DNA of 64,000 nucleotides from contig JAGBFU010000064.1 of the NCBI GenBank assembly GCA_017936285.1, positions 1-64,000 on the forward strand. Direction: 5' to 3'. Under the pieces are notes generated by a model. The model was not told the origin of the DNA. It saw only the letters and a list, made by a program, of their open reading frames with translations, and made no database searches. This DNA comes from Marinifilaceae bacterium. Its GTDB lineage: Bacteria > Bacteroidota > Bacteroidia > Bacteroidales > Marinifilaceae. A program made the translations under genes and the position numbers. Of the stretch, positions 1 through 64,000 are shown in pieces; the stretch's first letter is position 1; each line of letters opens with the position of its first letter.

Positions 1-1
1 T

Positions 2-280
2 AAGGGCACTTTGGAGAAGTATATGTTCAGCGATAACAAGACCATTGAGATGCGTCAGATAGATGGTGATAGTTTTGAGGCGATAATCGTACCTCAGTTT
101 ATAGAGCGCAGTACCCCTCTTGTCGAGGTAACAATGGAGGGTATTGCCTATTTAATGGAGTATAGTATGTCGTTCCGTCCGGCAATGCAGCACACTATCA
201 CCCTTACCTTGAACACTTCACCTGACCAGGAGAAGATTGAGATCTCGATCGATGGTGAAATAGACGACTGGAGCGAGTAA
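2..280 (+). CDS. C-terminal part of an unrecognised protein (5' end outside window)
   Basis: The frame is open from the first codon at position 2 to a TAA at 278-280, so the gene probably starts upstream; a TTG at 11 is a weak alternative start. The visible 93 residues are acidic, end in DDWSE, and alternate hydrophobic and polar residues as in beta-rich domains (for example TITLTLNTS and EKIEISIDGEI). There is no signal peptide, membrane segment or catalytic motif in the visible part, and I do not recognise the family. It converges on the C1 peptidase gene and shares the strong hairpin at 309-344 with it. Confidence 0.5.
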   Translation, partial: KGTLEKYMFSDNKTIEMRQIDGDSFEAIIVPQFIERSTPLVEVTMEGIAYLMEYSMSFRPAMQHTITLTLNTSPDQEKIEISIDGEIDDWSE

Positions 281-308
281 CACTCGTTAGTTATACAACT
301 TTGCAAAA

Positions 309-344
309 TCAGGGGGTGCCTAACAATAGTTGGACACCCCCTGA
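309..344. terminator. Bidirectional rho-independent-type hairpin
   Basis: A perfect 10-bp stem (TCAGGGGGTG at 309-318, CACCCCCTGA at 335-344) lies between two convergent genes. The loop contains the phrase GCCTAACAATnGTTGG, which recurs in the hairpin at 43652-43684. Just upstream, 291-301 (TTATACAACTT) matches the right terminal repeat of the element at 49781-49904. Confidence 0.8.
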
Positions 345-366
345 TTATTAACTCTTCACTCTTCAA

Positions 367-1560
367 TTACTTAATTCCCAACTTAGCCTTTAGCTCTGCT
401 GAAAGGGCATCTTTGTGAATCATGATATTCAATGTCTTGTGAGCGAAGAACTCGTATGTAGCATACCAGTAACCACCGTAAGCAATGTCAGAACCCCAAG
501 AGTTCTTAACAATGAAATACTTTGTACCATTCTGGTCAACAGCCTTACCAATGATGTGCATTCCGTGGTCATCTGTTGTCTGGTAGTTGTCGTAACCAGC
601 CTGACGCAACTCTGGAGTAACCTTGATCTGTGGCATTGGAGCCTTCAACATCTCCTGTGCGAACTGTGCTCTTGGCATATCAACCCACTTAGCTGCCTCG
701 TTACCCTTTGTAATCTGAGCATTCATATCAGGAGCAACTGCCAATCCTGTACGTGTGAATCCGGTCTCTGAACAGTCGGTTCCCCAAGCGAATGTATAAC
801 CGTTATCCAAAGCCTTGTCGCAAAGCTCAATAAACTCGTCAAGAGGAATGTTGTAGCTCATCTCGTTCAACCAGTTATCCTCAACCTCAATAGCGAAGCT
901 TGTGTAGTATGGGTGGTGTGTGAACGATGTTACGCTGATATAATCATCTGCGTTAAGTCCGCAATACTCCTTTGCAAAGCTCATTGGAGTATATGTCTTG
1001 CCCTCGTACTCGAATGTCTCAGGCTTCTCTCCAAGATATGCATCAAGAACTGCATCGTAACCACGCTTCCATGCTGTACTCAAGCGACCGTTCTCGTTCT
1101 TTACAATAGCGTCAACATATGCCTTAAGAACTGCCTCCATCTCACCGTGTGCGTGTACATCCTCGCCATAGTTCAATCCGCTGTAAACAGATAGTGGAAC
1201 CAGTCCGAAGTTCTTCATTGACCATGTAACGTCGGCAAAAGCACCTCCCTGGCTGAAGTTGCACTTTCCATGCAAACGTACATACTTCTCTGCCTTTGCA
1301 CTATATGCGTTCCATACAGTGAACAATGGAGCAATCTCAACAGGCTTTTTACCCATACGAATCATCTCGCTCTCAAGGAATGAGTTACCTGACCATGACC
1401 AGCAGGTACCTGCATTATCCTGACTCTTTACAGGGGTACAATCCAAACGAACGATGTCGGTAAACTGATAACCCTCATCCTTTTTCTCTTTCTTCTTCTG
1501 TGCTACGGCCAATGTTGAAACTGCCAACAAACCGGCCATTACCAATGTGAATTTTCTCAT
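367..1560 (-). CDS. Secreted C1 family cysteine peptidase (bleomycin hydrolase/aminopeptidase C-like)
   Basis: A 397-residue papain-fold peptidase of the C1B (PepC/bleomycin hydrolase) type. Residues 1-20 form a Sec signal peptide ending in VAQ, so it should act in the periplasm or outside, unlike classical cytoplasmic PepC. The catalytic triad can be placed: Cys53 in QDNAGTCWSWSG, His332 in DDHGMHIIG (aligning with HAM of PepC) and Asn353 in VKNSWG. C1B enzymes typically remove N-terminal residues from peptides, but the substrate here is unknown. Its ATG overlaps the stop of the upstream CPBP protease gene (ATGA), which suggests translational coupling. Family assignment is firm; exact specificity is inference. 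Confidence 0.9.
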   Translation of the reverse strand: MRKFTLVMAGLLAVSTLAVAQKKKEKKDEGYQFTDIVRLDCTPVKSQDNAGTCWSWSGNSFLESEMIRMGKKPVEIAPLFTVWNAYSAKAEKYVRLHGKCNFSQGGAFADVTWSMKNFGLVPLSVYSGLNYGEDVHAHGEMEAVLKAYVDAIVKNENGRLSTAWKRGYDAVLDAYLGEKPETFEYEGKTYTPMSFAKEYCGLNADDYISVTSFTHHPYYTSFAIEVEDNWLNEMSYNIPLDEFIELCDKALDNGYTFAWGTDCSETGFTRTGLAVAPDMNAQITKGNEAAKWVDMPRAQFAQEMLKAPMPQIKVTPELRQAGYDNYQTTDDHGMHIIGKAVDQNGTKYFIVKNSWGSDIAYGGYWYATYEFFAHKTLNIMIHKDALSAELKAKLGIK

Positions 1561-2411
1561 GAGATTTGATCTGTTTTTTGTTTATGTTTATGAATATATT
1601 TCCAATAGTACAATCCAACCATAATAACGCCTGCCACTCCGATAACAACCGTATCTTTATAATCATTTATGGGCGAGGCCACTCGGAACAATGCTCCATC
1701 GCTTGTAAATGCCGTTCCCTCGGTTACAACAAATGCCATGCAGAACAGATTATTCGCAAAATGCATACCGATAGTCACCTCGGTACCTCTGTCCCAACAC
1801 GCTATCACTCCGAATATCAGGGCCATAACTAAATATTGGGCGAGCATAGTCCAAAAGCCAAAGGTAATAATTTCCGGGTTACTTAAGTGCATTCCTGCAA
1901 AAATAATTGCAACAATTGTCATACTTACCCATCTGTTACCAATATAGCGCAAAATTCCACGATATATATAGCCTCGGAACAGTAACTCCTCAAATGTCGT
2001 TTGGATTGGAAGTAGTGTAACTCCAATTATCAGTAATAGCAGAAATTGTGGAGGTGAGAAGCTCCACTCAATCTCCATTTCGGGGTGGAGCAGTGGTGTG
2101 ATGGCAGTGTATATTACTGTAAGTATCAACCAACTGATAAATCCAAAACATACTCTGCTGTAATCAACTCCTGTTCGCGATGTTATGGTGCTTTTGAAAG
2201 TGTCGCGATGGATATATCGCATTGAAAACCACAAAGCCCCAAAGCCTGCTACAAAGGGGAGCAGGCACAGGGTTTGTGTTATAATACCGCCACCATCGTG
2301 AATATTATGATGGTTAACGTACAATGCGTATGGATAGGCTCCCACAATCTGCGCCATTATTATGAATATCAGCGCAACAATATGGGTGTACCATCTGTAG
2401 TTACAACTCAT
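1557..2411 (-). CDS. CPBP family intramembrane glutamic endopeptidase (CAAX/Abi-type)
   Basis: A 284-residue polytopic membrane protein with about eight hydrophobic segments. The CPBP signatures are visible: EELLFRGYIYRGILR (the EExxxR motif) and FAGMHLSNPEI (the FxxxH motif), with a later HFANN-type segment, GMHFANNLFCM. Family members cleave within membranes and include eukaryotic Rce1 and bacteriocin self-immunity proteins; the substrate here cannot be told. The start overlaps the 3' end of ftsK by 11 bp and the stop overlaps the C1 peptidase start by 4 bp, so ftsK, this gene and the peptidase look like one operon. Confidence 0.9.
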   Translation of the reverse strand: MSCNYRWYTHIVALIFIIMAQIVGAYPYALYVNHHNIHDGGGIITQTLCLLPFVAGFGALWFSMRYIHRDTFKSTITSRTGVDYSRVCFGFISWLILTVIYTAITPLLHPEMEIEWSFSPPQFLLLLIIGVTLLPIQTTFEELLFRGYIYRGILRYIGNRWVSMTIVAIIFAGMHLSNPEIITFGFWTMLAQYLVMALIFGVIACWDRGTEVTIGMHFANNLFCMAFVVTEGTAFTSDGALFRVASPINDYKDTVVIGVAGVIMVGLYYWKYIHKHKQKTDQIS

Positions 2412-5034
2412 TCAATAACTTTTCCAGTGAGTATTCGTCCATTAATACACTTCTTGGCTTGCTTCCGGATGCAGGGCCTACAATACCCTCGTTTTCAAGT
2501 TGATCCATAATGCGTCCGGCTCTGTTGAAACCAATTCCGAATCTGCGTTGAAGAGCCGATGTAGAGCCCTGCTGGCATCCCACCACAAATCGTGCACACT
2601 CTTCAAACATCTCGTCGCGTTTGCCACCGCCTCCATTCATAGTTACCTCCATTCCGTTATCTTTATTTTCGGCTACATACTCTGGCAGTTCATACGCTGT
2701 GGGGTAGCCCTGTTGATTGGCAATATGTTGTGTAATCTTCTCGACCTCGGGGGTATCAACAAAGGCACATTGAATTCGTGTAACCTCGTTTCCGACAGAT
2801 ATAAGCATATCGCCTCGTCCAATCAACTGGTTGGCTCCCGGGGCATCAAGAATGGTTCGTGAATCTACCATCTGAGCCACCTTAAAGGCTATTCTGGCAG
2901 GGAAGTTTGCCTTGATGGTACCGGTAATGATATTGGTAGATGGACGCTGTGTGGCAATAATCATATGAATACCCACTGCGCGTGCCAATTGGGCAATACG
3001 GCATATCGGTTTTTCAACCTCCTTTCCTGCAGTCATAATCAAATCGGCATACTCATCTACAATTACCACGATATATGGCAGATATCGGTGACCATTGTTT
3101 GGATTGAGGTGACGTTTCGAGAACTTCTCATTATACTCCTTTACGGTACGGCAGTAGGCCTTTTCCAATAGAGAGTATCGGTTATCCATCTCTATGCACA
3201 ATGAGTTAAGAGTGCTTACAACCTTGTCATTCTCGGTGATGATTGGTTTCTCTGCATCGGGGAGCTTTGCTAGGAAGTGCTTCTCGATAATTGAGTATAT
3301 ACTCAACTCAACCTTTTTAGGGTCGATCATCACAAACTTCAGTTGTGCAGGGTGCTTCTTGTACAGAAGCGAGGTTATGATGGCATTCAAACCTACCGAT
3401 TTACCCTGTCCGGTTGCTCCTGCCACAAGCATGTGGGGCATCTTTGCCAAATCGAAGGTAAATGGTTCATTCGAAATGGTTCTTCCAATAACTACAGGCA
3501 GGGCATATTTTGACTCCTGGAACTTTTTCGAAGCAATCAAATCCTTCATAGGCACTATTTGAGGATTGCGATTTGGAACCTCAATACCTACTGTTCCCTG
3601 ACCCGGAATAGGTGCAATGATTCTGATACCCAAGGCAGATAGGCTAAGTGCTATATCATCCTCCAGATTCTTGATTCTTGCAATCTTGACTCCTGGTGCA
3701 GGTACAATCTCGTAGAGGGTTACTGTCGGTCCGATGGTCGCCTGGATTTTAACGATATCTATCTTGTAGTTTTGAAGAGTTTCAACAATTCTCTTTTTGT
3801 TGGCCTCAAGCTCCTCGTCGGTAACAATAGATGTTTCGCTCTTTACATCTGCAAGCAAATCAAGAGTGGGGTATTTGTAGTATGATAAATCGAGGGTAGG
3901 GTCATAATCGGGAAGATTCTCAGTTATTGTCTCAATCTCCTGAATCTTGTTTACCTCGAATTCAATATTATCCTTCTCCTCTGTTTTATTTTCATTTCCA
4001 TTATTCTCTTTAGCCTGGTCATCATCCTGCTCCTCGGCCTCCCTTGCAGCACGCTCCTCAGCCTCACGCTTCGCCTGCTCCTCGGCCTCCTTTGCAGCAC
4101 GCTCCTCGGCTTCACGCTTCGCCTGCTCCTCAGCCTCCCTTGCGGCACGCTCATCTGCCTCACGCTTCGCCTGCTCCTCGGCTTCACGCTTCGCCTGCTC
4201 CTCAGCCTCCCTTGCGGCACGCTCATCTGCCTCACGCTTCGCCTGCTCCTCGGCCTCCTTCGCAGCACGCTCTTCTGCCTCACGTGCTTCACGCTCTGCT
4301 CGTTCTGCAGCTCTCTGCTTACGAGCCTCGGCCAGCGCTGCACTACGTTTGCAGCAGCCTCGCCATGTTGCGAATAGCGAGTTTGTACACCAGTCAAATA
4401 CTCTTCGGAATCCGAATAGAAGAATCAGAGCAAGTGTTACAAACAGCAACAAGATTGTACCTCCGTTACCGATAGCTCTGCTTAGCCACATACTGATGTA
4501 GTAGCCGTGAGCACCTCCAAGGTACAGGTGTCCGGTATCAGCTCCTGTCAGTTCGGTATATTTGAAGGATACATAACCTAAAAACAGGGATGCCCATATC
4601 ATTATTGCTAACGATACAACAACGTGTTTAGCGTAACCTGTAAATCGTGGAGTAAGCACTCGGACTCCGGTTGCAATCAATATGTAGCAAATGGCAAATG
4701 CTCCCAATCCTACACACCTATTTATAAGATAGGCTGAAATTTTTGCCCCAAGAGGGCCGCATAGATTCTCTGCATCAACATCGATGGAGAGAATATCATA
4801 AAAGCCTTTGCCGGCAACATGATTATCCACTCCTCCATAGAACAGGAAACTAACCATTGCAATCAGCATATATATTGCAATGACTATAATCAGCAAACCT
4901 ATAGTAATCTTAAAGTTGTCGCCCTTAAGAAATGACAAGTCGGGTTTGATAGCACCATTTCCTCCCTTTCTTGTTCTGGGTTTTTGTGGTCTATCCTTAC
5001 TCTTCTCCTCTTTTTTATAAAATACTCTCTTCAT
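2401..5034 (-). CDS. ftsK: DNA translocase FtsK/SpoIIIE
   Basis: An 877-residue septal DNA pump that clears and aligns chromosome termini during division. The N-terminus has about four membrane spans (residues 42-210). A charged linker (about 230-345) follows, then the motor: Walker A GATGQGKS at 539-546 and a Walker B block VVIVDEYADL. The C-terminal gamma winged helix (about 810-877, FGIGFNRAGRIMDQLENEG) binds orientation sequences. The linker is a run of 8-residue repeats (see separate entry) instead of the usual Pro/Gln-rich linker. It is the first gene of a minus-strand operon with the CPBP protease and C1 peptidase, and follows purC after a 168-bp gap. Confidence 0.97.
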   Translation of the reverse strand: MKRVFYKKEEKSKDRPQKPRTRKGGNGAIKPDLSFLKGDNFKITIGLLIIVIAIYMLIAMVSFLFYGGVDNHVAGKGFYDILSIDVDAENLCGPLGAKISAYLINRCVGLGAFAICYILIATGVRVLTPRFTGYAKHVVVSLAIMIWASLFLGYVSFKYTELTGADTGHLYLGGAHGYYISMWLSRAIGNGGTILLLFVTLALILLFGFRRVFDWCTNSLFATWRGCCKRSAALAEARKQRAAERAEREAREAEERAAKEAEEQAKREADERAAREAEEQAKREAEEQAKREADERAAREAEEQAKREAEERAAKEAEEQAKREAEERAAREAEEQDDDQAKENNGNENKTEEKDNIEFEVNKIQEIETITENLPDYDPTLDLSYYKYPTLDLLADVKSETSIVTDEELEANKKRIVETLQNYKIDIVKIQATIGPTVTLYEIVPAPGVKIARIKNLEDDIALSLSALGIRIIAPIPGQGTVGIEVPNRNPQIVPMKDLIASKKFQESKYALPVVIGRTISNEPFTFDLAKMPHMLVAGATGQGKSVGLNAIITSLLYKKHPAQLKFVMIDPKKVELSIYSIIEKHFLAKLPDAEKPIITENDKVVSTLNSLCIEMDNRYSLLEKAYCRTVKEYNEKFSKRHLNPNNGHRYLPYIVVIVDEYADLIMTAGKEVEKPICRIAQLARAVGIHMIIATQRPSTNIITGTIKANFPARIAFKVAQMVDSRTILDAPGANQLIGRGDMLISVGNEVTRIQCAFVDTPEVEKITQHIANQQGYPTAYELPEYVAENKDNGMEVTMNGGGGKRDEMFEECARFVVGCQQGSTSALQRRFGIGFNRAGRIMDQLENEGIVGPASGSKPRSVLMDEYSLEKLLNEL
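4027..4287 (-). repeat. 24-bp tandem repeats encoding the FtsK charged linker
   Basis: About ten imperfect 24-bp units encode 8-residue repeats alternating between EAEEQAKR and EADERAAR-like forms (FtsK residues about 250-336). The Glu/Lys/Arg/Ala pattern resembles a stable single alpha-helix. The low-complexity DNA leaves several long open frames on both strands, which I regard as by-products. Confidence 0.85.
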
Positions 5035-5202
5035 AACTCACTTTTACTTTTACAACGGGTATAAAATTAGTGTACAACACTGCCAAATGGCGACATATAT
5101 GAATATAATATTATAGATACCGAAAGCCGAAAGTATATACTATCGGCTCTCGTATGCTATGCGGGTTTCCCCACAAAATATTGTCTCAATCCCTGTTCCG
5201 CT

Positions 5203-6147
5203 TTATAGCGAATTTATAAACGAGGTTACATTCTCCTCGATACGCTTGATTACATCTGTGTTCTCGCTCTTCTCAAACTTTTCACCTGTAATCTGCTCAT
5301 ACAACTCAATGTAGCGCTCTGTAATTCCGTTTACAACCTCGTCGGTCATCTCTGGAACCTGCTCTCCTTCACGTCCCTGGAATCCGTTTGCCATAAGCCA
5401 CTCGCGAACAAACTCTTTTGAAAGCTGCTTCTGACGCTCGCCGTTTGCCTGACGCTCTTCGTATCCCTCTGCATAGAAGTAACGTGATGAATCGGGAGTG
5501 TGAATCTCGTCAATCAGATATATTTTACCATCCTTTTTACCGAACTCATACTTGGTATCAACGAGAATCAAGCCCATCTTAGCTGCAATCTCGGTACCGC
5601 GTTGGAACAATGCGTATGTGTATTTCTCAAGAACCTCATAATCCTCTTTTGTTACAATACCCTGTGCAATAATCTCCTCCTTTGAGATATTCTCATCGTG
5701 ACCCTCGTCTGCTTTTGTTGTCGGGGTGATGATTGGCTCAGGAAACTTCTGGTTCTCAACCATTCCCTCTGGAAGTGGATTGCCACATAGCATACGCTCA
5801 CCTGCCTTATATGAACGCCATGAGCTTCCAGTCAAATAGCCTCGGATAACCATCTCAACCTTGAATGGCTCGCATTTGTGGCCTACAGTTACCATAGGGT
5901 CGGGAGTCGCAATCTTCCAGTTTGGACAGATGTCGGTAGTCGCATCAAGGAATTTAGCGGCAATCTGGTTCAATACCTGTCCTTTGTATGGGATACCTTT
6001 GGGAAGTACCACGTCGAATGCAGAAATTCTGTCCGACACCAACATTACCATATATTCATCATTGATGTTATATACATCGCGAACCTTTCCGTGATATACA
6101 CTCTTCTGTTTCGGAAAGTTGAAATCACTTTTTACAATTGCCTCCAT
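5203..6147 (-). CDS. purC: Phosphoribosylaminoimidazole-succinocarboxamide synthase (SAICAR synthetase)
   Basis: Catalyses ATP-dependent joining of CAIR and aspartate to SAICAR in de novo purine synthesis (cytoplasm). Recognisable motifs are [11 protein letters not shown] (nucleotide binding), [14 protein letters not shown] and the long [13 protein letters not shown] block. I start it at the ATG at 6147 (314 residues, [14 protein letters not shown]), which matches the usual start of Bacteroidales PurC. A 54-bp upstream extension to 6201 adds a Lys-rich tail not expected in the family. It lies just downstream of phoH on the same strand and may be read from a shared or an internal promoter. Confidence 0.93.
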
Positions 6148-6203
6148 AAGTATATTATCTTTTAAATTTTTGTGTTGTTTGCTTTTTCTAACAAGTTCCA
6201 AAG

Positions 6204-7259
6204 TTAGTTATTTTTTTCGCTCTCTTCAGAATGTTCCTCAGATTTTTTATTGCTATCATCCTGCTTTTTTACCGGGCCTCTCTTTTTTGCTTCAATTTTC
6301 TCTGCAATAGCCAATTCGCGTTCACCCTCCTTGTCGTATGCCTTAACGATTGCCTTTACCAGACGATGTCGCACAATATCGCCCTCATCAAAAATTACAA
6401 AGGCAATTCCCTTTATCTGCTGCAATATTTTGAATGCATGGGCGAGGCCGCTATCTGTTTTGTGAGGCAGGTCGATTTGGCTCATATCGCCTGTGATGAC
6501 AAATTTGGCACTTACTCCCATACGTGTCAGGAACATCTTTAACTGATTGCGTGTGGTGTTCTGTGCCTCGTCAAGAATAACGAAGGCATCGTTCAGAGTT
6601 CTGCCTCGCATATAGGCTAATGGAGCAATCTGAATAGTCTCGTTTTCAAGATACTCGTTCAGTTTTCTGCCTGGAATCATATCCGACAGAGCATCGTACA
6701 AAGGTTGCAGATATGGGTCAATCTTCTCCTTCATATCTCCGGGCAGAAATCCCAGACTCTCACCCGCTTCAACGGCAGGACGGCTCAATATGATGCGCTT
6801 TACCTCTTTATTTTTCAACGCCTTTACTGCCAGTGCAATAGCGGTATAGGTCTTTCCGGAACCGGCAGGACCTGTAGCAAACAGCAGATCATTGGTGACT
6901 GACAAATCCACAAGTTTTTTCTGGTTTGCACTGCGTGCGCGAATTATCTTCCCATTGTTTCCGAACAGAATAATGCTTGCCGGATCGTCAGGATCCTCAA
7001 CCTGCTTGTCCTCAAGTACAATTCTCTTCAGATTGGCAAGTGTTAGCATGTTGTATCGCTCATAATGTTCAAGCAATGCCTGTACCTTCATGGTGAAAAG
7101 AAGGGTCTCCTCCTCCTCGCCCTGTACTATCAATTCATCGCCTCGCCCAATAATTTTCAATTTAGGGAAGAGAGCCTTTAAAACGTCAAGCTTAGAGTTG
7201 TTTACTCCGTAAAAATCAAGCGGATCAATCTCGCCTATACTTATTCTTTTCTCTATCAT
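6204..7259 (-). CDS. phoH: PhoH family P-loop ATPase (PhoH-like)
   Basis: A 351-residue cytoplasmic ATPase of the PhoH/PhoL family, thought to act in RNA metabolism as a putative helicase/ribonuclease factor. It has an N-terminal KH-like region (about 1-80), Walker [32 protein letters not shown], and Walker [23 protein letters not shown] followed by [11 protein letters not shown]. The C-terminus ends in a highly charged Lys/Glu/Ser tail (about 320-351) that looks disordered. It is divergent from mazG and directly precedes purC. Precise function in this phylum is not settled. Confidence 0.93.
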
Positions 7260-7327
7260 ATGCTATCTGCAATCTATCTTCAAAAATATTTATCAAATAA
7301 GTTCGAAGTAAATTTTAAACAACTTCT

Positions 7328-7335
7328 TAATTTTG
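7328..7335 (+). promoter_or_regulatory. Bacteroidetes -7 box (TAATTTTG) before mazG
   Basis: TAATTTTG matches the TAnnTTTG -7 consensus of Bacteroidetes and lies 33 bp before the mazG ATG in the divergent phoH/mazG gap. No good TTTG -33 element is present at 19-21 bp upstream, so this is a weak call. Confidence 0.45.
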
Positions 7336-7368
7336 TAGGTGCGAAGGTAATGAATTAATTCAGATATT

Positions 7369-8133
7369 ATGGATAAAAAATTAAAAGCTTTTGAGGAACT
7401 TTTGGGAATAATGGTAGATTTGCGTGAAAAGTGTCCATGGGACAGAAAACAGACTATGGAGAGTTTGCGCCCTTTGACCATTGAGGAGACATTTGAGTTA
7501 TGTGATGCTGTAATGAAGTCCGATACCGAGGAGATAAAAAAGGAGTTAGGTGATTTGATTATGCATATAACCTTCTATGCGCGTATTGCCGAGGAGCAGG
7601 GAAGTTTTGATATATCTGATGTTTTGAATTCTATATGTGAGAAGTTGAAATACAGACATCCGCATATTTATGGCGATGTTGTAGCCAATACCTCGGACGA
7701 TGTTTTGCAGAATTGGGAGAAGCTTAAATTAAAGGAGAAGGGCAGGGCCCATAAGGTTTTGGAGGGTGTGCCTGCTTCGTTGCCGTCGTTGGTTAAGGCT
7801 TTGCGTTTGCAGGAGAAGGCTGCCGGAGTTGGATTTGACTGGGGAACCAGAGAGGAGGTATGGAGCAAGGTTCGTGAAGAGATTGTTGAGTTTGAACAGG
7901 AGGTAGATGTTATGGATAGCGACAAGATGGAGGCTGAGTTTGGCGATATCTTGTTTTCGCTTGTAAACATGGCTCGCAAATATGGAATCAATCCCGATAA
8001 CGCACTTGAGCGTACAAATCTGAAGTTTATAAAACGCTTTAATTATGTCGAGGACAATGCTGATCGTCCATTACCGGAAATGACTCTCGAGGAGATGGAT
8101 GCCTTATGGAATGTTGCAAAAACCAAGCACTAA
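7369..8133 (+). CDS. mazG: Nucleoside triphosphate pyrophosphohydrolase MazG
   Basis: A 254-residue all-alpha NTP pyrophosphohydrolase that hydrolyses (d)NTPs to NMP and PPi as house-cleaning and in the stringent response. Two MazG repeats are visible. The N-terminal one has CPWDRKQTMESLRP and EETFELCDAV...EIKKELGDLI, giving the EExxE...ExxxD metal site. The C-terminal one has EEIVEFEQEV...KMEAEFGDILFSLVN. Length and architecture match the housekeeping E. coli-type enzyme rather than short phage forms. A hairpin with a T-tract follows at 8185-8219. Confidence 0.95.
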   Translation: MDKKLKAFEELLGIMVDLREKCPWDRKQTMESLRPLTIEETFELCDAVMKSDTEEIKKELGDLIMHITFYARIAEEQGSFDISDVLNSICEKLKYRHPHIYGDVVANTSDDVLQNWEKLKLKEKGRAHKVLEGVPASLPSLVKALRLQEKAAGVGFDWGTREEVWSKVREEIVEFEQEVDVMDSDKMEAEFGDILFSLVNMARKYGINPDNALERTNLKFIKRFNYVEDNADRPLPEMTLEEMDALWNVAKTKH

Positions 8134-8184
8134 TCTTATCGTTGATCGGTGATATTATAAAATATATAGGCTGAATTATTATTA

Positions 8185-8219
8185 AAACTGGCACATTTAG
8201 TATATAATGTGGCCAGTTT
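8185..8219 (+). terminator. Rho-independent terminator after mazG
   Basis: AAACTGG/CCAGTTT flanks a longer imperfect stem (ACTGGCACATT pairing with AATGTGGCCAGT, one bulged base), followed by a T-rich tract (TTTTGTATTTTT). Confidence 0.75.
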
Positions 8220-8260
8220 TGTATTTTTAGTATATCAAGGTTGATTTTTTTGTGAAAACG

Positions 8261-8291
8261 TTTGCGGATTGAACTCAAATTATTATATTTG
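8261..8291 (+). promoter_or_regulatory. Bacteroidetes sigma-ABfr promoter for the MG2-like gene
   Basis: A -33 TTTG at 8261-8264 and a -7 TATATTTG at 8284-8291 are separated by 19 bp, an almost ideal match to the Bacteroidetes consensus. The box ends about 30 bp before the ATG at 8321. Confidence 0.75.
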
Positions 8292-8320
8292 CAGAAATTG
8301 GTAACCTAAATTATCACGGT

Positions 8321-10438
8321 ATGAAAAGTAAAAGAGTTATATTGTCCATGGTGATGATTTTTTGTGGAATTAATATAATCTTTGCGCAGGAGAAATTAAT
8401 TCAACGATTAAACGCAATTAATGAAAAATTGGTAGTTCAGTATAATGAAAAGGTCTTTGTCCAAACTGATAGAGATTTATACGAACTGGGGGATACAATC
8501 AATGTGCGAGCTTTTTTATTCTCAAACTCTTTGAATAATGAAGATTTGCAAAAGAGCCGTTTCGTGTACATAGATTTGGTTGATAAAGATGGAGTTGTAA
8601 AAAATAGGGAGAAGATCTTGTATGACTCTCTCTCAAACTCATTTATGGGGTATGTCAGGATGTATGACAATATTGATGTTGGAGAGTATGAACTACAGGC
8701 ATACACATATTGGATGCAGAATAATGGAGTAAAGAGTTTTTTTCGAAAGAAGGTTTATGTAATCAATGGCTCCAAAACAGATATTTCAATCGTTAGTGAT
8801 AAATGTGGAGATGCTGAGTCTGGTATTAAGTTTTTCCCCGAGGGAGGTGAATTGATTGCAGACTTTGCACAAAAGATTGGTTTTATCTCTATGGGTAACG
8901 AACATGGTACAATTGGCTATGTAAAGGATGAGAATGGGGAGAAGATTGCTGATATTGTAGCTGATCAAAATGGTTATGGAGTTATTACACTTACTCCGGA
9001 ATCAGGTAATAGTTATGTAGCTGTTGTAAAACTTCGTGAAGGAATCGAGAGCTCCATATCGTTGCCCGATGTAAAAGAAAACTCTGCCTATGCATTGACG
9101 CTGGAAAGAGCCGGAGATAATAATATATCATACAAAATACTCCATACTGATGATGTAACTCTTCTTGATAAATACATATTGGTGTATAATAGCGATGCTT
9201 TTTTTGGTTTGTCAAAAGCAAAAGAGAGCGGTGTGATTAAATTAGATTCAACTGTAACAACCGATATTATCAAGTTTGCTTTGGTTGATGAAATAGGAAA
9301 AGTGTTTAGTAGCAGGGCATGGTATTATGCAGATAGGAATAAGCCATTGGCGGAGTTGAATGTTGCAACGGTAACGGATTCACAACAGTTATCGTCAATC
9401 TCTCTTAATGTAGGTGATGGGAGTGAGTTGGATGAGAGTATGGATTTGGCGATATCAATTATCCCTTTAGAGGAGTTGTATGGAACATCTATGCAGAAAG
9501 GAGTATCTTCTTACGTGAATTTAACTTCTGAGTTTGATTATCAAATAGCCAATCCGGATTGCTATCTTACTGATGAGAACAGATTAAATGATCTACTTAT
9601 AAGTAAAAGATATGAATTTAAAGACCTTTCTGAGGTGGAGGAGTGGTTAAAAAGTTGTGAGAACGGCCCCTTTATTAGGGAAGAGGATATGATTTTAGAG
9701 GGATATATTGTAAATCGTAAAGGTAAGCCGGTAACAAATAATATAGTTGAGCGTTCAGGGAAACTTATCAGGAATGGAGTGGTTTCGCTTGAGGGAGACG
9801 ATGACATGATATATTTTATCTATCCTGATAATAATGGCTATTTCAAGCGAGGAGAGGTGTTATGGGATAATGAAATCAGGTTCTTCTCTGAATATGAATG
9901 TTTTATGGGTAATAGAACAATATACTTAGATTTGGTGGAACCTACATTCCTGAATAAATTTGACTATGCTTATCTTGCGAAGCAAAATACAAGGCCCAAG
10001 GTCGATAAACATAGTACAGAGTGGACTGATCGACAGGCCAGAACGGTGGTTAGAAAGTCTCTTCAAGGGATAGATATGTATATGCCACTGTCAATGCCGG
10101 CTATTTCAGGAGGACCTGTTTATACATCGTATAAAAATCCGGAATTACCATATAGTGCGACTGCACCTAAGGGTGGAAACAGGACTGTAAGATCGTATAT
10201 TAAAGTTGAAACAAAACCGAGTATGCGACGTTTAATATCCTTTGCTCCGCAAAGGCGTAGAAATGTTGAGGGTGATGGAGAGACAGCAACGTGGCAACGG
10301 AGGGTAGTGGTTACTTCACAACAACCATTTACATTGGTTCTTCCTGATAAAAGGCCTGGTAGTAAGGGGTATGCTGTGATTATTAATGGTGTAGATAGCA
10401 ATGGCAATCCTGTTGAGAAAATAGTATTGACGAATTAG
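8321..10438 (+). CDS. Large secreted protein with an N-terminal MG2-like domain
   Basis: A 705-residue protein with a Sec signal peptide (about 1-22, ending in IFAQ). The segment at about 40-150 (KVFVQTDRDLYELGDTINVRAFLF...GEYELQAYTYWM) has the hallmark of an alpha-2-macroglobulin MG2 domain as found in Bacteroidetes surface proteins. A carboxypeptidase-regulatory-like segment may lie near 465-495 (ILEGYIVNRKGKPVTNN). In related proteins a TonB-receptor plug often follows; here the chain ends (IVLTN) without a clear plug or barrel. The gene is monocistronic between its own promoter and the 10540-10580 terminator. The role is unknown; periplasmic or outer-membrane location is inferred. Confidence 0.8.
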   Translation: MKSKRVILSMVMIFCGINIIFAQEKLIQRLNAINEKLVVQYNEKVFVQTDRDLYELGDTINVRAFLFSNSLNNEDLQKSRFVYIDLVDKDGVVKNREKILYDSLSNSFMGYVRMYDNIDVGEYELQAYTYWMQNNGVKSFFRKKVYVINGSKTDISIVSDKCGDAESGIKFFPEGGELIADFAQKIGFISMGNEHGTIGYVKDENGEKIADIVADQNGYGVITLTPESGNSYVAVVKLREGIESSISLPDVKENSAYALTLERAGDNNISYKILHTDDVTLLDKYILVYNSDAFFGLSKAKESGVIKLDSTVTTDIIKFALVDEIGKVFSSRAWYYADRNKPLAELNVATVTDSQQLSSISLNVGDGSELDESMDLAISIIPLEELYGTSMQKGVSSYVNLTSEFDYQIANPDCYLTDENRLNDLLISKRYEFKDLSEVEEWLKSCENGPFIREEDMILEGYIVNRKGKPVTNNIVERSGKLIRNGVVSLEGDDDMIYFIYPDNNGYFKRGEVLWDNEIRFFSEYECFMGNRTIYLDLVEPTFLNKFDYAYLAKQNTRPKVDKHSTEWTDRQARTVVRKSLQGIDMYMPLSMPAISGGPVYTSYKNPELPYSATAPKGGNRTVRSYIKVETKPSMRRLISFAPQRRRNVEGDGETATWQRRVVVTSQQPFTLVLPDKRPGSKGYAVIINGVDSNGNPVEKIVLTN

Positions 10439-10453
10439 AATTAATCTAAAGAT

Positions 10454-10539
10454 GAAGTTGTATAACAAGGCTACTTTATCGTTTTAGTCGCCCTTTAAAT
10501 GCCAGTTTACCTTAAGTAAATCGTGCTTTTTGCGCATAA
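10454..10539. repeat. Copy A of a dispersed palindromic element (right end missing)
   Basis: Starts GAAGTTGTATAACAAGGCTAC and aligns over roughly 85 bp, with only scattered substitutions, to 49784-49868. Copy B at 49781-49904 has 18-bp terminal inverted repeats; copy A has only the left one and runs straight into the perfect hairpin at 10540-10580. Both copies sit just 3' of genes. Confidence 0.7.
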
Positions 10540-10580
10540 AGAGACCCCAAAAGTTTTGACAAAAAACTTTTGGGGTCTCT
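10540..10580. terminator. Perfect 18-bp bidirectional terminator
   Basis: The two 18-nt arms (10540-10557 and 10563-10580, AGAGACCCC core) are perfectly complementary around a GACAA loop. It lies between two convergent genes and supplies A/T tracts on both sides. Confidence 0.9.
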
Positions 10581-10617
10581 TCACTTATTGGATAATCCCG
10601 ATTTAGTTGTATCCCTC

Positions 10618-11925
10618 TTATTTTTTCTTTTTCTTTAAGCGGCCTTCACGGTTGCGGTCAAGTCGGGCTTTTTGTGGTGTTTTTGAGTTTTTTGCTGACT
10701 TGGCATGAAAAGCGCCTCCTCCTTGTGGTTTGCTTGAGTTTTGGTAGGCGATGTTTCGTGTCTGCACCTTCTCTTCATCAAGAAGAATATCCGAGATAGC
10801 AACATTGTCTGGGAATGACAGCTCTTCAATCTCATTCTCAATTAGCTTCTGAATGTTCTCAAAGAGAGGAATCTCCTTTTCTCCGACAAAACTGATGGCT
10901 ACTCCATCTTTTCCTGCGCGTCCGGTTCTTCCAATTCTGTGAACATACTCCTCCGGTTCGAATGGAATGTCAAAGTTTATAACATGTGTAATGTCCTGAA
11001 CGTCAATTCCGCGTGCAGCTACATCGGACGATACAAGAATCCTTGAGCGTCCCTCCTTGAATGCTTTCAGCGCATTGAGTCGGGTGTTCTGAGCCTTGTT
11101 TGAGTGGATAATACTCAACTCGTCTCGCCAGATATCTGCAAGTTTGTCTGTTATTCTGTCTGCATTCTTTTTACTCTCGGTAAAGACCATTACTCTGCGG
11201 AACTCATCACGATTCTCTAACAATCCTTTCAGCAGATTTATCTTGGTCATAATATTGGGAACGCTATAGAAATATTGGTCAATATTCTCAACTGTAGTCG
11301 CCTGACGTGTTACCTCGATTCTGGCTGGGTTTACCAAAAACTCCTCAGCAATCTTGGCAACCGAATCCGAGAATGTAGCCGAGAAGAGCATGGTTTGATG
11401 TTTTGGAACAACCCCCATAATTGAACGAAGTTGGGGCATAAATCCCATATCAAGCATTCTGTCGGCCTCGTCAACAACTATTGTCTTTATCTCTTGAGTT
11501 CGAATAATGCGGTTGAAGTATATGTCCATAAAGCGGCCCGGAGTTGCAACGATAAGATCAGCTCCCTCGTTTACTCTGGCTTGTTGTGTGCGTATATTGG
11601 TTCCGCCGTAAACGCCGACACAACGAATATCCATATATTCGGTCAATAGTTCCACGGTTTCACATACCTGAACTACAAGTTCGCGGGTAGGAACAACAAC
11701 CAGAGCGCGTGGAAAGCGTCCTTGTGCATAATGGAGTTTTACCAGAATGGGCATAAGATATGCCAGAGTCTTTCCTGTTCCGGTTTGTGCAATACCTATT
11801 ATATCTTGTCCCGATTTAGCTACCGAGAAGATCTGTTCCTGGATCGGGGTTGGAGTTTCGAATCCTGCATCGGCAAGTGCATTTAGAATGGGTTTTGTTA
11901 GTTTTAAATCTGCAAATGTTGACAT
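10618..11925 (-). CDS. DEAD-box ATP-dependent RNA helicase (RhlE-like)
   Basis: A 435-residue helicase with the full motif set: Q motif (FETPTPIQEQ), motif I AQTGTGKT, Ia PTRELVVQV, II VDEADRMLDMGF, III SATFS, V RGIDV and VI HRIGRTGRAG. A short Lys/Arg-rich tail (about 400-435) probably aids RNA binding. DEAD-box proteins of this class unwind short RNA duplexes in ribosome assembly and mRNA turnover, often in the cold. Of the subfamilies, RhlE fits best by length and tail, but this was judged by eye. Confidence 0.92.
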   Translation of the reverse strand: MSTFADLKLTKPILNALADAGFETPTPIQEQIFSVAKSGQDIIGIAQTGTGKTLAYLMPILVKLHYAQGRFPRALVVVPTRELVVQVCETVELLTEYMDIRCVGVYGGTNIRTQQARVNEGADLIVATPGRFMDIYFNRIIRTQEIKTIVVDEADRMLDMGFMPQLRSIMGVVPKHQTMLFSATFSDSVAKIAEEFLVNPARIEVTRQATTVENIDQYFYSVPNIMTKINLLKGLLENRDEFRRVMVFTESKKNADRITDKLADIWRDELSIIHSNKAQNTRLNALKAFKEGRSRILVSSDVAARGIDVQDITHVINFDIPFEPEEYVHRIGRTGRAGKDGVAISFVGEKEIPLFENIQKLIENEIEELSFPDNVAISDILLDEEKVQTRNIAYQNSSKPQGGGAFHAKSAKNSKTPQKARLDRNREGRLKKKKK

Positions 11926-11952
11926 ATATGACTACCTTATTTATGTTCGATG

Positions 11953-11960
11953 CAAAATTA
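11953..11960 (-). promoter_or_regulatory. -7 box (TAATTTTG, minus strand) before the helicase gene
   Basis: CAAAATTA on the plus strand reads TAATTTTG on the minus strand, 27 bp upstream of the helicase ATG. No clear TTTG -33 was seen at the right spacing. Confidence 0.5.
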
Positions 11961-12056
11961 CTAAAAAAAATGGAATTGTTTATTAAAATTAATTCACTGT
12001 ATATTAGTCCTTTGTATAAAAATGTATTTTTTTCTGCACTTTTCGAAAACGTTTTC

Positions 12057-12088
12057 TTTGGAATACGGAAAAAAACTATTTAACTTTA
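12057..12088 (+). promoter_or_regulatory. Promoter of the small HTH gene
   Basis: TTTG (12057-12060), a 20-bp spacer, then TAACTTTA (12081-12088), one mismatch from TAnnTTTG. It lies 44 bp before the ATG at 12133. Confidence 0.55.
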
Positions 12089-12132
12089 CACTACAAATTT
12101 GAATAAGTTAAATCAATTAAAATATTAAGGCT

Positions 12133-12375
12133 ATGAGTATAATGATTACATTCAACGAGCTACGTCGCATCAAAGACAGTTTGCCAACAGGAAGTATGCA
12201 GAAGATTGCTGATGAGTTGGGTATTAGTCCCGAGACTGTTCGTAACTACTATGGTGGTGATGATTATGATAGTGGTAAATCAGCAGGTTTGCATATTGAG
12301 CAGGGCCCGGGAGGCGGTTTGGTGTGCATCGATGACGATACAATACTAAATAAGGCTAAAGAGCTTATCGGTTAG
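12133..12375 (+). CDS. Small HTH DNA-binding protein conserved in Bacteroidetes
   Basis: An 80-residue cytoplasmic protein. Residues about 9-40 (LRRIKDSLPTGSMQKIADELGISPETVRNYYGG) have a helix-turn-helix pattern. They are followed by a Gly-rich turn (EQGPGGGLVCIDDDTI) and a C-terminal helix. From memory, short proteins of this form are widespread and single-copy in Bacteroidales, but I know of no assigned target. An ATG three codons in (12142) is an equally plausible start. The gene has its own promoter and ends before the hairpin at 12397-12427. Confidence 0.8.
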   Translation: MSIMITFNELRRIKDSLPTGSMQKIADELGISPETVRNYYGGDDYDSGKSAGLHIEQGPGGGLVCIDDDTILNKAKELIG

Positions 12376-12396
12376 TAGAGAAATGTTTTTCATTAT

Positions 12397-12427
12397 GTGG
12401 GAGTACGCTGTGAAGCGATGCTCCCAC
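12397..12427. terminator. Hairpin between convergent HTH and DUF4251 genes
   Basis: GTGGGAGTACGCT (12397-12409) pairs with AGCGATGCTCCCAC (12414-12427) with a small internal mismatch, followed by TTTTTG. It lies 12 bp from the DUF4251 stop, so it can serve both genes. Confidence 0.8.
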
Positions 12428-12439
12428 TTTTTGTGCAGA

Positions 12440-13027
12440 TTACGGAGTAACAAATCCGCTTCTGAATATCCCGGATTCAGAGGTTGGTACCAGGTACCCG
12501 GAAAAAGTCAAGTTATTAGGACTGAATGCGGGATAAACAGTTCCTGTTGCATAGTTGTTGCCGGCGTTAACGGTAATCTGCACATCTGCGTTTAATGTCA
12601 TTCCGTTTACGTCGAAATCATATATAATTCCTCCGTTGGCAGTAGTGGTTTTCTGCATGCTTGATGGCGATCCCTCGAGAGTTATTCCTCCCAGTCCGTT
12701 TGGGCCATTTACAACATCATTGAAAGCGAGTTGCAGGTAAACTGTGTTTCCATCAAATTGGATAAAGTTTGTCATTCCGCTGACTACATAACTGTTTCCG
12801 TCGGGACCATATACAGTATTTGCGGTAAGTACCCAGTTCTTTTCGTCTATGGCATTTTCGGCTTTCTGAAATGCCTCGGCATTTTCAGCTTGTGTTGCAG
12901 CTTTTCTTGCTGCTCTTGCCTGTGCTCGAGCTAGTTGTTTTGGTGTTTGTGTGGTTTGAGCCATGCAGTTAAGGCTGAATCCGCTAAGGATTGCAACCAT
13001 TAGGTAGAAAATAGTTGTTCGCTTCAT
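12440..13027 (-). CDS. Secreted DUF4251 family protein
   Basis: A 195-residue exported protein with a signal peptide at 1-23 (ending CMAQ). A helical Ala/Gln/Arg-rich stretch (QLARAQARAARKAATQAENAE, split by charged residues) at about 30-55 precedes a beta-rich domain: AENAIDEKNWVLTANTVYGPDG, FIQFDGNTVYLQLAF, then repeated strands to the C-terminus. This layout is that of DUF4251, a Bacteroidetes family of unknown function presumed periplasmic. It is flanked by hairpins at 12397-12427 and 13124-13148, consistent with a single-gene unit. Confidence 0.85.
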   Translation of the reverse strand: MKRTTIFYLMVAILSGFSLNCMAQTTQTPKQLARAQARAARKAATQAENAEAFQKAENAIDEKNWVLTANTVYGPDGNSYVVSGMTNFIQFDGNTVYLQLAFNDVVNGPNGLGGITLEGSPSSMQKTTTANGGIIYDFDVNGMTLNADVQITVNAGNNYATGTVYPAFSPNNLTFSGYLVPTSESGIFRSGFVTP

Positions 13028-13123
13028 ATCACATCTTTATTAAATGTTTGTGATTAATTTACGAACCAACCTTTATAATTGTTTATATCTATATCTTAAA
13101 TAGTATTTCTAATTTCTAATTAA

Positions 13124-13148
13124 AAAAGGGAGCCATTAGCTCCCTTTT
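13124..13148. terminator. Terminator downstream of rpoD
   Basis: AAAAGGGAGC (13124-13133), a 5-nt loop and GCTCCCTTTT (13139-13148), with A and T tracts on both sides. It ends the minus-strand degQ-rpoD region. Confidence 0.8.
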
Positions 13149-13196
13149 ACTCTTTTTCTCCCCGTCCTGTTCTCTCTTTGACGGTGTGGCTCTTCT

Positions 13197-14057
13197 TTAG
13201 CCCAAATAGCTCTTTAATAGTTTAGAGCGTGATTGTTGACGAAGTCTGCGAATAGCCTTCTCCTTAATTTGACGTACACGTTCTCTGGTCAAGCCGAATT
13301 TCTCTCCAATCTCCTCAAGTGTCATCTCCTGACTTCCAATTCCGAAAAATAGTTTGACAATGTCTCGCTCGCGCTCGGAAAGTGTTCCTAATGCACGCTC
13401 AACCTCGGTTGACAATGACTCGTTGATAAGAGTCTTGTCTGCGATAGGTGAATCATCATTTACCAATACATCGAGCAAACTGTTGTCCTCGCCCTCTACG
13501 AATGGAGCATCAACAGAGATGTGGCGTCCTGAAACTCGCATGGTGTCTGCCACCTTGTCCGCAGGAAGTTGCAATCTCTCTGCCAACTCCTCGGGCGATG
13601 GTTTTCTCTCATGCTCTTGCTCAAAGCGTGCATAAGCTTTGTTGATTTTGTTCAGTGAGCCAACCTGGTTCAACGGAAGGCGGACAATTCTACTTTGCTC
13701 TGCCAGAGCTTGTAAGATTGATTGACGGATCCACCAAACAGCATATGAGATAAACTTGAAACCTCTTGTTTCGTCAAACTTCTCGGCAGCGCGAATCAAA
13801 CCCAAATTTCCCTCATTAATCAAGTCGGGCAGGCTTAAGCCCTGGTTCTGGTACTGCTTTGCGACAGATACAACGAAACGTAGATTTGCCTTTGTCAGAG
13901 TCTCTAATGCAGCTCGGTTTCCCTTTCTAATCTCACGAGCCAATTCTACCTCGCGCTCAACGGAAATAAGTTCCTCTTTTCCAATTTCTTGTAAATACTT
14001 GTCAAGTGACGCGCTCTCTCTGTTAGTAATTGACTTAGTGATTTTTAGTTGTCTCAT
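13197..14057 (-). CDS. rpoD: Primary RNA polymerase sigma factor (RpoD/sigma-ABfr type)
   Basis: A 286-residue group 1 sigma factor. Region 1.2 ([24 protein letters not shown]), region 2 ([30 protein letters not shown] and [15 protein letters not shown]), region 3 and region 4 ([16 protein letters not shown]...[23 protein letters not shown]) are all present. It lacks the long acidic region 1.1 and the non-conserved insert of E. coli sigma-70, as is characteristic of the Bacteroidetes primary sigma that recognises TTTG/TAnnTTTG promoters like those in this window. It lies 74 bp downstream of degQ and has its own TACCTTTG -7 box. Confidence 0.96.
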
Positions 14058-14091
14058 TTCTTTCCTCCTTCGTTTTTTCGCAAATTCGATG

Positions 14092-14099
14092 CAAAGGTA
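14092..14099 (-). promoter_or_regulatory. -7 box (TACCTTTG, minus strand) before rpoD
   Basis: CAAAGGTA on the plus strand reads TACCTTTG on the minus strand, a perfect TAnnTTTG, 35 bp before the rpoD start. A partial -33 (ATTGG) is near 14119-14123, about 20 bp upstream. Confidence 0.55.
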
Positions 14100-14131
14100 C
14101 GAAAAAATAATGAGATTTCCAATACCCTTTG

Positions 14132-15304
14132 CTAATTATTTGTGTACGCATTTTTGAGGGTCGCGGTTACAATAATTTTTTGACCGTTGCGATATAGTTC
14201 AATATCTACTCTGTCGCCCGGACGAGCTTTGTTTAACTCCTCTTTCAGGTTGGCAAATTCACGAATTTCACGATTGCCGATTTTGGTTATTATATCACCG
14301 GTTTCAATGCCTGCAAGGTCAGCTGCTCCTCCTCTAATGGCCTCGGCAACATATATTCCCTCTTTTAAATCTATTCCAAGTTGGCGTGCTGCTGCCGGTG
14401 TCAATTCAATGATGGATATGTTTAGGGCTGCCTTTTGCGATGCGCCATATTGTAGAATGTCTTCAACAACTCTTTTGGCTACATTCGCAGGAATTGCAAA
14501 TGAGTAACCAGAGTAGCTTCCTGTTGGTGATTGTATGGCAGTATTGATTCCAATCAGGTCTCCATACATGTTTACCAATGCGCCTCCGCTGTTTCCCGGG
14601 TTAATAGCTGCGTCGGTCTGGATGAATGTTTCAAAACTCATCTTCTTGTCCGATAATGGACGCGATGTTGCACTGATGATACCTGCTGTTACTGTTGATG
14701 TAAGATTGTATGGATTTCCAACGGCCAGTACCCACTCTCCGAGTTCAATGTTGTCAGAATTACCGAATGTGATTGCCTGAAGTGAGTCAGCTTCGATTTT
14801 TAGAAGAGCAATGTCGGTTTCGGGGTCTCGCCCTATAAGTGTGGCGTCGTACTCCTTTTTGTTGCTCAGTACCACCTTTATGTTTGAGCTTCCCTCAATA
14901 ACGTGGTTATTGGTAACGATGTATCCGTCAGGGGTTACTATAACTCCTGAGCCGCTTCCTTGTGCTCCGGGATATTCGCGGATTCTTGGAGCAGCGCCAA
15001 AGTAGTACTCAAACGGATTGACAAGATATGCCTTGCCTCGACTCATGGTCTGTATGTGTACCACACTCTCTACTGTCTTTTGCGCTGCGGAGCGTAAATC
15101 CACGTATTGTGTGGTGCCGTATGTGTGTTGTTGTACGGGCGAGGCCTCGCTCATTACGGTTCTGGTGATTGTGGCAGGAACCTGATAGCTGACTTTGGTT
15201 TCTACAGATTCGATTCCTTGTTCTGTTTTGTTAATCAAAAAGATGGCAGAAAGTCCGCCTATAAAGCCTGTTAATGCAATTGCTATAAATCTTAAAATCT
15301 TCAT
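14132..15304 (-). CDS. degQ: Periplasmic serine protease of the HtrA/DegQ family
   Basis: A 390-residue envelope quality-control protease. An N-terminal hydrophobic segment (about 5-25) acts as signal or anchor. The trypsin-like domain carries His134 (TNNHVIE), Asp164 ([10 protein letters not shown]) and Ser239 (NPGNSGGAL). One PDZ domain follows (about 300-385, [20 protein letters not shown]). Most Bacteroidales Deg proteins are near 500 residues with two PDZ domains; this one stops after the first, so it resembles DegS/HhoB architecture. Its stop lies just upstream of the rpoD promoter. The symbol is used in the broad sense. Confidence 0.9.
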
Positions 15305-15507
15305 ACTTATCTCTCTTTTTTTCTCCTTATACGAGTGGTTAATCTAATTGTTGTCCGGCATAAAAATGCTTTCTTGCCTTACTGAGTGCAATAATAGTGT
15401 TTTATTTTTAATTGTGTATCATTGAGTTGAAATATTTATGGAACTTTAACTTCAGTAAATTAATTTTAGTTAATTTTTTGACCTGATTTTTCGCGGAAAA
15501 GTCTATA

Positions 15508-15523
15508 TACTTTTGTAACTTTG
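15508..15523 (+). promoter_or_regulatory. Two adjacent -7 boxes before the nqr operon
   Basis: TACTTTTG (15508-15515) and TAACTTTG (15516-15523) both fit TAnnTTTG and abut each other, 77 bp before nqrA. A convincing TTTG -33 at 19-21 bp is absent. The rest of the 296-bp degQ-nqrA gap (15305-15600) is AT-rich, and I see no ORF or strong hairpin in it. Confidence 0.5.
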
Positions 15524-15600
15524 CACTTTAATTGTGCAGCAATGAAATTGGGAACAATTATACAAAATTTAATATAAACAATCAAATAGCTTAAAAGAAC

Positions 15601-16941
15601 ATGTCCAAGGTAATTAAATTGAAAAAGGGCCTCGACATTAATCTTTGCGGAAAGGCTGAGTCTGTAGTAAAGGGCACTGTAAAGAGTAATCTTTATGCAG
15701 TGAAACCTACAGATTTCAAGGCTTTGACTCCAAAATTAAGTGTTAAGGTGGGCGATACTGTTCTTGCAGGTGATGCGCTTTTCGTGGATAAGTTGAATCC
15801 CGAGGTAAAATTCGTCTCTCCTGTAAGCGGTAAAGTCGTAGAGGTTGCCAGAGGAGAGCGTCGTAAACTGCTTGCAGTTGTTGTTGAGGCTGACTCAAAG
15901 ACAGAGTACAAGAAGTTTGATGTTCAGGGTGGCACAAAAGAGGCTATCAAGGCTACAATGCTTGATGCCGGAGTATGGCCAATGGTTATTCAGCGTCCAT
16001 ACGGTATCATTGCGAATGCAAATGTAGAGCCAAAGGCGATTTACGTTTCTGCATTCGATTCAGCTCCATTGGCTCCTGATTATCAGGTAGCATTGAAGGG
16101 GAAAGAGGCTGATTTGAACAAAGGTTTCGAGATCCTTTCCAAGTTGGCAGGCAAGCCTGTGAATCTGGGATTGAAGGCAGGAATGGAGAGTTCAATCTTC
16201 GCTTCAATGAAAAATGTGGAGATTAACTATTTCGATGGTCCACACCCTGTAGGTAATGTGGGTATTCAAATTGCTCACACATCACCAATCAACAAGGGAG
16301 AGTATGTATGGACTGTAAATATTCAGGATGTAGCTATTATCGGACATCTTTTCAATAGCGGTAACTATGTTGCTGAGAAGGTTGTTGCTGTTGCCGGTTC
16401 TGGCGTTGCAACTCCTGCTTACTACCAGGTTACAGCCGGTGTTAAGATGGATGCTTTGTTGGCTTCACAGAGTGTGGCAGACAACTATCGTGTGATTTGC
16501 GGTAACGTTTTGACAGGAACTAAAGTTGCACGTGACTGCTACATGTGTTACTACACAAATGTTGTTACTGTAATTCCTGAGGGAGATCACTACGAGTTTA
16601 TGGGCTGGATGATGCCGGGAACTAAGAAGTTCTCTGCTTCTCGTCTGTTCGGTTCGTTCCTTTGTCCTAAAAAAGAATACGATCTTGATACCAACTACAA
16701 TGGTGAGGGGCGTGCATTCGTTGTTTCGGGACAGTACGAGAATGTATTGCCAATGGACATCTATCCTGTTTACCTTTTGAAGGCTGCTTTGGCAGGTGAT
16801 ATTGATCAAATGGAGCAGTTGGGAATTTATGAGGTAATTCCCGAGGATATGGCTCTTTGCGAGTTCGTATGTACATCCAAGATCCCTGTTCAGGAGATAC
16901 TGGATAACGGAATTGCTTTGATGATGAAAGAGACCAACTAA
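15601..16941 (+). CDS. nqrA: Na+-translocating NADH:quinone reductase subunit A
   Basis: First gene of a complete nqrABCDEF operon. NQR oxidises NADH, reduces quinone and pumps Na+ out. NqrA is the membrane-associated cytoplasmic subunit linked to quinone binding and has no transmembrane spans. The 446 residues begin MSKVIKLKKGLDINLCGKAE. The N-terminal lipoyl/biotinyl-like fold has the motif FVSPVSGKVVEVARGERRKLLAVVVE, the region around 215-225 reads FDGPHPVGNVGIQI, and the C-terminal part matches the family. Nearest neighbour nqrB starts 15 bp downstream. Confidence 0.97.
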   Translation: MSKVIKLKKGLDINLCGKAESVVKGTVKSNLYAVKPTDFKALTPKLSVKVGDTVLAGDALFVDKLNPEVKFVSPVSGKVVEVARGERRKLLAVVVEADSKTEYKKFDVQGGTKEAIKATMLDAGVWPMVIQRPYGIIANANVEPKAIYVSAFDSAPLAPDYQVALKGKEADLNKGFEILSKLAGKPVNLGLKAGMESSIFASMKNVEINYFDGPHPVGNVGIQIAHTSPINKGEYVWTVNIQDVAIIGHLFNSGNYVAEKVVAVAGSGVATPAYYQVTAGVKMDALLASQSVADNYRVICGNVLTGTKVARDCYMCYYTNVVTVIPEGDHYEFMGWMMPGTKKFSASRLFGSFLCPKKEYDLDTNYNGEGRAFVVSGQYENVLPMDIYPVYLLKAALAGDIDQMEQLGIYEVIPEDMALCEFVCTSKIPVQEILDNGIALMMKETN

Positions 16942-16956
16942 TTAAATTTTGACAGA

Positions 16957-18084
16957 ATGAAGTGTTTACGTGAATTTTTAGATAAACAGAAACCTCACTT
17001 TTGCGAGGGCGGAAAGTTTGCAAAATTGCACTCTGTCTTAACCGGATTTGAGTCATTTCTGTTCGTGCCGAACACAGTAACTTCGAAAGGTGCGCATATC
17101 CGCGATGCAGTGGATTTGAAGCGTACAATGATTACTGTTGTTGTTGCACTGCTCCCTGCATTGCTTTTCGGTATTTATAATGTGGGATATCAGCACTATT
17201 TGGCTCTTGGTCAGGATGCATCTTTCTGGTGCATGGTTGGCTTCGGATTGTTGAAGGTGCTTCCAATGATTATTGTTTCATATATCGTTGGACTTGGTAT
17301 TGAGTTTACTGTTGCTCAGATTAAGGGACATGAGATTAACGAGGGATTCCTTGTATCAGGAATCTTGATTCCAATGGTTATGCCTGTTGAAGCTCCACTA
17401 TGGATGGTGGCTGTTTCTACTGCATTTGCCGTTATCATTGGTAAGGAGATCTTCGGTGGTACAGGTATGAATATCTGGAACCCTGCATTGGTTGCTCGTG
17501 CATTCTTCTTCTTTGCATATCCAAGTATGATCACTGGTGATAAGGTTTGGGTTGCTAACTCTTGTGGAGCTACAGACGCTATCTCTGCTGCAACTCCTCT
17601 TGCTAATCAAGTATCAGGAGATTGTGGCGTTACATTATGTGATAGCATTATTGGTTTGATTCCGGGAGCTATAGGCGAGACCTCTGTTGTGGCAATTCTT
17701 ATTGGAGCTGTAATTTTGTTGGCAACAGGAGTTGCAAGCTGGCGAACAATGCTTTCTGTATTTGTAGGAGGTTTTGTTATGTCGTTGGTTATCATGGGTA
17801 ATGTTGATGATGCATTATTGCAGTTGTGTCTTGGAGGATTTGCATTCGGTGCTGTATTTATGGCAACCGATCCTGTAACATCGGCTCAGACAAATGTTGG
17901 TAAATACGTTTATGGATTGTTGGTAGGAGTTATGGCAATTCTTATCCGTTTGAAGAACCCTGGTTATCCAGAGGGAATGATGATGGCTATCTTGCTTATG
18001 AACTCATTCGCTCCACTTATTGACTGGGTAGTTGTTCAGGCAAATATCAACCGTCGTATGAAACGTGCAAAAGTTAACGCTTAA
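16957..18084 (+). CDS. nqrB: Na+-translocating NADH:quinone reductase subunit B
   Basis: A 375-residue integral membrane subunit (about ten spans) that carries a covalent FMN and riboflavin and forms part of the Na+ path. The probable FMN-attachment threonine is Thr213 in DAISAATPL, corresponding to the DxxSGAT-type site known from Vibrio NqrB and recognised by the flavin transferase ApbE; here the Gly of SGAT is Ala. The conserved block EIFGGTGMNIWNPALVARAF precedes it. It lies 15 bp after nqrA and 17 bp before nqrC. Confidence 0.97.
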   Translation: MKCLREFLDKQKPHFCEGGKFAKLHSVLTGFESFLFVPNTVTSKGAHIRDAVDLKRTMITVVVALLPALLFGIYNVGYQHYLALGQDASFWCMVGFGLLKVLPMIIVSYIVGLGIEFTVAQIKGHEINEGFLVSGILIPMVMPVEAPLWMVAVSTAFAVIIGKEIFGGTGMNIWNPALVARAFFFFAYPSMITGDKVWVANSCGATDAISAATPLANQVSGDCGVTLCDSIIGLIPGAIGETSVVAILIGAVILLATGVASWRTMLSVFVGGFVMSLVIMGNVDDALLQLCLGGFAFGAVFMATDPVTSAQTNVGKYVYGLLVGVMAILIRLKNPGYPEGMMMAILLMNSFAPLIDWVVVQANINRRMKRAKVNA

Positions 18085-18101
18085 TAAAGGAGGATATAGA
18101 G

Positions 18102-18806
18102 ATGAATACACAGAGTAATTCTTACACCTTTATATATTCTGTAGTAATGGTAGTGATTGTTGCAGCTCTTTTATCTGTAATTTCATTATCACTGAAGCCA
18201 TTCCAGGATGCAAATATAAAGAATGAGAAGAGACAGAATATCCTTAGTGCGGCTAACATTGACGTTTTACCTGCCGAGGCTGAGGAGAATTATGAAAAGT
18301 ATATTACAGAGACATTCGTTATCAATGCTCAGAACCAAAAGATTGAAGGTGTTGAGGCTTTCAATGTAGATATAGCTAAAGAGTACAAGAAACCTGCTGC
18401 AGAACGTCAGTTGCCTGTATTTGTTGCAGAGATAGATGGATCAAAGAAGTATATCCTTCCAATGTATGGAGCAGGACTTTGGGGTGCAATTTGGGGATAT
18501 GTATCTTTCAACGATGATAAGAATACCGTTTACGGAATCTTCTTTGACCACGCAGGTGAGACCCCTGGATTGGGCGCTGAGATTACAAACAAGGATAAAT
18601 TCAAAAAATTCTTTGCAGATAAGAAGGCATTCAATGCAAATGGAGAGCGTATCTTGAAGGTAAGTAAGGGAGCATCTTCAAAGGGATTGGGCGCTACTGA
18701 GGTAGATGCTATCTCTGGAGGTACAATTACATCAAATGCTGTTGATGCAATGCTTGCAGACTATTTTGAGAGTTATAAGGCTTTCTTGAGTAATAACCAA
18801 AATTAA
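18102..18806 (+). CDS. nqrC: Na+-translocating NADH:quinone reductase subunit C
   Basis: A 234-residue subunit with one N-terminal membrane helix (about 8-30) and a periplasmic FMN-binding domain. The predicted flavinylation site is Thr208 in DAISGGTITS; the usual motif is SGAT, so Gly replaces Ala directly before the attachment Thr. Upstream, GAGLWGAIWGYVSFNDD and HAGETPGLGAEI are typical of NqrC/RnfG domains. No apbE gene lies in this operon. A purine-rich AAGGAGG lies 11-17 bp before the ATG, one of few Shine-Dalgarno-like sites seen here. Confidence 0.96.
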   Translation: MNTQSNSYTFIYSVVMVVIVAALLSVISLSLKPFQDANIKNEKRQNILSAANIDVLPAEAEENYEKYITETFVINAQNQKIEGVEAFNVDIAKEYKKPAAERQLPVFVAEIDGSKKYILPMYGAGLWGAIWGYVSFNDDKNTVYGIFFDHAGETPGLGAEITNKDKFKKFFADKKAFNANGERILKVSKGASSKGLGATEVDAISGGTITSNAVDAMLADYFESYKAFLSNNQN

Positions 18807-18817
18807 TGTAGAGGAGT

Positions 18818-19453
18818 ATGAGCGCACTATTTTCAGATAAGAACAGACAGGCTTTGTTGGGCCCGTTGAGTGCAAATAACCCTGTTCTTGTGCAGATTTT
18901 GGGTATTTGCTCTGCCTTGGCTGTAACTTCACAGTTGAAGCCGGCGTTCGTTATGGGATTGTCAGTGACAGTTGTTTGTGCTTTTGCAAACGTAATCCTT
19001 TCACTTTTGAGAAATACAATTCCTAACAGAATTCGTATTATCGTGCAGTTGGTTGTTGTGGCTGCATTGGTAATCATTGTGGATCAGGTTTTGAAAGCAT
19101 TTGTTTACGATGTTAGTAAGCAGCTTTCTGTATATGTAGGTTTGATTATTACAAACTGTATTATCATGGGACGTATTGAGGCATTTGCATTGGCTAACAA
19201 GCCTTGGCCATCGCTTCTTGACGGTATTGGTAACGGTTTGGGATATGGAATGATTCTTGTGATTGTAGCATTTGTTCGTGAGTTGCTTGGAGCCGGAACA
19301 TTGTTCGGTTTCAAAGTATTCCCACAGGCATTCTACGATTGGGGATATATGAACAACGGTTTGATGCTTATGGCTCCAATGCCATTGATCCTTATCGGAT
19401 TGATTGTATGGTATCACAGAGCGAAAAACCCGGATATGATTGAGAACAATTAA
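18818..19453 (+). CDS. nqrD: Na+-translocating NADH:quinone reductase subunit D
   Basis: A 211-residue membrane subunit with about six helices, of the NqrD/RnfE family. Recognisable segments are NPVLVQILGICSALAVT, the conserved Cys-containing IITNCIIMGRIEAFA (one of the pair of half-site cysteines that hold the intramembrane iron centre with NqrE) and DGIGNGLGYGMILVIVAFVRELLG. It lies 11 bp after nqrC and 15 bp before nqrE. Confidence 0.96.
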   Translation: MSALFSDKNRQALLGPLSANNPVLVQILGICSALAVTSQLKPAFVMGLSVTVVCAFANVILSLLRNTIPNRIRIIVQLVVVAALVIIVDQVLKAFVYDVSKQLSVYVGLIITNCIIMGRIEAFALANKPWPSLLDGIGNGLGYGMILVIVAFVRELLGAGTLFGFKVFPQAFYDWGYMNNGLMLMAPMPLILIGLIVWYHRAKNPDMIENN

Positions 19454-19468
19454 AAGAGGTAAAAGATT

Positions 19469-20089
19469 ATGGGAAATTATTTTGGAATAATAGTTGAGGG
19501 TATCTTCACCCAAAATATGATCTTTGCATACTTCTTGGGAATGTGTTCATTCTTGGCCATCTCTAAGAATGTAAAGACCTCTTTTGGATTGGGTGTTGCC
19601 GTTGTATTCGTATTGTTGATTACTACTCCTGTGAACTATCTTTTGAACGAGTATGTGTTAAAAGAGGGTGCATTGTCATGGTGTATGGGCGAGGCTGCTG
19701 CTACTATAGATTTGAGCTTCCTAAGCCTTATTCTGTTTATTGCCGTAATTGCTGCTATTGTGCAATTGGTAGAGATGATCGTTGAGAAATTCTCACCGGC
19801 ATTGTATAATCAGCTTGGTATCTTTTTGCCATTGATTGCTGTAAACTGTGCTGTGATGGGAGCTTCGCTTTTCATGCAGCAGAGAGATTGGGTGAATATT
19901 GGCGAGGTTGCATGCTACGGTCTTGGTTCTGGTCTTGGCTGGATGTTTGCAATTGTAGGTATGGCAGCAATTAGAGAGAAAATTAAATATTCAGATGTTC
20001 CCGCTCCATTGCGTGGAATTGGAATTACCTTCATCATTACAGGTTTGATGGCAATTTCATTCATCTGTTTCTCAGGAATTAGTTTGTAA
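19469..20089 (+). CDS. nqrE: Na+-translocating NADH:quinone reductase subunit E
   Basis: A 206-residue membrane subunit with about six helices, a paralogue of NqrD in inverted topology. Cysteines lie in [14 protein letters not shown]-like context (near residue 26, GMCSFLA) and in [13 protein letters not shown], and are expected to ligate the shared iron centre. The C-terminus ([23 protein letters not shown]) is typical. It lies between nqrD and nqrF with short gaps and no internal terminator. Confidence 0.96.
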
Positions 20090-20109
20090 TCAGTAAATAG
20101 AGAAAGATA

Positions 20110-21366
20110 ATGAATACTTCAATATTGTTTTCTGCAATAGTTGTATTTACTGTAGTTATCATTGTTTTGGTAAGTTTGCTTCTGTTGGCAAAAGAGAAGT
20201 TGACTCCAAAGGGCAAGGTAAAGGTAAGTATTAACGGCGGTAGCAGAATTATCGAGACTGATCCGGGAAGCAGCCTTTTGGCTACTCTTGGAAATGAAAA
20301 GATTTTCCTTCCATCGGCTTGTGGAGGAAAGGGAGCCTGCGGAATGTGTAAGTGTCAAGTTGTAAGTGGTGGAGGTAGTATTCTTCCTACAGAGAAGGGC
20401 TTCTTCTCATATAAGCAACAACACGAGGATTGGCGTTTGGCATGTCAGGTAAAGGTTAAAGAGGATACAGAGATGGTAATCCCAGAGTCTGTTCTTGGTA
20501 TCAAGAAGTGGGAGTGCGAGGTTGTATCTAATAAGAATATCTCTACCTTCTTGAAGGAGTTTGTTGTTAAGTTGCCAGAGGGCGAGACATTGAACTTCCG
20601 TGCAGGAGGATATATTCAGATTGATGTACCTGCAATCGATGTTGACTTCAAGGATATCGAGGTTGACGATCGTTACAAGCAGGATTGGGAGAATATGAAG
20701 ATGTTCGATTTGAAGATGCACAACCCAGAGCCAACTTATCGTGCTTACTCAATGGCTAACCACCCGGCAGAGGGTAATATCGTGATGTTGAACATCCGTA
20801 TTGCTACTCCTCCATTTGATAGAGCCGCAGGTAAGTTCATGGATGTAAATCCTGGAATCTGTTCTTCATTCATCCACTCACGTAAGCCTGGAGATAAGGT
20901 TATTGTTTCTGGTCCTTACGGAGAGTTCTTCTTGCGTGAGACAAAGAACGAGAAGATGTTTATTGGTGGTGGAGCAGGTATGGCACCTATGCGTTCACAC
21001 ATCTATGATATCTTCAAGACTAAGAAGATTACCGATACTAAGGTTACATTCTGGTATGGTGCCCGTGCATTGAAAGAGGCTCCATACGTTGACGAGTTCG
21101 ATGCAATCCAGAAGGAGTTCGATAACTTCAGCTGGACTTTGGCTCTTGACCGTCCGGATCCGGAGGCTGATGCAGCAGGTGTAGCTTACAAGCCGGGATT
21201 TGTTCACAATGTAATCTTCGAGAACTATTTGAAGAATCACGAGAATCCAGAGGATATTGAGTACTATTTGTGCGGACCTCCTATGATGATTCAGGCAGTA
21301 ACAAATATGCTGTATGAGTTGGGAGTTCCAGACGAGAACGTAATGTACGATAACTTCGGAGGATAG
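20110..21366 (+). CDS. nqrF: Na+-translocating NADH:quinone reductase subunit F
   Basis: A 418-residue NADH dehydrogenase subunit. One N-terminal helix (about 6-27) anchors it. A plant-type 2Fe-2S ferredoxin domain has Cys71, Cys77, Cys80 and Cys112 (SACGGKGACGMCKC...ACQV). The FAD-binding motif RAYSMANHP and the NAD-binding motif GGGAGMAPMRSH follow, with the C-terminal YLCGPPMMIQA. Electrons enter the complex here. It is the last gene of the operon; a hairpin follows at 21381-21404. Confidence 0.97.
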   Translation: MNTSILFSAIVVFTVVIIVLVSLLLLAKEKLTPKGKVKVSINGGSRIIETDPGSSLLATLGNEKIFLPSACGGKGACGMCKCQVVSGGGSILPTEKGFFSYKQQHEDWRLACQVKVKEDTEMVIPESVLGIKKWECEVVSNKNISTFLKEFVVKLPEGETLNFRAGGYIQIDVPAIDVDFKDIEVDDRYKQDWENMKMFDLKMHNPEPTYRAYSMANHPAEGNIVMLNIRIATPPFDRAAGKFMDVNPGICSSFIHSRKPGDKVIVSGPYGEFFLRETKNEKMFIGGGAGMAPMRSHIYDIFKTKKITDTKVTFWYGARALKEAPYVDEFDAIQKEFDNFSWTLALDRPDPEADAAGVAYKPGFVHNVIFENYLKNHENPEDIEYYLCGPPMMIQAVTNMLYELGVPDENVMYDNFGG

Positions 21367-21380
21367 TATCTAATAGGTAT

Positions 21381-21404
21381 GGACTGTTCATTTATGAGCA
21401 GTCC
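21381..21404 (+). terminator. Hairpin after nqrF
   Basis: GGACTGTTCAT and ATGAGCAGTCC pair over 11 positions with one G-U-type position around a short TT loop. The T-tract is weak (AACTTACTTTGTTTTA), so termination may be partial and glyA could receive read-through. Confidence 0.6.
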
Positions 21405-21439
21405 AACTTACTTTGTTTTATAACGTTATTAATTTGATA

Positions 21440-22720
21440 ATGGAAAGAGATAACACAATTTTCAATCTAATAGAAGAGGAGCACAAGAGACAACAACATG
21501 GAATAGAGCTTATCGCTTCTGAGAACTTTGTAAGTGAGCAGGTAATGGAGGCTATGGGTTCTTGCTTGACAAATAAGTATGCTGAGGGTTATCCCGGAGC
21601 AAGATATTACGGAGGTTGTCAGGTTGTTGACCAGGTTGAGAGATTGGCCATAGAGCGTGCATGTAAGTTGTTTGGTGCTGAGTATGCTAACGTTCAGCCT
21701 CACTCAGGTGCTCAGGCAAATGCAGCTGTATTCTTTGCATGCATGAAACCGGGAGATACCTATTTGGGATTGGATTTGGCACATGGAGGACACCTTTCTC
21801 ACGGTTCTGCTGTAAACTTGTCAGGAATCAACTACAAACCAATTGCATATCACGTTGATGAGAAGACAGGTTTGGTTGACTATGATGAGATGGAGCGTTT
21901 GGCTTTGGAGCATAAACCAAAGATGATTGTATCTGGTGCTTCTGCATATTCACGTGATTGGGATTATAAGAGAATGCGCGAGATTGCCGATAAGGTTGGA
22001 GCTTTGTTGATGTACGATATGGCTCACCCTGCAGGTTTGATTGCTGCCGGTCTTTTGAATAACCCATTTGAGTATTGCCATATTGTAACAACTACTACTC
22101 ACAAGACTCTTCGTGGTCCTCGTGGTGGTATGATCTTCTTGCCAAAGGATTTCCCAAATCCATGGGGAATTACAACTCCAAAGGGTGAGATTAAGATGAT
22201 GTCTGCAATTATGAACTCTGCCGTATTCCCTGGCCAGCAGGGTGGACCTCTTGAGCATGTAATTGCATCAAAGGCTGTTGCTTTTGGCGAGGCTTTGACA
22301 GATTCATACAAGGAGTATGCTAAGCAGGTACAGAAGAATGCAGCAGTTATGGCTGCAGAGTTTATCGCTAAGGGTTACTCGGTTGTGTCTGGTGGAACAG
22401 ACAACCACTGTATGCTTATCGATTTGCGTTCTAAGTTCCCTGAGTTGACAGGTAAGAAGGCTGAGAATACTTTGGTTCTTGCTGATATCACTATCAATAA
22501 GAATATGGTTCCATTCGATTCTCGCTCTCCATTCCAAACTTCAGGTATTCGTGTTGGAACTCCAGCAATTACTACCCGTGGTTTGAAGGAGGATGATATG
22601 AAGGTTATTGTTGATATGATTGACCGAGTTCTTTCTGATCCTGATAACGAGCAGGTTATTGCTCAGGTTAGAGCAGAGGTTAACGCAATGATGGCTGATA
22701 GGCCAATGTTTGCGTGGTAA
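21440..22720 (+). CDS. glyA: Serine hydroxymethyltransferase
   Basis: A PLP enzyme interconverting serine and glycine with transfer of a one-carbon unit to tetrahydrofolate (cytoplasm). I start it at the ATG at 21440 (426 residues, [14 protein letters not shown]), the usual family start; an extension to 21413 adds nine residues with no support. Motifs are [25 protein letters not shown], the PLP-lysine block [14 protein letters not shown] and GTPAITTRG near the C-terminus. Immediately downstream lies repeat R1 and then a terminator. Confidence 0.97.
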
Positions 22721-22728
22721 CGGCTACG

Positions 22729-22890
22729 GAGTATATATTTTTTGAAATGACGCTCACGGCTCAAGTATCTCTACGTCAATTTACCTATAAAACAGAACTC
22801 GCTGCTTCGCAGCTCAAACAGCAGTTTTATAACGGTAAATTTTCCTTGAATACTAATCGCCTTCCGCTAGTTTTCAAAAAATATATACTC
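22729..22890. repeat. Repeat R1: 122-bp conserved core with copy-specific 19-bp inverted arms
   Basis: The core 22749-22870 is identical to 26367-26488 at 120 of 122 positions. Within it AATTTACC+TATAAAAC (22778-22793) pairs with GTTTTATA+GGTAAATT (22824-22841, AC bulge), and GCTGC/GCAGC (22801-22813) forms a small TTC-loop hairpin. Outside the core, the arm GAGTATATATTTTTTGAAA (22729-22747) is perfectly complementary to 22872-22890. The arms of R2 are entirely different in sequence. It lies just 3' of glyA. Confidence 0.9.
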
Positions 22891-22911
22891 CTCCGCTAAT
22901 ATAATTTATAG

Positions 22912-22944
22912 AGAGTGTCACAGGTTTCTGTGGCACTTTTTTTG
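22912..22944 (+). terminator. Terminator, first copy of a 33-bp direct repeat
   Basis: GTGTCACAG pairs with CTGTGGCAC across a GTTT loop, then seven T. The same 33 bases recur exactly at 24955-24987, so this pair of terminators flanks the NVEALA cassette. Confidence 0.9.
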
Positions 22945-22981
22945 ATGTTATTATAGTCGATGTCTTGTATTACTGAAATTT

Positions 22982-23584
22982 ATGTCTGAAAATTTTGATA
23001 ATAATAATAATAATAATAACTTTGCGAAAATTGCATGTGTGATGTTAAAGTATTTATATAGAATTTTGTTTGCTTTATCTCTCTTTGTGGGGGTGTTGCT
23101 TTTGATTGTAGATTATTTAGATAAACAAGAGTTAAGAAAGTGTGTTATAGGATGTATTGGACGTCAATTAAATCTTTCAGATTCTTTGGTATTCCTTAAT
23201 TCATCTGATATCTCTGATATTAGTGACTTTGATTATAAGATATTTTGTTATATCCCTCCTGGTGAGTGTTTGGGCTGTAAATTGAATATGACAAAATGGA
23301 ATGATTTTATGAATGAATTTCCAGTAAATAATGTTACTTTGGTATTCCTTACGCATTTGGAAAATAAGAATGAAGTTAATAGATATGCTAATCTGCTTTG
23401 TTTTAGGTATCCTATAATTGCATATAATGATAATAAGATTTATGATAATATAACTTCTATCATGAAGATTGCCAACGGTATAAATGTTTTTCTCTTGAAT
23501 AAAAATAATTTAGTCGAGTCTATAGGTAATCCTTTGTATAACAAAAAGATTAAGGATTTATACATCGACATTATAAAGAATTAA
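22982..23584 (+). CDS. Membrane-anchored thioredoxin-fold-like protein of the NVEALA cassette
   Basis: A 200-residue protein. After an Asn run (residues 7-13, from an AAT microsatellite) there is one membrane span (about 24-45). The outer domain resembles a redoxin: a strand KIFCYIPP is followed by the motif C96-L-G-C99, then LVFLTHLENKNEV and GINVFLLNKNNLVES, as in thioredoxin/peroxiredoxin folds. The absence of a conserved cis-Pro block makes catalysis uncertain. It is the first gene of a three-gene unit with an NVEALA peptide and a propeller lipoprotein, and is visibly AT-richer than glyA. A redox role on the partner peptide, which has two Cys, is speculation. Confidence 0.65.
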   Translation: MSENFDNNNNNNNFAKIACVMLKYLYRILFALSLFVGVLLLIVDYLDKQELRKCVIGCIGRQLNLSDSLVFLNSSDISDISDFDYKIFCYIPPGECLGCKLNMTKWNDFMNEFPVNNVTLVFLTHLENKNEVNRYANLLCFRYPIIAYNDNKIYDNITSIMKIANGINVFLLNKNNLVESIGNPLYNKKIKDLYIDIIKN

Positions 23585-23609
23585 TTAACTAAAATTAAAA
23601 ATAATAACT

Positions 23610-23879
23610 ATGAGCAAGAAGATGAAATTATTAGCATTTGTAGTATGTATTGTATTATGTGCTACTATGGTTGTGGCTGTTGTGCTTAAGAGACAACAAG
23701 ATAGACCATTGTTTGCAGAGAGGAATATCGAGGCTTTAACCTCTACAGAATCCTACTCAAGTGAGATAAATTCTGATGATTGTTATGTAAAAGATGGTGC
23801 TCAATGCTTGGTAATTTATATAACACCTAATGGGAATAACGGAGTAATATATTTGAACCAATATCCCAAAGAACCATGA
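23610..23879 (+). CDS. NVEALA domain peptide
   Basis: An 89-residue small protein. A hydrophobic leader or anchor spans residues 8-26, then the diagnostic motif NIEALT (39-44), a variant of NVEALA, follows a short basic linker. The C-terminal part holds two cysteines (Cys58 and Cys66, DDCYVKDGAQC) and a polar tail. NVEALA proteins are known only from Bacteroidetes and have been considered natural-product-precursor-like or small exported peptides; the function is not established. The stop overlaps the next ATG (ATGA at 23876-23879), so translation is probably coupled to the lipoprotein gene. Confidence 0.85.
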   Translation: MSKKMKLLAFVVCIVLCATMVVAVVLKRQQDRPLFAERNIEALTSTESYSSEINSDDCYVKDGAQCLVIYITPNGNNGVIYLNQYPKEP

Positions 23880-24922
23880 TCTACCGTAATATGATAAATT
23901 GCTTTTTCTTTCTATTGTTGTTATGTGCGTGTGGTACTGATAATAATGGATTAAGAAATATTGCATTTGAAAATTTGGTTGGAGTACCATCGGGTTGTGA
24001 CTATATAGTTGACTATCCTCAGGAGATGTATGTTATAGACTCATTATTAATATTATGTGATCCTCGCTTAAGTAAAGGTGTGGTAGAAGTGTATGATATT
24101 AATACTGGCGATTTTATTCAGGCTCCTCTTAAAAGAGGACGCGGAGATTTTGAGTTTATGTCGCCATATTTTTTGGGATTCTCTAATAGTTGTGATTCGT
24201 TGTATATTTATGATGTAATGCAGAGTAAATTGGTAGCTTCAAAAATAATATTAAATAGAGATTCTTTGATTATCAATTCATATAATCAATATGAATCAGA
24301 TAGGAAGGATATTGTATCTACTAAGTTGGCTAAGCTTGATAATGGATATATTGTGTCGTTACCATATTTTGCTAAAGATTCAATGTTTGTTCTGTTTGAT
24401 TCTAGAATGCAGTTTAAGCAGAAATTTGGTAATTTACCAGTTGAATGGGAAAAAACAGATGAAATTAAATTGTATAACACCTTTGTTGGTGATATAAAAA
24501 CACATGGCAATAAGGTAATATATGCCTCTGGAAGATTACCATATGTTGTTTGTTATGATGTTGCGGATGATGGTGCTGTAGTAAAGAGTTGGGAGGTTAT
24601 TTTGGATGAGTATTCAATATATTTTGAGGGTGATAAACTAAGATTTTCAAATGATAATCCTCAAACATTTATGTCTGTTCACCCTACTTCTGATAAGATC
24701 TTTGTCGTTTACAATGGATATACTACAGATGATTGGGCACACGATATTGATAAATCAGTGGAGTATAAGATAATTGCTATTGATTATGAAGGTCAGGTTG
24801 TAGGTGCTTATGAGCTTGATTATCCAATCATAAAATTATCAGTTTCTCCTAAAGGTAAGGATATGTTTGTTTTTACCACTGTTGATGAGCGAATGGATAT
24901 CGTAAAATATACAATTAAATAA
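23876..24922 (+). CDS. BF3164-type propeller lipoprotein
   Basis: A 348-residue lipoprotein with the lipobox LLLCACG near residue 18. The mature part shows repeated blade-like segments (YVIDSLLILCDPRLSKGVVEVYD, PLKRGRGDFEFMSPYF, SDKIFVVYNGY), which fit the TolB-like six-bladed beta-propeller family named BF3164 in Bacteroides. Such genes often sit next to NVEALA peptides in Bacteroidales (recalled, not checked here). It overlaps the peptide gene by 4 bp and is followed by the second copy of the 33-bp terminator. A surface or periplasmic partner of the peptide is the likely role, by inference. Confidence 0.8.
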   Translation: MIYRNMINCFFFLLLLCACGTDNNGLRNIAFENLVGVPSGCDYIVDYPQEMYVIDSLLILCDPRLSKGVVEVYDINTGDFIQAPLKRGRGDFEFMSPYFLGFSNSCDSLYIYDVMQSKLVASKIILNRDSLIINSYNQYESDRKDIVSTKLAKLDNGYIVSLPYFAKDSMFVLFDSRMQFKQKFGNLPVEWEKTDEIKLYNTFVGDIKTHGNKVIYASGRLPYVVCYDVADDGAVVKSWEVILDEYSIYFEGDKLRFSNDNPQTFMSVHPTSDKIFVVYNGYTTDDWAHDIDKSVEYKIIAIDYEGQVVGAYELDYPIIKLSVSPKGKDMFVFTTVDERMDIVKYTIK

Positions 24923-24954
24923 GATTTTGCATTGAACGTTTATAAATAAACCCT

Positions 24955-24987
24955 AGAGTGTCACAGGTTTCTGTGGCACTTTTTTTG
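24955..24987 (+). terminator. Terminator, second copy of the 33-bp direct repeat
   Basis: Identical over 33 bp to 22912-22944, including the seven-T tail. It ends the NVEALA cassette. Confidence 0.9.
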
Positions 24988-25112
24988 TGCATTTATATAA
25001 ATTTAAAATAAACATAAAATATACAAAGTAAAATCACTATCTTTGTACTGTGAATAATGTATATGCAATAAGCTATAATAATGCATTATTGAAATAAAAT
25101 AAGTGTCTAACC

Positions 25113-25144
25113 ATTGTAGGTAATTATTTTATTACCTATTTTTG
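25113..25144 (+). promoter_or_regulatory. Promoter of the DUF4160/DUF2442 pair
   Basis: ATTG (25113-25116), a 20-bp spacer, and TATTTTTG (25137-25144), which fits TAnnTTTG, 20 bp before the ATG at 25165. A second perfect box, TATCTTTG, lies at 25038-25045. Confidence 0.55.
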
Positions 25145-25164
25145 CAAAGTGAAAGGGTATTATT

Positions 25165-25404
25165 ATGCCAACAATTTTTATCCTTTTCGGATTTAGATTT
25201 TTATTTTACGCCAATGACCATGAACCAATCCATGTTCATGTCGTGAAGGGTAAAATTCGTGCCAAGTTTACAATTAGTCCGGTTGAATTAGTTGAAAATG
25301 ATGGTTTGAAAGCTTCTGAAATTAAGATGGTAGAGTCGGTAATAGAGGAGAATGTTGAAGTTATTTCGGAGCATTGGAATAAATTTTTTAATAACAATAC
25401 ATAA
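25165..25404 (+). CDS. DUF4160 family protein (toxin-like partner)
   Basis: A 79-residue cytoplasmic protein. MPTIFILFGFRFLFYANDHEPIHVHVVKGKIRAKF is the DUF4160 signature (split here: GFRFLFYANDHEPIHVHV), with the conserved DHxPxHVHV block and a C-terminal helix ISEHWNKFF. DUF4160 genes are typically paired with DUF2442 genes and have been predicted to form toxin-antitoxin-like modules; experimental proof is not known to me. The partner starts 5 bp downstream. Confidence 0.85.
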   Translation: MPTIFILFGFRFLFYANDHEPIHVHVVKGKIRAKFTISPVELVENDGLKASEIKMVESVIEENVEVISEHWNKFFNNNT

Positions 25405-25409
25405 TATCG

Positions 25410-25811
25410 ATGATAGATATAGATAAGGTATGGATTACTGAAACGGCAGTGTATATTAGGACTGTTGATGGCAGGGAAGCGTGTGAAAATTTCATGGATT
25501 ATCCACGTTTAAAGTATGCTACGCAATCGCAACGCGAAAATTATACTGTTGATTCATTTGGAATTCATTGGGAAGATATTGATGAGGATTTAAGTTTTGA
25601 AGGTTTTTTTAAAACTAAGAACCCTTCTCAATTATATGAGTTATTTATGTCACATCCCGAGATTAATGCTTCTGCAGTTGCACGCAGAATAGGTATATCA
25701 CAATCTCTATTGGCTCAATATATAAGTGGTAGTAAGCGTCCTTCTAAGGAACGTTTAGAATTAATCAAAGATGAGATTAGATTAATAGGTAAAGAGTTGC
25801 TTTCGATATAG
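25410..25811 (+). CDS. DUF2442 protein with C-terminal HTH (antitoxin-like partner)
   Basis: A 133-residue protein in two parts. Residues about 1-68 (KVWITETAVYIRTVDGRE...LKYATQSQRENYTVDSFGIHWEDIDEDLSFEGF) are a DUF2442 domain. Residues about 85-130 (INASAVARRIGISQSLLAQYISGSKRPSKERLELI) are a Cro/XRE-like helix-turn-helix. The fusion suggests an autoregulating antitoxin or repressor for the DUF4160 neighbour. This is the usual form for many type II antitoxins, but the role here is inferred from domain pairing only. Confidence 0.85.
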   Translation: MIDIDKVWITETAVYIRTVDGREACENFMDYPRLKYATQSQRENYTVDSFGIHWEDIDEDLSFEGFFKTKNPSQLYELFMSHPEINASAVARRIGISQSLLAQYISGSKRPSKERLELIKDEIRLIGKELLSI

Positions 25812-25826
25812 TTTCTACTTTTTTTA

Positions 25827-26321
25827 TTAGATTGTTTTTAGGAGGGTAAGGTATTCGTGTTGGAAGTTGGGGGTGAGGGTGTTGGTGCCGATGGCAGCCT
25901 CGATTTTCTCTTTGCTCCAGAATTTGCCCTCGTCAACTTCGTCGTTGTCAATTGTGAATGTGCCGTATTCCCTGCAGATGAATACGTTTATGAATTCGCG
26001 TTCAGTTTTTGATTCCCAAAGGTAGGTTGCAAGCAGTTCTGCCTTGAATTGTGTCAATCCAAGTTCTTCCATTGTTTCGCGATGAAGAGCAGTGAGTGTG
26101 TCTTCGCCATAGCTGATGTGGCCTCCTACTGCGGTGTCCCAGTATCCCGGTAGCAGTTTTTTGGTCATGCTGCGTTTTTGTAGGAATATTTCGCCTTTGG
26201 CGTTTATCAGATGTAGGTGTACGACAGGGTGGAGTAGTTTGCTTCCGCTGTGGCATTCGCTTCTTGTTGCTTTGCCTATTGTCTCTCCTTTTTCATTTAC
26301 TATTGGCAAAATCTCTTCCAT
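25827..26321 (-). CDS. Nudix hydrolase (isopentenyl-diphosphate isomerase-like subfamily)
   Basis: I take the ATG at 26321 (164 residues, MEEILPIVNEKGETIGKATR); an extension to 26375 would read through the repeat R2 arm and is unlikely. The Nudix box is perfect: G-HISYG-E-DTLTALH-RE-TMEE-L-G-L (Gx5Ex7REUxEExGU). The N-terminal sequence VNEKGETIGKATRSECHSG...HLHLINAKGEIFLQKR resembles YfcD/IDI-type Nudix enzymes that hydrolyse or isomerise nucleoside or isoprenoid diphosphates. The substrate is unknown. It is convergent with the DUF2442 gene. Confidence 0.9.
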   Translation of the reverse strand: MEEILPIVNEKGETIGKATRSECHSGSKLLHPVVHLHLINAKGEIFLQKRSMTKKLLPGYWDTAVGGHISYGEDTLTALHRETMEELGLTQFKAELLATYLWESKTEREFINVFICREYGTFTIDNDEVDEGKFWSKEKIEAAIGTNTLTPNFQHEYLTLLKTI

Positions 26322-26340
26322 TGCTTTTATCTCAGTATTG

Positions 26341-26515
26341 GATATGTGTATATGTTTTACGAGACGGACGCTCACGGCTTAAGTATCTCTACGTCAATTT
26401 ACCTATAAAACAGAACTCGCTGCTTCGCAGCTCAGACAGCAGTTTTATAACGGTAAATTTTCCTTGAATACTAATCGCCTTCCGCTAGTGTCTCTTTAAA
26501 ACATATACACATATC
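26341..26515. repeat. Repeat R2: second copy of the 122-bp core with different inverted arms
   Basis: The core 26367-26488 matches R1 with two substitutions and in the same orientation. The arms are GATATGTGTATATGTTTTA (26341-26359) and its perfect reverse complement at 26497-26515, plus an inner GAGAC/GTCTC pair (26361-26365, 26490-26494). They share no alignment with the R1 arms. It lies in the 305-bp gap between Nudix and gapA genes. Confidence 0.9.
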
Positions 26516-26527
26516 AATCGGGTAAAA

Positions 26528-26555
26528 TGTATGTTTTAAGAGACGGACGCTTACG
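26528..26555. repeat. Fragment of the R2 left end
   Basis: TGTATGTTTTAAGAGACGGA followed by CGCTTACGG nearly repeats the R2 left arm and the first 11 bases of the core (26350-26377), 12 bp beyond the end of R2. The rest of the core is absent. Confidence 0.7.
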
Positions 26556-26575
26556 GTTTTATGTGTGGGGTAAAA

Positions 26576-26603
26576 ATAAGGCTGACCGATTGGCCAGCCT
26601 TAT
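26576..26603 (-). terminator. Terminator downstream of gapA
   Basis: ATAAGGCTG pairs with CAGCCTTAT; on the minus strand the stem is followed by TTTTTA. It lies 24 bp past the gapA stop. Confidence 0.8.
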
Positions 26604-26626
26604 GAGTTTATGACTTAAACGTTAAA

Positions 26627-27643
<1,017 letters not shown>

Positions 27644-27691
27644 TTATCCGTTTAAAAGGTTAATGAATCTATAATCTGTTTTTTTGCAGTC

Positions 27692-27699
27692 CAAAATTA
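27692..27699 (-). promoter_or_regulatory. -7 box (TAATTTTG, minus strand) before gapA
   Basis: CAAAATTA on the plus strand gives TAATTTTG 54 bp upstream of the gapA start. A partial -33 (TTGTGG) lies about 19 bp further upstream. Confidence 0.5.
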
Positions 27700-27793
27700 T
27701 AAAAACTCTTTCTTATCCACAATATTAGCCCCTTTTTTTTTCAAAAAATCAACTCAAACGATTTCAGAAAGTGTAATCATTTGGATAATTCAG

Positions 27794-29236
27794 TTAATTT
27801 TTTCGTATCAAGAGAAGTTTATCTCCTGATTCAAGTTCAAGACTTCCATTGGGAATCAGGAAATCGTTGCCTCGTTTTACAAGCATTACAAGGGTCCCCT
27901 CGGGTAGTTGAATCTCTTTAAGGGTATTGCCGTTGACGAGCATCTCCTCATTTAATACAATATCTTTAAGGTTTGTGTCAATCTCCTCGGGAAGCTCAAC
28001 TCCGAAATCATTGCCCTCTTTCTTCTGCTTGGTTGCCAAACGTAGTTTGCGGGCAACCCAGGGGATTGTAGAACCTTGAATTACAAGCGATAGAATTGTT
28101 ATGAAGAATACTACATTAAAAATCAGGTTAGCTCCCTCAATCTTTGCAACTACTGGGTATGTGGCAAAGATAATAGGTACTGCTCCACGTAATCCCACCC
28201 ACGATACAAAGTGTTTGGAGCGTGCATTCATTTTGCGGAATGGCAGCAGGCATAACCATACGGTTACAGGACGTGCCACAAGAATCATAAATATTCCGAT
28301 TAATGATGCAATAAGTGCAATGCCAAGTAATTCACGTGGATTAACCAAAAGTCCCAGGGCAAGGAACATTATAATTTGGAATAGCCATGTCATTCCATCC
28401 ATGAATGTAGCAATTTCGCGTTTGTTTGTGATTCTTGCATTGCCAACCATAATACCGGCAATATATACTGCCAGGTAGCCGTTTCCATGAATCATATCGC
28501 TTATCGAGAAGATAAAGAATACGAAACTCAGAAGCATAATGGAGTATAGTGATGGATTTGGCAGGGTAATTTTGTTGATTACTATAACAGCCAATTTACC
28601 CAGCAGGAATCCGGCAGCTGCACCGACAATGAATTGTACCAGAAACGAACCTATAATCTCGGCAACACCCAATTCGGACGATTGAATGAATTGGATAAGT
28701 ACAATGGTCAGCATATATGCCATAGGGTCGTTACTACCGCTCTCTAACTCAAGCATTGGGCGTAGATTGTGCTTCAGGTGCATTTTATGTGAACGTAAAA
28801 TGTTGAACACCGATGCCGAGTCGGTAGATGACATTGTTGCTGCTAATAGCAGTGCGGTAGTGAGCGGAAGAGCAATCCCTGAGTTAGGAATGGTTTTGCC
28901 TATCCAGTATATAAACAGACCGGTAAAAAGTGTTGTGAGTACAACTCCTAATGTGGAGAGGATAATTCCCTGCGACATAACGGGTCTGATCTCGTTGTAT
29001 TTGGTGTCCATCCCTCCTGAAAATAGGATAATTCCCAGGGCAATCATTCCTATAAATTGGGCATCCTCAACGTTGTTGAATTGTAATCCAAAACCGTCGC
29101 TTCCAAATATCATTCCTACCACTAAGAAGATAAGAAGGGTGGGCATTCCGAATTTATATCCCGTTCTGCTGACTGTTATACTTACGAAAAGAAGTATCGA
29201 AAAGATTAAAAGACTATTCTCGGCTGTAAATATCAT
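27794..29236 (-). CDS. Potassium/proton antiporter (CPA1 family, CvrA/NhaP2-like)
   Basis: A 480-residue membrane protein. The first about 390 residues hold around 12 hydrophobic segments of the Na+/H+ exchanger fold. Conserved blocks include LGIILFSGGMDTKYNEIRPV, the MSSTDSASVFNIL motif, LELESGSNDPMAYMLT (the ion-site ND) and SWVGLRGAVPIIFATYP. The C-terminus (about 410-480) is a TrkA-C/RCK-like domain (NEEMLVNGNTLKEIQLPEGTLVMLVKRG). CvrA/NhaP2 proteins with this domain exchange K+ for H+. Ion choice here is inferred from architecture. Confidence 0.92.
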   Translation of the reverse strand: MIFTAENSLLIFSILLFVSITVSRTGYKFGMPTLLIFLVVGMIFGSDGFGLQFNNVEDAQFIGMIALGIILFSGGMDTKYNEIRPVMSQGIILSTLGVVLTTLFTGLFIYWIGKTIPNSGIALPLTTALLLAATMSSTDSASVFNILRSHKMHLKHNLRPMLELESGSNDPMAYMLTIVLIQFIQSSELGVAEIIGSFLVQFIVGAAAGFLLGKLAVIVINKITLPNPSLYSIMLLSFVFFIFSISDMIHGNGYLAVYIAGIMVGNARITNKREIATFMDGMTWLFQIIMFLALGLLVNPRELLGIALIASLIGIFMILVARPVTVWLCLLPFRKMNARSKHFVSWVGLRGAVPIIFATYPVVAKIEGANLIFNVVFFITILSLVIQGSTIPWVARKLRLATKQKKEGNDFGVELPEEIDTNLKDIVLNEEMLVNGNTLKEIQLPEGTLVMLVKRGNDFLIPNGSLELESGDKLLLIRKN

Positions 29237-29383
29237 AATATGTTGTTTTTAGGTGTTTGCTTTAATAAGTTGCAAAGGTACTGTTTTTTTACGCAAATTT
29301 TATAAATTTGTACTATTGCTTATGATATTATCTAAACAGATTGTAAGCAAATATTTTATACATAATAAACGTATCAAACGGGG

Positions 29384-30493
29384 ATGTCAATGTTGCGATT
29401 ATTAATATTTTTTAATCTATTAGTTGTATGTGGATGCGCTGATTTTCAAATAAATGAGGGTGAGCGTAGAAGAGTCACTTTCCCATCTTCACAGGAGGAG
29501 CGGATTTCTGAGATGACAATTGTTTTTGGGGGCGATTATATGCAGCACTCTCCGCAGTTGAATGGGGCTTTGTTGGCTGCAGGTGGTTATGATTTTACTC
29601 CGACTCTCAGATATATGGATTCTTTGTGGAGTAGTGCCGATTTTGTCGCTTTGAATTTTGAAACAACAGTTGGCGATGCTCTATACACGGGGTATCCGAC
29701 ATTTAAATCTCCAGTAGAGTGTATGTCGGCTTTGAAAGAGTGTGGTGTGGATATCATATTTACAGCGAATAATCACTGTTGTGACGGAGGGGGACGAGGC
29801 CTCGTCCGAACCATAGATTGTGCAGATTCATTAGGCTTGCTACATTTGGGAACGTATAAGGATAGTGTCGGGTATGCAAATAACAGAGTTGTGTATATTG
29901 AGAAAGATGATATAAGGGTGGCTCTGTTGAACTATACTTATGGGACTAATGGAATTCCAGTCCCAAGAGGGCGTGTTGTAAATATGATTGATACTATGGT
30001 GATAAAGCAGGATCTGGAGCTGGCAAGCGAGGCTGATGTCAGAGTTGTCTCAATTCACTGGGGAGATGAGTATCAGCGCATGCCGAATAGTAATCAACGC
30101 AGGTTGGGGGCGAGGTTGCACGATTGGGGTGCAGATGTGATTGTCGGAACGCATCCACATGTCGTTCAGCCGGCGGAGATATTCCGGAGTGATGATGGCA
30201 ATGCGATTGATGGTGTATTATTCTATTCATTGGGTAATTTTATCTCAAATCAACGTGATAGGTATCGTGACGGAGGCCTGAATGTAAAGTTATACATAGG
30301 TAAAGGGGGAGATGGAGAGATATTTTTAGGTGTCGAGAGTGTACCGGTGTGGGTATATAAGTATTACGATAGTGGTGCATATAGATATTCGGTTGTGCCA
30401 TCGTATATGGATGGGCGTGTTGAGATGTCTCATTGGAATCAAAATATCTATAAATGTAGTTTGAGAGATAACGAATTGCACATTCTTAATTAA
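29384..30493 (+). CDS. CapA family lipoprotein (PGA_cap metallophosphatase-like)
   Basis: A 369-residue lipoprotein with lipobox VVCGC near residue 18. The domain has the family blocks FGGDYMQHSPQ (metal-binding GD), FVALNFETTVG, FTANNHCCDGGGRGLVRTID (NH motif) and VVSIHWGDEY followed by VIVGTHPHVVQPAEIF (GxHPH motif). CapA/PgsA proteins belong to the calcineurin-like fold and are best known from poly-gamma-glutamate capsule synthesis; without capB/C neighbours that role cannot be assumed here. A 16-bp perfect palindrome lies inside the gene at 29792-29807. Confidence 0.88.
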   Translation: MSMLRLLIFFNLLVVCGCADFQINEGERRRVTFPSSQEERISEMTIVFGGDYMQHSPQLNGALLAAGGYDFTPTLRYMDSLWSSADFVALNFETTVGDALYTGYPTFKSPVECMSALKECGVDIIFTANNHCCDGGGRGLVRTIDCADSLGLLHLGTYKDSVGYANNRVVYIEKDDIRVALLNYTYGTNGIPVPRGRVVNMIDTMVIKQDLELASEADVRVVSIHWGDEYQRMPNSNQRRLGARLHDWGADVIVGTHPHVVQPAEIFRSDDGNAIDGVLFYSLGNFISNQRDRYRDGGLNVKLYIGKGGDGEIFLGVESVPVWVYKYYDSGAYRYSVVPSYMDGRVEMSHWNQNIYKCSLRDNELHILN

Positions 30494-30507
30494 TTTGTGT
30501 AATTTTT

Positions 30508-30539
30508 ATTGCGAGGTTCTATTTTTTTATATATCTTTG
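30508..30539 (+). promoter_or_regulatory. Promoter of the acyl-CoA synthetase gene
   Basis: ATTG (30508-30511), a 20-bp spacer, and TATCTTTG (30532-30539), which fits TAnnTTTG, 26 bp before the ATG. Confidence 0.6.
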
Positions 30540-30565
30540 CCACGCGAAAATGAATAATGTAAAAT

Positions 30566-32209
30566 ATGAGTGAAAGTTTTGTAAAACGAGTTGAAGAGGT
30601 AATTGTTAAAAGATGGGATTCTGAAGTCCTTAGTAATTACCGTGGAGTTACATATGCATACCGCGATGTAGCAAGAAAGATTGCAAAGTTGCATATACTA
30701 TTCGAGGAGAGTGGTATTCAGAAAGGCGATAAGGTTGCTCTTTGCGGAAGAAATTCAGCGGAGTGGGGAGTGTTGTTTATGGGAACATTGACCTATGGCG
30801 CTGTTGCTGTTCCTATCTTGAACGATTTTACTCCTGAGATTGTTCACAATATTGTAAACCACTCTGAGGCTAAGTTGCTTTGTGCCGGTGATGGAACATG
30901 GGATCATCTTGATTTTGCTGCAATGCCCAATATCATAGGTGCGTTGAGAATTGAGGATTTCTCAATCAGAGAGTCTCGTTCTGAGGCTTTGATAGCAACT
31001 CGTGCTACATTGAACGAAAAGTTTGGAAAACGTTATCCTGAGAGATTTACTGCTAAGGATGTATGTTACGAGGCTGAGTCATCGGTTGATGCTTTGGCGA
31101 TGATTAATTATACATCAGGTTCTACCGGTTTGTCTAAGGGTGTTATGCTTACCTATTCAAGTATGTTGGGTAATCTTGACTTTGCTATTGAGGCGTTGGG
31201 CAAGCATCCGGGTAAGACATTGGTATCGATGTTGCCAATGGCTCATATGTATGGTTTGGCTTTTGAGTTTATTTACGAGTTTATAACCGGAATTCACATC
31301 TATTTTCTGACAAAGGTTCCATCTCCACAGATTATTGCTGATGCATTGGCGAATGTTAAGCCTGCAATTGTGATTGCAGTACCTTTGATTATCGAGAAGA
31401 TTGTGCGTAAAAAGGTATTCCCAATGCTTGAGAAACCTCACATGAAGGTTTTGATGAGCATCCCATTGGTAAATGATAAGATTCGTGAAACAATTCGTGA
31501 GAAGTTACTTGCAGCCTTTGGTGGTAATGTGATAGAGGTCGTTATAGGTGGAGCTGCCTTGAATAAGGATGTAGAGAACTTCCTGAGATCAATTAATTTC
31601 CCATATACTGTTGGATACGGAATGACCGAGTGTGGCCCTATCCTGGCTTACGACTGGTGGGAGACATTCAAGCCGGGCTCTTGTGGTAAGGCGGCTTTGG
31701 GTATGACTTTGAAGATTGATTCAGCAGATCCCGAGAATATTGTTGGAGAGATTTGTGCGAAGGGACCGAATGTAATGCAGGGATACTTCAAGAATGAGGA
31801 GGCTACTGCCGAGGCTATCGATAGTGATGGCTGGTTGCATACCGGAGATTTGGGAGTTATTGATAAGGATGGTTATCTGTTTATTCGTGGAAGAATCAAG
31901 AATATGCTTCTTGGTCCAAGCGGACAGAACATCTATCCAGAGGAGATTGAGGATAAGTTGAATAACTTGCTTTACGTTGGAGAGTCAGTAGTTGTTGATC
32001 GCGGTGGTCGTTTGGTGGCATTGGTTTATCCTGATATGGAGCAGGTCGAGGCAAATCCTGTTGAGGATTTACAAGCAGCGATTACTGCAGATGTAAAAGT
32101 GTTGAACAAGGAGTTGCCTGGATATAGCCAGATTAGTGCCGTTGAGGTTCGTGATACCGAGTTTGAAAAGACACCTAAAAAGAGCATTAAACGCTACTTG
32201 TATAAGTAG
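30566..32209 (+). CDS. AMP-binding long-chain acyl-CoA synthetase-like enzyme
   Basis: A 547-residue adenylate-forming enzyme expected to activate a carboxylic acid (probably a fatty acid) with ATP and CoA. Signatures are NYTSGSTGLSKGVMLTYSS (P-loop-like A3), GYGMTECGPI (A5), WLHTGDLGVIDKDGYLFIRGRIKNM (A7/A8) and the catalytic lysine region KKSIKRYLYK (A10) at the C-terminus. It has no signal peptide, so it is cytoplasmic. The substrate cannot be told from sequence alone. A strong terminator follows at 32241-32264. Confidence 0.9.
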   Translation: MSESFVKRVEEVIVKRWDSEVLSNYRGVTYAYRDVARKIAKLHILFEESGIQKGDKVALCGRNSAEWGVLFMGTLTYGAVAVPILNDFTPEIVHNIVNHSEAKLLCAGDGTWDHLDFAAMPNIIGALRIEDFSIRESRSEALIATRATLNEKFGKRYPERFTAKDVCYEAESSVDALAMINYTSGSTGLSKGVMLTYSSMLGNLDFAIEALGKHPGKTLVSMLPMAHMYGLAFEFIYEFITGIHIYFLTKVPSPQIIADALANVKPAIVIAVPLIIEKIVRKKVFPMLEKPHMKVLMSIPLVNDKIRETIREKLLAAFGGNVIEVVIGGAALNKDVENFLRSINFPYTVGYGMTECGPILAYDWWETFKPGSCGKAALGMTLKIDSADPENIVGEICAKGPNVMQGYFKNEEATAEAIDSDGWLHTGDLGVIDKDGYLFIRGRIKNMLLGPSGQNIYPEEIEDKLNNLLYVGESVVVDRGGRLVALVYPDMEQVEANPVEDLQAAITADVKVLNKELPGYSQISAVEVRDTEFEKTPKKSIKRYLYK

Positions 32210-32240
32210 AAGTTTGATAGTTTGTTTCCATATTCTTTGG

Positions 32241-32264
32241 AGAGAGCGGCTTTGTTCGCTCTCT
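32241..32264 (+). terminator. Terminator after the acyl-CoA synthetase gene
   Basis: AGAGAGCG (32241-32248) pairs with CGCTCTCT (32257-32264), followed by eight T. Confidence 0.9.
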
Positions 32265-32304
32265 TTTTTTTAATCTTGTGATTATATTGTGTTGAATATT
32301 TTTA

Positions 32305-32312
32305 TAATTTTG
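32305..32312 (+). promoter_or_regulatory. -7 box (TAATTTTG) before the alkaline phosphatase gene
   Basis: A perfect TAnnTTTG 48 bp before the ATG at 32361. No TTTG -33 at proper spacing and no evident Pho-box were seen. Confidence 0.5.
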
Positions 32313-32360
32313 ACTTTCGGTATTGTAACCCCGAAATGAGTTTGTAAAAAAATCACAATA

Positions 32361-33785
32361 ATGAAAAAGACATTTTTATCAATTTTGCTGATGGTCGCCT
32401 GTGTGGCTGCTTTCGGTGCAACTCCTAAGAAGAGTGCAAAGGCAAAAGATGCCAAGTATGTTATCTATTTCATCTGTGATGGAATGGGAATGAACCAGGT
32501 GAATGGTGCGGAAATGTATTTGGCTGAGTTAGAGGGACGTATTGGTATTACTCCTTTGAATTTTACCCTTTTCCCGTCATTTGGTTATGCAACAACTTTC
32601 TCTGCTACAAACGGAGTTACCGACTCTGCTGCGTCGGGTACGGCTCTGGCTACAGGTAAGAAGACCAAAAACAGCCGTTTGGGTGTAAATGTTGATGCGA
32701 GCGAGCCATTGTATAGTGTGGCTAAAGAGGCAAAAGCAAGCGGTAAGAGTGTAGGAATTGCAACAACTGTTAGTGTTGATCATGCAACTCCTGGAGCGTT
32801 CTATGCTACACAACCTGATAGAAATATGTATTATGAGATTGCTCTTCAGATTCCTGAGTCTCAGTTTGACTTTTTCGGAGGTTCAGGCTTCTTGCAGCCA
32901 CGTAAACGTGGAGTTGAGAAGAGTATCTATGATGTTTTCGCCGAGAGCGGTTATACCGTTGCTTACGGATATGACGAGGCTAAGGCTATGGTTGATGCCA
33001 AGACCGATAATTTGATTGTTGTTAGCAAGAAGGGTAAGGCTCAGGATGCTCTTCCAATGGCTATCGACCGTGCAGAGGATGATTTGAGAATGGATCAGAT
33101 TACCGATTTGGCTATTGAGTCTTTGAAGGATGATAAGGATGGTTTCTTCCTGATGGTTGAGTGCGGAATGATTGACTGGGCAGGACATAGCAATGATGCA
33201 TCTACATGTTTTAAGGAGGTTATTGACTTCCAGCGTTCTGTGGATGTTGCCTTGAAGTTCTATGAAGAGCATCCCGATGAGACTTTGATTGTAATCACTG
33301 CAGACCACGAGACCGGAGGTTTGGGATTGGGTGCAGGCCCGTATGAGTTGCAACTTAAGCACCTGGAGCACCAGAAGTGTTCAAAGAATGAGTTGACTGC
33401 GAGAATAGCTCAATATACCGAAGGTAAGGCTAAAGAGGAGATTACATGGGATTATATCAAGCCATTTATCAGCGAGCAGGTTGGATTGTTTACCAAGGTT
33501 CCTGTGCCTCCTTACTATGAGCAGGAGTTGATCAGAACATTTGAGCGCTCTTTCGGCCCAAATGTTGAGAATGTAAAATCTATGTATAGCGCAGCTAACC
33601 CATTGGCAAGCAATGCTATTGATATTCTTAACAGAATTGCTTTGGTCTCTTGGGGTAGTGGAGGTCACTCAGCAGCTTATGTTCCTGTATATGCTATTGG
33701 TGCCAACTGTCAGTTATTTGAGGGCAAGACCGATAATGCAGAGATTCCCGGTAAGCTGGCTCAGGCTATGGGCGTAGAGTTTTAA
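32361..33785 (+). CDS. Secreted alkaline phosphatase
   Basis: A 474-residue periplasmic metal-dependent phosphomonoesterase. It has a signal peptide at 1-20 (ending FGA). Asp40 in FICDGMGMNQ is the first metal ligand. Ser89 in GVTDSAASGTALATG is the nucleophile. The blocks DHATPGAFYA, MVECGMIDWAGHSND and ITADHETGGLGLG supply further Zn/Mg ligands, and a late His lies in GGHSAAYVPV. It converges on tilS, and the two 3' ends overlap by 20 bp with no terminator between them. Confidence 0.95.
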   Translation: MKKTFLSILLMVACVAAFGATPKKSAKAKDAKYVIYFICDGMGMNQVNGAEMYLAELEGRIGITPLNFTLFPSFGYATTFSATNGVTDSAASGTALATGKKTKNSRLGVNVDASEPLYSVAKEAKASGKSVGIATTVSVDHATPGAFYATQPDRNMYYEIALQIPESQFDFFGGSGFLQPRKRGVEKSIYDVFAESGYTVAYGYDEAKAMVDAKTDNLIVVSKKGKAQDALPMAIDRAEDDLRMDQITDLAIESLKDDKDGFFLMVECGMIDWAGHSNDASTCFKEVIDFQRSVDVALKFYEEHPDETLIVITADHETGGLGLGAGPYELQLKHLEHQKCSKNELTARIAQYTEGKAKEEITWDYIKPFISEQVGLFTKVPVPPYYEQELIRTFERSFGPNVENVKSMYSAANPLASNAIDILNRIALVSWGSGGHSAAYVPVYAIGANCQLFEGKTDNAEIPGKLAQAMGVEF

Positions 33786-35133
33786 CGATAAGTACTCTTT
33801 GTGTTTGAGTAGTTACTCTTAACTCTTCGCAAGCTCTTAAACCGATAATCCAAATAATCCCGTTGCTATCGCATAGTAGCGGGATTTTTTCACGCTCATA
33901 ACTATTGATTTTTGCATCGTTTAGAATGTCGCTGACAAGTTTTGAGCGTCCCTTCATTCCAAATGGTTTTATTCTATCTCCATTTTGAATGTTTCTGATT
34001 TTCAACGGAAATTTTATTTTGTCCAGATCAAAGTAGGCGTGTGTGGACTCTTTTATAATTTCGTTAGTGGTGATAGAGCCATTGTGAATATGAAACTCCA
34101 ATGAGCCTACGGCAGTTGTAATGCTATGTTGCAACTCCTGTTCAGATTCAATGGTGATTTCAGGAACCTCGGTTGGGGTATTCAGGGTGATGTATACTCC
34201 GTTTCGTTCAAATAGAATTCTGTATCGGGATGCGGTTAGTTGCTTGCCAGGCTTTCTCTCCTTGCATAACTCCATAAAACTGCCAATCTGCTCTTCGTTA
34301 AATCCCAATGGTGCAAGAATTTCGTATGCAATGGTGATGGGCGAGGCCTCGCTCATCAATCTCACGATATCCATTTTAATCTCGGTGCAACTGATTCCCA
34401 GTTCGCCTATCGGCGCAGGCAAAATGGCTTTTATGGCACTTTGAATAGCTCTGCGATATATTGCCTCAATTCCCTGCATTCTGCTTGCATTCCTGCAGAG
34501 TGTTTCGGTTACTGCAGGGTTGATTTTTTTTAAAATGGGAAAAACACTGTTACGAAGAGTGTTGCGTTTAGCTATATTCCGACTGTTTGTACTATCTTCG
34601 CAATGTGGAATACTATTTGATTCAAGGTATTCAAGTAGCTCTTTATGACTGAATTGAAGAAGAGGACGCAGTATATTGCCACTCTTTTCACGAATACCGC
34701 AAAGTCCTAAAATTCCGGTACCTCGGATCTGGTTTAACAGGATGGTTTCGGCAACATCATCGGCGTTGTGTGCAATTAGCAGTATGCCATTTTCTCCACA
34801 CTCTTTAGCAAACCAATCGTAGCGTAAATCGCGGGCAGCCATCTCAATGCTGACTCCATTTTGAGTGGCGTAGTCAGTGGTGTTGCACTCATGAATGCGG
34901 TATGCAATTCCATGCTCTTTGCAGAATGTCTCGACAAAGTGCTGATCTTCGTTGCTCTCCTCGCCGCGAAGGTGGAAATTTACATGGAGCACAGTGGGGT
35001 GGAGTCCCAGATTATACAGCGCGGTGAGTAGGGCCATGGAGTCGGCACCTCCGCTGACTCCTGCAAAAAGGGGCTTTTCGTTACAATCGTATTTTGTAAG
35101 AAACTCTTTGATATGACTCTCGATATGCTTCAT
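33766..35133 (-). CDS. tilS: tRNA(Ile)-lysidine synthetase
   Basis: A 455-residue enzyme that converts the wobble C34 of tRNA-Ile(CAU) to lysidine, switching its identity from Met to Ile. The N-terminal PP-loop is FAGVSGGADSMALLTAL, followed by the HNADDVAETILLNQIRGTG block and the C-terminal TilS substrate-binding domain (about 370-450, including KSTHAYFDLDKIKFPLKIR and DRIKPFGMKGRSKLVSD). The stop lies within the 3' end of the convergent phosphatase gene. The ABC-F gene lies 22 bp upstream on the same strand. Confidence 0.95.
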   Translation of the reverse strand: MKHIESHIKEFLTKYDCNEKPLFAGVSGGADSMALLTALYNLGLHPTVLHVNFHLRGEESNEDQHFVETFCKEHGIAYRIHECNTTDYATQNGVSIEMAARDLRYDWFAKECGENGILLIAHNADDVAETILLNQIRGTGILGLCGIREKSGNILRPLLQFSHKELLEYLESNSIPHCEDSTNSRNIAKRNTLRNSVFPILKKINPAVTETLCRNASRMQGIEAIYRRAIQSAIKAILPAPIGELGISCTEIKMDIVRLMSEASPITIAYEILAPLGFNEEQIGSFMELCKERKPGKQLTASRYRILFERNGVYITLNTPTEVPEITIESEQELQHSITTAVGSLEFHIHNGSITTNEIIKESTHAYFDLDKIKFPLKIRNIQNGDRIKPFGMKGRSKLVSDILNDAKINSYEREKIPLLCDSNGIIWIIGLRACEELRVTTQTQRVLIVKTLRP

Positions 35134-35155
35134 TACGCTCTATTTTCCTGTTGTT

Positions 35156-37063
35156 TTAAATTTCACTTAGTTCAAGCCAGCGCATCTCTTTCTCATCAAG
35201 AATCTCTTTTAATGCACTGTATCGGCCTGATAGTTCAACAATCGACTCTGCGCTTTCGGAGCCCGATGAGAGACGTGCCTCAATATCTGCTTTTTCAGTA
35301 TTCAGTTGCTCCATATCCTTTTCAAGTTGCTCCATTTCACGCTTCTCCGAGTAGCTCAATTTGCGTTTTCTGTTGCTGTTTCTCTCATCATTTTGAGGCG
35401 AGGTCTCCTGTTTTTGTTCTCCTCGCTTTGCAGCAATGCGAGCAGCTTCTGCAGCCTGGGCAGCCTTTAACTCCTCCTGCTCCTCTATGTAGTTGCGATA
35501 TTGTGTGTAGTTGCCGGGGAAGTCCCTCACTGAACCCTCGCCCTCAAAAGCAAATACGCGGTCGCATACCTTGTCGGTGAAGTAACGATCATGCGATACT
35601 ACAATCAGACAGCCTCGGAATAACTTCAGATACTCTTCAAGTACGTTTAATGTTATGATGTCCAAATCGTTGGTTGGCTCATCGAGGATAAGAAAGTTTG
35701 GGTTTTTGATGAGGACTGTCAGCAGATACAGACGTCTGCGTTCACCTCCGCTAAGTTTTTCAACCAGAGAGTATTGCTGTTTGGTCGGGAACAGAAAGTA
35801 CTCCAAAAACTGTGATGCAGAAAGAACTCTGCCATTGCCCATATCTATTCGTTCAGCCAACTTTTTTACTATGTCTATCACCCGCTCTTGCGGATTGAAG
35901 GTTATTCCCTCCTGACGGTAGTAACCAAATACTACTGTCTCTCCAACCTCAACACTTCCTGTTTCCGGGGCGAGGGCTCCGGTGATGATGTTCAGAAAAG
36001 TTGATTTACCCGCACCGTTTTTGCCAACAATTCCCACTTTATCCCCTTTGGCGAATTTGTATGTGAAATCTTTCAGGTAGTACTCTCCCTCCCATGTAAA
36101 GCTTACATTCTCAAGTTCAAGTATCTTTTTTCCTAAGCGATGTCCCTGAATATCAAGATCCAGTTTTCTATTGTCGATGGTTTGTGAAACAGTCTCCTGT
36201 AGCTTGTGGAAGTTGTCTATCCTGTATTGAGCCTTGTGGCTTCGTGCCTGTGGCATACGACGCATCCACTCCTGCTCCGTACGGAACAGATTGCGAGCTT
36301 TGTCGAGTGCGCCACTCTTTGCTGCCATACGCTCCTCACGTTTCTCAAGGTAGTATGAGTAGTTGCCATCGTAACTGAACAGCTCATTGTTATCGATTTC
36401 AAGAATTCTGTTACATACGCGGTCTAGGAAGTATCGGTCGTGGGTAACCATCAACAGGGTGGCTTTGCTGCTACTCAGATAATTTTCAAGCCATTCAGTC
36501 ATCTCGGTATCGAGGTGGTTGGTTGGCTCGTCAAGCAGAAGAAAGTCGGGTTCATTGATAAGTACCTTTGCCAGACCTACGCGTTTGCGTTGGCCTCCGG
36601 ATAGCTCCGATATCTTTTTGTCAAAATCATTGAGGTTTAACTTTGATAAAATCTGTTTAGCGGTTGCCTCGAATCCCCATCCGTTAATCTCATCCATTAC
36701 AGGAATGAGTGCTTCAATCTCCTTTTCATCGTTGTTTTTTAAGGCAAGTTCATATCTTTCTATAGTTTTTAACAACTTGGAATCGGAACGAAAAATCTCT
36801 TCAATAAGACGATTTTCCGGGTCCAATTCGGGCTCCTGCTCCAGATAACCGATCTTTAAATCGTTTCTGAAGATTACACTTCCCTCCTGGGCAGAATCGC
36901 GTGATGCAATGATTTTCAGCAATGTAGATTTTCCAACTCCATTTTTTGCAATCAGTGCGGTTTTGTCTCCCCTTGCAATTCCAAACGAAATATTTTCGAA
37001 TAATAAATTCTCTCCAAAGCGTTTAGAAAGATTTTCAACTTGTAAATAACTAACTTGTGCCAT
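35156..37063 (-). CDS. ABC-F family ATPase (Uup-like)
   Basis: A 635-residue cytoplasmic protein with two ABC domains and no membrane spans. NBD1 has KNGVGKSTLLKII, LSGGQRKRVGLAKVL and LLLDEPTNHLD. NBD2 has [28 protein letters not shown] and LILDEPTNDLD. The C-terminus (about 545-635, RKLSYSEKREMEQLEKDMEQLN) is a coiled coil as in Uup. ABC-F proteins bind the ribosome or act on DNA (Uup limits precise transposon excision). The C-terminal coiled coil favours Uup; antibiotic resistance is not indicated. It is divergent from parA. Confidence 0.92.
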   Translation of the reverse strand: MAQVSYLQVENLSKRFGENLLFENISFGIARGDKTALIAKNGVGKSTLLKIIASRDSAQEGSVIFRNDLKIGYLEQEPELDPENRLIEEIFRSDSKLLKTIERYELALKNNDEKEIEALIPVMDEINGWGFEATAKQILSKLNLNDFDKKISELSGGQRKRVGLAKVLINEPDFLLLDEPTNHLDTEMTEWLENYLSSSKATLLMVTHDRYFLDRVCNRILEIDNNELFSYDGNYSYYLEKREERMAAKSGALDKARNLFRTEQEWMRRMPQARSHKAQYRIDNFHKLQETVSQTIDNRKLDLDIQGHRLGKKILELENVSFTWEGEYYLKDFTYKFAKGDKVGIVGKNGAGKSTFLNIITGALAPETGSVEVGETVVFGYYRQEGITFNPQERVIDIVKKLAERIDMGNGRVLSASQFLEYFLFPTKQQYSLVEKLSGGERRRLYLLTVLIKNPNFLILDEPTNDLDIITLNVLEEYLKLFRGCLIVVSHDRYFTDKVCDRVFAFEGEGSVRDFPGNYTQYRNYIEEQEELKAAQAAEAARIAAKRGEQKQETSPQNDERNSNRKRKLSYSEKREMEQLEKDMEQLNTEKADIEARLSSGSESAESIVELSGRYSALKEILDEKEMRWLELSEI

Positions 37064-37135
37064 ATTCCTGAAATAATGCCGTAAAGATAGTGTTTTTTTT
37101 AGTACCTTTACAGCCTGAAATTAGAGAGATATTTT

Positions 37136-37903
37136 ATGGCAAAAGTAATAGCAGTTGCAAATCAAAAAGGAGGAGTAGGAAAAACCACATCATCGGTGAA
37201 TTTAGCTGCAAGTCTGGCTGTGTTGGAGAAGCAGGTTTTGCTTATTGATGCCGATCCGCAGGGTAATGCAACCTCGGGATTAGGCTTTAATTTAAGCGAA
37301 TTGCAGGGAAGAACAATTTATGAGTGTCTTGCAGGTGAGAAGTCGATCAAGGAGGTAATGCTTCCAACCGAGATAGCAGGATTGTCTTTGTGTCCGTCGG
37401 ATATAAATCTTGTCGGAGCGGAGGTTGAGCTTATTGAGATGGATAATCGTGAGATGGTGTTGTCAAAATTGATAAACGAAGTTCGTGATATGTTTGATTA
37501 TATTATCATTGACTGTTCACCCTCTTTAGGTTTGATTACTGTAAACTCTTTAACTGCGGCAGATTCTGTTATAATTCCTGTACAGTGTCAGTATTATGCG
37601 CTGGAGGGATTGGGTAAGTTGTTGGCTACAATTAAGTTGATACAGCGAAGATTGAATACCGCTCTTCAGATTGAGGGCTTTTTGCTGACAATGTTCGATT
37701 CGCGTGTCTCTTTGTCTCATCAGGTAGAGGAGGAGGTGCGTGGCCGTTTCCAGGATATGGTATTTTCAACGGTAGTGAATCAGAATATTCGTTTGGCCGA
37801 GGCTCCAAGTTATGGTAAACCGGCTATCTTGTATGATGCTTCATGTAAGGGAGCTTCTGATTATATGGCTGTAGCCGGTGAAATAGTTAATAGAAATAGA
37901 TAG
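37136..37903 (+). CDS. parA: Chromosome-partitioning ATPase ParA/Soj
   Basis: A 255-residue deviant Walker ATPase that moves ParB-parS complexes and supports chromosome segregation. The deviant Walker A is KGGVGKTTSSVNLAA (with the signature lysine), Walker A' is LLIDADPQGNATSG, and Walker B is YIIIDCSPSLGLITVNSL. The C-terminus contains NIRLAEAPSYGKPAILYDASCKGA, typical of Soj. It is the first gene of the run parA-parB-DUF5683-mltD, with parB 6 bp downstream. No parS-like palindrome was noticed in the window. Confidence 0.96.
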   Translation: MAKVIAVANQKGGVGKTTSSVNLAASLAVLEKQVLLIDADPQGNATSGLGFNLSELQGRTIYECLAGEKSIKEVMLPTEIAGLSLCPSDINLVGAEVELIEMDNREMVLSKLINEVRDMFDYIIIDCSPSLGLITVNSLTAADSVIIPVQCQYYALEGLGKLLATIKLIQRRLNTALQIEGFLLTMFDSRVSLSHQVEEEVRGRFQDMVFSTVVNQNIRLAEAPSYGKPAILYDASCKGASDYMAVAGEIVNRNR

Positions 37904-37909
37904 TTTTTT

Positions 37910-38800
37910 ATGGCAAAAAAGGTTTTGGGTAAAGGTTTGGGAGCCCTTATTGGTTCCGATGCGGTGGAGATGGAGCGTACTGTATCCTCTTCAATTCAGG
38001 AGTTGGAGCTTGATATGATTGTTCCAAATCCCAATCAGCCCAGAAAATTGTTTGATGATGAGGCCTTGAGTGAATTGGCCGAGTCAATAAAGTCGATAGG
38101 TTTGGTTCAGCCAATAACCGTACGCTCTATTGCAGATGGCAAGTATGAGATTATTGCCGGAGAGCGCAGATACAGGGCGGCAAGAATAGCCGGTCTGGAG
38201 ACTATCCCTGCATACATTCGCGCAACCGATAATGATGAGGTGTTAGCCCTCGCCCTTATCGAGAATATACAGCGTGAAGATTTGAATGCTATGGAGGTGG
38301 CTTTCAGTTACCATCGTTTAATGGAGGAGTGTAATCTGACACAGGAGTCATTGAGCGATATGGTAGGTAAAAAGCGGGCTACTGTAGCAAACTATTTGCG
38401 TTTGTTGAATTTGCCGGCTGAGATTCAGAAGGCTGTTCGTGAGAAGGAGTTGAGTATGGGACATGCTCGTGCGTTGCTTGGCCTTAATGATGTTGAGAGC
38501 CAGCTGGAGATTTTCGAGCAGATAAAGAGTTATGACCTTTCAGTCCGTAAGGTTGAGGCTCTTGTTCAGGATTTGCTGGATGGGGTTCCTGTTGAGACAC
38601 CCGTAGGTGAGGTTGTAAATGCCAAACCTCAGCGTAAAAAGGTTGAGTTGGGCGTTTACTCAGCTCTTCAGGATAGATTGCGAGGCTATTTTAATCAGAA
38701 GGTAACGCTGGTACGTAACGAGAATGGCAGGGGCAAGATTGTTCTTCCGTTCAAGTCTGATGAAGAGCTTGAGAGAATTGTGGCACTTTTGGATAAATAG
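37910..38800 (+). CDS. parB: Chromosome-partitioning protein ParB/Spo0J
   Basis: A 296-residue CTP-dependent DNA clamp that loads at parS. It has a Lys/Gly-rich N-terminus (KKVLGKGLGALIGSD, the ParA-stimulating region). Motif NPNQPRKLFDDEALSELAESIK leads into the ParB/Srx domain with ITVRSIADGKYEIIAGERRYRAAR (the CTP-binding GERRxRA). The HTH follows (LTQESLSDMVGKKRATVANYLRLL). A C-terminal dimerisation segment ends near FKSDEELERIVALL. It lies 6 bp after parA. Confidence 0.96.
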   Translation: MAKKVLGKGLGALIGSDAVEMERTVSSSIQELELDMIVPNPNQPRKLFDDEALSELAESIKSIGLVQPITVRSIADGKYEIIAGERRYRAARIAGLETIPAYIRATDNDEVLALALIENIQREDLNAMEVAFSYHRLMEECNLTQESLSDMVGKKRATVANYLRLLNLPAEIQKAVREKELSMGHARALLGLNDVESQLEIFEQIKSYDLSVRKVEALVQDLLDGVPVETPVGEVVNAKPQRKKVELGVYSALQDRLRGYFNQKVTLVRNENGRGKIVLPFKSDEELERIVALLDK

Positions 38801-38806
38801 AGAGTT

Positions 38807-39556
38807 TTGAACAGAGTACTACTGATATTATTGATGGTGTTATGCTCACTAAATCTTGTTGCACAAGAGGATGGAGAGCGTTTGGCCGACACGTTGCGTA
38901 AAGATGCTCCGGTTGCAACCTATGCAACCCCAAATTCCCTTGATGATGGAGTCTCAATGGAGAGTGAGTTATCGCGCAAAGAGAAGCGAGAACTGAAGAG
39001 GAGTGTAGAGTTTGGTACACACTCTCCTCATAAGGCAACAATCTATGCTATGGTATGTCCCGGTTTAGGACAGATTTACAATAAGCAATATTGGAAGTTG
39101 CCTATTCTGTATGGAGGTATAGGTTTGGCAATATATGGTGTTACCTGGAACAATAAAGCCTATATAAAGTACAGGGATGCCTACTATGATTTGTCAAACT
39201 ATATCGACTCATTGAGTGTTGATCCGTCATATCCCTATCCAGAGGATCCGGCTTGGGAGAAGATTAAGATAAGGGGAACAGATTGGCAGACCCTCTTTGA
39301 GCAGCGCCCGTCAAGTATGACCCGATACCAGTCCATTATGTACAATAAGCGTAGAAGTTTCAAGCGTAATCGTGATTTGTGCTACCTGGCCTTGGCGGGA
39401 GTTTATGTGTTGAATATATTGGATGCTTGTGTCTTTGCACACTTCTATGAGTTTTCGATAAACGAGGATTTAACTCTTAAGTGGCAACCGAATGTCTCGT
39501 TTAACCAAAAGACTGGAAAGGGTAGATATGGGGCCTCGGTCTCGTTTAATTTTTAG
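38807..39556 (+). CDS. DUF5683 family membrane protein
   Basis: A 249-residue protein starting at TTG (38807). An in-frame TAG at 38798-38800 (the parB stop) excludes earlier starts. The TTG gives a proper signal peptide (MNRVLLILLMVLCSLNLVAQ), whereas the next ATG would remove its charged end. The DUF5683 core follows: HKATIYAMVCPGLGQIYNKQYWKLPILYGGIG, then several membrane-like segments and ALAGVYVLNILDACVFAHF. This family is a regular neighbour of parB in Bacteroidales; its role is unknown. Confidence 0.88.
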   Translation: MNRVLLILLMVLCSLNLVAQEDGERLADTLRKDAPVATYATPNSLDDGVSMESELSRKEKRELKRSVEFGTHSPHKATIYAMVCPGLGQIYNKQYWKLPILYGGIGLAIYGVTWNNKAYIKYRDAYYDLSNYIDSLSVDPSYPYPEDPAWEKIKIRGTDWQTLFEQRPSSMTRYQSIMYNKRRSFKRNRDLCYLALAGVYVLNILDACVFAHFYEFSINEDLTLKWQPNVSFNQKTGKGRYGASVSFNF

Positions 39557-39587
39557 CAATTTTGATTTGATTTAAACAGATTCTTGT

Positions 39588-41147
39588 ATGAAGAAGTTAT
39601 TGTGTGCCATTTTCATGGCAACGTTTTTTTCTGCGAATATCTTTGGAGCGATCTCTACTTCAACACTCCAGGATAGTATTAATGGAACAATCCCTCCTGA
39701 GGAGGAGATTCCGGTAGAGCTTTTGGCAAGACTTGATTATCTCTATACCAATTGGTTGAATGAGATGGACGAGAAACCGGATTTTGTTGATAGCAGTTAT
39801 ATACGAAATATTGATCCTGCTATTTTGAATATGAGTGACTCAATGTATATTGAGCGTCTTGATGCTTTGCGTTCTGCTGTGCCTCTGTCGTTCAATGATA
39901 TTGTAAAGTCGCATATCAAATTGTATGTGGAGAAGCGCCGTTTGCAGGTGGCAAATATGCTTGGACTGGCTGAGTACTACTTCCCAATGATTGAGCAGGA
40001 GCTCGAGGCTTTGTGTCTGCCTCACGAGTTGAAGTATATGACCATTATTGAGAGTGCTTTGAATCCACGTGCCTATTCACGTGCAGGCGCATCCGGTTTA
40101 TGGCAGTTTATCCTTTCAACCGGAAAGAACTATAAGTTGCAGATTGATTCATATATCGATGAGCGCAGAGATCCGGCAAAAGCATCAAAGGCTGCAGCTA
40201 AGTTTCTGAGTGATCTATATGCCATTTATGAGGATTGGACTCTTGTTATTGCTGCATATAACTGTGGACCTGGTAATGTAAACAAGGCTATCAGACGTGC
40301 AGGTGGAGTAAAGGATTACTGGGATATATACTACTATCTGCCAAAGGAGACTCGTGGATATGTGCCTGCATTTATCGCTGCAACATATGTCTTTAACTAC
40401 TATGAGGATTATGGTATCAAGCCTATCGAGAGTAATATGCCCAGAATGTGCGATACTCTTATGATTAATGATTTGTTAAGTCTGAAGCAGGTGGCTGCTA
40501 TAATGGATATCTCAGAGGAGCAGTTACGTGATTTGAATCCGCAGTATAAGGTGGATGTGATTCCTGCCGGAGCAGGAAAGGGTTATGCTTTGAGATTGCC
40601 ATACTCTAAGGTGGGCGATTTTATAGATAATCAAGATACCATTTTTGCACATGAACGTTCCAAGTATTTCAATGACTCATATAAGTCGGCCAATCCATAT
40701 AGCAGAATTAAGGTTTCTGGAGGCCCGGGAAATACTGCAGGAAAGACAAAGCTGATATACACCGTAAAATCGGGAGATGTGCCTGGGGCTATTGCCCGCC
40801 GTTACGGAGTTACAACTGCTGATTTGAGGTATTGGAACAATTTGAACAGAAGATTGACTATTCGTGTCGGTCAGAAACTTTCAATCTATGTACCATCGTC
40901 CAAGGCTGCCCAATATTCAGGCTCCGCCAAAGTTGTTGGTTCTGTGAGTAACAATGTAGAGGCGCCGCAGGTCTCTGATGTGGATGCTTCAGGTTTTGCA
41001 ACATATACAGTCAGACGTGGAGATAATCTATGGGATATTGCACGTAAATTCCCGGGAGTTACCGTGTCGGATATTCAGAAGTGGAATAATCTGAAGAGTT
41101 CGTCAAAATTGGCCATTGGACAGAAGTTGAAGATAAAACTCAAATAA
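39588..41147 (+). CDS. mltD: Membrane-bound lytic murein transglycosylase D-like, with LysM domains
   Basis: A 519-residue exported peptidoglycan lyase. It has a signal peptide at about 1-21 (ending IFGA). The SLT domain (about 130-290) shows the catalytic glutamate in TIIESALNPRAYSRAGASGLWQF and YNCGPGNVNKAIRRAGG. Two LysM domains at the C-terminus (about 388-435, LIYTVKSGDVPGAIARRYGV; about 470-517, ATYTVRRGDNLWDIARKFPGV) bind glycan. In Bacteroidales it follows parB and DUF5683, as here; linkage of segregation and wall remodelling is suggestive only. Confidence 0.93.
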   Translation: MKKLLCAIFMATFFSANIFGAISTSTLQDSINGTIPPEEEIPVELLARLDYLYTNWLNEMDEKPDFVDSSYIRNIDPAILNMSDSMYIERLDALRSAVPLSFNDIVKSHIKLYVEKRRLQVANMLGLAEYYFPMIEQELEALCLPHELKYMTIIESALNPRAYSRAGASGLWQFILSTGKNYKLQIDSYIDERRDPAKASKAAAKFLSDLYAIYEDWTLVIAAYNCGPGNVNKAIRRAGGVKDYWDIYYYLPKETRGYVPAFIAATYVFNYYEDYGIKPIESNMPRMCDTLMINDLLSLKQVAAIMDISEEQLRDLNPQYKVDVIPAGAGKGYALRLPYSKVGDFIDNQDTIFAHERSKYFNDSYKSANPYSRIKVSGGPGNTAGKTKLIYTVKSGDVPGAIARRYGVTTADLRYWNNLNRRLTIRVGQKLSIYVPSSKAAQYSGSAKVVGSVSNNVEAPQVSDVDASGFATYTVRRGDNLWDIARKFPGVTVSDIQKWNNLKSSSKLAIGQKLKIKLK

Positions 41148-41174
41148 AAGTTCCAAGCGATAAAATATATAATT

Positions 41175-42839
41175 ATGGAGTGGTTTCATGATTTGCTTTT
41201 TAAAGAGGGTGTTGCACATGCTATTGCAATTTTAGGATTGACGATTGCAGTGGGCAAGGTGCTTGGAAGGGTTAAGATTGCAGGGATCTCTTTTGGTGTG
41301 ACATGGATCCTTTTTATAGGTTTGCTGCTTAGCCATTTCGGATTGAGAATAGAGACATCTACATTGAAGTTTATGCAGGAGTTCGGTTTGATACTCTTTA
41401 TCTTCTCAATCGGTTTACAGGTTGGACCGGGTTTCTTCTCATCATTTAAGAAGGGTGGTGTAACATTGAATATGCTGGCCTCGCTCGTGGTATTGCTGGG
41501 CGTGGCAATAACTGTGATACTCTATTTTACCACAGGTTTGCCTATTACAACCATGGTGGGTATTTTGTCAGGTGCTGTAACCAATACACCGGGAATGGGT
41601 GCTGCACAGCAGGCATATTCGGATATGACAGGTGCCTCTGCCCCCGATATTGCAATGGGTTATGCCGTTGCATATCCTTTAGGTGTTGTAGGAATTATTC
41701 TATCTATAATCCTGGTTAGAGCTATTTTCAGAATCTCATTGAGCGAGGAGCGCGAGGATCAGAGAAATAAGAACCGCGATAAGGAGAGCGAGGCTGTTTC
41801 TGTTGCTCTTGTAGTTAAGAATCCGGGTGTTTTTGGTAAGGATATCAGGAGTGTAGAGAGTTATGTAGGCAAGAATTTTGTTATATCAAGGGTTTTCCAC
41901 GAGGATCATGTGACTATGGCAAATTCCAAAACCGTCCTTGAAGAGGGGGATAGATTGCTGGTAGTGGCCTCGCCCAAGGATATCGATGCTATCAGAGCCT
42001 TTATTGGCGAAGAGGTGCAGATGCGACGTGACGACTGGAATGACAGCAATGTAAAACTTGTTGCCAAGAAGATTATTGTTACCAAGTCATCGTTGAACGG
42101 TAAGACGCTTGCTCATCTGAATCTTCGTGCAAGTTGCGGAGTTACAGTTACCAGAGTGGAGCGTGCCGGTTTGGAACTTGTTGCTCACCCCAGTTTGTCG
42201 CTGCAGGTTGGTGACCGTGTATTGGTTGTAGGAACTGCCACAAGTGTCGAGAATGCCACAAAGTTGATTGGTAACTCTATGACTCAACTACGTGAACCTC
42301 ATTTGAGCCCGATATTCTTTGGAATCTTCTTTGGAATTCTTTTGGGATCTATTCCGTTCCATTTCCCCGGAATTCCGCAGCCGGTTAAATTGGGACTGGC
42401 AGGCGGACCTTTGATTATCGCTATTCTGCTTGGACGTTTTGGTCACCATTTAAAGATGGTTACATATACGACTGTCAGTGCCAATCTGATGTTGCGTGAG
42501 ATGGGAATATCTATATTCCTTGCGTGTGTAGGTATTGGGGCCGGTGACGGATTTGTCGACACTATTGCCAATGGTGGATATCTGTGGATTGGTTATGGTG
42601 TTTTGATAACAGTATTGCCACTATTGATTGTTGGTTTTATTGGCAGAGTATTCTTTAAAATAAACTATTTCACCTTAATGGGACTAATGTCCGGAAGTAT
42701 GACAGATCCCCCTGCACTTGCATATTCCAATTCAATTGCAGGAAATGATTTGCCGGCAGTGAGCTATGCAACCGTATATCCATTGACTATGTTTTTGCGT
42801 GTTGTATCGGCCCAGCTTCTGGTTCTGTTTCTGATGTAA
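41175..42839 (+). CDS. AspT/YidE-type putative transporter with TrkA-C domains
   Basis: A 554-residue membrane protein. Two AspT/YidE repeat units (about 15-180 and 375-550), each with about five or six spans, surround a central cytoplasmic region with two TrkA-C (RCK_C) domains (about 205-290 and 295-370: VVKNPGVFGKDIRSVESYVGKNFV, IIVTKSSLNGKTLAHLNLRA). Motifs VTNTPGMGAAQQAYSD and GSMTDPPALAYSNSI are equivalent in the two repeats. AspT exchanges aspartate for alanine; YidE-like members have unknown substrates. The next gene starts within 15 bp. Confidence 0.9.
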   Translation: MEWFHDLLFKEGVAHAIAILGLTIAVGKVLGRVKIAGISFGVTWILFIGLLLSHFGLRIETSTLKFMQEFGLILFIFSIGLQVGPGFFSSFKKGGVTLNMLASLVVLLGVAITVILYFTTGLPITTMVGILSGAVTNTPGMGAAQQAYSDMTGASAPDIAMGYAVAYPLGVVGIILSIILVRAIFRISLSEEREDQRNKNRDKESEAVSVALVVKNPGVFGKDIRSVESYVGKNFVISRVFHEDHVTMANSKTVLEEGDRLLVVASPKDIDAIRAFIGEEVQMRRDDWNDSNVKLVAKKIIVTKSSLNGKTLAHLNLRASCGVTVTRVERAGLELVAHPSLSLQVGDRVLVVGTATSVENATKLIGNSMTQLREPHLSPIFFGIFFGILLGSIPFHFPGIPQPVKLGLAGGPLIIAILLGRFGHHLKMVTYTTVSANLMLREMGISIFLACVGIGAGDGFVDTIANGGYLWIGYGVLITVLPLLIVGFIGRVFFKINYFTLMGLMSGSMTDPPALAYSNSIAGNDLPAVSYATVYPLTMFLRVVSAQLLVLFLM

Positions 42840-42852
42840 ATTGAGCAAAACG

Positions 42853-43641
42853 ATGGCACACTACATTGTTAATTCCGATTCTCTTCCCGTAAGAGCAAAC
42901 CGTGCTTTAAAGAGCAGACGGTTATATGAGTATCTTTTTGGCGAGGTTGTCAATGTGACTGAAGTTATTGATGATTGGGCAAAAGTGGAGTTAAACAATG
43001 GCGAGGTGTGTGGTTGGGTTCCGATTGATTCGGTTGCAGAACTAAACGAGCAGCAATATGCGGAGTATATGGGAATGGTTCAGATGAAAGTAGAGGGGAC
43101 AGGTCTGCTTGTTAAGGCGCTTGATAGTTATGATACACTTCTTTTACCACCATGTTCCGTATTGCCGATGTATAATTTTATGACCGAAACATTTGTTTTG
43201 GGAAATGTTGAGTACCAGATTCTATCGCCGATGTACTGGAATATGAATCTTGTCAGTAAGCGTGAAAGAATTTATCGCACGGCAATGTGCTATCTGAATG
43301 CTCCTTTTATACGTAATGGAAGAACCAATGGTGGAATAGATGATATTAATCTTGTATGCAATGCTCTTGGGGTTGTATTTAATTCAATTCCGCATACCAT
43401 TGACGAAATAACAAAGTTTGGTTACAGGTTGTCCTTTATTGAGGAGGCAACATTAGGAGATATACTTCTCTTTTCTGATGCTTCGGGCGAAGTTTCCCAT
43501 TGCGGCATTTATATGGGTAATGGACGAGTGTTGCACGCTTCTGGCAAGGTGAAGATTGATAAGGTGGACCATCAGGGAATATATAATCCAACACTGCGAA
43601 GATATTCGTTTCAGTTGGCAGGAATCATTGCCATAGAGTAG
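42853..43641 (+). CDS. SH3/NlpC-P60-like protein lacking the catalytic cysteine
   Basis: I start it at the ATG at 42853 (262 residues, MAHYIVNSDSLPVRAN); a TTG at 42841 is possible. An SH3-like domain (about 3-65, LPVRANRALKSRRLYEYLFGEVV...WVPIDSVAEL) precedes an NlpC/P60-like domain (about 135-262). Where active enzymes have R-x-G-I-D-C-S-G, this one reads NGGIDDINLVC: the nucleophile position is Asp164, with a Cys five residues later. The His block SHCGIYMGNGRVLHASG is kept (His216). There is no signal peptide, which is also unusual. It is probably a non-catalytic binding protein. Confidence 0.8.
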   Translation: MAHYIVNSDSLPVRANRALKSRRLYEYLFGEVVNVTEVIDDWAKVELNNGEVCGWVPIDSVAELNEQQYAEYMGMVQMKVEGTGLLVKALDSYDTLLLPPCSVLPMYNFMTETFVLGNVEYQILSPMYWNMNLVSKRERIYRTAMCYLNAPFIRNGRTNGGIDDINLVCNALGVVFNSIPHTIDEITKFGYRLSFIEEATLGDILLFSDASGEVSHCGIYMGNGRVLHASGKVKIDKVDHQGIYNPTLRRYSFQLAGIIAIE

Positions 43642-43651
43642 GAGATAAAAC

Positions 43652-43684
43652 AAGGGGGTGCCTAACAATGTTGGACGCCCCCTT
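43652..43684. terminator. Bidirectional hairpin between NlpC-like gene and tpiA
   Basis: AAGGGGGTG pairs with CGCCCCCTT (one G-T wobble), followed by TTTT. The loop GCCTAACAATGTTGGA closely matches the hairpin loop at 309-344. Confidence 0.85.
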
Positions 43685-43727
43685 TTACATCTATAATGAT
43701 TACTCTTAAACCATTATCCAATTCGGA

Positions 43728-44489
43728 TTAGTGGTTGTTGCGAGCTGTGATGATAGTCATGAAGTCATCAGCCTTCAATGAAGCTCCACCAATCAAACCT
43801 CCGTCAACGTTAGGCATTGAGAACAACTCGTCAGCGTTCTTAGCGTTGCAGCTACCACCATAAAGGATAGTTGTGTCGTCAGCTACCTGCTCGCCATACT
43901 TCTCAGCAACTACGCTACGGATGAACTTGTGCATCTCCTCAGCCTGCTCAGATGTAGCAGTCTTACCTGTACCGATAGCCCATACCGGCTCATAAGCCAA
44001 AACGATGTGTCCGAACTGCTCAGCTGTAAGGTTGAACAATCCCTCAACAATATCTTTCTTAACAACGTCGAAGTGCTTTCCTGCCTCGCGCTCCTCTAAA
44101 ACCTCGCCAATACAGAAGATTACATCCAACTCGTTCTCAAGAGCCAAAGCTACCTTCTTAACAAGAATCTCGTTGGTCTCGCCATAGTATGCACGACGCT
44201 CAGAGTGTCCCAAAATAACATATTTACAACCGGTTGATTTAACCATTGCGGCTGATACCTCTCCAGTGTATGCACCCTTAGCCTCTGCAGCGCAGTTCTC
44301 AGCAGCAACCTCAATGTCGGTAGCCAATCTGTTAACATCTGCAAGGTGGATGAATGGAGTTCCTACAATTACCTTAACTCCGGCTGGAGCAGCAGCCTTT
44401 ACCTTCTCGTTTACCTCCTTAGCCAACTCGATACCCTCTGCCAAGGTTGTGTTCATTTTCCAGTTTCCTGCAACAATTTTCTTTCTCAT
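43728..44489 (-). CDS. tpiA: Triosephosphate isomerase
   Basis: A 253-residue glycolytic enzyme interconverting dihydroxyacetone phosphate and glyceraldehyde-3-phosphate. The family blocks are [10 protein letters not shown] (Lys in the active site), [14 protein letters not shown] (catalytic His), [17 protein letters not shown] (catalytic Glu and flexible loop 6) and [14 protein letters not shown], with [12 protein letters not shown] at the phosphate site. It is the last gene of the minus-strand unit DUF1599-BT_3928-tpiA. Confidence 0.98.
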
Positions 44490-44517
44490 GTTGTATTTAA
44501 ATTAAAGTTAATAAAAT

Positions 44518-45516
44518 CTATCCTCTTTTTGCCACAGCTGTACCGAGTAGTAGTACAAGCAAGGCAACTGTGACGATCAATGTGTAGTTTTTTGCTTTAC
44601 TCTGTTGTATAGCGCACTCAACAACTCCTTTTTCTTTTAGTTTTTCGAGCGAGGGCATACTATTGTAACTCCACTTTCCGATTATCACACCATCGGTAAT
44701 TGCAACCAATCCCGCCTTTGGGCGCATCAAATTTTTTAGCCCCATCTCGTCGGCAAGGTTGAATTCGTATGGCATATTGCCACTGCGCATATACTCAATT
44801 TGACTCTGCAGGTTGCTTGACGTGTATGCGTAAAACTCCAAACCTCGCTCGTTGCAATACATAAAGAGTTTGTTGAACTCGTTCTGTATTTCGGGAGTCA
44901 CTTTGTCCAAATTTGGAATAACCTGAATAAGGGCAGTGCCGGTCATCTCCTTGTGGAGAATTGGCTCTATTTTTGCACCCTTGGCATATTGGGACATCTC
45001 AATAAGTGGTTGGTTTTCATAGCAATCCATTCCTACTTTGCACCCAAGAATAATGAGGAACATAAATACCACATCGCGTTTAAATGACTCCTTTGTTGCT
45101 TTTAAACGCTCGCGAATAAGAAACAAATAGGTGGCAGGAATCATAAGAATGATGTTCTTAAAGAATGTCTGCCAGTTTGTCAATGTTATTGCTGAACCAA
45201 AACAGCCACAATCTTCTACCTTGTCTGTAACTGCAATAGCAAATGTCAAGCCTGTAAAGAGGAACATAATTGCGAATGCAAGAGTTGCTCCACGTTTGGC
45301 TTTGTAATTCAGCCATAGCGATAATCCTGTGGTAAGTTCCAGCAGAATAACCAATGCGGTGGCGTATATAGCAAGATTGGCCCATGAGTCCAATCCAAAT
45401 GCGTACAGGTATTCTGATATACTATAGGCAAAGCCTTGGGGATCTACACATTTGGTAAAACCCGAAAATAGGAATGTTGCTCCTAAAATAAATCTTGAAA
45501 TACCTGCCAACAACAT
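44518..45516 (-). CDS. BT_3928-like DoxX/MauE family membrane protein
   Basis: A 332-residue membrane protein. The N-terminal part (about 1-140) has four spans and DoxX features (ILGATFLFSGFTKCVDPQGFAY), plus the MauE-like VEDCGCFG at about 102. A soluble segment (about 170-290) resembles a thioredoxin-type domain (CNERGLEFYAYTSS) but has no CxxC. A final span (about 310-327) follows. Proteins of this form are named after BT_3928 of B. thetaiotaomicron; function unknown, possibly electron or quinone related. The start abuts the DUF1599 stop (TAAATG), and tpiA follows after 28 bp. Confidence 0.85.
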   Translation of the reverse strand: MLLAGISRFILGATFLFSGFTKCVDPQGFAYSISEYLYAFGLDSWANLAIYATALVILLELTTGLSLWLNYKAKRGATLAFAIMFLFTGLTFAIAVTDKVEDCGCFGSAITLTNWQTFFKNIILMIPATYLFLIRERLKATKESFKRDVVFMFLIILGCKVGMDCYENQPLIEMSQYAKGAKIEPILHKEMTGTALIQVIPNLDKVTPEIQNEFNKLFMYCNERGLEFYAYTSSNLQSQIEYMRSGNMPYEFNLADEMGLKNLMRPKAGLVAITDGVIIGKWSYNSMPSLEKLKEKGVVECAIQQSKAKNYTLIVTVALLVLLLGTAVAKRG

Positions 45517-46065
45517 TTATGTCTCAATAACTAATCTGATTAGGGCAAAAACAGAGTAGTTGATCATATCGAAGTAGTTTGCATCAATCCCCTCGGAAAT
45601 AAGTGTTGCTCCGTTATGATCCTCGATCTCCTTTGTTCTATTTATCTTCATAAGAATCAGGTCTGTATATGAGCTTACACGCATACTGCGCCATGCCTCG
45701 TCGTAGTCATGATTCTTGTCAAGCATTAACTTTTTGGCAAGATTGAAGTAGTGCAGGTATCGCTCCCGTACCAGTGCTCGGTTTTCATTGGCATTCTCGG
45801 TATTTGCAACTCCCAATTCAAGCTGAATCAACCCCATTATGGCATAATTGATGATACCTATAAACTCGGGAACAACTCCCTCATTAACCTTTGATACACC
45901 TTTACACTCAATGCTTCTGATGCGGTTTGCCTTAATGAAGATCTGGTCAGTAATCGATGTTGTTCGCATAATTCTCCATGCTGTGCCGTAATCCTCCATC
46001 TTCTTCAGGAAAATTTCGCTACACAATGTGATAACCTGATCGAATTGTTGAGCTGTATCTGCCAT
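45517..46065 (-). CDS. DUF1599 domain protein
   Basis: I choose the ATG at 46065 (182 residues, MADTAQQFDQVITLCS) because the 20-residue extension to 46125 overlaps its own -7 box and is basic and unstructured. The protein has two similar halves, each with a motif like KMEDYGTAWRIMRTTSITDQIFIKANRIRSIE and DKNHDYDEAWRSMRVSSYTDLILMKINRTKEIE (given here as landmarks near residues 22-55 and 113-146), so it is an internal duplication of DUF1599. Family members resemble nucleotide modifier or pyrophosphatase-like folds, but no activity is known. Confidence 0.85.
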   Translation of the reverse strand: MADTAQQFDQVITLCSEIFLKKMEDYGTAWRIMRTTSITDQIFIKANRIRSIECKGVSKVNEGVVPEFIGIINYAIMGLIQLELGVANTENANENRALVRERYLHYFNLAKKLMLDKNHDYDEAWRSMRVSSYTDLILMKINRTKEIEDHNGATLISEGIDANYFDMINYSVFALIRLVIET

Positions 46066-46124
46066 ATTTTTTCTATTTTTGCGATGTAATCTGCAATAAT
46101 TTCGGTTTAATCCGTTTTGCGCCA

Positions 46125-46132
46125 CAAAATTA
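46125..46132 (-). promoter_or_regulatory. -7 box (TAATTTTG, minus strand) for DUF1599-BT_3928-tpiA
   Basis: CAAAATTA on the plus strand gives a perfect TAnnTTTG 59 bp upstream of the chosen DUF1599 start, in the divergent gap with folP. Confidence 0.5.
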
Positions 46133-46152
46133 CAAAAAAATGGTTTAAAATT

Positions 46153-46992
46153 ATGGTTAATTGTATTGAAATAGACGGCAAAAAGATTGATTTTTCCAAT
46201 AAAGTTGTAATGGGGATATTAAATGTCACCCCCGACTCCTTTTTCGATGGAGGATGTTACAGTTCTGAAGTTGCGTTGCGCAATAGAATTGATCAGATTT
46301 TGGGCGAGGGTGCAGATATTATTGATTTAGGTGCTTACTCAACACGTCCCGGAGCACCGGATGTCTCGGTCGATGAGGAGTTGAAACGATTGGATGTTGC
46401 CATGGAACTTATTCGCCGATACCATCCTGATGCAATTGTCTCGATTGATACATTTCGGTCGTCAGTTGCAAGTGCAATTAATCGTTGTTTTGGTCCGGTT
46501 ATAGTAAATGATATATCGGGAGGAACAATGGATCCGGATATGTTTGATTTTGTTGCAGAGAGTGGGTTACCATACATTATGATGCATATTCAGGGAACTC
46601 CTGAAACAATGCAGGATAATCCTGAATATGACGATGTTACGTTGCAGGTTAAGGCGTTCTTTCAACAAAGAGTATCAATGCTTGCTGAACGAGGTTTCTC
46701 GAATTTGATTCTTGACCCGGGATTTGGGTTCGGTAAGAGAATTGAACACAATTATAAACTTCTGAACGAGATGGATTCATTGATTGATCTGGGATTCCCA
46801 ATTTTAGTTGGAGTGTCAAGAAAATCAATGATTTATAAGGTTATTGGTGGTGCTCCTGCTGATGCTTTAAATGGTACGACTGTTTTGAATACCATTGCTT
46901 TGCTCCGTGGTGCTTCAATTTTGAGAGTGCATGATGTCAGACAGGCTGTTGAGACGGTGAGGTTGGTTAAGGAATTAGTAATTAGGAATTAG
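46153..46992 (+). CDS. folP: Dihydropteroate synthase
   Basis: Joins 6-hydroxymethyl-dihydropterin diphosphate with p-aminobenzoate in folate synthesis; this is the sulfonamide target. I use the ATG at 46153 (279 residues, MVNCIEIDGKKIDFS); an extension to 46117 runs through the promoter region. Motifs are GILNVTPDSFFDGG, GADIIDLGAYSTRPGA, VSIDTFRSSVA, VNDISGGTMDPDM and DPGFGFGKRIEHNYKLL, with VGVSRKSMI. The last codons (GAA TTA GTA ATT AGG AAT TAG) are part of a short GGAATTAG tandem repeat that continues past the stop. Confidence 0.95.
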   Translation: MVNCIEIDGKKIDFSNKVVMGILNVTPDSFFDGGCYSSEVALRNRIDQILGEGADIIDLGAYSTRPGAPDVSVDEELKRLDVAMELIRRYHPDAIVSIDTFRSSVASAINRCFGPVIVNDISGGTMDPDMFDFVAESGLPYIMMHIQGTPETMQDNPEYDDVTLQVKAFFQQRVSMLAERGFSNLILDPGFGFGKRIEHNYKLLNEMDSLIDLGFPILVGVSRKSMIYKVIGGAPADALNGTTVLNTIALLRGASILRVHDVRQAVETVRLVKELVIRN

Positions 46993-47357
46993 GAATTAGG
47001 AAAAATCGTTCAAGGTGAGTGCAGAAGCCAAGTTTACTTGGATTATGCCGCACCGCAGCCGATTTTGCGGAAACACTTTGTGTTTGCGAATTAGGAAAAA
47101 TCGTGCAAGGTGAGTGCAGAAGCCAAATTTATTTGGATTATGCCGAACCGCAGCCGATTTTGCGTCATTGCGCAGCAATGGCGAACATTAGTGCAAGCCG
47201 AACGCAGAAGGCAAACTTGTTTGCATTATGCCGAACCGACGCTGCGGAGCGAATGCAGAAACCAAGTTTACTTGGGTTATGCTGAGCCGCGAGGAGTAGA
47301 AGCACACGAAGTGTGGTTAACCACAGCCGATTTTGCGGAAACACTTTGTGTTTGCGG
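46984..47357. repeat. Tandem hairpin repeat block (four degenerate units)
   Basis: After a short GGAATTAG tandem run, four units follow (about 46994-47088, 47089-47183, 47184-47250, 47251-47357). Each has a first small hairpin: CCAAGTTTACTTGG (47028), CCAAATTTATTTGG (47123), GCAAACTTGTTTGC (47211), CCAAGTTTACTTGG (47262). Each has a second: AAACAC/GTGTTT (47071), CATTGC/GCAATG (47166), CGCT/AGCG (47240), CACAC/GTGTG (47303), with AAACAC/GTGTTT again at 47339. Linker words such as GATTATGCCGAACCGCAGCC are shared. This fills the 441-bp folP-nitroreductase gap; short ORFs within it look spurious. Confidence 0.85.
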
Positions 47358-47433
47358 AGTCTCTTGTGCTGAGATGGGGTTACATATTGGCGAGTGTAGT
47401 GAGTAACAAATTATAAATAAAACGAATAAAATT

Positions 47434-48042
47434 ATGAGACAGGTATTTACAGGTTTTGTGACTGTGGTGATTCTTGTTGCTGCGGTTGCATGTAGTGGAA
47501 ATGGAGTATCAAAGAGTGTTAAGGTGAACGAAGCGTATGATAATATCATGACGCGTACAAGTATTCGAAGTTACACCTCGCAAACAATCTCAAAAGATAC
47601 AATTACGCTGTTACTGAAAGCAGGAATGGCCTCGCCTACTGCAGTAAACAAGCAACCATGGAAATTTGTGGCAATAACCGATAGAGTTATGTTGGATTCT
47701 ATAGCCAAAGCGTTCCCCTATGCCAGATTTGCTAAGCAAGCTCCATTGATTATCGTACCTTGTGGTGATAATATGAACATGCTTCCAGGTGATATGGCAC
47801 AACTTTGGATTCAGGATTTGTCGGCTGCTACCGAAAATATTCTATTGGCTGCTAACTCTTTGGGTTTGGGTGCAGTTTGGTGTATGTGTTATCCTAATTA
47901 TCAGTTGATTAATTCTCTACGAGATATAGCTCAACTACCGTCATCATTAACACCATTATGTTTGGTTGTCATCGGTCACCCGGCTCAAAATCCGGATCCT
48001 AAAAACAAATGGAAAGAGGAGAATGTCCTTTGGCGTGAGTAA
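47434..48042 (+). CDS. Nitroreductase family lipoprotein
   Basis: A 202-residue FMN-dependent oxidoreductase-like protein with an unusual N-terminus: a lipoprotein signal peptide with the lipobox VAAVAC (Cys at about residue 20). The domain starts MTRTSIRSYTSQTISKDTITLLLKAGMASPTAVNKQPWKFV, the standard nitroreductase opening with the FMN-binding Arg-Ser-x-Arg, and continues with AATENILLAANSLGLGAVWC and VVIGHPAQNPDPK. Most relatives are cytoplasmic NAD(P)H enzymes, so an envelope location raises the question of its electron donor. Its last codons and stop are duplicated 1.7 kb downstream. Confidence 0.88.
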   Translation: MRQVFTGFVTVVILVAAVACSGNGVSKSVKVNEAYDNIMTRTSIRSYTSQTISKDTITLLLKAGMASPTAVNKQPWKFVAITDRVMLDSIAKAFPYARFAKQAPLIIVPCGDNMNMLPGDMAQLWIQDLSAATENILLAANSLGLGAVWCMCYPNYQLINSLRDIAQLPSSLTPLCLVVIGHPAQNPDPKNKWKEENVLWRE

Positions 48043-48045
48043 TGG
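48026..48045 (+). repeat. 20-bp direct repeat, left copy
   Basis: TCCTTTGGCGTGAGTAATGG, which spans the last codons, stop and two further bases of the nitroreductase gene. An identical copy is at 49759-49778. Confidence 0.85.
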
Positions 48046-48063
48046 AGAATCAGGGCGATTTGA

Positions 48064-48519
48064 AGTACTTCTGGAAATGCTTGGCTAAAAATATATCTTG
48101 GAACAAATGGTCCGCGAATATCTGCAAATACATCCTATATAAGATTCTACGATACAGATACCGATATATATCATACTTTATATGTATCAGCAGTTTATGA
48201 AACTTCTGATATGAATTTAAAGACGAATATCACAAACTTACAATCGCCATTGAATAAAACATTACAATTACGACCTGTGAAGTATTCATTAACCAATTCA
48301 TATCCAGAAAAAACAAATCAGGATATTGGCTTTATTGCCCAGGAATTAGAATAGATTATTCCAGAAGCTGTATCAAATGATGATAGCGGAAACAAACTGA
48401 TTAATTATAGGGCAGTTATACCTGTGCTTGTTGGAGCGATTCAAGAAATATCTGCTAAAATAGAAGAATTGAATCTATTAGTTGAGAATTTACAAGATCA
48501 GGTTGAAAATAACAAATAA
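48064..48519 (+). pseudogene. Remnant of a peptidase S74 (intramolecular chaperone) protein with an in-frame TAG
   Basis: The frame opens after a TGA at 48061-48063 without a start codon and begins mid-domain (GNAWLKIYLGTNGPRISAN). It continues through a typical S74 segment: TSDMNLKTNI (the Ser and Lys five residues apart match the S74 Ser-Lys dyad), LQLRPVKYSL, and DIGFIAQELE. A TAG at 48352-48354 then replaces the usual Glu/Lys codon, and reading resumes IIPEAVSNDDSGNKLINYRAVIPVLVGAIQEI with a C-terminal coiled coil. S74 domains trimerise and trim tail-fibre-like proteins. The 5' part of the gene is missing. It is a decayed gene unless TAG is read through. Confidence 0.8.
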
Positions 48520-48530
48520 ACTTTATCATT

Positions 48531-49034
48531 ATGAAATTTACAATTGCCAATATAATAATAGGCGCATATTCAATAGGGATGTTGGCATGTACGCCAAACG
48601 AAAATTCTGAACCGATATTGGGAAACTCTCCTAATGAACAATATCCTCAGAATATTTTATTTTCGGAATACCTTTTAGATGAAACTAATTGTAGATGGAA
48701 TGTTTCATCGTATGATAGTGAAATATTATGTATTAATGATAATAAAGAATTTATTAAATATATTTTATGCGAGGATACATGTAATTGTCCTGATATAGAT
48801 TTTGAAAATAACACATTAATAATTATACATGGCGGATGTCCGAATGCAATTCGCCACATCAGAATGGGTAATTTCTTGTTAATGTCTGATGGGAATGATT
48901 ATAAATTTAATGTAGAATTAATACTGGATAAGGTTGATTTTCCAGAATATTGGATAAAGGCAATTGTAACGGAAAAACTAAGAACAATTGATAAGATTGA
49001 ATTAGAGGTAAATACAAGTTTTTATACGATGTGA
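48531..49034 (+). CDS. Hypothetical lipoprotein of a Bacteroides-type family
   Basis: A 167-residue protein with a lipobox (SIGMLAC, Cys at about 20). The mature part has the pattern CRWNVSSYDSEILCINDNKEFIKYI, then PDIDFENNTLIIIHGGCPN, then KFNVELILDKVDFPEYWIKAIVTEKL. From memory this resembles a common Bacteroidales lipoprotein family with segments like DFxxxTLLLxxG, of unknown function. It is visibly AT-rich, starts 11 bp after the S74 remnant and lies inside the segment bounded by 20-bp direct repeats. Confidence 0.75.
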   Translation: MKFTIANIIIGAYSIGMLACTPNENSEPILGNSPNEQYPQNILFSEYLLDETNCRWNVSSYDSEILCINDNKEFIKYILCEDTCNCPDIDFENNTLIIIHGGCPNAIRHIRMGNFLLMSDGNDYKFNVELILDKVDFPEYWIKAIVTEKLRTIDKIELEVNTSFYTM

Positions 49035-49056
49035 TAATCTTATTCTAAATTGGAAC

Positions 49057-49752
49057 ATGAAACGAAAAATACGTATGAAGATAATATTGATTCTGATTGT
49101 ATCATGTGTGTTTTTTTCTGCATGTAATGATATTGACAATACTTTGTCATTAGATACAATCTTTGATGAGACAATTTATATTGAAAGTGATGGAACTGAA
49201 TATGTGGCTACACCAGACTTAACGCGTGTTTATATAGTATATCGCGAAAGTATGACAGATGAGATTAATAGTATTGTTAATACTAATATGTACGAAACAG
49301 ATGATATTATTCATGACATAGAGTTCTTTACCGGTTACTATGGGGAAGGTGTACCTGAGGCATTACAAAATTGTCGTTGCATTTTAATAAAAGGTGATGA
49401 TCTCGCCCCTATTTGTAACGTCGCTCATAAATTTGTTTATTGTGCCCCCGATTATAATATAAAAGGATTGCCTTTACCATATTACGGAGCATCCAATTTT
49501 GTTGAGTTCACAATTAAGGGAATGAATACTGCCCATACAAGAGAATCAATAAACACATTCTGTAAGGAAAATTCGGCAATATTTATTGGTATGTGTAAAA
49601 TTGAGGGATATTCATACAGAGGATTAATTGCATGTACAAATAAAACACAAATGAGTGCTATGCAATTGGCATATCAGCTTAATAAAAGTAATTTAGTCAA
49701 ACACGCAATGTGTTATTCGTTTTTTCCAGAACAGCCTGCAGCAATTGAATAG
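49057..49752 (+). CDS. Hypothetical lipoprotein
   Basis: A 231-residue protein with signal peptide and lipobox FFSAC (Cys at about 23). An internal ATG six codons later (49075) is also possible as start. The mature protein has about six further Cys residues (for example NCRCILIK, APICNVAHKFVYCAPD, NTFCKENSAIFIGMCK). I do not recognise the family. AT-rich codon use and position between the 20-bp direct repeats suggest acquisition together with the preceding lipoprotein. Confidence 0.65.
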   Translation: MKRKIRMKIILILIVSCVFFSACNDIDNTLSLDTIFDETIYIESDGTEYVATPDLTRVYIVYRESMTDEINSIVNTNMYETDDIIHDIEFFTGYYGEGVPEALQNCRCILIKGDDLAPICNVAHKFVYCAPDYNIKGLPLPYYGASNFVEFTIKGMNTAHTRESINTFCKENSAIFIGMCKIEGYSYRGLIACTNKTQMSAMQLAYQLNKSNLVKHAMCYSFFPEQPAAIE

Positions 49753-49758
49753 CTAATC

Positions 49759-49778
49759 TCCTTTGGCGTGAGTAATGG
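49759..49778 (+). repeat. 20-bp direct repeat, right copy
   Basis: Identical to 48026-48045. It ends two bases before the palindromic element at 49781-49904. Confidence 0.85.
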
Positions 49779-49780
49779 TG

Positions 49781-49904
49781 AAGAAGCTGTCTAACAAGGC
49801 TACTTTGTCGTTTTACTCGCCCGAACAATGCTCATTTACCTTATGTAAACTGCGCTTTTTCGGGCTTCGTAGGCCTAAAATTAGCACTTGTTATACAACT
49901 TCTT
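49781..49904. repeat. Copy B of the dispersed palindromic element (complete, 124 bp)
   Basis: Terminal inverted repeats AAGAAGCTGTCTAACAAG (49781-49798) and CTTGTTATACAACTTCTT (49887-49904) match at 16 of 18 positions. The interior is itself partly palindromic (GCCCGAA near 49820, TTCGGGC near 49859). The left 85 bp aligns to copy A at 10454-10539. No coding capacity, so MITE-like if mobile. Confidence 0.75.
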
Positions 49905-49911
49905 AAAGCGA

Positions 49912-49943
49912 GGGGCTGTCAAACAAACTTGTTAGACAGCCCC
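49912..49943. terminator. Terminator of the TrmH-type gene region
   Basis: GGGGCTGTC (49912-49920) pairs with GACAGCCCC (49935-49943), with additional AACAA/TTGTT pairing inside. It lies 4 bp past the end of the minus-strand methyltransferase gene. Its arm GTTAGACAGC repeats the terminal sequence of element B in inverse. Confidence 0.85.
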
Positions 49944-49947
49944 TTTA

Positions 49948-50492
49948 TTATCTTAGAGTTGGAAGGAGTGGTTTGATGGTTTGCCATAGAACCATTCCAA
50001 CGGTGACAGAAACATTGAATGAGTGCTTTGTTCCGAATTGCGGAATTTCCAGAGTTGCATGCGAAAGGTCAATAACCTCTTGTTGAACACCTTTAACTTC
50101 GTTGCCAAATATTAAGGCATATTTTTTACCATTTTCCGGCTCAAAATTTTCAAGTGAAATGCTCTTTTCGGTCTGCTCTACAGATAGTAGGGTGTAGCCC
50201 TCAGTACGTAGTTTCTCACACAAAGCAATACTATCCTTTACATACTCCCAGTCAACTGCATCCTCGGCTCCGAGGGCGGTTTTGTGAACCTCGCGGTTTT
50301 CTGGGGTAGGGCAAATTCCGCACAACCAAATCTTTCAATACGAAAGGCATCGGCAGTTCTGAATACCGAACCTACATTATTCTGGCTGCGAACATTGTCT
50401 AAAACAATTACAATGGGCACCTTTGCAGCCTCTTTAAACTCTTCTGTAGATATTCTGTTTAGCTCTTCGCTCTCTAATTTTCTGTGTTCCAT
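49948..50492 (-). pseudogene. TrmH/SpoU-type RNA 2'-O-methyltransferase with a frameshift
   Basis: The reading frame from the ATG at 50492 gives IVIVLDNVRSQNNVGSVFRTADAFRIERF, the normal start of a SpoU methyltransferase (motif 1 NNVGSxFRT). It then leaves frame near 50328-50330. A -1 shift restores WLCGICPTPENREVHKTALGAEDAVDW and the SAM-knot motifs ALIFGNEVKGVQQEVI and IPQFGTKHSFNVSVTVG. A single base missing from an original TTTT run (minus strand) explains it, giving about 180 residues if repaired. It may be a real inactivation or a sequencing/assembly error. miaB lies 10 bp upstream on the same strand. Confidence 0.85.
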
Positions 50493-50502
50493 GAAATAAA
50501 TT

Positions 50503-51831
50503 TTAAACAGCTACTAACTCTCCGATTAAGGTGGCAGATGTACAACTGTTAACCTTTACATTTACCAATGTTCCAATCCGGATGCCCTCGGCTGGGAATA
50601 CTACAACCTTGTTTTGGCTTGTTCTACCGAACATCTCTTTGTTGCTCTTCTTCGATACTCCCTCGACAAGAACCTCAAAAGTTTTGCCTAAGTCACGTTG
50701 ATTGCTCTCTTCCGACCACTTTGTCTGTAACTCTATAAGTTCAGCCAAACGGCGTCCCTTTGTCTCCTCGTCCACATTGTCTGGAAGGTTTTTGCTTGCC
50801 ATTGTACCTGGACGTTCTGAGTATTTGAACATAAATGCCAAATCAAATCCAACCTCTTTCATTAGTGAGAGAGTTTGCTGGTAATCCTCCTCGCTCTCGT
50901 TGTGGAAGCCAACAAAAACATCGGTCGAGATTCCGCACTCCGGAATAATTCTGCGAATAGCGGCAATTCGATCCAGATACCACTCTCTGGTATATTTGCG
51001 GTTCATATTCTTTAGAACCGAGTTGCTGCCCGATTGTACCGGAAGGTGAATGCTTTTGCAGATGTTATGATGCTTTGCTATTACGCATAGTGTCTCGTCG
51101 CTCATATCTTTCGGATGGCTTGTAGAGAATCGGATTCGCATATCCGGAGCGGTTGTCGCAACCAACTCCAGCAGGGCAGGGAAGTCGGTAATAGTCTCTC
51201 CCTCTATATGCTTGTATGAGTTTACATTCTGTCCCAATAGGGTAACCTCTTTATATCCTTTGCTTTGCAGATCAAGAAGTTCTGTTATGATACTTTTGGG
51301 AGAGCGGCTACGCTCGCGTCCGCGTGTATATGGAACTATACAATATGTGCAGAAGTTATTGCATCCTCGCATTATTGAGATAAAGCCTGAGATAGCAGTT
51401 GAATCCAGACGGGTTGGACAGACATTTTTGTATGTCTCATTCTCGGACAAATCAATATTTATGGCTTTCTCTCCCTTTTCTGCCAACTTTATCAAGCGTG
51501 GCAGATCAAGGTATGCATCAGGCCCTACAACTATATTGAGCTGTTTCTCCTCTTCAAACAGACGATCCCCTAAGCGTTCTGCCATACAACCCATAATACC
51601 GATGAGTAAATCCGGGTTTTGTTTTCTAACCTCGGCAAAGCCACGAATACGTCCCCTGACACGTTGTTCTGCATTTTCACGGACAGAACATGTGTTTACC
51701 AAAATTATGTCAGATGAAAATCTATCTTCAGTTCTCTCATATCCCTCTTGCTCCAGAATTGAAGCAACCACCTCACTGTCTGCCACATTCATCTGGCAGC
51801 CGTATGTCTCAATATAAAACTTTTTTATCAT
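50503..51831 (-). CDS. miaB: tRNA-2-methylthio-N6-dimethylallyladenosine synthase
   Basis: A 442-residue radical-SAM methylthiotransferase acting on i6A37 of tRNAs. The N-terminal UPF0004 domain holds three Fe-S cysteines (YGCQMN, LVNTCSVRE, IMGCMAE). The radical-SAM cluster is CNNFCTYCIVPYTRGRERSR. The C-terminal TRAM domain (about 375-440, GKTFEVLVEGVSKKSNKEMFGRT) contacts tRNA. Length and the TRAM domain fit MiaB rather than RimO or MtaB. It is upstream of the TrmH-type gene, so two RNA-modification genes share one unit. Confidence 0.95.
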   Translation of the reverse strand: MIKKFYIETYGCQMNVADSEVVASILEQEGYERTEDRFSSDIILVNTCSVRENAEQRVRGRIRGFAEVRKQNPDLLIGIMGCMAERLGDRLFEEEKQLNIVVGPDAYLDLPRLIKLAEKGEKAINIDLSENETYKNVCPTRLDSTAISGFISIMRGCNNFCTYCIVPYTRGRERSRSPKSIITELLDLQSKGYKEVTLLGQNVNSYKHIEGETITDFPALLELVATTAPDMRIRFSTSHPKDMSDETLCVIAKHHNICKSIHLPVQSGSNSVLKNMNRKYTREWYLDRIAAIRRIIPECGISTDVFVGFHNESEEDYQQTLSLMKEVGFDLAFMFKYSERPGTMASKNLPDNVDEETKGRRLAELIELQTKWSEESNQRDLGKTFEVLVEGVSKKSNKEMFGRTSQNKVVVFPAEGIRIGTLVNVKVNSCTSATLIGELVAV

Positions 51832-51867
51832 AGGAATAACTCCTTCTCTTCGCTATTGTGTTTGTTC

Positions 51868-53412
51868 TTAAAATTTGGCACCCAACGTTAGCTTCATAAT
51901 GTGACGTTGATACTCATTCGTTACTGGAATTGATGCATACTCGCCCCAATTGTAAAATTGAGTTGTGTTGTTATATTTGCAGTTTGAGTAACTGAAATCA
52001 ATCATTGCCCACTCCTTTGACCAGCCAATTCCGCAGTTGTGTTGTTTTAAATCACTCTCCTCGGCATTTCGATATGGGGTTGCATTCAGGTTGTAACCAT
52101 ATCTTAAACTGAAGTTTCGGGTCAATTTAAATTCTGCTCCAACGGCATAGTTCCATTTGCTTGCATAGGTTGAACGAATTGAACTATTCAACTCTCCGTA
52201 AAGCGGCTCAAAGTTATAAAAATCATCGCCAGATTCCGAATATTTTGCCTTGCTATATGCGATATATTCAGCATCTGCGCTTATAATCAAACGCTTACCG
52301 ATAACTACGGCAGCTCCCAAATCAGCTCTCCATGCTGTACGCATACTGTAGTGATATGAGGTTAATGGGCTTGTATCTGAGAACCAATCACCATCTCTTC
52401 CAATTGTTTCGTCGCGCTCATTATTGTAAAATGCATCAATGTATGCGTCTGCGTCGTAATTAACCTCCCACCATGTTGGGGTGTGTATAGAGGCTCCCAG
52501 GCGTATGGCGTTGGTTGGTCTGTAAATAAGACCGAAACTGAATTGTGCTCCTACAGCGTCGTTGTGTTCCCAGGTATGGTAGTCATAATAATCCAGACCG
52601 CTTGGTGCATTCAATGCTGCTGCCTCACGGTATAGTGATGTATGACGATATGATAGTTGTTGTGCGCTGATACCCAATCCAACATACCACTTGTCACTGA
52701 TGTTAGCACCTAATGATACTGTGTAACTGCCTTGATATCCTTTCTCCCTGACTTTTTCGTTTTGTGATACCGCGTCGGTTACAGGGGTGCCATCGACACT
52801 ATTATCAAGTACAGAGAAGTAACCACCGTCACCATTTGGGTTGATTAGGTATGTGTTGTATGCCAACTGTCCGCCCAGTGAGTTCAGATAGTCTGGTTCG
52901 ATTCCCGCCGATTGTTCTGCCCACACATGTGTCATTGATGTAGGCGATGTCGGAACAAGACGATTTGTCTCAAGGTTGAAGTTATTTGTGTTGGTATATG
53001 CAATTCCTACGTTGAAGTAGCGCAGTGGTGCATCATCGCTAATCTTAAATGCGAGTACAAGCCCTAAATTATCCATCTGGAACGAGGTTCTTGAGGCTTT
53101 GCTTGTTGTAGAATTAGGGAAGCCATTTTCAATGAAGTTTGCATATGAACTACTCTTTGAGACTGTGGGATTCAAAGTGAGGGTGATTTCGGTATTTCGA
53201 AATACTCCCACTCCGGCGGGGTTTTTTGTAATACCGCTAACCTCGCCTCCAAGAGCTGTGAATGCTCCTCCCATAGCAGTTGCACGGGCACTTCCCATGT
53301 TGGTTTGACGTGAATATCTGCCTGCCTCCAGGATTGTTTGTGCTTCCACTCTGTTTATGCCAATACTTAGGCATATAGCGCAAAAAAGTGATATAGTATA
53401 AATTTTTTTCAT
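51868..53412 (-). CDS. FadL/OmpP1-like outer membrane transport protein
   Basis: A 514-residue protein with a signal peptide (about 1-24, ending VEAQ). The start of the mature protein, LEAGRYSRQTNMGSARATAMGGAFTALGGEVSGITKNPAGVG, is the FadL-family hallmark with an NPAG motif. Alternating amphipathic strands run to a terminal Phe (KLTLGAKF), as needed for barrel insertion by BAM. FadL members admit hydrophobic compounds; Bacteroidales homologues are often labelled hemin receptor or OmpP1 without proof. The Tyr/Trp/His-rich lipoprotein gene lies 45 bp upstream. Confidence 0.85.
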   Translation of the reverse strand: MKKIYTISLFCAICLSIGINRVEAQTILEAGRYSRQTNMGSARATAMGGAFTALGGEVSGITKNPAGVGVFRNTEITLTLNPTVSKSSSYANFIENGFPNSTTSKASRTSFQMDNLGLVLAFKISDDAPLRYFNVGIAYTNTNNFNLETNRLVPTSPTSMTHVWAEQSAGIEPDYLNSLGGQLAYNTYLINPNGDGGYFSVLDNSVDGTPVTDAVSQNEKVREKGYQGSYTVSLGANISDKWYVGLGISAQQLSYRHTSLYREAAALNAPSGLDYYDYHTWEHNDAVGAQFSFGLIYRPTNAIRLGASIHTPTWWEVNYDADAYIDAFYNNERDETIGRDGDWFSDTSPLTSYHYSMRTAWRADLGAAVVIGKRLIISADAEYIAYSKAKYSESGDDFYNFEPLYGELNSSIRSTYASKWNYAVGAEFKLTRNFSLRYGYNLNATPYRNAEESDLKQHNCGIGWSKEWAMIDFSYSNCKYNNTTQFYNWGEYASIPVTNEYQRHIMKLTLGAKF

Positions 53413-53457
53413 CTTACTTATTTTTCAAATAACAAGTTTCAAATACCTACATTTATG

Positions 53458-54843
53458 TTATCTTGTACGGCTTATTCTACCTCCGCCACCGCCAACATTG
53501 CGGCTTGCTCCTCCACCTGTAGGACGGCTGATTGAACTTCCGCCGGAGCGAGTTGGTGTACCGCTTCTATACGAACCGCTGTTACTTGGTCTTGTAACGC
53601 GACTGCTGCCACTATTCGTCGGACGAGTTACCCGACTACTACTACTGTTGTTGCTTGGACGAGTCACCCGACTGGTGCTACTGTTGCCGGTAGGTCTTGC
53701 TACCTTATTACTATTACTTTTACCGGGTCTTGTAACGGTTGTGGTGCCACTGCCATTTTGTGTCGGTCTGCTACTTTCAACTCTTGAGTTACCATTATTC
53801 TGTGTCGGTCTGTTGTTATCAACTCTTGTACCATTCGGTCTTCCGTTTGTTGTTCCCGGTCTTACAATCTGATCCTTTTTATTGTCAGGAGCGCCATTGC
53901 CGCCAACAACTCCACCGCCAACTCCAGGTCTCTGGGTTGTTCCCGGGGTGATGGTTTGGCCACCTCCCGGAGTTGTTGTAGGCCTCCATTTGCCTTGATT
54001 CGGACGGTGTCCTGGTTCCGGTTTCGGTGAGTGTCCGGGTTTGTTCGGCCCGGTCGGATTGTGAGGTCGGGTGTGTTCAGGTCTGTGTGGCCTGTAGCCC
54101 GGACCAGGGTAATATCCCGGATGGTGTGGTTTGTGGTGCGGGCCCGGATAATATCCCGGATAGTGATGTCCGTAGTAAGGATCATAGTAGTGATGATGGT
54201 GGTGATACCATGGGTCGTAGCACCATGGATCGTAATGATGAGGGCCATAGTACCATGGATCGTAATACCATGGATCGTAGTACCATGGGTTGTAATACCA
54301 TGGAGTTGCTACACTATAACTTATACCAACTCCAATACCGATTGATGTTCCGAACCTGACTCCTGCTCTCCATCGGTATGGAGAGTAGTCAAAGAATACA
54401 ATATCGGCAGAGGGGTATGGGCCAAACAGAAAGTCTGTGTAGATTGCGTAGTTGAGAGAGGTAGGAAACCACCAATATCTCCCATTTGATACAAAGACAT
54501 TCCAGTCGCTGCTGAAGGCCATGCTTTCGGCAATTGAAGCCTCGTTCGATACCATGTATCCAAATCCGTTAGGGTAGTTGCCGATAATGTCGTATGCTCT
54601 TCTCAGGTCAGCTTCACTGCCATCCCAGCCACCTAACCAATAACCCTCGATTTTTGGGGTATAATAAACAGGTTCCGGTGCCGGGGTTGAATTTACCACT
54701 ACCACACTCTTTGTGGCTTTTTGGGGTGCATAGTATATACCGTCACTATAATAACCGCTCTCAGTCCCTGTTGAATACAGGGAGATACATGATACGCATA
54801 ACCACGCACATAAACTTGCAAAAATAGGTGTTACTCTTTTCAT
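53458..54843 (-). CDS. Repetitive Tyr/Trp/His- and Arg/Pro/Ser-rich lipoprotein
   Basis: A 461-residue protein with a probable lipobox (LCVSC, Cys at about 19). Residues about 60-180 look folded (YWLGGWDGSEADLRRAYDIIGNYPNGFGYMVSNEAS). A segment at about 180-245 repeats WYYDPWYYDPWYY-like units and runs of His. Then comes a Pro/Gly/His-rich stretch (YYPGPHHKPHHPGYYPGP) and a C-terminal half of RVTRPTN/RVTRPSN repeats ending in GGGGRISRTR. I do not recognise a family for the whole protein. Low complexity and aromatic and His content suggest surface or metal/polysaccharide contact, but that is guesswork. Confidence 0.8.
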   Translation of the reverse strand: MKRVTPIFASLCAWLCVSCISLYSTGTESGYYSDGIYYAPQKATKSVVVVNSTPAPEPVYYTPKIEGYWLGGWDGSEADLRRAYDIIGNYPNGFGYMVSNEASIAESMAFSSDWNVFVSNGRYWWFPTSLNYAIYTDFLFGPYPSADIVFFDYSPYRWRAGVRFGTSIGIGVGISYSVATPWYYNPWYYDPWYYDPWYYGPHHYDPWCYDPWYHHHHHYYDPYYGHHYPGYYPGPHHKPHHPGYYPGPGYRPHRPEHTRPHNPTGPNKPGHSPKPEPGHRPNQGKWRPTTTPGGGQTITPGTTQRPGVGGGVVGGNGAPDNKKDQIVRPGTTNGRPNGTRVDNNRPTQNNGNSRVESSRPTQNGSGTTTVTRPGKSNSNKVARPTGNSSTSRVTRPSNNSSSSRVTRPTNSGSSRVTRPSNSGSYRSGTPTRSGGSSISRPTGGGASRNVGGGGGRISRTR

Positions 54844-54910
54844 ATGCGTTACTTTTTAATATTTGACGTAAAAATAGTGCTTTATATTTAAATATTCCTT
54901 AAAAAATCCC

Positions 54911-54918
54911 TAATTTTG
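54911..54918 (+). promoter_or_regulatory. -7 box (TAATTTTG) before proS
   Basis: A perfect TAnnTTTG 25 bp before the proS ATG. The -33 region has no clear TTTG. Confidence 0.5.
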
Positions 54919-54943
54919 CCTTGTTTTATATAAATTAAAGAAA

Positions 54944-56419
54944 ATGGGTAAATTTTTAACATCTCGAAGTGAAGATTATTCGCAGTGGTACAATGAGTTA
55001 GTGGTAAAGGCCGGATTGGCTGAGCAGTCTGCTGTGCGTGGTTGTATGGTGATTAAACCATACGGATATGCTATATGGGAGAAGATGCAGCGTCAGTTGG
55101 ATAATATGTTTAAGGAGACCGGACACTACAATGCATATTTTCCTCTGTTGATTCCGAAGTCTTTCTTCTCAAGAGAGGCTGATCACGTTGAAGGTTTTGC
55201 CAAGGAGTGTGCTGTTGTTACTCACTATCGTTTGAAAAATGATCCGAATGGTGCCGGTGTTGTTGTTGATCCGGCTGCAAAATTGGAGGAGGAGTATATT
55301 ATCCGTCCAACATCAGAGACAATTATCTGGAATACATATAAGAACTGGATTCAATCTTATCGCGACCTGCCTATTTTGTGCAATCAGTGGGCTAATGTGA
55401 TGCGTTGGGAGATGCGCACAAGAATCTTCCTGCGTACTGCCGAGTTCTTGTGGCAGGAGGGCCACACTGCTCATGCTACAAAAGAGGAGGCTATCGAGGA
55501 GACAATGAAGATGATTCATGTGTATGAGCAGTTTGCTCGTGAGTGGATGGCAATGCCTGTGATTATGGGTCATAAGAGTGATAATGAGCGCTTTGCCGGT
55601 GCTTTGGATACTTGTACAATTGAGGCTTTGATGCAGGATGGTAAGGCATTGCAGGCTGGAACATCGCACTTCCTGGGACAGAATTTTGCCAAGGCGTTTG
55701 ATGTGCAGTTTACTGATAAGAGTGGTAAACTGGAGTACGTTTGGGCAACCTCATGGGGTGTATCTACACGTTTGATGGGTGCTTTGATTATGGCTCACTC
55801 TGATGACAATGGTTTGGTATTGCCTCCGAAATTGGCTCCTATTCAGGTTGTAATCGTTCCTATCTTCAAGAAGTCTGAGGGATTGCAGAAGATATCAGAG
55901 AGAGTTGATCCTCTTATTGCAAAGTTGAAGGCGATGGGAGTGTCGGTTAAGTTTGATGATGACGATACACAGAAACCGGGATGGAAGTTTGCAGAGTATG
56001 AGTTGAAGGGAGTGCCTGTACGTCTGGCTATCGGTGAGCGCGATTTGGAGAATGGAACCATCGAGGTTGCACGAAGAGATACCTTGACCAAGGAGACCTT
56101 GCCTATCGAGGGCGTTGAGGAGAAGATTGTTACATTGTTGGATGAGATTCAACAGAATATCTACAAGAAGGCGTATGACTTCCGTGAGTCAATGATTACT
56201 AAAGTCGATGATTACGAGGAGTTTAAGAAGTTGATTGAGACTAAAGGCGGATTCTTCCTTTGCCACTGGGATGGAACAACCGAGACCGAGGAGCAGATTA
56301 AGGCTGATACCAAGGCAACTATTCGTTGTATTCCTTTCGACGGTGAAGAGGAGGAGGGTAAGTGTATGGTTACCGGAAAGCCTTCTCATAGAAGAGTTTT
56401 GATTGCAAAAGCTTATTAA
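54944..56419 (+). CDS. proS: Prolyl-tRNA synthetase (archaeal/eukaryotic-type)
   Basis: A 491-residue class II aminoacyl-tRNA synthetase charging tRNA-Pro. Motif 1 lies near [16 protein letters not shown], motif 2 is [26 protein letters not shown], and motif 3 is [22 protein letters not shown]. The anticodon-binding domain and the zinc-like C-terminal domain end in the Tyr (IAKAY) characteristic of the type without the editing INS domain. Bacteroidetes commonly carry this shorter type. It is followed by pepT after a 7-bp gap. Confidence 0.97.
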
Positions 56420-56426
56420 TAGAGAT

Positions 56427-57647
56427 ATGACACAGGTTTTAGAGCGTTTTTTGAAGTATGTGCAGTGTGCAACACAATCAGATCCGCACACCCATACAAC
56501 ACCAAGTACTCCTGAGCAGACAGTATTTGCTCACCAGTTGGCCGATGAGATGCGTGAAATAGGAATGAGCGATGTATCGGTTGATGAGAATAGTTATGTG
56601 ATGGGTTTTTTGCCTTCAAATATTGAGAAGGAGGTGCCGGTATTGGGCTTTATTGCACATATGGACACAAGTCCCGATTTCTCGGGTAAGGATGTGAAGC
56701 CTCGCCTTGTAGAGTATAAGGGGGGGGACATTCTGTTGAACGAGGAACTGGATATTGCAATAACGCTCGAAAGCTCTCCGGAGTTGAAGAATTTTATTGG
56801 CGATACCCTGGTTGTTACTGATGGTACAACCCTTCTTGGTGCAGATGATAAGGCGGGAATAGCAGAGATTATGACTGCTATGGAGTACCTTATTCAACAT
56901 CCAGAGATCAAGCATGGTAAGATTGCAGTTTGTATAACTCCAGATGAGGAGATAGGCGAGGGCGCAGATCATTTTGATTTAGAGAAGTTTGGTGCCAAGT
57001 ATGCCTATACCATGGATGGAGGAGAGAAGGGATGTCTTGAGTATGAGAACTTTAATGCAGCGTACGCAAAGATAACATTTACCGGAAAGAATTATCATCC
57101 GGGTTATGCCAAGAATCGTATGGTAAACTCTATTGCATTGAGTCAGTATTTCTTAGCTAATATGCCTAAACGTGAGGTACCTGAGGCTACAGAGGGATAT
57201 GAGGGATTCTTCCATGTTTATACAATAAAAGGTGGCGTTGAGAGTACCGAGATAGAGATGATTATCCGTGATTTTGACTTTGACAGTTTCAGCCGCAGAA
57301 AGAAACTTATTGAGAATCTTGTTACAGATATGGTTAAAAAGTTCGGTGATGTTGTCAAACTTGAACTTCGTGACCAGTATGCAAATATGCTTGAGAAGAT
57401 TGAGCCGGTTCGTTTCGTGGTTGATATTGCGCGTCAGGCTATGATGGATTGTGATGTTAAGCCTGCAATTCAGCCTATTCGTGGCGGTACTGACGGAGTG
57501 AGATTGTCGTACATGGGAATGCCTACTCCTAACCTCTTTTCCGGAGCAATGAATATGCACGGAAAGTATGAGTATGTGTCGGTTGATACTCTTGAGAGTG
57601 CAGTTAAGGTAATTGTGCGAATATCAGAGTTGTACGTCAATTTGTAA
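56427..57647 (+). CDS. pepT: Peptidase T (tripeptidase)
   Basis: A dinuclear zinc M20 aminopeptidase that removes the N-terminal residue of tripeptides. I start it at the ATG at 56427 (406 residues, MTQVLERFLKYVQ); the 8-residue extension to 56403 overlaps proS and is unlikely. Metal and catalytic blocks are GFIAHMDTSPDFSG, GADDKAGIAEIMTAMEYL, CITPDEEIGEGADHFD, MDGGEKGCLEYENFNAA and IRGGTDGVRLSYMGMPTPNLFSG. The transporter gene starts 2 bp downstream. Confidence 0.95.
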   Translation: MTQVLERFLKYVQCATQSDPHTHTTPSTPEQTVFAHQLADEMREIGMSDVSVDENSYVMGFLPSNIEKEVPVLGFIAHMDTSPDFSGKDVKPRLVEYKGGDILLNEELDIAITLESSPELKNFIGDTLVVTDGTTLLGADDKAGIAEIMTAMEYLIQHPEIKHGKIAVCITPDEEIGEGADHFDLEKFGAKYAYTMDGGEKGCLEYENFNAAYAKITFTGKNYHPGYAKNRMVNSIALSQYFLANMPKREVPEATEGYEGFFHVYTIKGGVESTEIEMIIRDFDFDSFSRRKKLIENLVTDMVKKFGDVVKLELRDQYANMLEKIEPVRFVVDIARQAMMDCDVKPAIQPIRGGTDGVRLSYMGMPTPNLFSGAMNMHGKYEYVSVDTLESAVKVIVRISELYVNL

Positions 57648-57649
57648 TT

Positions 57650-58549
57650 ATGTCTCAACAGATAAAATCACTATTCCTGCTGGCCGCAATGGCAGCAGGA
57701 ATTTTTGGATATAGATGGTTGGCCGAATTATCATTCCTGTCGCCATATCTTATATCTTCAATGTTACTCTTTACCTATTGTAAGGTGTCATTAAAGGATT
57801 TGCACTTTACTCCTCTTCATTGGTGGCTTTTAGGATTTCAACTGTTAGTGTCGCTGTTGTGCTACGTAGTATTGTCGCCGATAAATGCAATATTGGCTCA
57901 GGGAGTAATGATATGTATCTTCATCCCGACAGCCAATGCCTCGCCCGTAATTGCCGGTATGCTTGGAGGAAATGTAGCTGTTCTGGCAACCTACCTTTTG
58001 TTGTGTAATGTTTGTGCAGCCCTTATGGCTCCCATCTATTTCAGTTTTATGGGCGAGAGTGCGGAGTACTCGTTCTGGGGAACAGTTTTGTATATATGCA
58101 AAAGAGTTATCCCATTGATTATAGGGCCGTTACTTGTTGCACAAATTATTGAGAGAGTATCAAAAAGAGTTCATGATAAGATGAAGAAGTTGCAGAAGGT
58201 TACATTCTATCTGTGGAACATAACATTGATGTTTGTGATGGCAGGAGCGACAAAGTTTATTATCAAAGAACTTGAGAGCGGGGTGTTGAGAGTTGGGGAG
58301 TTTATCCTGTATCTGGCAGCAGCATTGGTTGTGTGTCTGCTCCAGTTCTGGCTGGGTCGCAGAATAGGTCATAAGTATGGCGATGCAGTTGTCGGGGGAC
58401 AGGGGTTGGGACAGAAGAATACCATTCTTGCAATATGGATGACTCAGACCTATTTGAATCCTGTGGCTTGTATTGTGCCTACAGCATATATCGTGTGGCA
58501 GAATATTGTGAATTCTGTTCAGATATGGCAACATAAATCTGATAAATAA
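57650..58549 (+). CDS. BASS-type (bile acid:sodium symporter-like) membrane protein
   Basis: A 299-residue protein with about nine hydrophobic segments. The segments FIPTANASPVIAGMLGGNVAVLATYLL (crossover region) and GQGLGQKNTILAIWMTQTYLNPVACIVP fit the BASS fold, in which a GxxN-x-A motif coordinates Na+ and substrate. Substrates of bacterial members range from bile salts to pantoate and organic acids; nothing here decides. Its start 2 bp after pepT suggests coexpression with the tripeptidase. Confidence 0.8.
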   Translation: MSQQIKSLFLLAAMAAGIFGYRWLAELSFLSPYLISSMLLFTYCKVSLKDLHFTPLHWWLLGFQLLVSLLCYVVLSPINAILAQGVMICIFIPTANASPVIAGMLGGNVAVLATYLLLCNVCAALMAPIYFSFMGESAEYSFWGTVLYICKRVIPLIIGPLLVAQIIERVSKRVHDKMKKLQKVTFYLWNITLMFVMAGATKFIIKELESGVLRVGEFILYLAAALVVCLLQFWLGRRIGHKYGDAVVGGQGLGQKNTILAIWMTQTYLNPVACIVPTAYIVWQNIVNSVQIWQHKSDK

Positions 58550-58562
58550 AGGCTCATTGCCC

Positions 58563-58595
58563 TATTGCAAATGTTTTTTGAAAGTTGTACATTTG
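58563..58595 (+). promoter_or_regulatory. Promoter of guaB
   Basis: TATTG (58563-58567), a 20-bp spacer, and TACATTTG (58588-58595), a perfect TAnnTTTG, 37 bp before the guaB ATG. Confidence 0.6.
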
Positions 58596-58631
58596 CAAAT
58601 TAAGAAATTAATTAAAATTAAAATATAGAAT

Positions 58632-60128
58632 ATGGCTCAGATTATCGAGAAGGTTTCCCGTACATTCGGTGAGTATTTGCTAATTCCGGGACTGACAACT
58701 AAGGAGTGTACACCTGCTAATGTGTGCTTAAAGACCCCATTGGTAAAGTATAAAAAGGGTGAAAAGCCTGCTATTACATTGAACATTCCGTTTGTATCTG
58801 CTATTATGCAGTCGGTTTCAGACGATGGATTGGCAATTGAGTTGGCACGTAACGGTGGATTGTCGTTTATCTTTGGTTCACAACCTATTGAGAGTCAGGC
58901 AGAGATGGTTCGTAAGGTTAAGAAGTTTAAGGCTGGATTTGTTCCAAGTGACTCAAACGTACGTCCTGATGCAACTCTTGCAGATGTTGAGAAGATTATT
59001 GAGTATACAGGTCACACCACAATGGGTGTTACAGATGATGGTACTGCAAATGGTAAGCTTCTTGGTATCCTGACAAGCAGAGATTACCGTTTGGATCATG
59101 ACGGACGCGACTCTTTGGTTAAGAATTTCATGACTCCATTTGATAAATTGACAGTAGGAAAACTTGGTATTACCCTTTCAGAGGCAAACCAGATTATCTG
59201 GGATAATAAGTTGAATACATTGCCTATCATTGATGATGAGCAGCATTTGGTATATTTCGTGTTCCGTAAGGATTACGATTCTCATCGTGAGCATCCTAAT
59301 GAGTTGCTTGATCCTGAGACAAAGTGTCTGCTTGTAGGTGCTGGAATTAATAGCCGTGACTATGCAGAGCGTGTTCCTGCATTGGTTGAAGCAGGTGTTG
59401 ATGTTTTGTGTATTGATTCCTCTGATGGATTCTCAGAGTGGCAGCAAGAGACAATTGCCTGGATCAAGGAGAAGTACAATGGCAAGGTATTGGTTGGAGC
59501 CGGTAATGTTGTTGACAAAGAGGGCTTTGACTATCTTGTAGAGGCTGGTGCTGACTTTATTAAGGTTGGAATCGGAGGAGGTTCTATCTGTATTACCCGT
59601 GAGCAGAAGGGAATTGGTCGTGGACAGGCTACTGCAATCCTTGATGTTGCAGCGGCTCGTGATGAGTATTTCCAGAAGACAGGTATCTATATTCCAATCT
59701 GTAGTGATGGAGGTTTGGTTCACGATTATCACATGTCATTGGCTTTGGCTATGGGTGCTGATTTCTTGATGATGGGTCGTTACTTTGCTCGTTTCGATGA
59801 GTCACCAACCAAGAAGTTGTACCTGAACGGAAACTATGTTAAGGAGTATTGGGGCGAGGGATCAAGTCGTGCTCGTAACTGGCAACGTTATGATATGGGT
59901 GGCAAAGGTGGTGCCATGAAGTTTGAAGAGGGAGTTGACAGCTATGTTCCATATGCAGGAAAGATGAAGGATAATCTTGAGGTAACTCTTGGAAAAATTA
60001 TCTCTACAATGTGTAGTTGTGGATCAATTACAATTCCTGATTTCCAACGAGATGCAAAGATAACTTTGGTTTCATCTACCTCTATTGTTGAGGGTGGAGC
60101 ACACGATGTTATCGTTAAGGATAAATAA
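58632..60128 (+). CDS. guaB: IMP dehydrogenase
   Basis: A 498-residue NAD-dependent enzyme converting IMP to XMP, the committed step to guanine nucleotides. The TIM barrel opens with [21 protein letters not shown] and [20 protein letters not shown] pair is inserted at about 110-230 ([26 protein letters not shown] and [21 protein letters not shown]). The catalytic loop is [20 protein letters not shown]; most bacterial IMPDHs read GPGSICTTR there. The flap includes [17 protein letters not shown]. The next gene starts 12 bp downstream. Confidence 0.96.
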
Positions 60129-60139
60129 TTATCTTCGTA

Positions 60140-60949
60140 ATGAAGAGTAAGAAGGGATATGTTTTTGCGGGAGGAGTAGGTTTACTACTCCTCTTTGCTC
60201 TTATGGCAATTCATAGCTGGCTTGCTTATGGTGAGGGCGTGGTGTCTTCTGAACATAAATCCGGTGCTGATGATAAATATATTAGCTATAATATGGAGAG
60301 TGTTAATGGAGATAACTATCTGGTAATCAAAGGCACAAACGTAATCCCTGAGTTCGTTGATTCTGTGGCGCCCAATATATCAGACAGTGATATTGTATTA
60401 GCAGTAGCAGCTGCATTTACGGGTGAGCGTCTGGACTACTATAAGCCATTTAATATTGGCGGTAATTATGTGGTTAAAGGCATTGCCAAGAAAGGCTTTT
60501 CATCAAAGTATTGTACCGGTTATTTTGCTGCATTCGGAGATGGTTTCCATATTGGTTCTAATATGGATGAGATTAACGGTAAAGGTAAGGCCATTCTGTA
60601 TCATAAACAGAAGGCAATTGATAGTAAATCGAGCTATTTTCAACAGTTGCTTCTGGTGCATAATGGAATGATTACCGACTATATTCCCTTTACAAAGGAG
60701 AATCAATACAGAGCATTATGTGAAAAGGATGGTGAGTTGTTGATAGTACAATCTCTGGATAAGGTTACATGTCGTGATTTTTCAGAGGCACTTGTTGTTT
60801 TAGGTGTGAACAATGCTCTCTATCTGGATATGGGAAGTTGGGCGTGGGGATGGTTCCGAGAGAATAATGGCAGTCTGTATGAGTTGAGTTACCGTTTTCC
60901 GGAAACCCGATATCAGACCAATTGGATTGTCTTCAGGAAAAGAAAGTAG
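60140..60949 (+). CDS. Membrane-anchored NAGPA/phosphodiester glycosidase-like protein
   Basis: A 269-residue protein with one N-terminal hydrophobic segment (about 7-27). The outer domain contains AAAFTGERLDYYKPFNIGGNYV, QQLLLVHNGMITDYIPFTKENQYRALCEKDG and FSEALVVLGVNNALYLDMGSWAWGWFREN. That order (a gly-rich early loop, a cleft residue block, an Ala-x-x-LDxG motif) resembles the phosphodiester glycosidase (NAGPA) family, but the match is weak by eye. It probably shares the guaB transcript and ends before the terminator at 60962-60991. Confidence 0.55.
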   Translation: MKSKKGYVFAGGVGLLLLFALMAIHSWLAYGEGVVSSEHKSGADDKYISYNMESVNGDNYLVIKGTNVIPEFVDSVAPNISDSDIVLAVAAAFTGERLDYYKPFNIGGNYVVKGIAKKGFSSKYCTGYFAAFGDGFHIGSNMDEINGKGKAILYHKQKAIDSKSSYFQQLLLVHNGMITDYIPFTKENQYRALCEKDGELLIVQSLDKVTCRDFSEALVVLGVNNALYLDMGSWAWGWFRENNGSLYELSYRFPETRYQTNWIVFRKRK

Positions 60950-60961
60950 AATGATGATAAA

Positions 60962-60991
60962 AAAAAACAGCCGTCACAACGGCTGTTTTTT
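60962..60991. terminator. Terminator between convergent genes
   Basis: AACAGCCGT and ACGGCTGTT pair perfectly around a CACA loop, with a run of seven A before and seven T after, so it can act in both directions. Confidence 0.9.
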
Positions 60992-61014
60992 TATCATCAT
61001 GTTTGCTCAGTTGA

Positions 61015-61491
61015 TTATGAAAGGTGCTTCATTGCACGGTTACCCTTAATGTTAACTGTCTCTACCTTTACATCGCCATCCATCAAATACCACTCTTCCT
61101 CCTCAGGGAAATAACGGAATGATGCGCTCTCTGGTCCATTGATAGCCTCTACAGCAACGTTGTTGCGAGTCTTGATAACTCTGTAGTCATTACCTTTGTA
61201 CTTAACATTGCTCTCCTCAACCTGACCCTCTTCCATTGCTACAGGGTTTGTTCCTCCCCAGAACTCAATTGAGTTCAGTACAATAGCATCGGCCAAAGCA
61301 CAAATCTCATAAGCAGGAACGATACAGAAGGCAATAAATACTAACTCATTTATTCCCTTTTTGTTGGATACTTGTCCATTCCATCCATGAAGTTTTGATG
61401 TAAGTGCGAATGAGCCGTAACAACCTGTTGACATAGCGCCAACACATGCAAGCATAACTGCAATCATTGTGTTTCTGAAAAACTTCTTCAT
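61015..61491 (-). CDS. DUF3332 family lipoprotein
   Basis: A 158-residue lipoprotein with the lipobox STGCYGSFALTSKLHGWNGQVSNK: the Cys is at about 24 and the CxGSFxLTxKLxxWN stretch is the DUF3332 signature. A second hydrophobic segment (about 48-72, INELVFIAFCIVPAYEICALADAIVLNSIEFW) is also typical. The C-terminal part is beta-like and acidic. Function unknown; the family is found in Bacteroidetes and Vibrio-like proteobacteria. Confidence 0.88.
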   Translation of the reverse strand: MKKFFRNTMIAVMLACVGAMSTGCYGSFALTSKLHGWNGQVSNKKGINELVFIAFCIVPAYEICALADAIVLNSIEFWGGTNPVAMEEGQVEESNVKYKGNDYRVIKTRNNVAVEAINGPESASFRYFPEEEEWYLMDGDVKVETVNIKGNRAMKHLS

Positions 61492-61659
61492 AACGTTGAC
61501 TTTTAATTGTTAATTACTATATTTAACTCTGATTTTCATTTCATATAATCCATATAAAAGAGTATATGTTTATTTCGTCTGTAAAAATAGTTAAGAAATT
61601 GTAATTATCCAATATATAAGTGTTTTTTTTAATCTCTTTATGTAGATGTTTTTTAATGC

Positions 61660-61694
61660 TTTGTTACGCGCAGATAAAGAATTTTGTAATTTTG
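61660..61694 (+). promoter_or_regulatory. Promoter of the M1 aminopeptidase gene
   Basis: TTTG (61660-61663) and TAATTTTG (61687-61694) with a 23-bp spacer, slightly longer than ideal, 41 bp before the ATG at 61736. The remainder of the 244-bp divergent gap (61492-61735) is AT-rich with no feature I can name. Confidence 0.5.
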
Positions 61695-61735
61695 CCTCTA
61701 TAAGTTACTATTACAAATTTATTTTTTAACATATT

Positions 61736-64000
61736 ATGTGGCGTAGTTTGAGGGTATCGCTCTTTGCTATCATGATTGCCTCTGTTTTAATTGAGGCATG
61801 TAGCAGTGATACACAGTTGGAGAGTGGTGTGAGTTATGAGTTGGCGAAGTGGCGTTCTGAGGCAATCTCGGATCTGCACTACGACATGGAGTTTTATATC
61901 CCCTCATCATTGAGTGACAATGTCGTTGGTAGAGCAACTCTCAGTTTTGACTATTGCGGTAATGAGGATTTGCCGGTCGATTTCAAAGCCGATAGCGTTA
62001 ATCAGATATTAGAGGTTAGTATTGAAGGTAAACCTATCGAGTGGAGCTATGCTGATGAGCATATTATTCTCCCTGTAAAGTACCTTGATAAGAGGTGCGA
62101 AATTTCAATTGATTTTATAGCAGGAAACCGCTCTTTAAACAGGAGCGAGGAGTATCTCTATACTTTGGCAGTGCCGGATAGAGCTCGTACTATATACCCC
62201 TGTTTTGATCAGCCGGATATCAAGAGCAGGTATACATTAAAACTCTACTTGCCTGAGAGTTGGGTTGCGATAAGCGGAAGCAGACAGATAGGCGAGGCGT
62301 TGTCTATGAATGGGGCAAAGTGTTGTAAATTTGAGACCTCGCTCCCTATGAGTACATATCACTTTGCCTTTGTTGCAGGTAAGTTTGAATGTTATAGTGA
62401 GGTTCGCGGAGCAGATACTGTAAATTTCTATTATCGTGAAACCGATCCATATAAGGTGGGCCAGGTTAAGGATGTGGTTGATTTGACCTATAATTCAGTG
62501 GCGTGGCTGGAGGATTATACAGGTATTCCAATGCCCTATACAAAGAATGATTTGGTGGCAATTCCGGGATTTCAGTTTGGAGGAATGGAGCATCCCGGTG
62601 CGATTTTTTATGCCGATTATGTACTCTTTAAGGAGAAGAATGCAACGCCTGAGGATTACTTCCAGCGTGCATCAACAATTGCTCATGAAAATACGCATTT
62701 GTGGTTTGGAGATTTGGTAACCATGAAGTGGTTTAACGATGTATGGACGAAAGAGGTCTTTGCAAACTATATATCTGCCAAGATTATTGAGCCCGAGTTT
62801 CCTGAATTGGATCACAATCTGAATTTCATGACCTCGTATATCGAGCCGGCTATGGCAGAGGATAGAACCTCAGGAACGAATGCTATTCAGCAGCAGCTTG
62901 ATAATATGCAGAGAGCAAGTTTGCTGTATGGCAATATTATCTACGATAAGGCCCCGGTGATGATGAGAAATCTAGAGCATTTGATGGGAAGTGAGCGGTT
63001 TCGTGCGGCTATTCAGGAGTATTTGAAAAGTTTTTACCATGCTAATGCTACATGGGATGATTTGATTGCAATAATGGCGGCCCATGCTCCGGAGATTGAT
63101 ATAGAGAGGTTTAGTCAGGTGTGGGTAAAAGAGAAGGGGATGCCGCATATTATCTTTACCCTTGATGGTAACTCTTTGAGAGTTGAACAGTCAGATCCCT
63201 ATAACAGAGGATTGGTTTGGCCACAGACAATAAAGGTAGCTTTGGTTGATTCGTGCGGAAAACGTGATGAGTTGAGTGTGGCAATAGAGTCACAGAGTTT
63301 TACTATTCCTTTATCAGAACACTATGTTGCGATTGTTCCCAATATTGATGGTATGGGGTATGGCAGAATCACTGCAAATATCGATTATCTGTTGGATAAT
63401 TGGGAAGCCTCGCCTACAAAACTTGAGAAACAGGCTGTGTTGATTCAACTATATGAGGCATATCTGAATGGCGAGTTAAACGGATATGATTACTATAAAT
63501 CTCTATTGACCGGAGTTAAGGGGATTGAGGATGTTCAGGTCTCTTATTCTATTGTTAACCAGTTGTTTACTTTGTTGGCAGATGCCTCGGAAGAGATGCG
63601 CGAGGAGATGGAGGATGAGTTGTTTGCCCTTGTTTCGTCGCACAGAAACGGTGTGATTCGGGGTGTTATTTACAGAGGTTTGGCTACGGCTTGTGGAAGT
63701 GATAAGTATATTGCTCACTACTATAAGGTGTGGAGCGAGGGTAATGATAGTCAGCTTACCGAGAATAATTACATCAATCTGGCTCTGTCGTTAGCGATAA
63801 AGATGCCTGAAGAAGCCTCGTCGATAATTGATACTCAACGGGCCAGAATAAAAAATGGCGATGTGTTGCGCAGGTATGATTTTGTATCTCCTGCATGTAG
63901 CTCAGATACAGTTGTTATGGATTCTGTATTTAATGCTCTTCTTGTTGCCGAGAACAGAGCGGTAGAACCATGGGTACAGAGTGCATTATCGTATCTGAAT
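61736..64000 (+). CDS. M1 family metallo-aminopeptidase, lipoprotein (3' end outside window)
   Basis: The frame is open for 755 codons from the ATG at 61736 to the window end, so the protein is incomplete. The signal peptide ends in a lipobox (LIEACSSD, Cys at about 22). The zinc site is HENTHLWFGDLVTMKWFNDVWTKE: HExxH, 18 residues, then Glu, exactly as in M1 peptidases. The substrate-anchoring motif is GGMEHPGAIFYAD instead of the common GAMEN. The N-terminal beta-saddle domain contains FSRL-like folding signals. It should cleave N-terminal residues from peptides at the cell envelope, feeding peptide uptake. Confidence 0.92.
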   Translation, partial: MWRSLRVSLFAIMIASVLIEACSSDTQLESGVSYELAKWRSEAISDLHYDMEFYIPSSLSDNVVGRATLSFDYCGNEDLPVDFKADSVNQILEVSIEGKPIEWSYADEHIILPVKYLDKRCEISIDFIAGNRSLNRSEEYLYTLAVPDRARTIYPCFDQPDIKSRYTLKLYLPESWVAISGSRQIGEALSMNGAKCCKFETSLPMSTYHFAFVAGKFECYSEVRGADTVNFYYRETDPYKVGQVKDVVDLTYNSVAWLEDYTGIPMPYTKNDLVAIPGFQFGGMEHPGAIFYADYVLFKEKNATPEDYFQRASTIAHENTHLWFGDLVTMKWFNDVWTKEVFANYISAKIIEPEFPELDHNLNFMTSYIEPAMAEDRTSGTNAIQQQLDNMQRASLLYGNIIYDKAPVMMRNLEHLMGSERFRAAIQEYLKSFYHANATWDDLIAIMAAHAPEIDIERFSQVWVKEKGMPHIIFTLDGNSLRVEQSDPYNRGLVWPQTIKVALVDSCGKRDELSVAIESQSFTIPLSEHYVAIVPNIDGMGYGRITANIDYLLDNWEASPTKLEKQAVLIQLYEAYLNGELNGYDYYKSLLTGVKGIEDVQVSYSIVNQLFTLLADASEEMREEMEDELFALVSSHRNGVIRGVIYRGLATACGSDKYIAHYYKVWSEGNDSQLTENNYINLALSLAIKMPEEASSIIDTQRARIKNGDVLRRYDFVSPACSSDTVVMDSVFNALLVAENRAVEPWVQSALSYLN

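Follow-up and report, generated by a model that had tools for sequence, protein, structure and literature searches.

A dispersed hairpin repeat of Bacteroidales with a conserved single-strand fold and features of a non-autonomous mobile DNA element

The tandem hairpin array examined here is probably one copy of a mobile DNA element of Bacteroidales that is non-autonomous, has about 67–95 nt per unit, and whose working form would be the fold of one strand. The array lies in a 64,000-nt stretch from a Marinifilaceae bacterium (contig JAGBFU010000064.1), the whole of which is referred to as the window. A preliminary description had noted hairpins that change in sequence and keep their pairing, and had offered either selection for folding or the copying of one arm from the other as the cause. 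We report here the organization of the array, its distribution, the evidence for the fold and its mobility, and the alternatives to the proposed reading.

Organization of the array

The array spans positions 46970–47357 of the window; its first letters lie within a heptamer run, at about 46970, and its last is at 47356. It is placed between a folP-like gene (Pterin_bind, end 46992) and a gene of the nitroreductase family (start 47434). The repeating unit is AAAATCG-[TGCAA, hairpin 1, GNNGC]-CGATTTT-GCG-[hairpin 2]-GCG, and consecutive units are separated by AATTAGGA. The array contains two such units in full, after which come a third hairpin 1, a variant module and a final hairpin 2 that closes it (Table 1). 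The repeat array of the preliminary description is real, although it starts at about 46970 and its unit is longer than was noted there. The arms then assigned to hairpin 1 (CCAAGT/ACTTGG, CCAAAT/ATTTGG, GCAAAC/GTTTGC and CCAAGT/ACTTGG) are all present in the sequence. Those assigned to the second hairpin (AAACAC/GTGTTT, CATTGC/GCAATG, CGCT/AGCG and CACAC/GTGTG) are present as well, but the four are not all homologous, as neither CGCT/AGCG, found at the base of the fourth hairpin, nor CACAC/GTGTG, from a separate module, is homologous to hairpin 2 proper. The latter has at least 65 copies in the genome, 56 of which are perfectly paired, in the forms AAACAC, CATTGC, CACTGC and AAACGC. The variant module 'D' is also found in many arrays of the source genome and of its sister species. 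Two decay mutations are seen in unit 1 of the window array, where TGCAA has become TTCAA and the second GA has become GC.

Table 1. Features of the array, in positions of the window.
Feature	Position	Strand	Basis
Heptamer run (AGGAATT)n holding the array	46970–47002	+	Tandem Repeats Finder, period 7
Unit 1, hairpin 1	47000–47068	+	Covariance model match, 75.5 bits
Unit 1, pieces of hairpin 1: outer arm AAAATCG; hairpin; outer arm CGATTTT	47002–47008; 47009–47059; 47060–47066	+	
Unit 1, hairpin 2: GCG G AAACAC TTT GTGTTT GCG	47067–47088	+	Sequence
Inter-unit spacer AATTAGGA, identical to the target heptamer	47089–47096	+	Sequence and empty sites
Unit 2, hairpin 1	47095–47163	+	Covariance model match, 87.8 bits
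Unit 2, outer arms AAAATCG; CGATTTT	47097–47103; 47155–47161	+	
Unit 2, hairpin 2: GCG T CATTGC GCA GCAATG GCG	47162–47183	+	Sequence
Unit 3, hairpin 1, GCC type, with chimaeric 3′ arm ACC and without outer stem	47183–47251	+	Covariance model match, 46.9 bits
Fourth hairpin, variant module 'D': TGCGGAGC-GA-A-T-GCA...TGC-T-GA-GCCGC	47243–47290	+	Sequence
CACAC GAA GTGTG hairpin, then GGTTAACC	47303–47327	+	Sequence
Closing CGATTTT arm and last hairpin 2 (GCG G AAACAC TTT GTGTTT GCG)	47328–47356	+	Sequence

Copy number and distribution

The repeat is dispersed and intergenic, lying between genes throughout the source genome. A 25-mer searched with up to three mismatches gave at least 72 matches (31 + 41) in about 45 clusters of this 1.98-Mb genome, and the reversed control of the 25-mer gave none. 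Chance is excluded by these 72 matches against none in the control, together with the covariation tests described below. A covariance model found at least 84 hairpin units in the 49 loci fetched from the source genome; these copy numbers come from pattern and model searches and are lower bounds. Many clusters sit at contig ends, a sign that the assembly breaks at the repeat.

In the sister species (G001), the pattern matched 33 times. An exact pattern covering only the 5′ half of hairpin 1 matched 74 stretches in GTDB genomes, nearly all of them titled Bacteroidales or metagenome-assembled genomes (MAGs) of Bacteroidales families. With the covariance model, the fold was present in 41 of 247 sampled Bacteroidales genomes, representing 31 of 174 genera; per-genome counts in this survey were recorded up to 20, so that a count of 20 means at least 20. 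The phage, plasmid and viral-contig collections searched held no copy of the repeat, and carriage by a phage or plasmid was rejected for this reason. No earlier description was found by sequence or keyword in open-access papers, subscription literature being outside the scope of that search.

Conservation of the fold

The consensus fold was obtained by hand parsing of 145 copies and from alignment A1. From the outside in, it consists of an outer stem X/X′, a bulged U, GC:GC (or GA:UC), an AA/GNN internal loop and three base pairs, followed by tandem GA/GA, one base pair, a bulged N, GCA:UGC, a stretch of two base pairs bounded on either side by G.A, and a variable apical hairpin. In 36 diverse copies, 93.0% of the pair cells were paired, compared to 77.8% when shuffled and 32–40% when slid. 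Since the pattern that fetched this first set fixed only the 5′ half, the pairing of the 3′ half is independent of the search. A second set of 93 copies (90 distinct) from 50 loci of further genomes gave 95.9%, compared to 78.9% shuffled and at most 47% slid. Here 20 of the 23 pairs had changed on both sides, including pairs that were invariant in the first set.

Covariation against a phylogenetic null, the test named in the preliminary description, was assessed with a tree-aware null of our own, in which substitutions were redistributed on a FastTree tree in 40 simulations. Seven of the 23 pairs were significant at E ≤ 0.05, as were none of the non-pairs, and the 12 top-scoring column pairs were all predicted pairs; alignment A2 of the second set was fitted to the covariance model, which introduces a bias toward structure that the null does not remove. 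Selection for folding, as one of the two causes originally offered, thus finds strong support in copies of many genera, the tree-aware null included.

When folded by energy as DNA, a procedure blind to the alignment, the written strand gave the same structure with z values of −4.2 and −3.8, and its complement folded much more poorly (z of −1.5 and −0.6). RNA energy folding of the written strand gave nearly the same structure. The written strand is the structured strand, and neither the strand data nor the G.T and A.C data separate RNA from single-stranded DNA. Over the tree, G.T and A.C intermediates numbered 15.4 vs 14.6 events in the core and 18.2 vs 6.7 in the outer stem. Counted as distinct forms in the source genus, they were 6 vs 2 in hairpin 1 and 7 vs 1 in hairpin 2.

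The features most conserved across the order are the unpaired ones, namely the tandem G.A, the bulged U, the AA/GNN internal loop and the flanking G.A, and it is the paired letters that turn over. The outer stem and the apical hairpin vary in sequence with their pairing kept, and mismatched chimaeric arms occur among the copies. Rfam gave no match at the gathering score in 20 carrier loci and chance-level matches only in the window, on which grounds a known RNA family was rejected. A kink-turn was rejected by eye, as the 3-nt bulge is missing beside the tandem G.A.

Insertion and genomic placement

The flanks of source-genome loci were searched in the sister species, the loci sampled being those filled in the source genome. 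The array is missing in the sister species at all seven orthologous sites where both flanks are colinear. One pair of loci (L015/L238) presents a clean insertion into a TTAGGAA run, and at the window locus the sister species has a different heptamer run (AAAGGTG/A) and zero hairpins. In genera g125 and g105, an array of one species may be lacking in another or be longer or shorter by whole units of about 83 nt, and the arrays of G123 and G224 likewise differ by whole units. Since the seven sites all differ in one direction and the heptamers are left behind, the empty sites are likelier to reflect insertions than deletions, though some may be deletions. Insertion polymorphism between related genomes, as seen at these seven sites, is a feature shared with MITEs. 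As for the target-site duplication of MITEs, the target here is either already a 7-nt repeat or an arm of which each unit carries a copy.

In the source genus, the element sits in TTAGGAA heptamers, the heptamer runs being its landing sites. By simple ORF calling with contig ends left out, the element in the source genome was found to be co-directional with the upstream gene in a ratio of 21:6 and with the downstream gene in a ratio of 20:8. A different placement was seen for the subfamily whose left arm ends in ATAG, where the left gene is divergent (29:6) and the right gene unbiased (17:16). Bacteroidetes promoters have the −7 box consensus TAnnTTTG (PMC7366714), to which the ATAG-type left arm is complementary. 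In the second set, 41 of 53 arrays have such a left arm, and TTTG lies exactly 20 nt from the −7 box complement in 20 of these 41, compared to 2.8% in shuffles, the copies being related and the cases not independent. The arm ends about 4 nt before rnpB (RNase P RNA) at L207 and about 10 nt before a tRNA-Gly gene at L179. The two loci come from different species of one genus; the upstream edge of the rnpB promoter in one, and of a tRNA-Gly/tRNA-Leu promoter in the other, consists of the element. For the pair L292/L287, the element-less ortholog of L292 retains TGCAAAGATA, a −7 box, at the same position, indicating that the box predates the element there. In most promoter contexts neither neighbor transcribes the folded strand as sense, which favors a role at the DNA level.

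Search for a mobilizing enzyme

Three candidate families were surveyed, Y1_Tnp (the REP transposase family), reverse transcriptase (RVT_1) and IS110 (PF02371), and no mobilizing enzyme was found among them. The source genome has no Y1_Tnp gene, and neither do 12 of the 15 genomes with at least 13 copies of the element. Around 20 Y1_Tnp genes, 8 of them in carrier genomes, no element was detected within about 2 kb at E ≤ 1. Y1_Tnp was present in 12 of the 16 match-free genomes of the same survey, a negative association that may partly follow genome size. RAYT/IS200 as the mover was rejected because Y1_Tnp is missing from the source genome and from most carriers, and the lead toward a RAYT given in the preliminary description was not borne out. 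RVT_1 and IS110 were rejected because they are missing from the source genome and from 9 and 14 of those 15 genomes, respectively, and do not track the element. The mover is not evidently an IS200/REP-type (Y1) enzyme.

Proposed mechanism and alternatives

We propose that the fold would form on single-stranded DNA, at a replication fork or an open promoter, where a structure-specific recombinase or transposase supplied in trans may bind it and join it to a target. Selection for being recognized would then lead to compensatory changes. In the sequences compared, insertion is site-biased, favoring TTAGGAA heptamers in the source genus and, in other genera, the upstream border of −7 promoter boxes, and arrays gain or lose whole units. 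Counting against this DNA reading are the lack of a mobilizing enzyme among the three families surveyed, the co-directionality with both neighbors in the source genus, which an RNA element might show, and the excess of G.T over A.C in the outer stem and in the source genus, which is also predicted for RNA.

We consider it unlikely that the hairpins instead act in transcripts (at 3′ ends, on stability, in termination or in binding proteins) and owe their spread to a benefit that the RNA structure brings to the host or to the element itself. Such an RNA element would agree with the RNA folding, with the co-directionality and with the G.T excess among the distinct forms of both hairpins in the source genus. 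It would also agree with the tandem G.A, as such motifs are common in RNA. However, in the subfamily linked to promoters the left gene does not have the folded strand as its sense strand (29:6) and the right gene shows no orientation bias, the conserved core has no excess of G.U over A.C events, and neither the 20 carrier loci nor the window yielded an Rfam family.

It is improbable that the repeat is a promoter-regulatory module under selection, in which the −33 region ahead of −7 boxes is supplied or replaced by the element and transcription is tuned by the fold, perhaps as an extruded DNA hairpin. The frequency of the TAnnTTTG complement, the 20-nt spacing of TTTG, and the rnpB and tRNA-Gly neighbors would all be expected of such a module. 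On the other hand, the TTTG spacing is inherited with the element, the −7 box is older than the element in one ortholog, and other genera, the source genus included, have outer arms unlike the −7 box. Promoter function was rejected as the primary role in general, since most genera retrieved with the first pattern have such arms.

A REP element mobilized by a RAYT that has since been lost or was missed is largely refuted and very improbable. The element is indeed palindromic, intergenic, multicopy and arrayed, and in Bacteroidetes the structures that flank RAYT subclass 2.6 are atypical and lack GT[AG]G (PMC6006769), but the distribution of Y1_Tnp among the element-rich genomes and the surroundings of the 20 genes argue against it. 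Least credible is template-switch (quasipalindrome) correction of one arm from the other with no selection on the fold, to which the mostly perfect arms of the source genus could be attributed, as mismatched chimaeric arms persist and correction would erase the imperfections that recur at the same positions in unrelated copies order-wide. Selection on the fold is for this reason a better cause than arm copying, and the copying suggested in the preliminary description is unsupported.

Within the reading as a mobile DNA element, we tentatively entertain a wider possibility. The hairpins might be an order-wide class of transposase-less DNA elements, spread by a structure-specific recombinase or by the host replication or transcription machinery on single-stranded DNA. 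Their insertion might be guided to melted −7 regions in several genera, repeatedly rebuilding the upstream halves of promoters, rnpB and tRNA gene promoters among them. If the mobile-element reading is right, Bacteroidales would carry an abundant class of mobile hairpins that change fast, are maintained by their shape alone and have no known mover. This class would fragment MAG assemblies, as many contigs of the source genome end in the repeat, and in several genera it would lie exactly at the upstream edge of promoters. It would provide a clear lead toward a new DNA enzyme with structure specificity, and the rewiring of promoters in gut bacteria could be studied in it as a natural experiment.

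Comparison with known systems

The element works like a structure-recognized mobile DNA hairpin of the REP or attC type, without the GTAG REP/RAYT features that were tested. With REPs and BIMEs, it shares short, multicopy, intergenic (extragenic) imperfect palindromes with conserved bulges, occurrence in clusters, and presence or absence between related genomes. It differs from them in the hairpin foot, where TGCAA or TGAAA, enclosed by the outer stem, stands in place of GTAG or GTRG, and in that its arrays are head-to-tail whereas REPs form inverted pairs. Its units are 67–95 nt, with two hairpins in the source genus and a variable outer stem and apical hairpin. Most carriers are without a Y1 transposase, and none of the 20 Y1_Tnp (RAYT) genes tested is flanked by the repeat. 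The attC sites of integrons are recombination sites that are recognized as a folded single strand through bulged bases and have a variable terminal structure. The likeness to attC lies in these general fold features, and no cassettes were seen in the arrays of the element.

CGTC-tagged REPs (PMC3733652) are likewise palindromic repeats without a dedicated transposase and have been reported also from Bacteroidetes. They have an 8–9 bp stem, a 4–5 nt loop and a CGTC foot, none of which is found in the element. The atypical secondary structures of RAYT subclass 2.6 (PMC6006769) share with it the occurrence in Bacteroidetes, the multiple copies and the lack of GT[AG]G. However, they flank tnpA genes, whereas the element flanks none of the 20 tested Y1_Tnp genes and thrives without them; the two are set apart by description, not by sequence. 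The BrickBuilt MITE of Porphyromonas gingivalis (PMC4596501) is also an intergenic repeat of Bacteroidales with internal tandem repeats, and its ends have promoter activity. It is a 23-nt minisatellite whose terminal inverted repeats resemble IS ends, and no conserved two-hairpin fold is described for it in the passages considered here.

Other repeats near the element and in the window

Many intergenic regions are filled with degenerate heptamer runs (TTAGGAA, TTAGGAG and TGAACAG, with AAAGGTG/A in the sister species), which also flank most arrays (L009–L053). In the window, the run at 46970–46992 supplies the final codons (VKELVIRN) and the stop of the folP-like gene, which ends in VNKIR in the sister species. 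A second dispersed repeat, TCTACCAACCCCCTAAA...GGGGGTTGGTAGA, occurs at L026, on the reverse strand downstream of the element, and at L032, and is partly missing at the orthologous site of G001. A further repeat, GTCTTGTCCTAAAATAGGTTTACATATAATACGTTAAATTTGTAAACATTATTTAGGATGATTC, adjoins the arrays at L010, L013, L033, L048 and L049 and is possibly a small IS-derived element. Three loci in Paludibacteraceae MAGs (L095, L098 and L133) have a palindrome around GGTCCCTGAGCCTGTCGAAGGGCC nested inside the apical loop of the element. The window holds other tandem arrays at 4026–4296 and 54198–54304, made up of 24-nt units rich in GCTCCTCGGCCTC, which are probably coding, and of 15-nt units TACCATGGATCGTAG.
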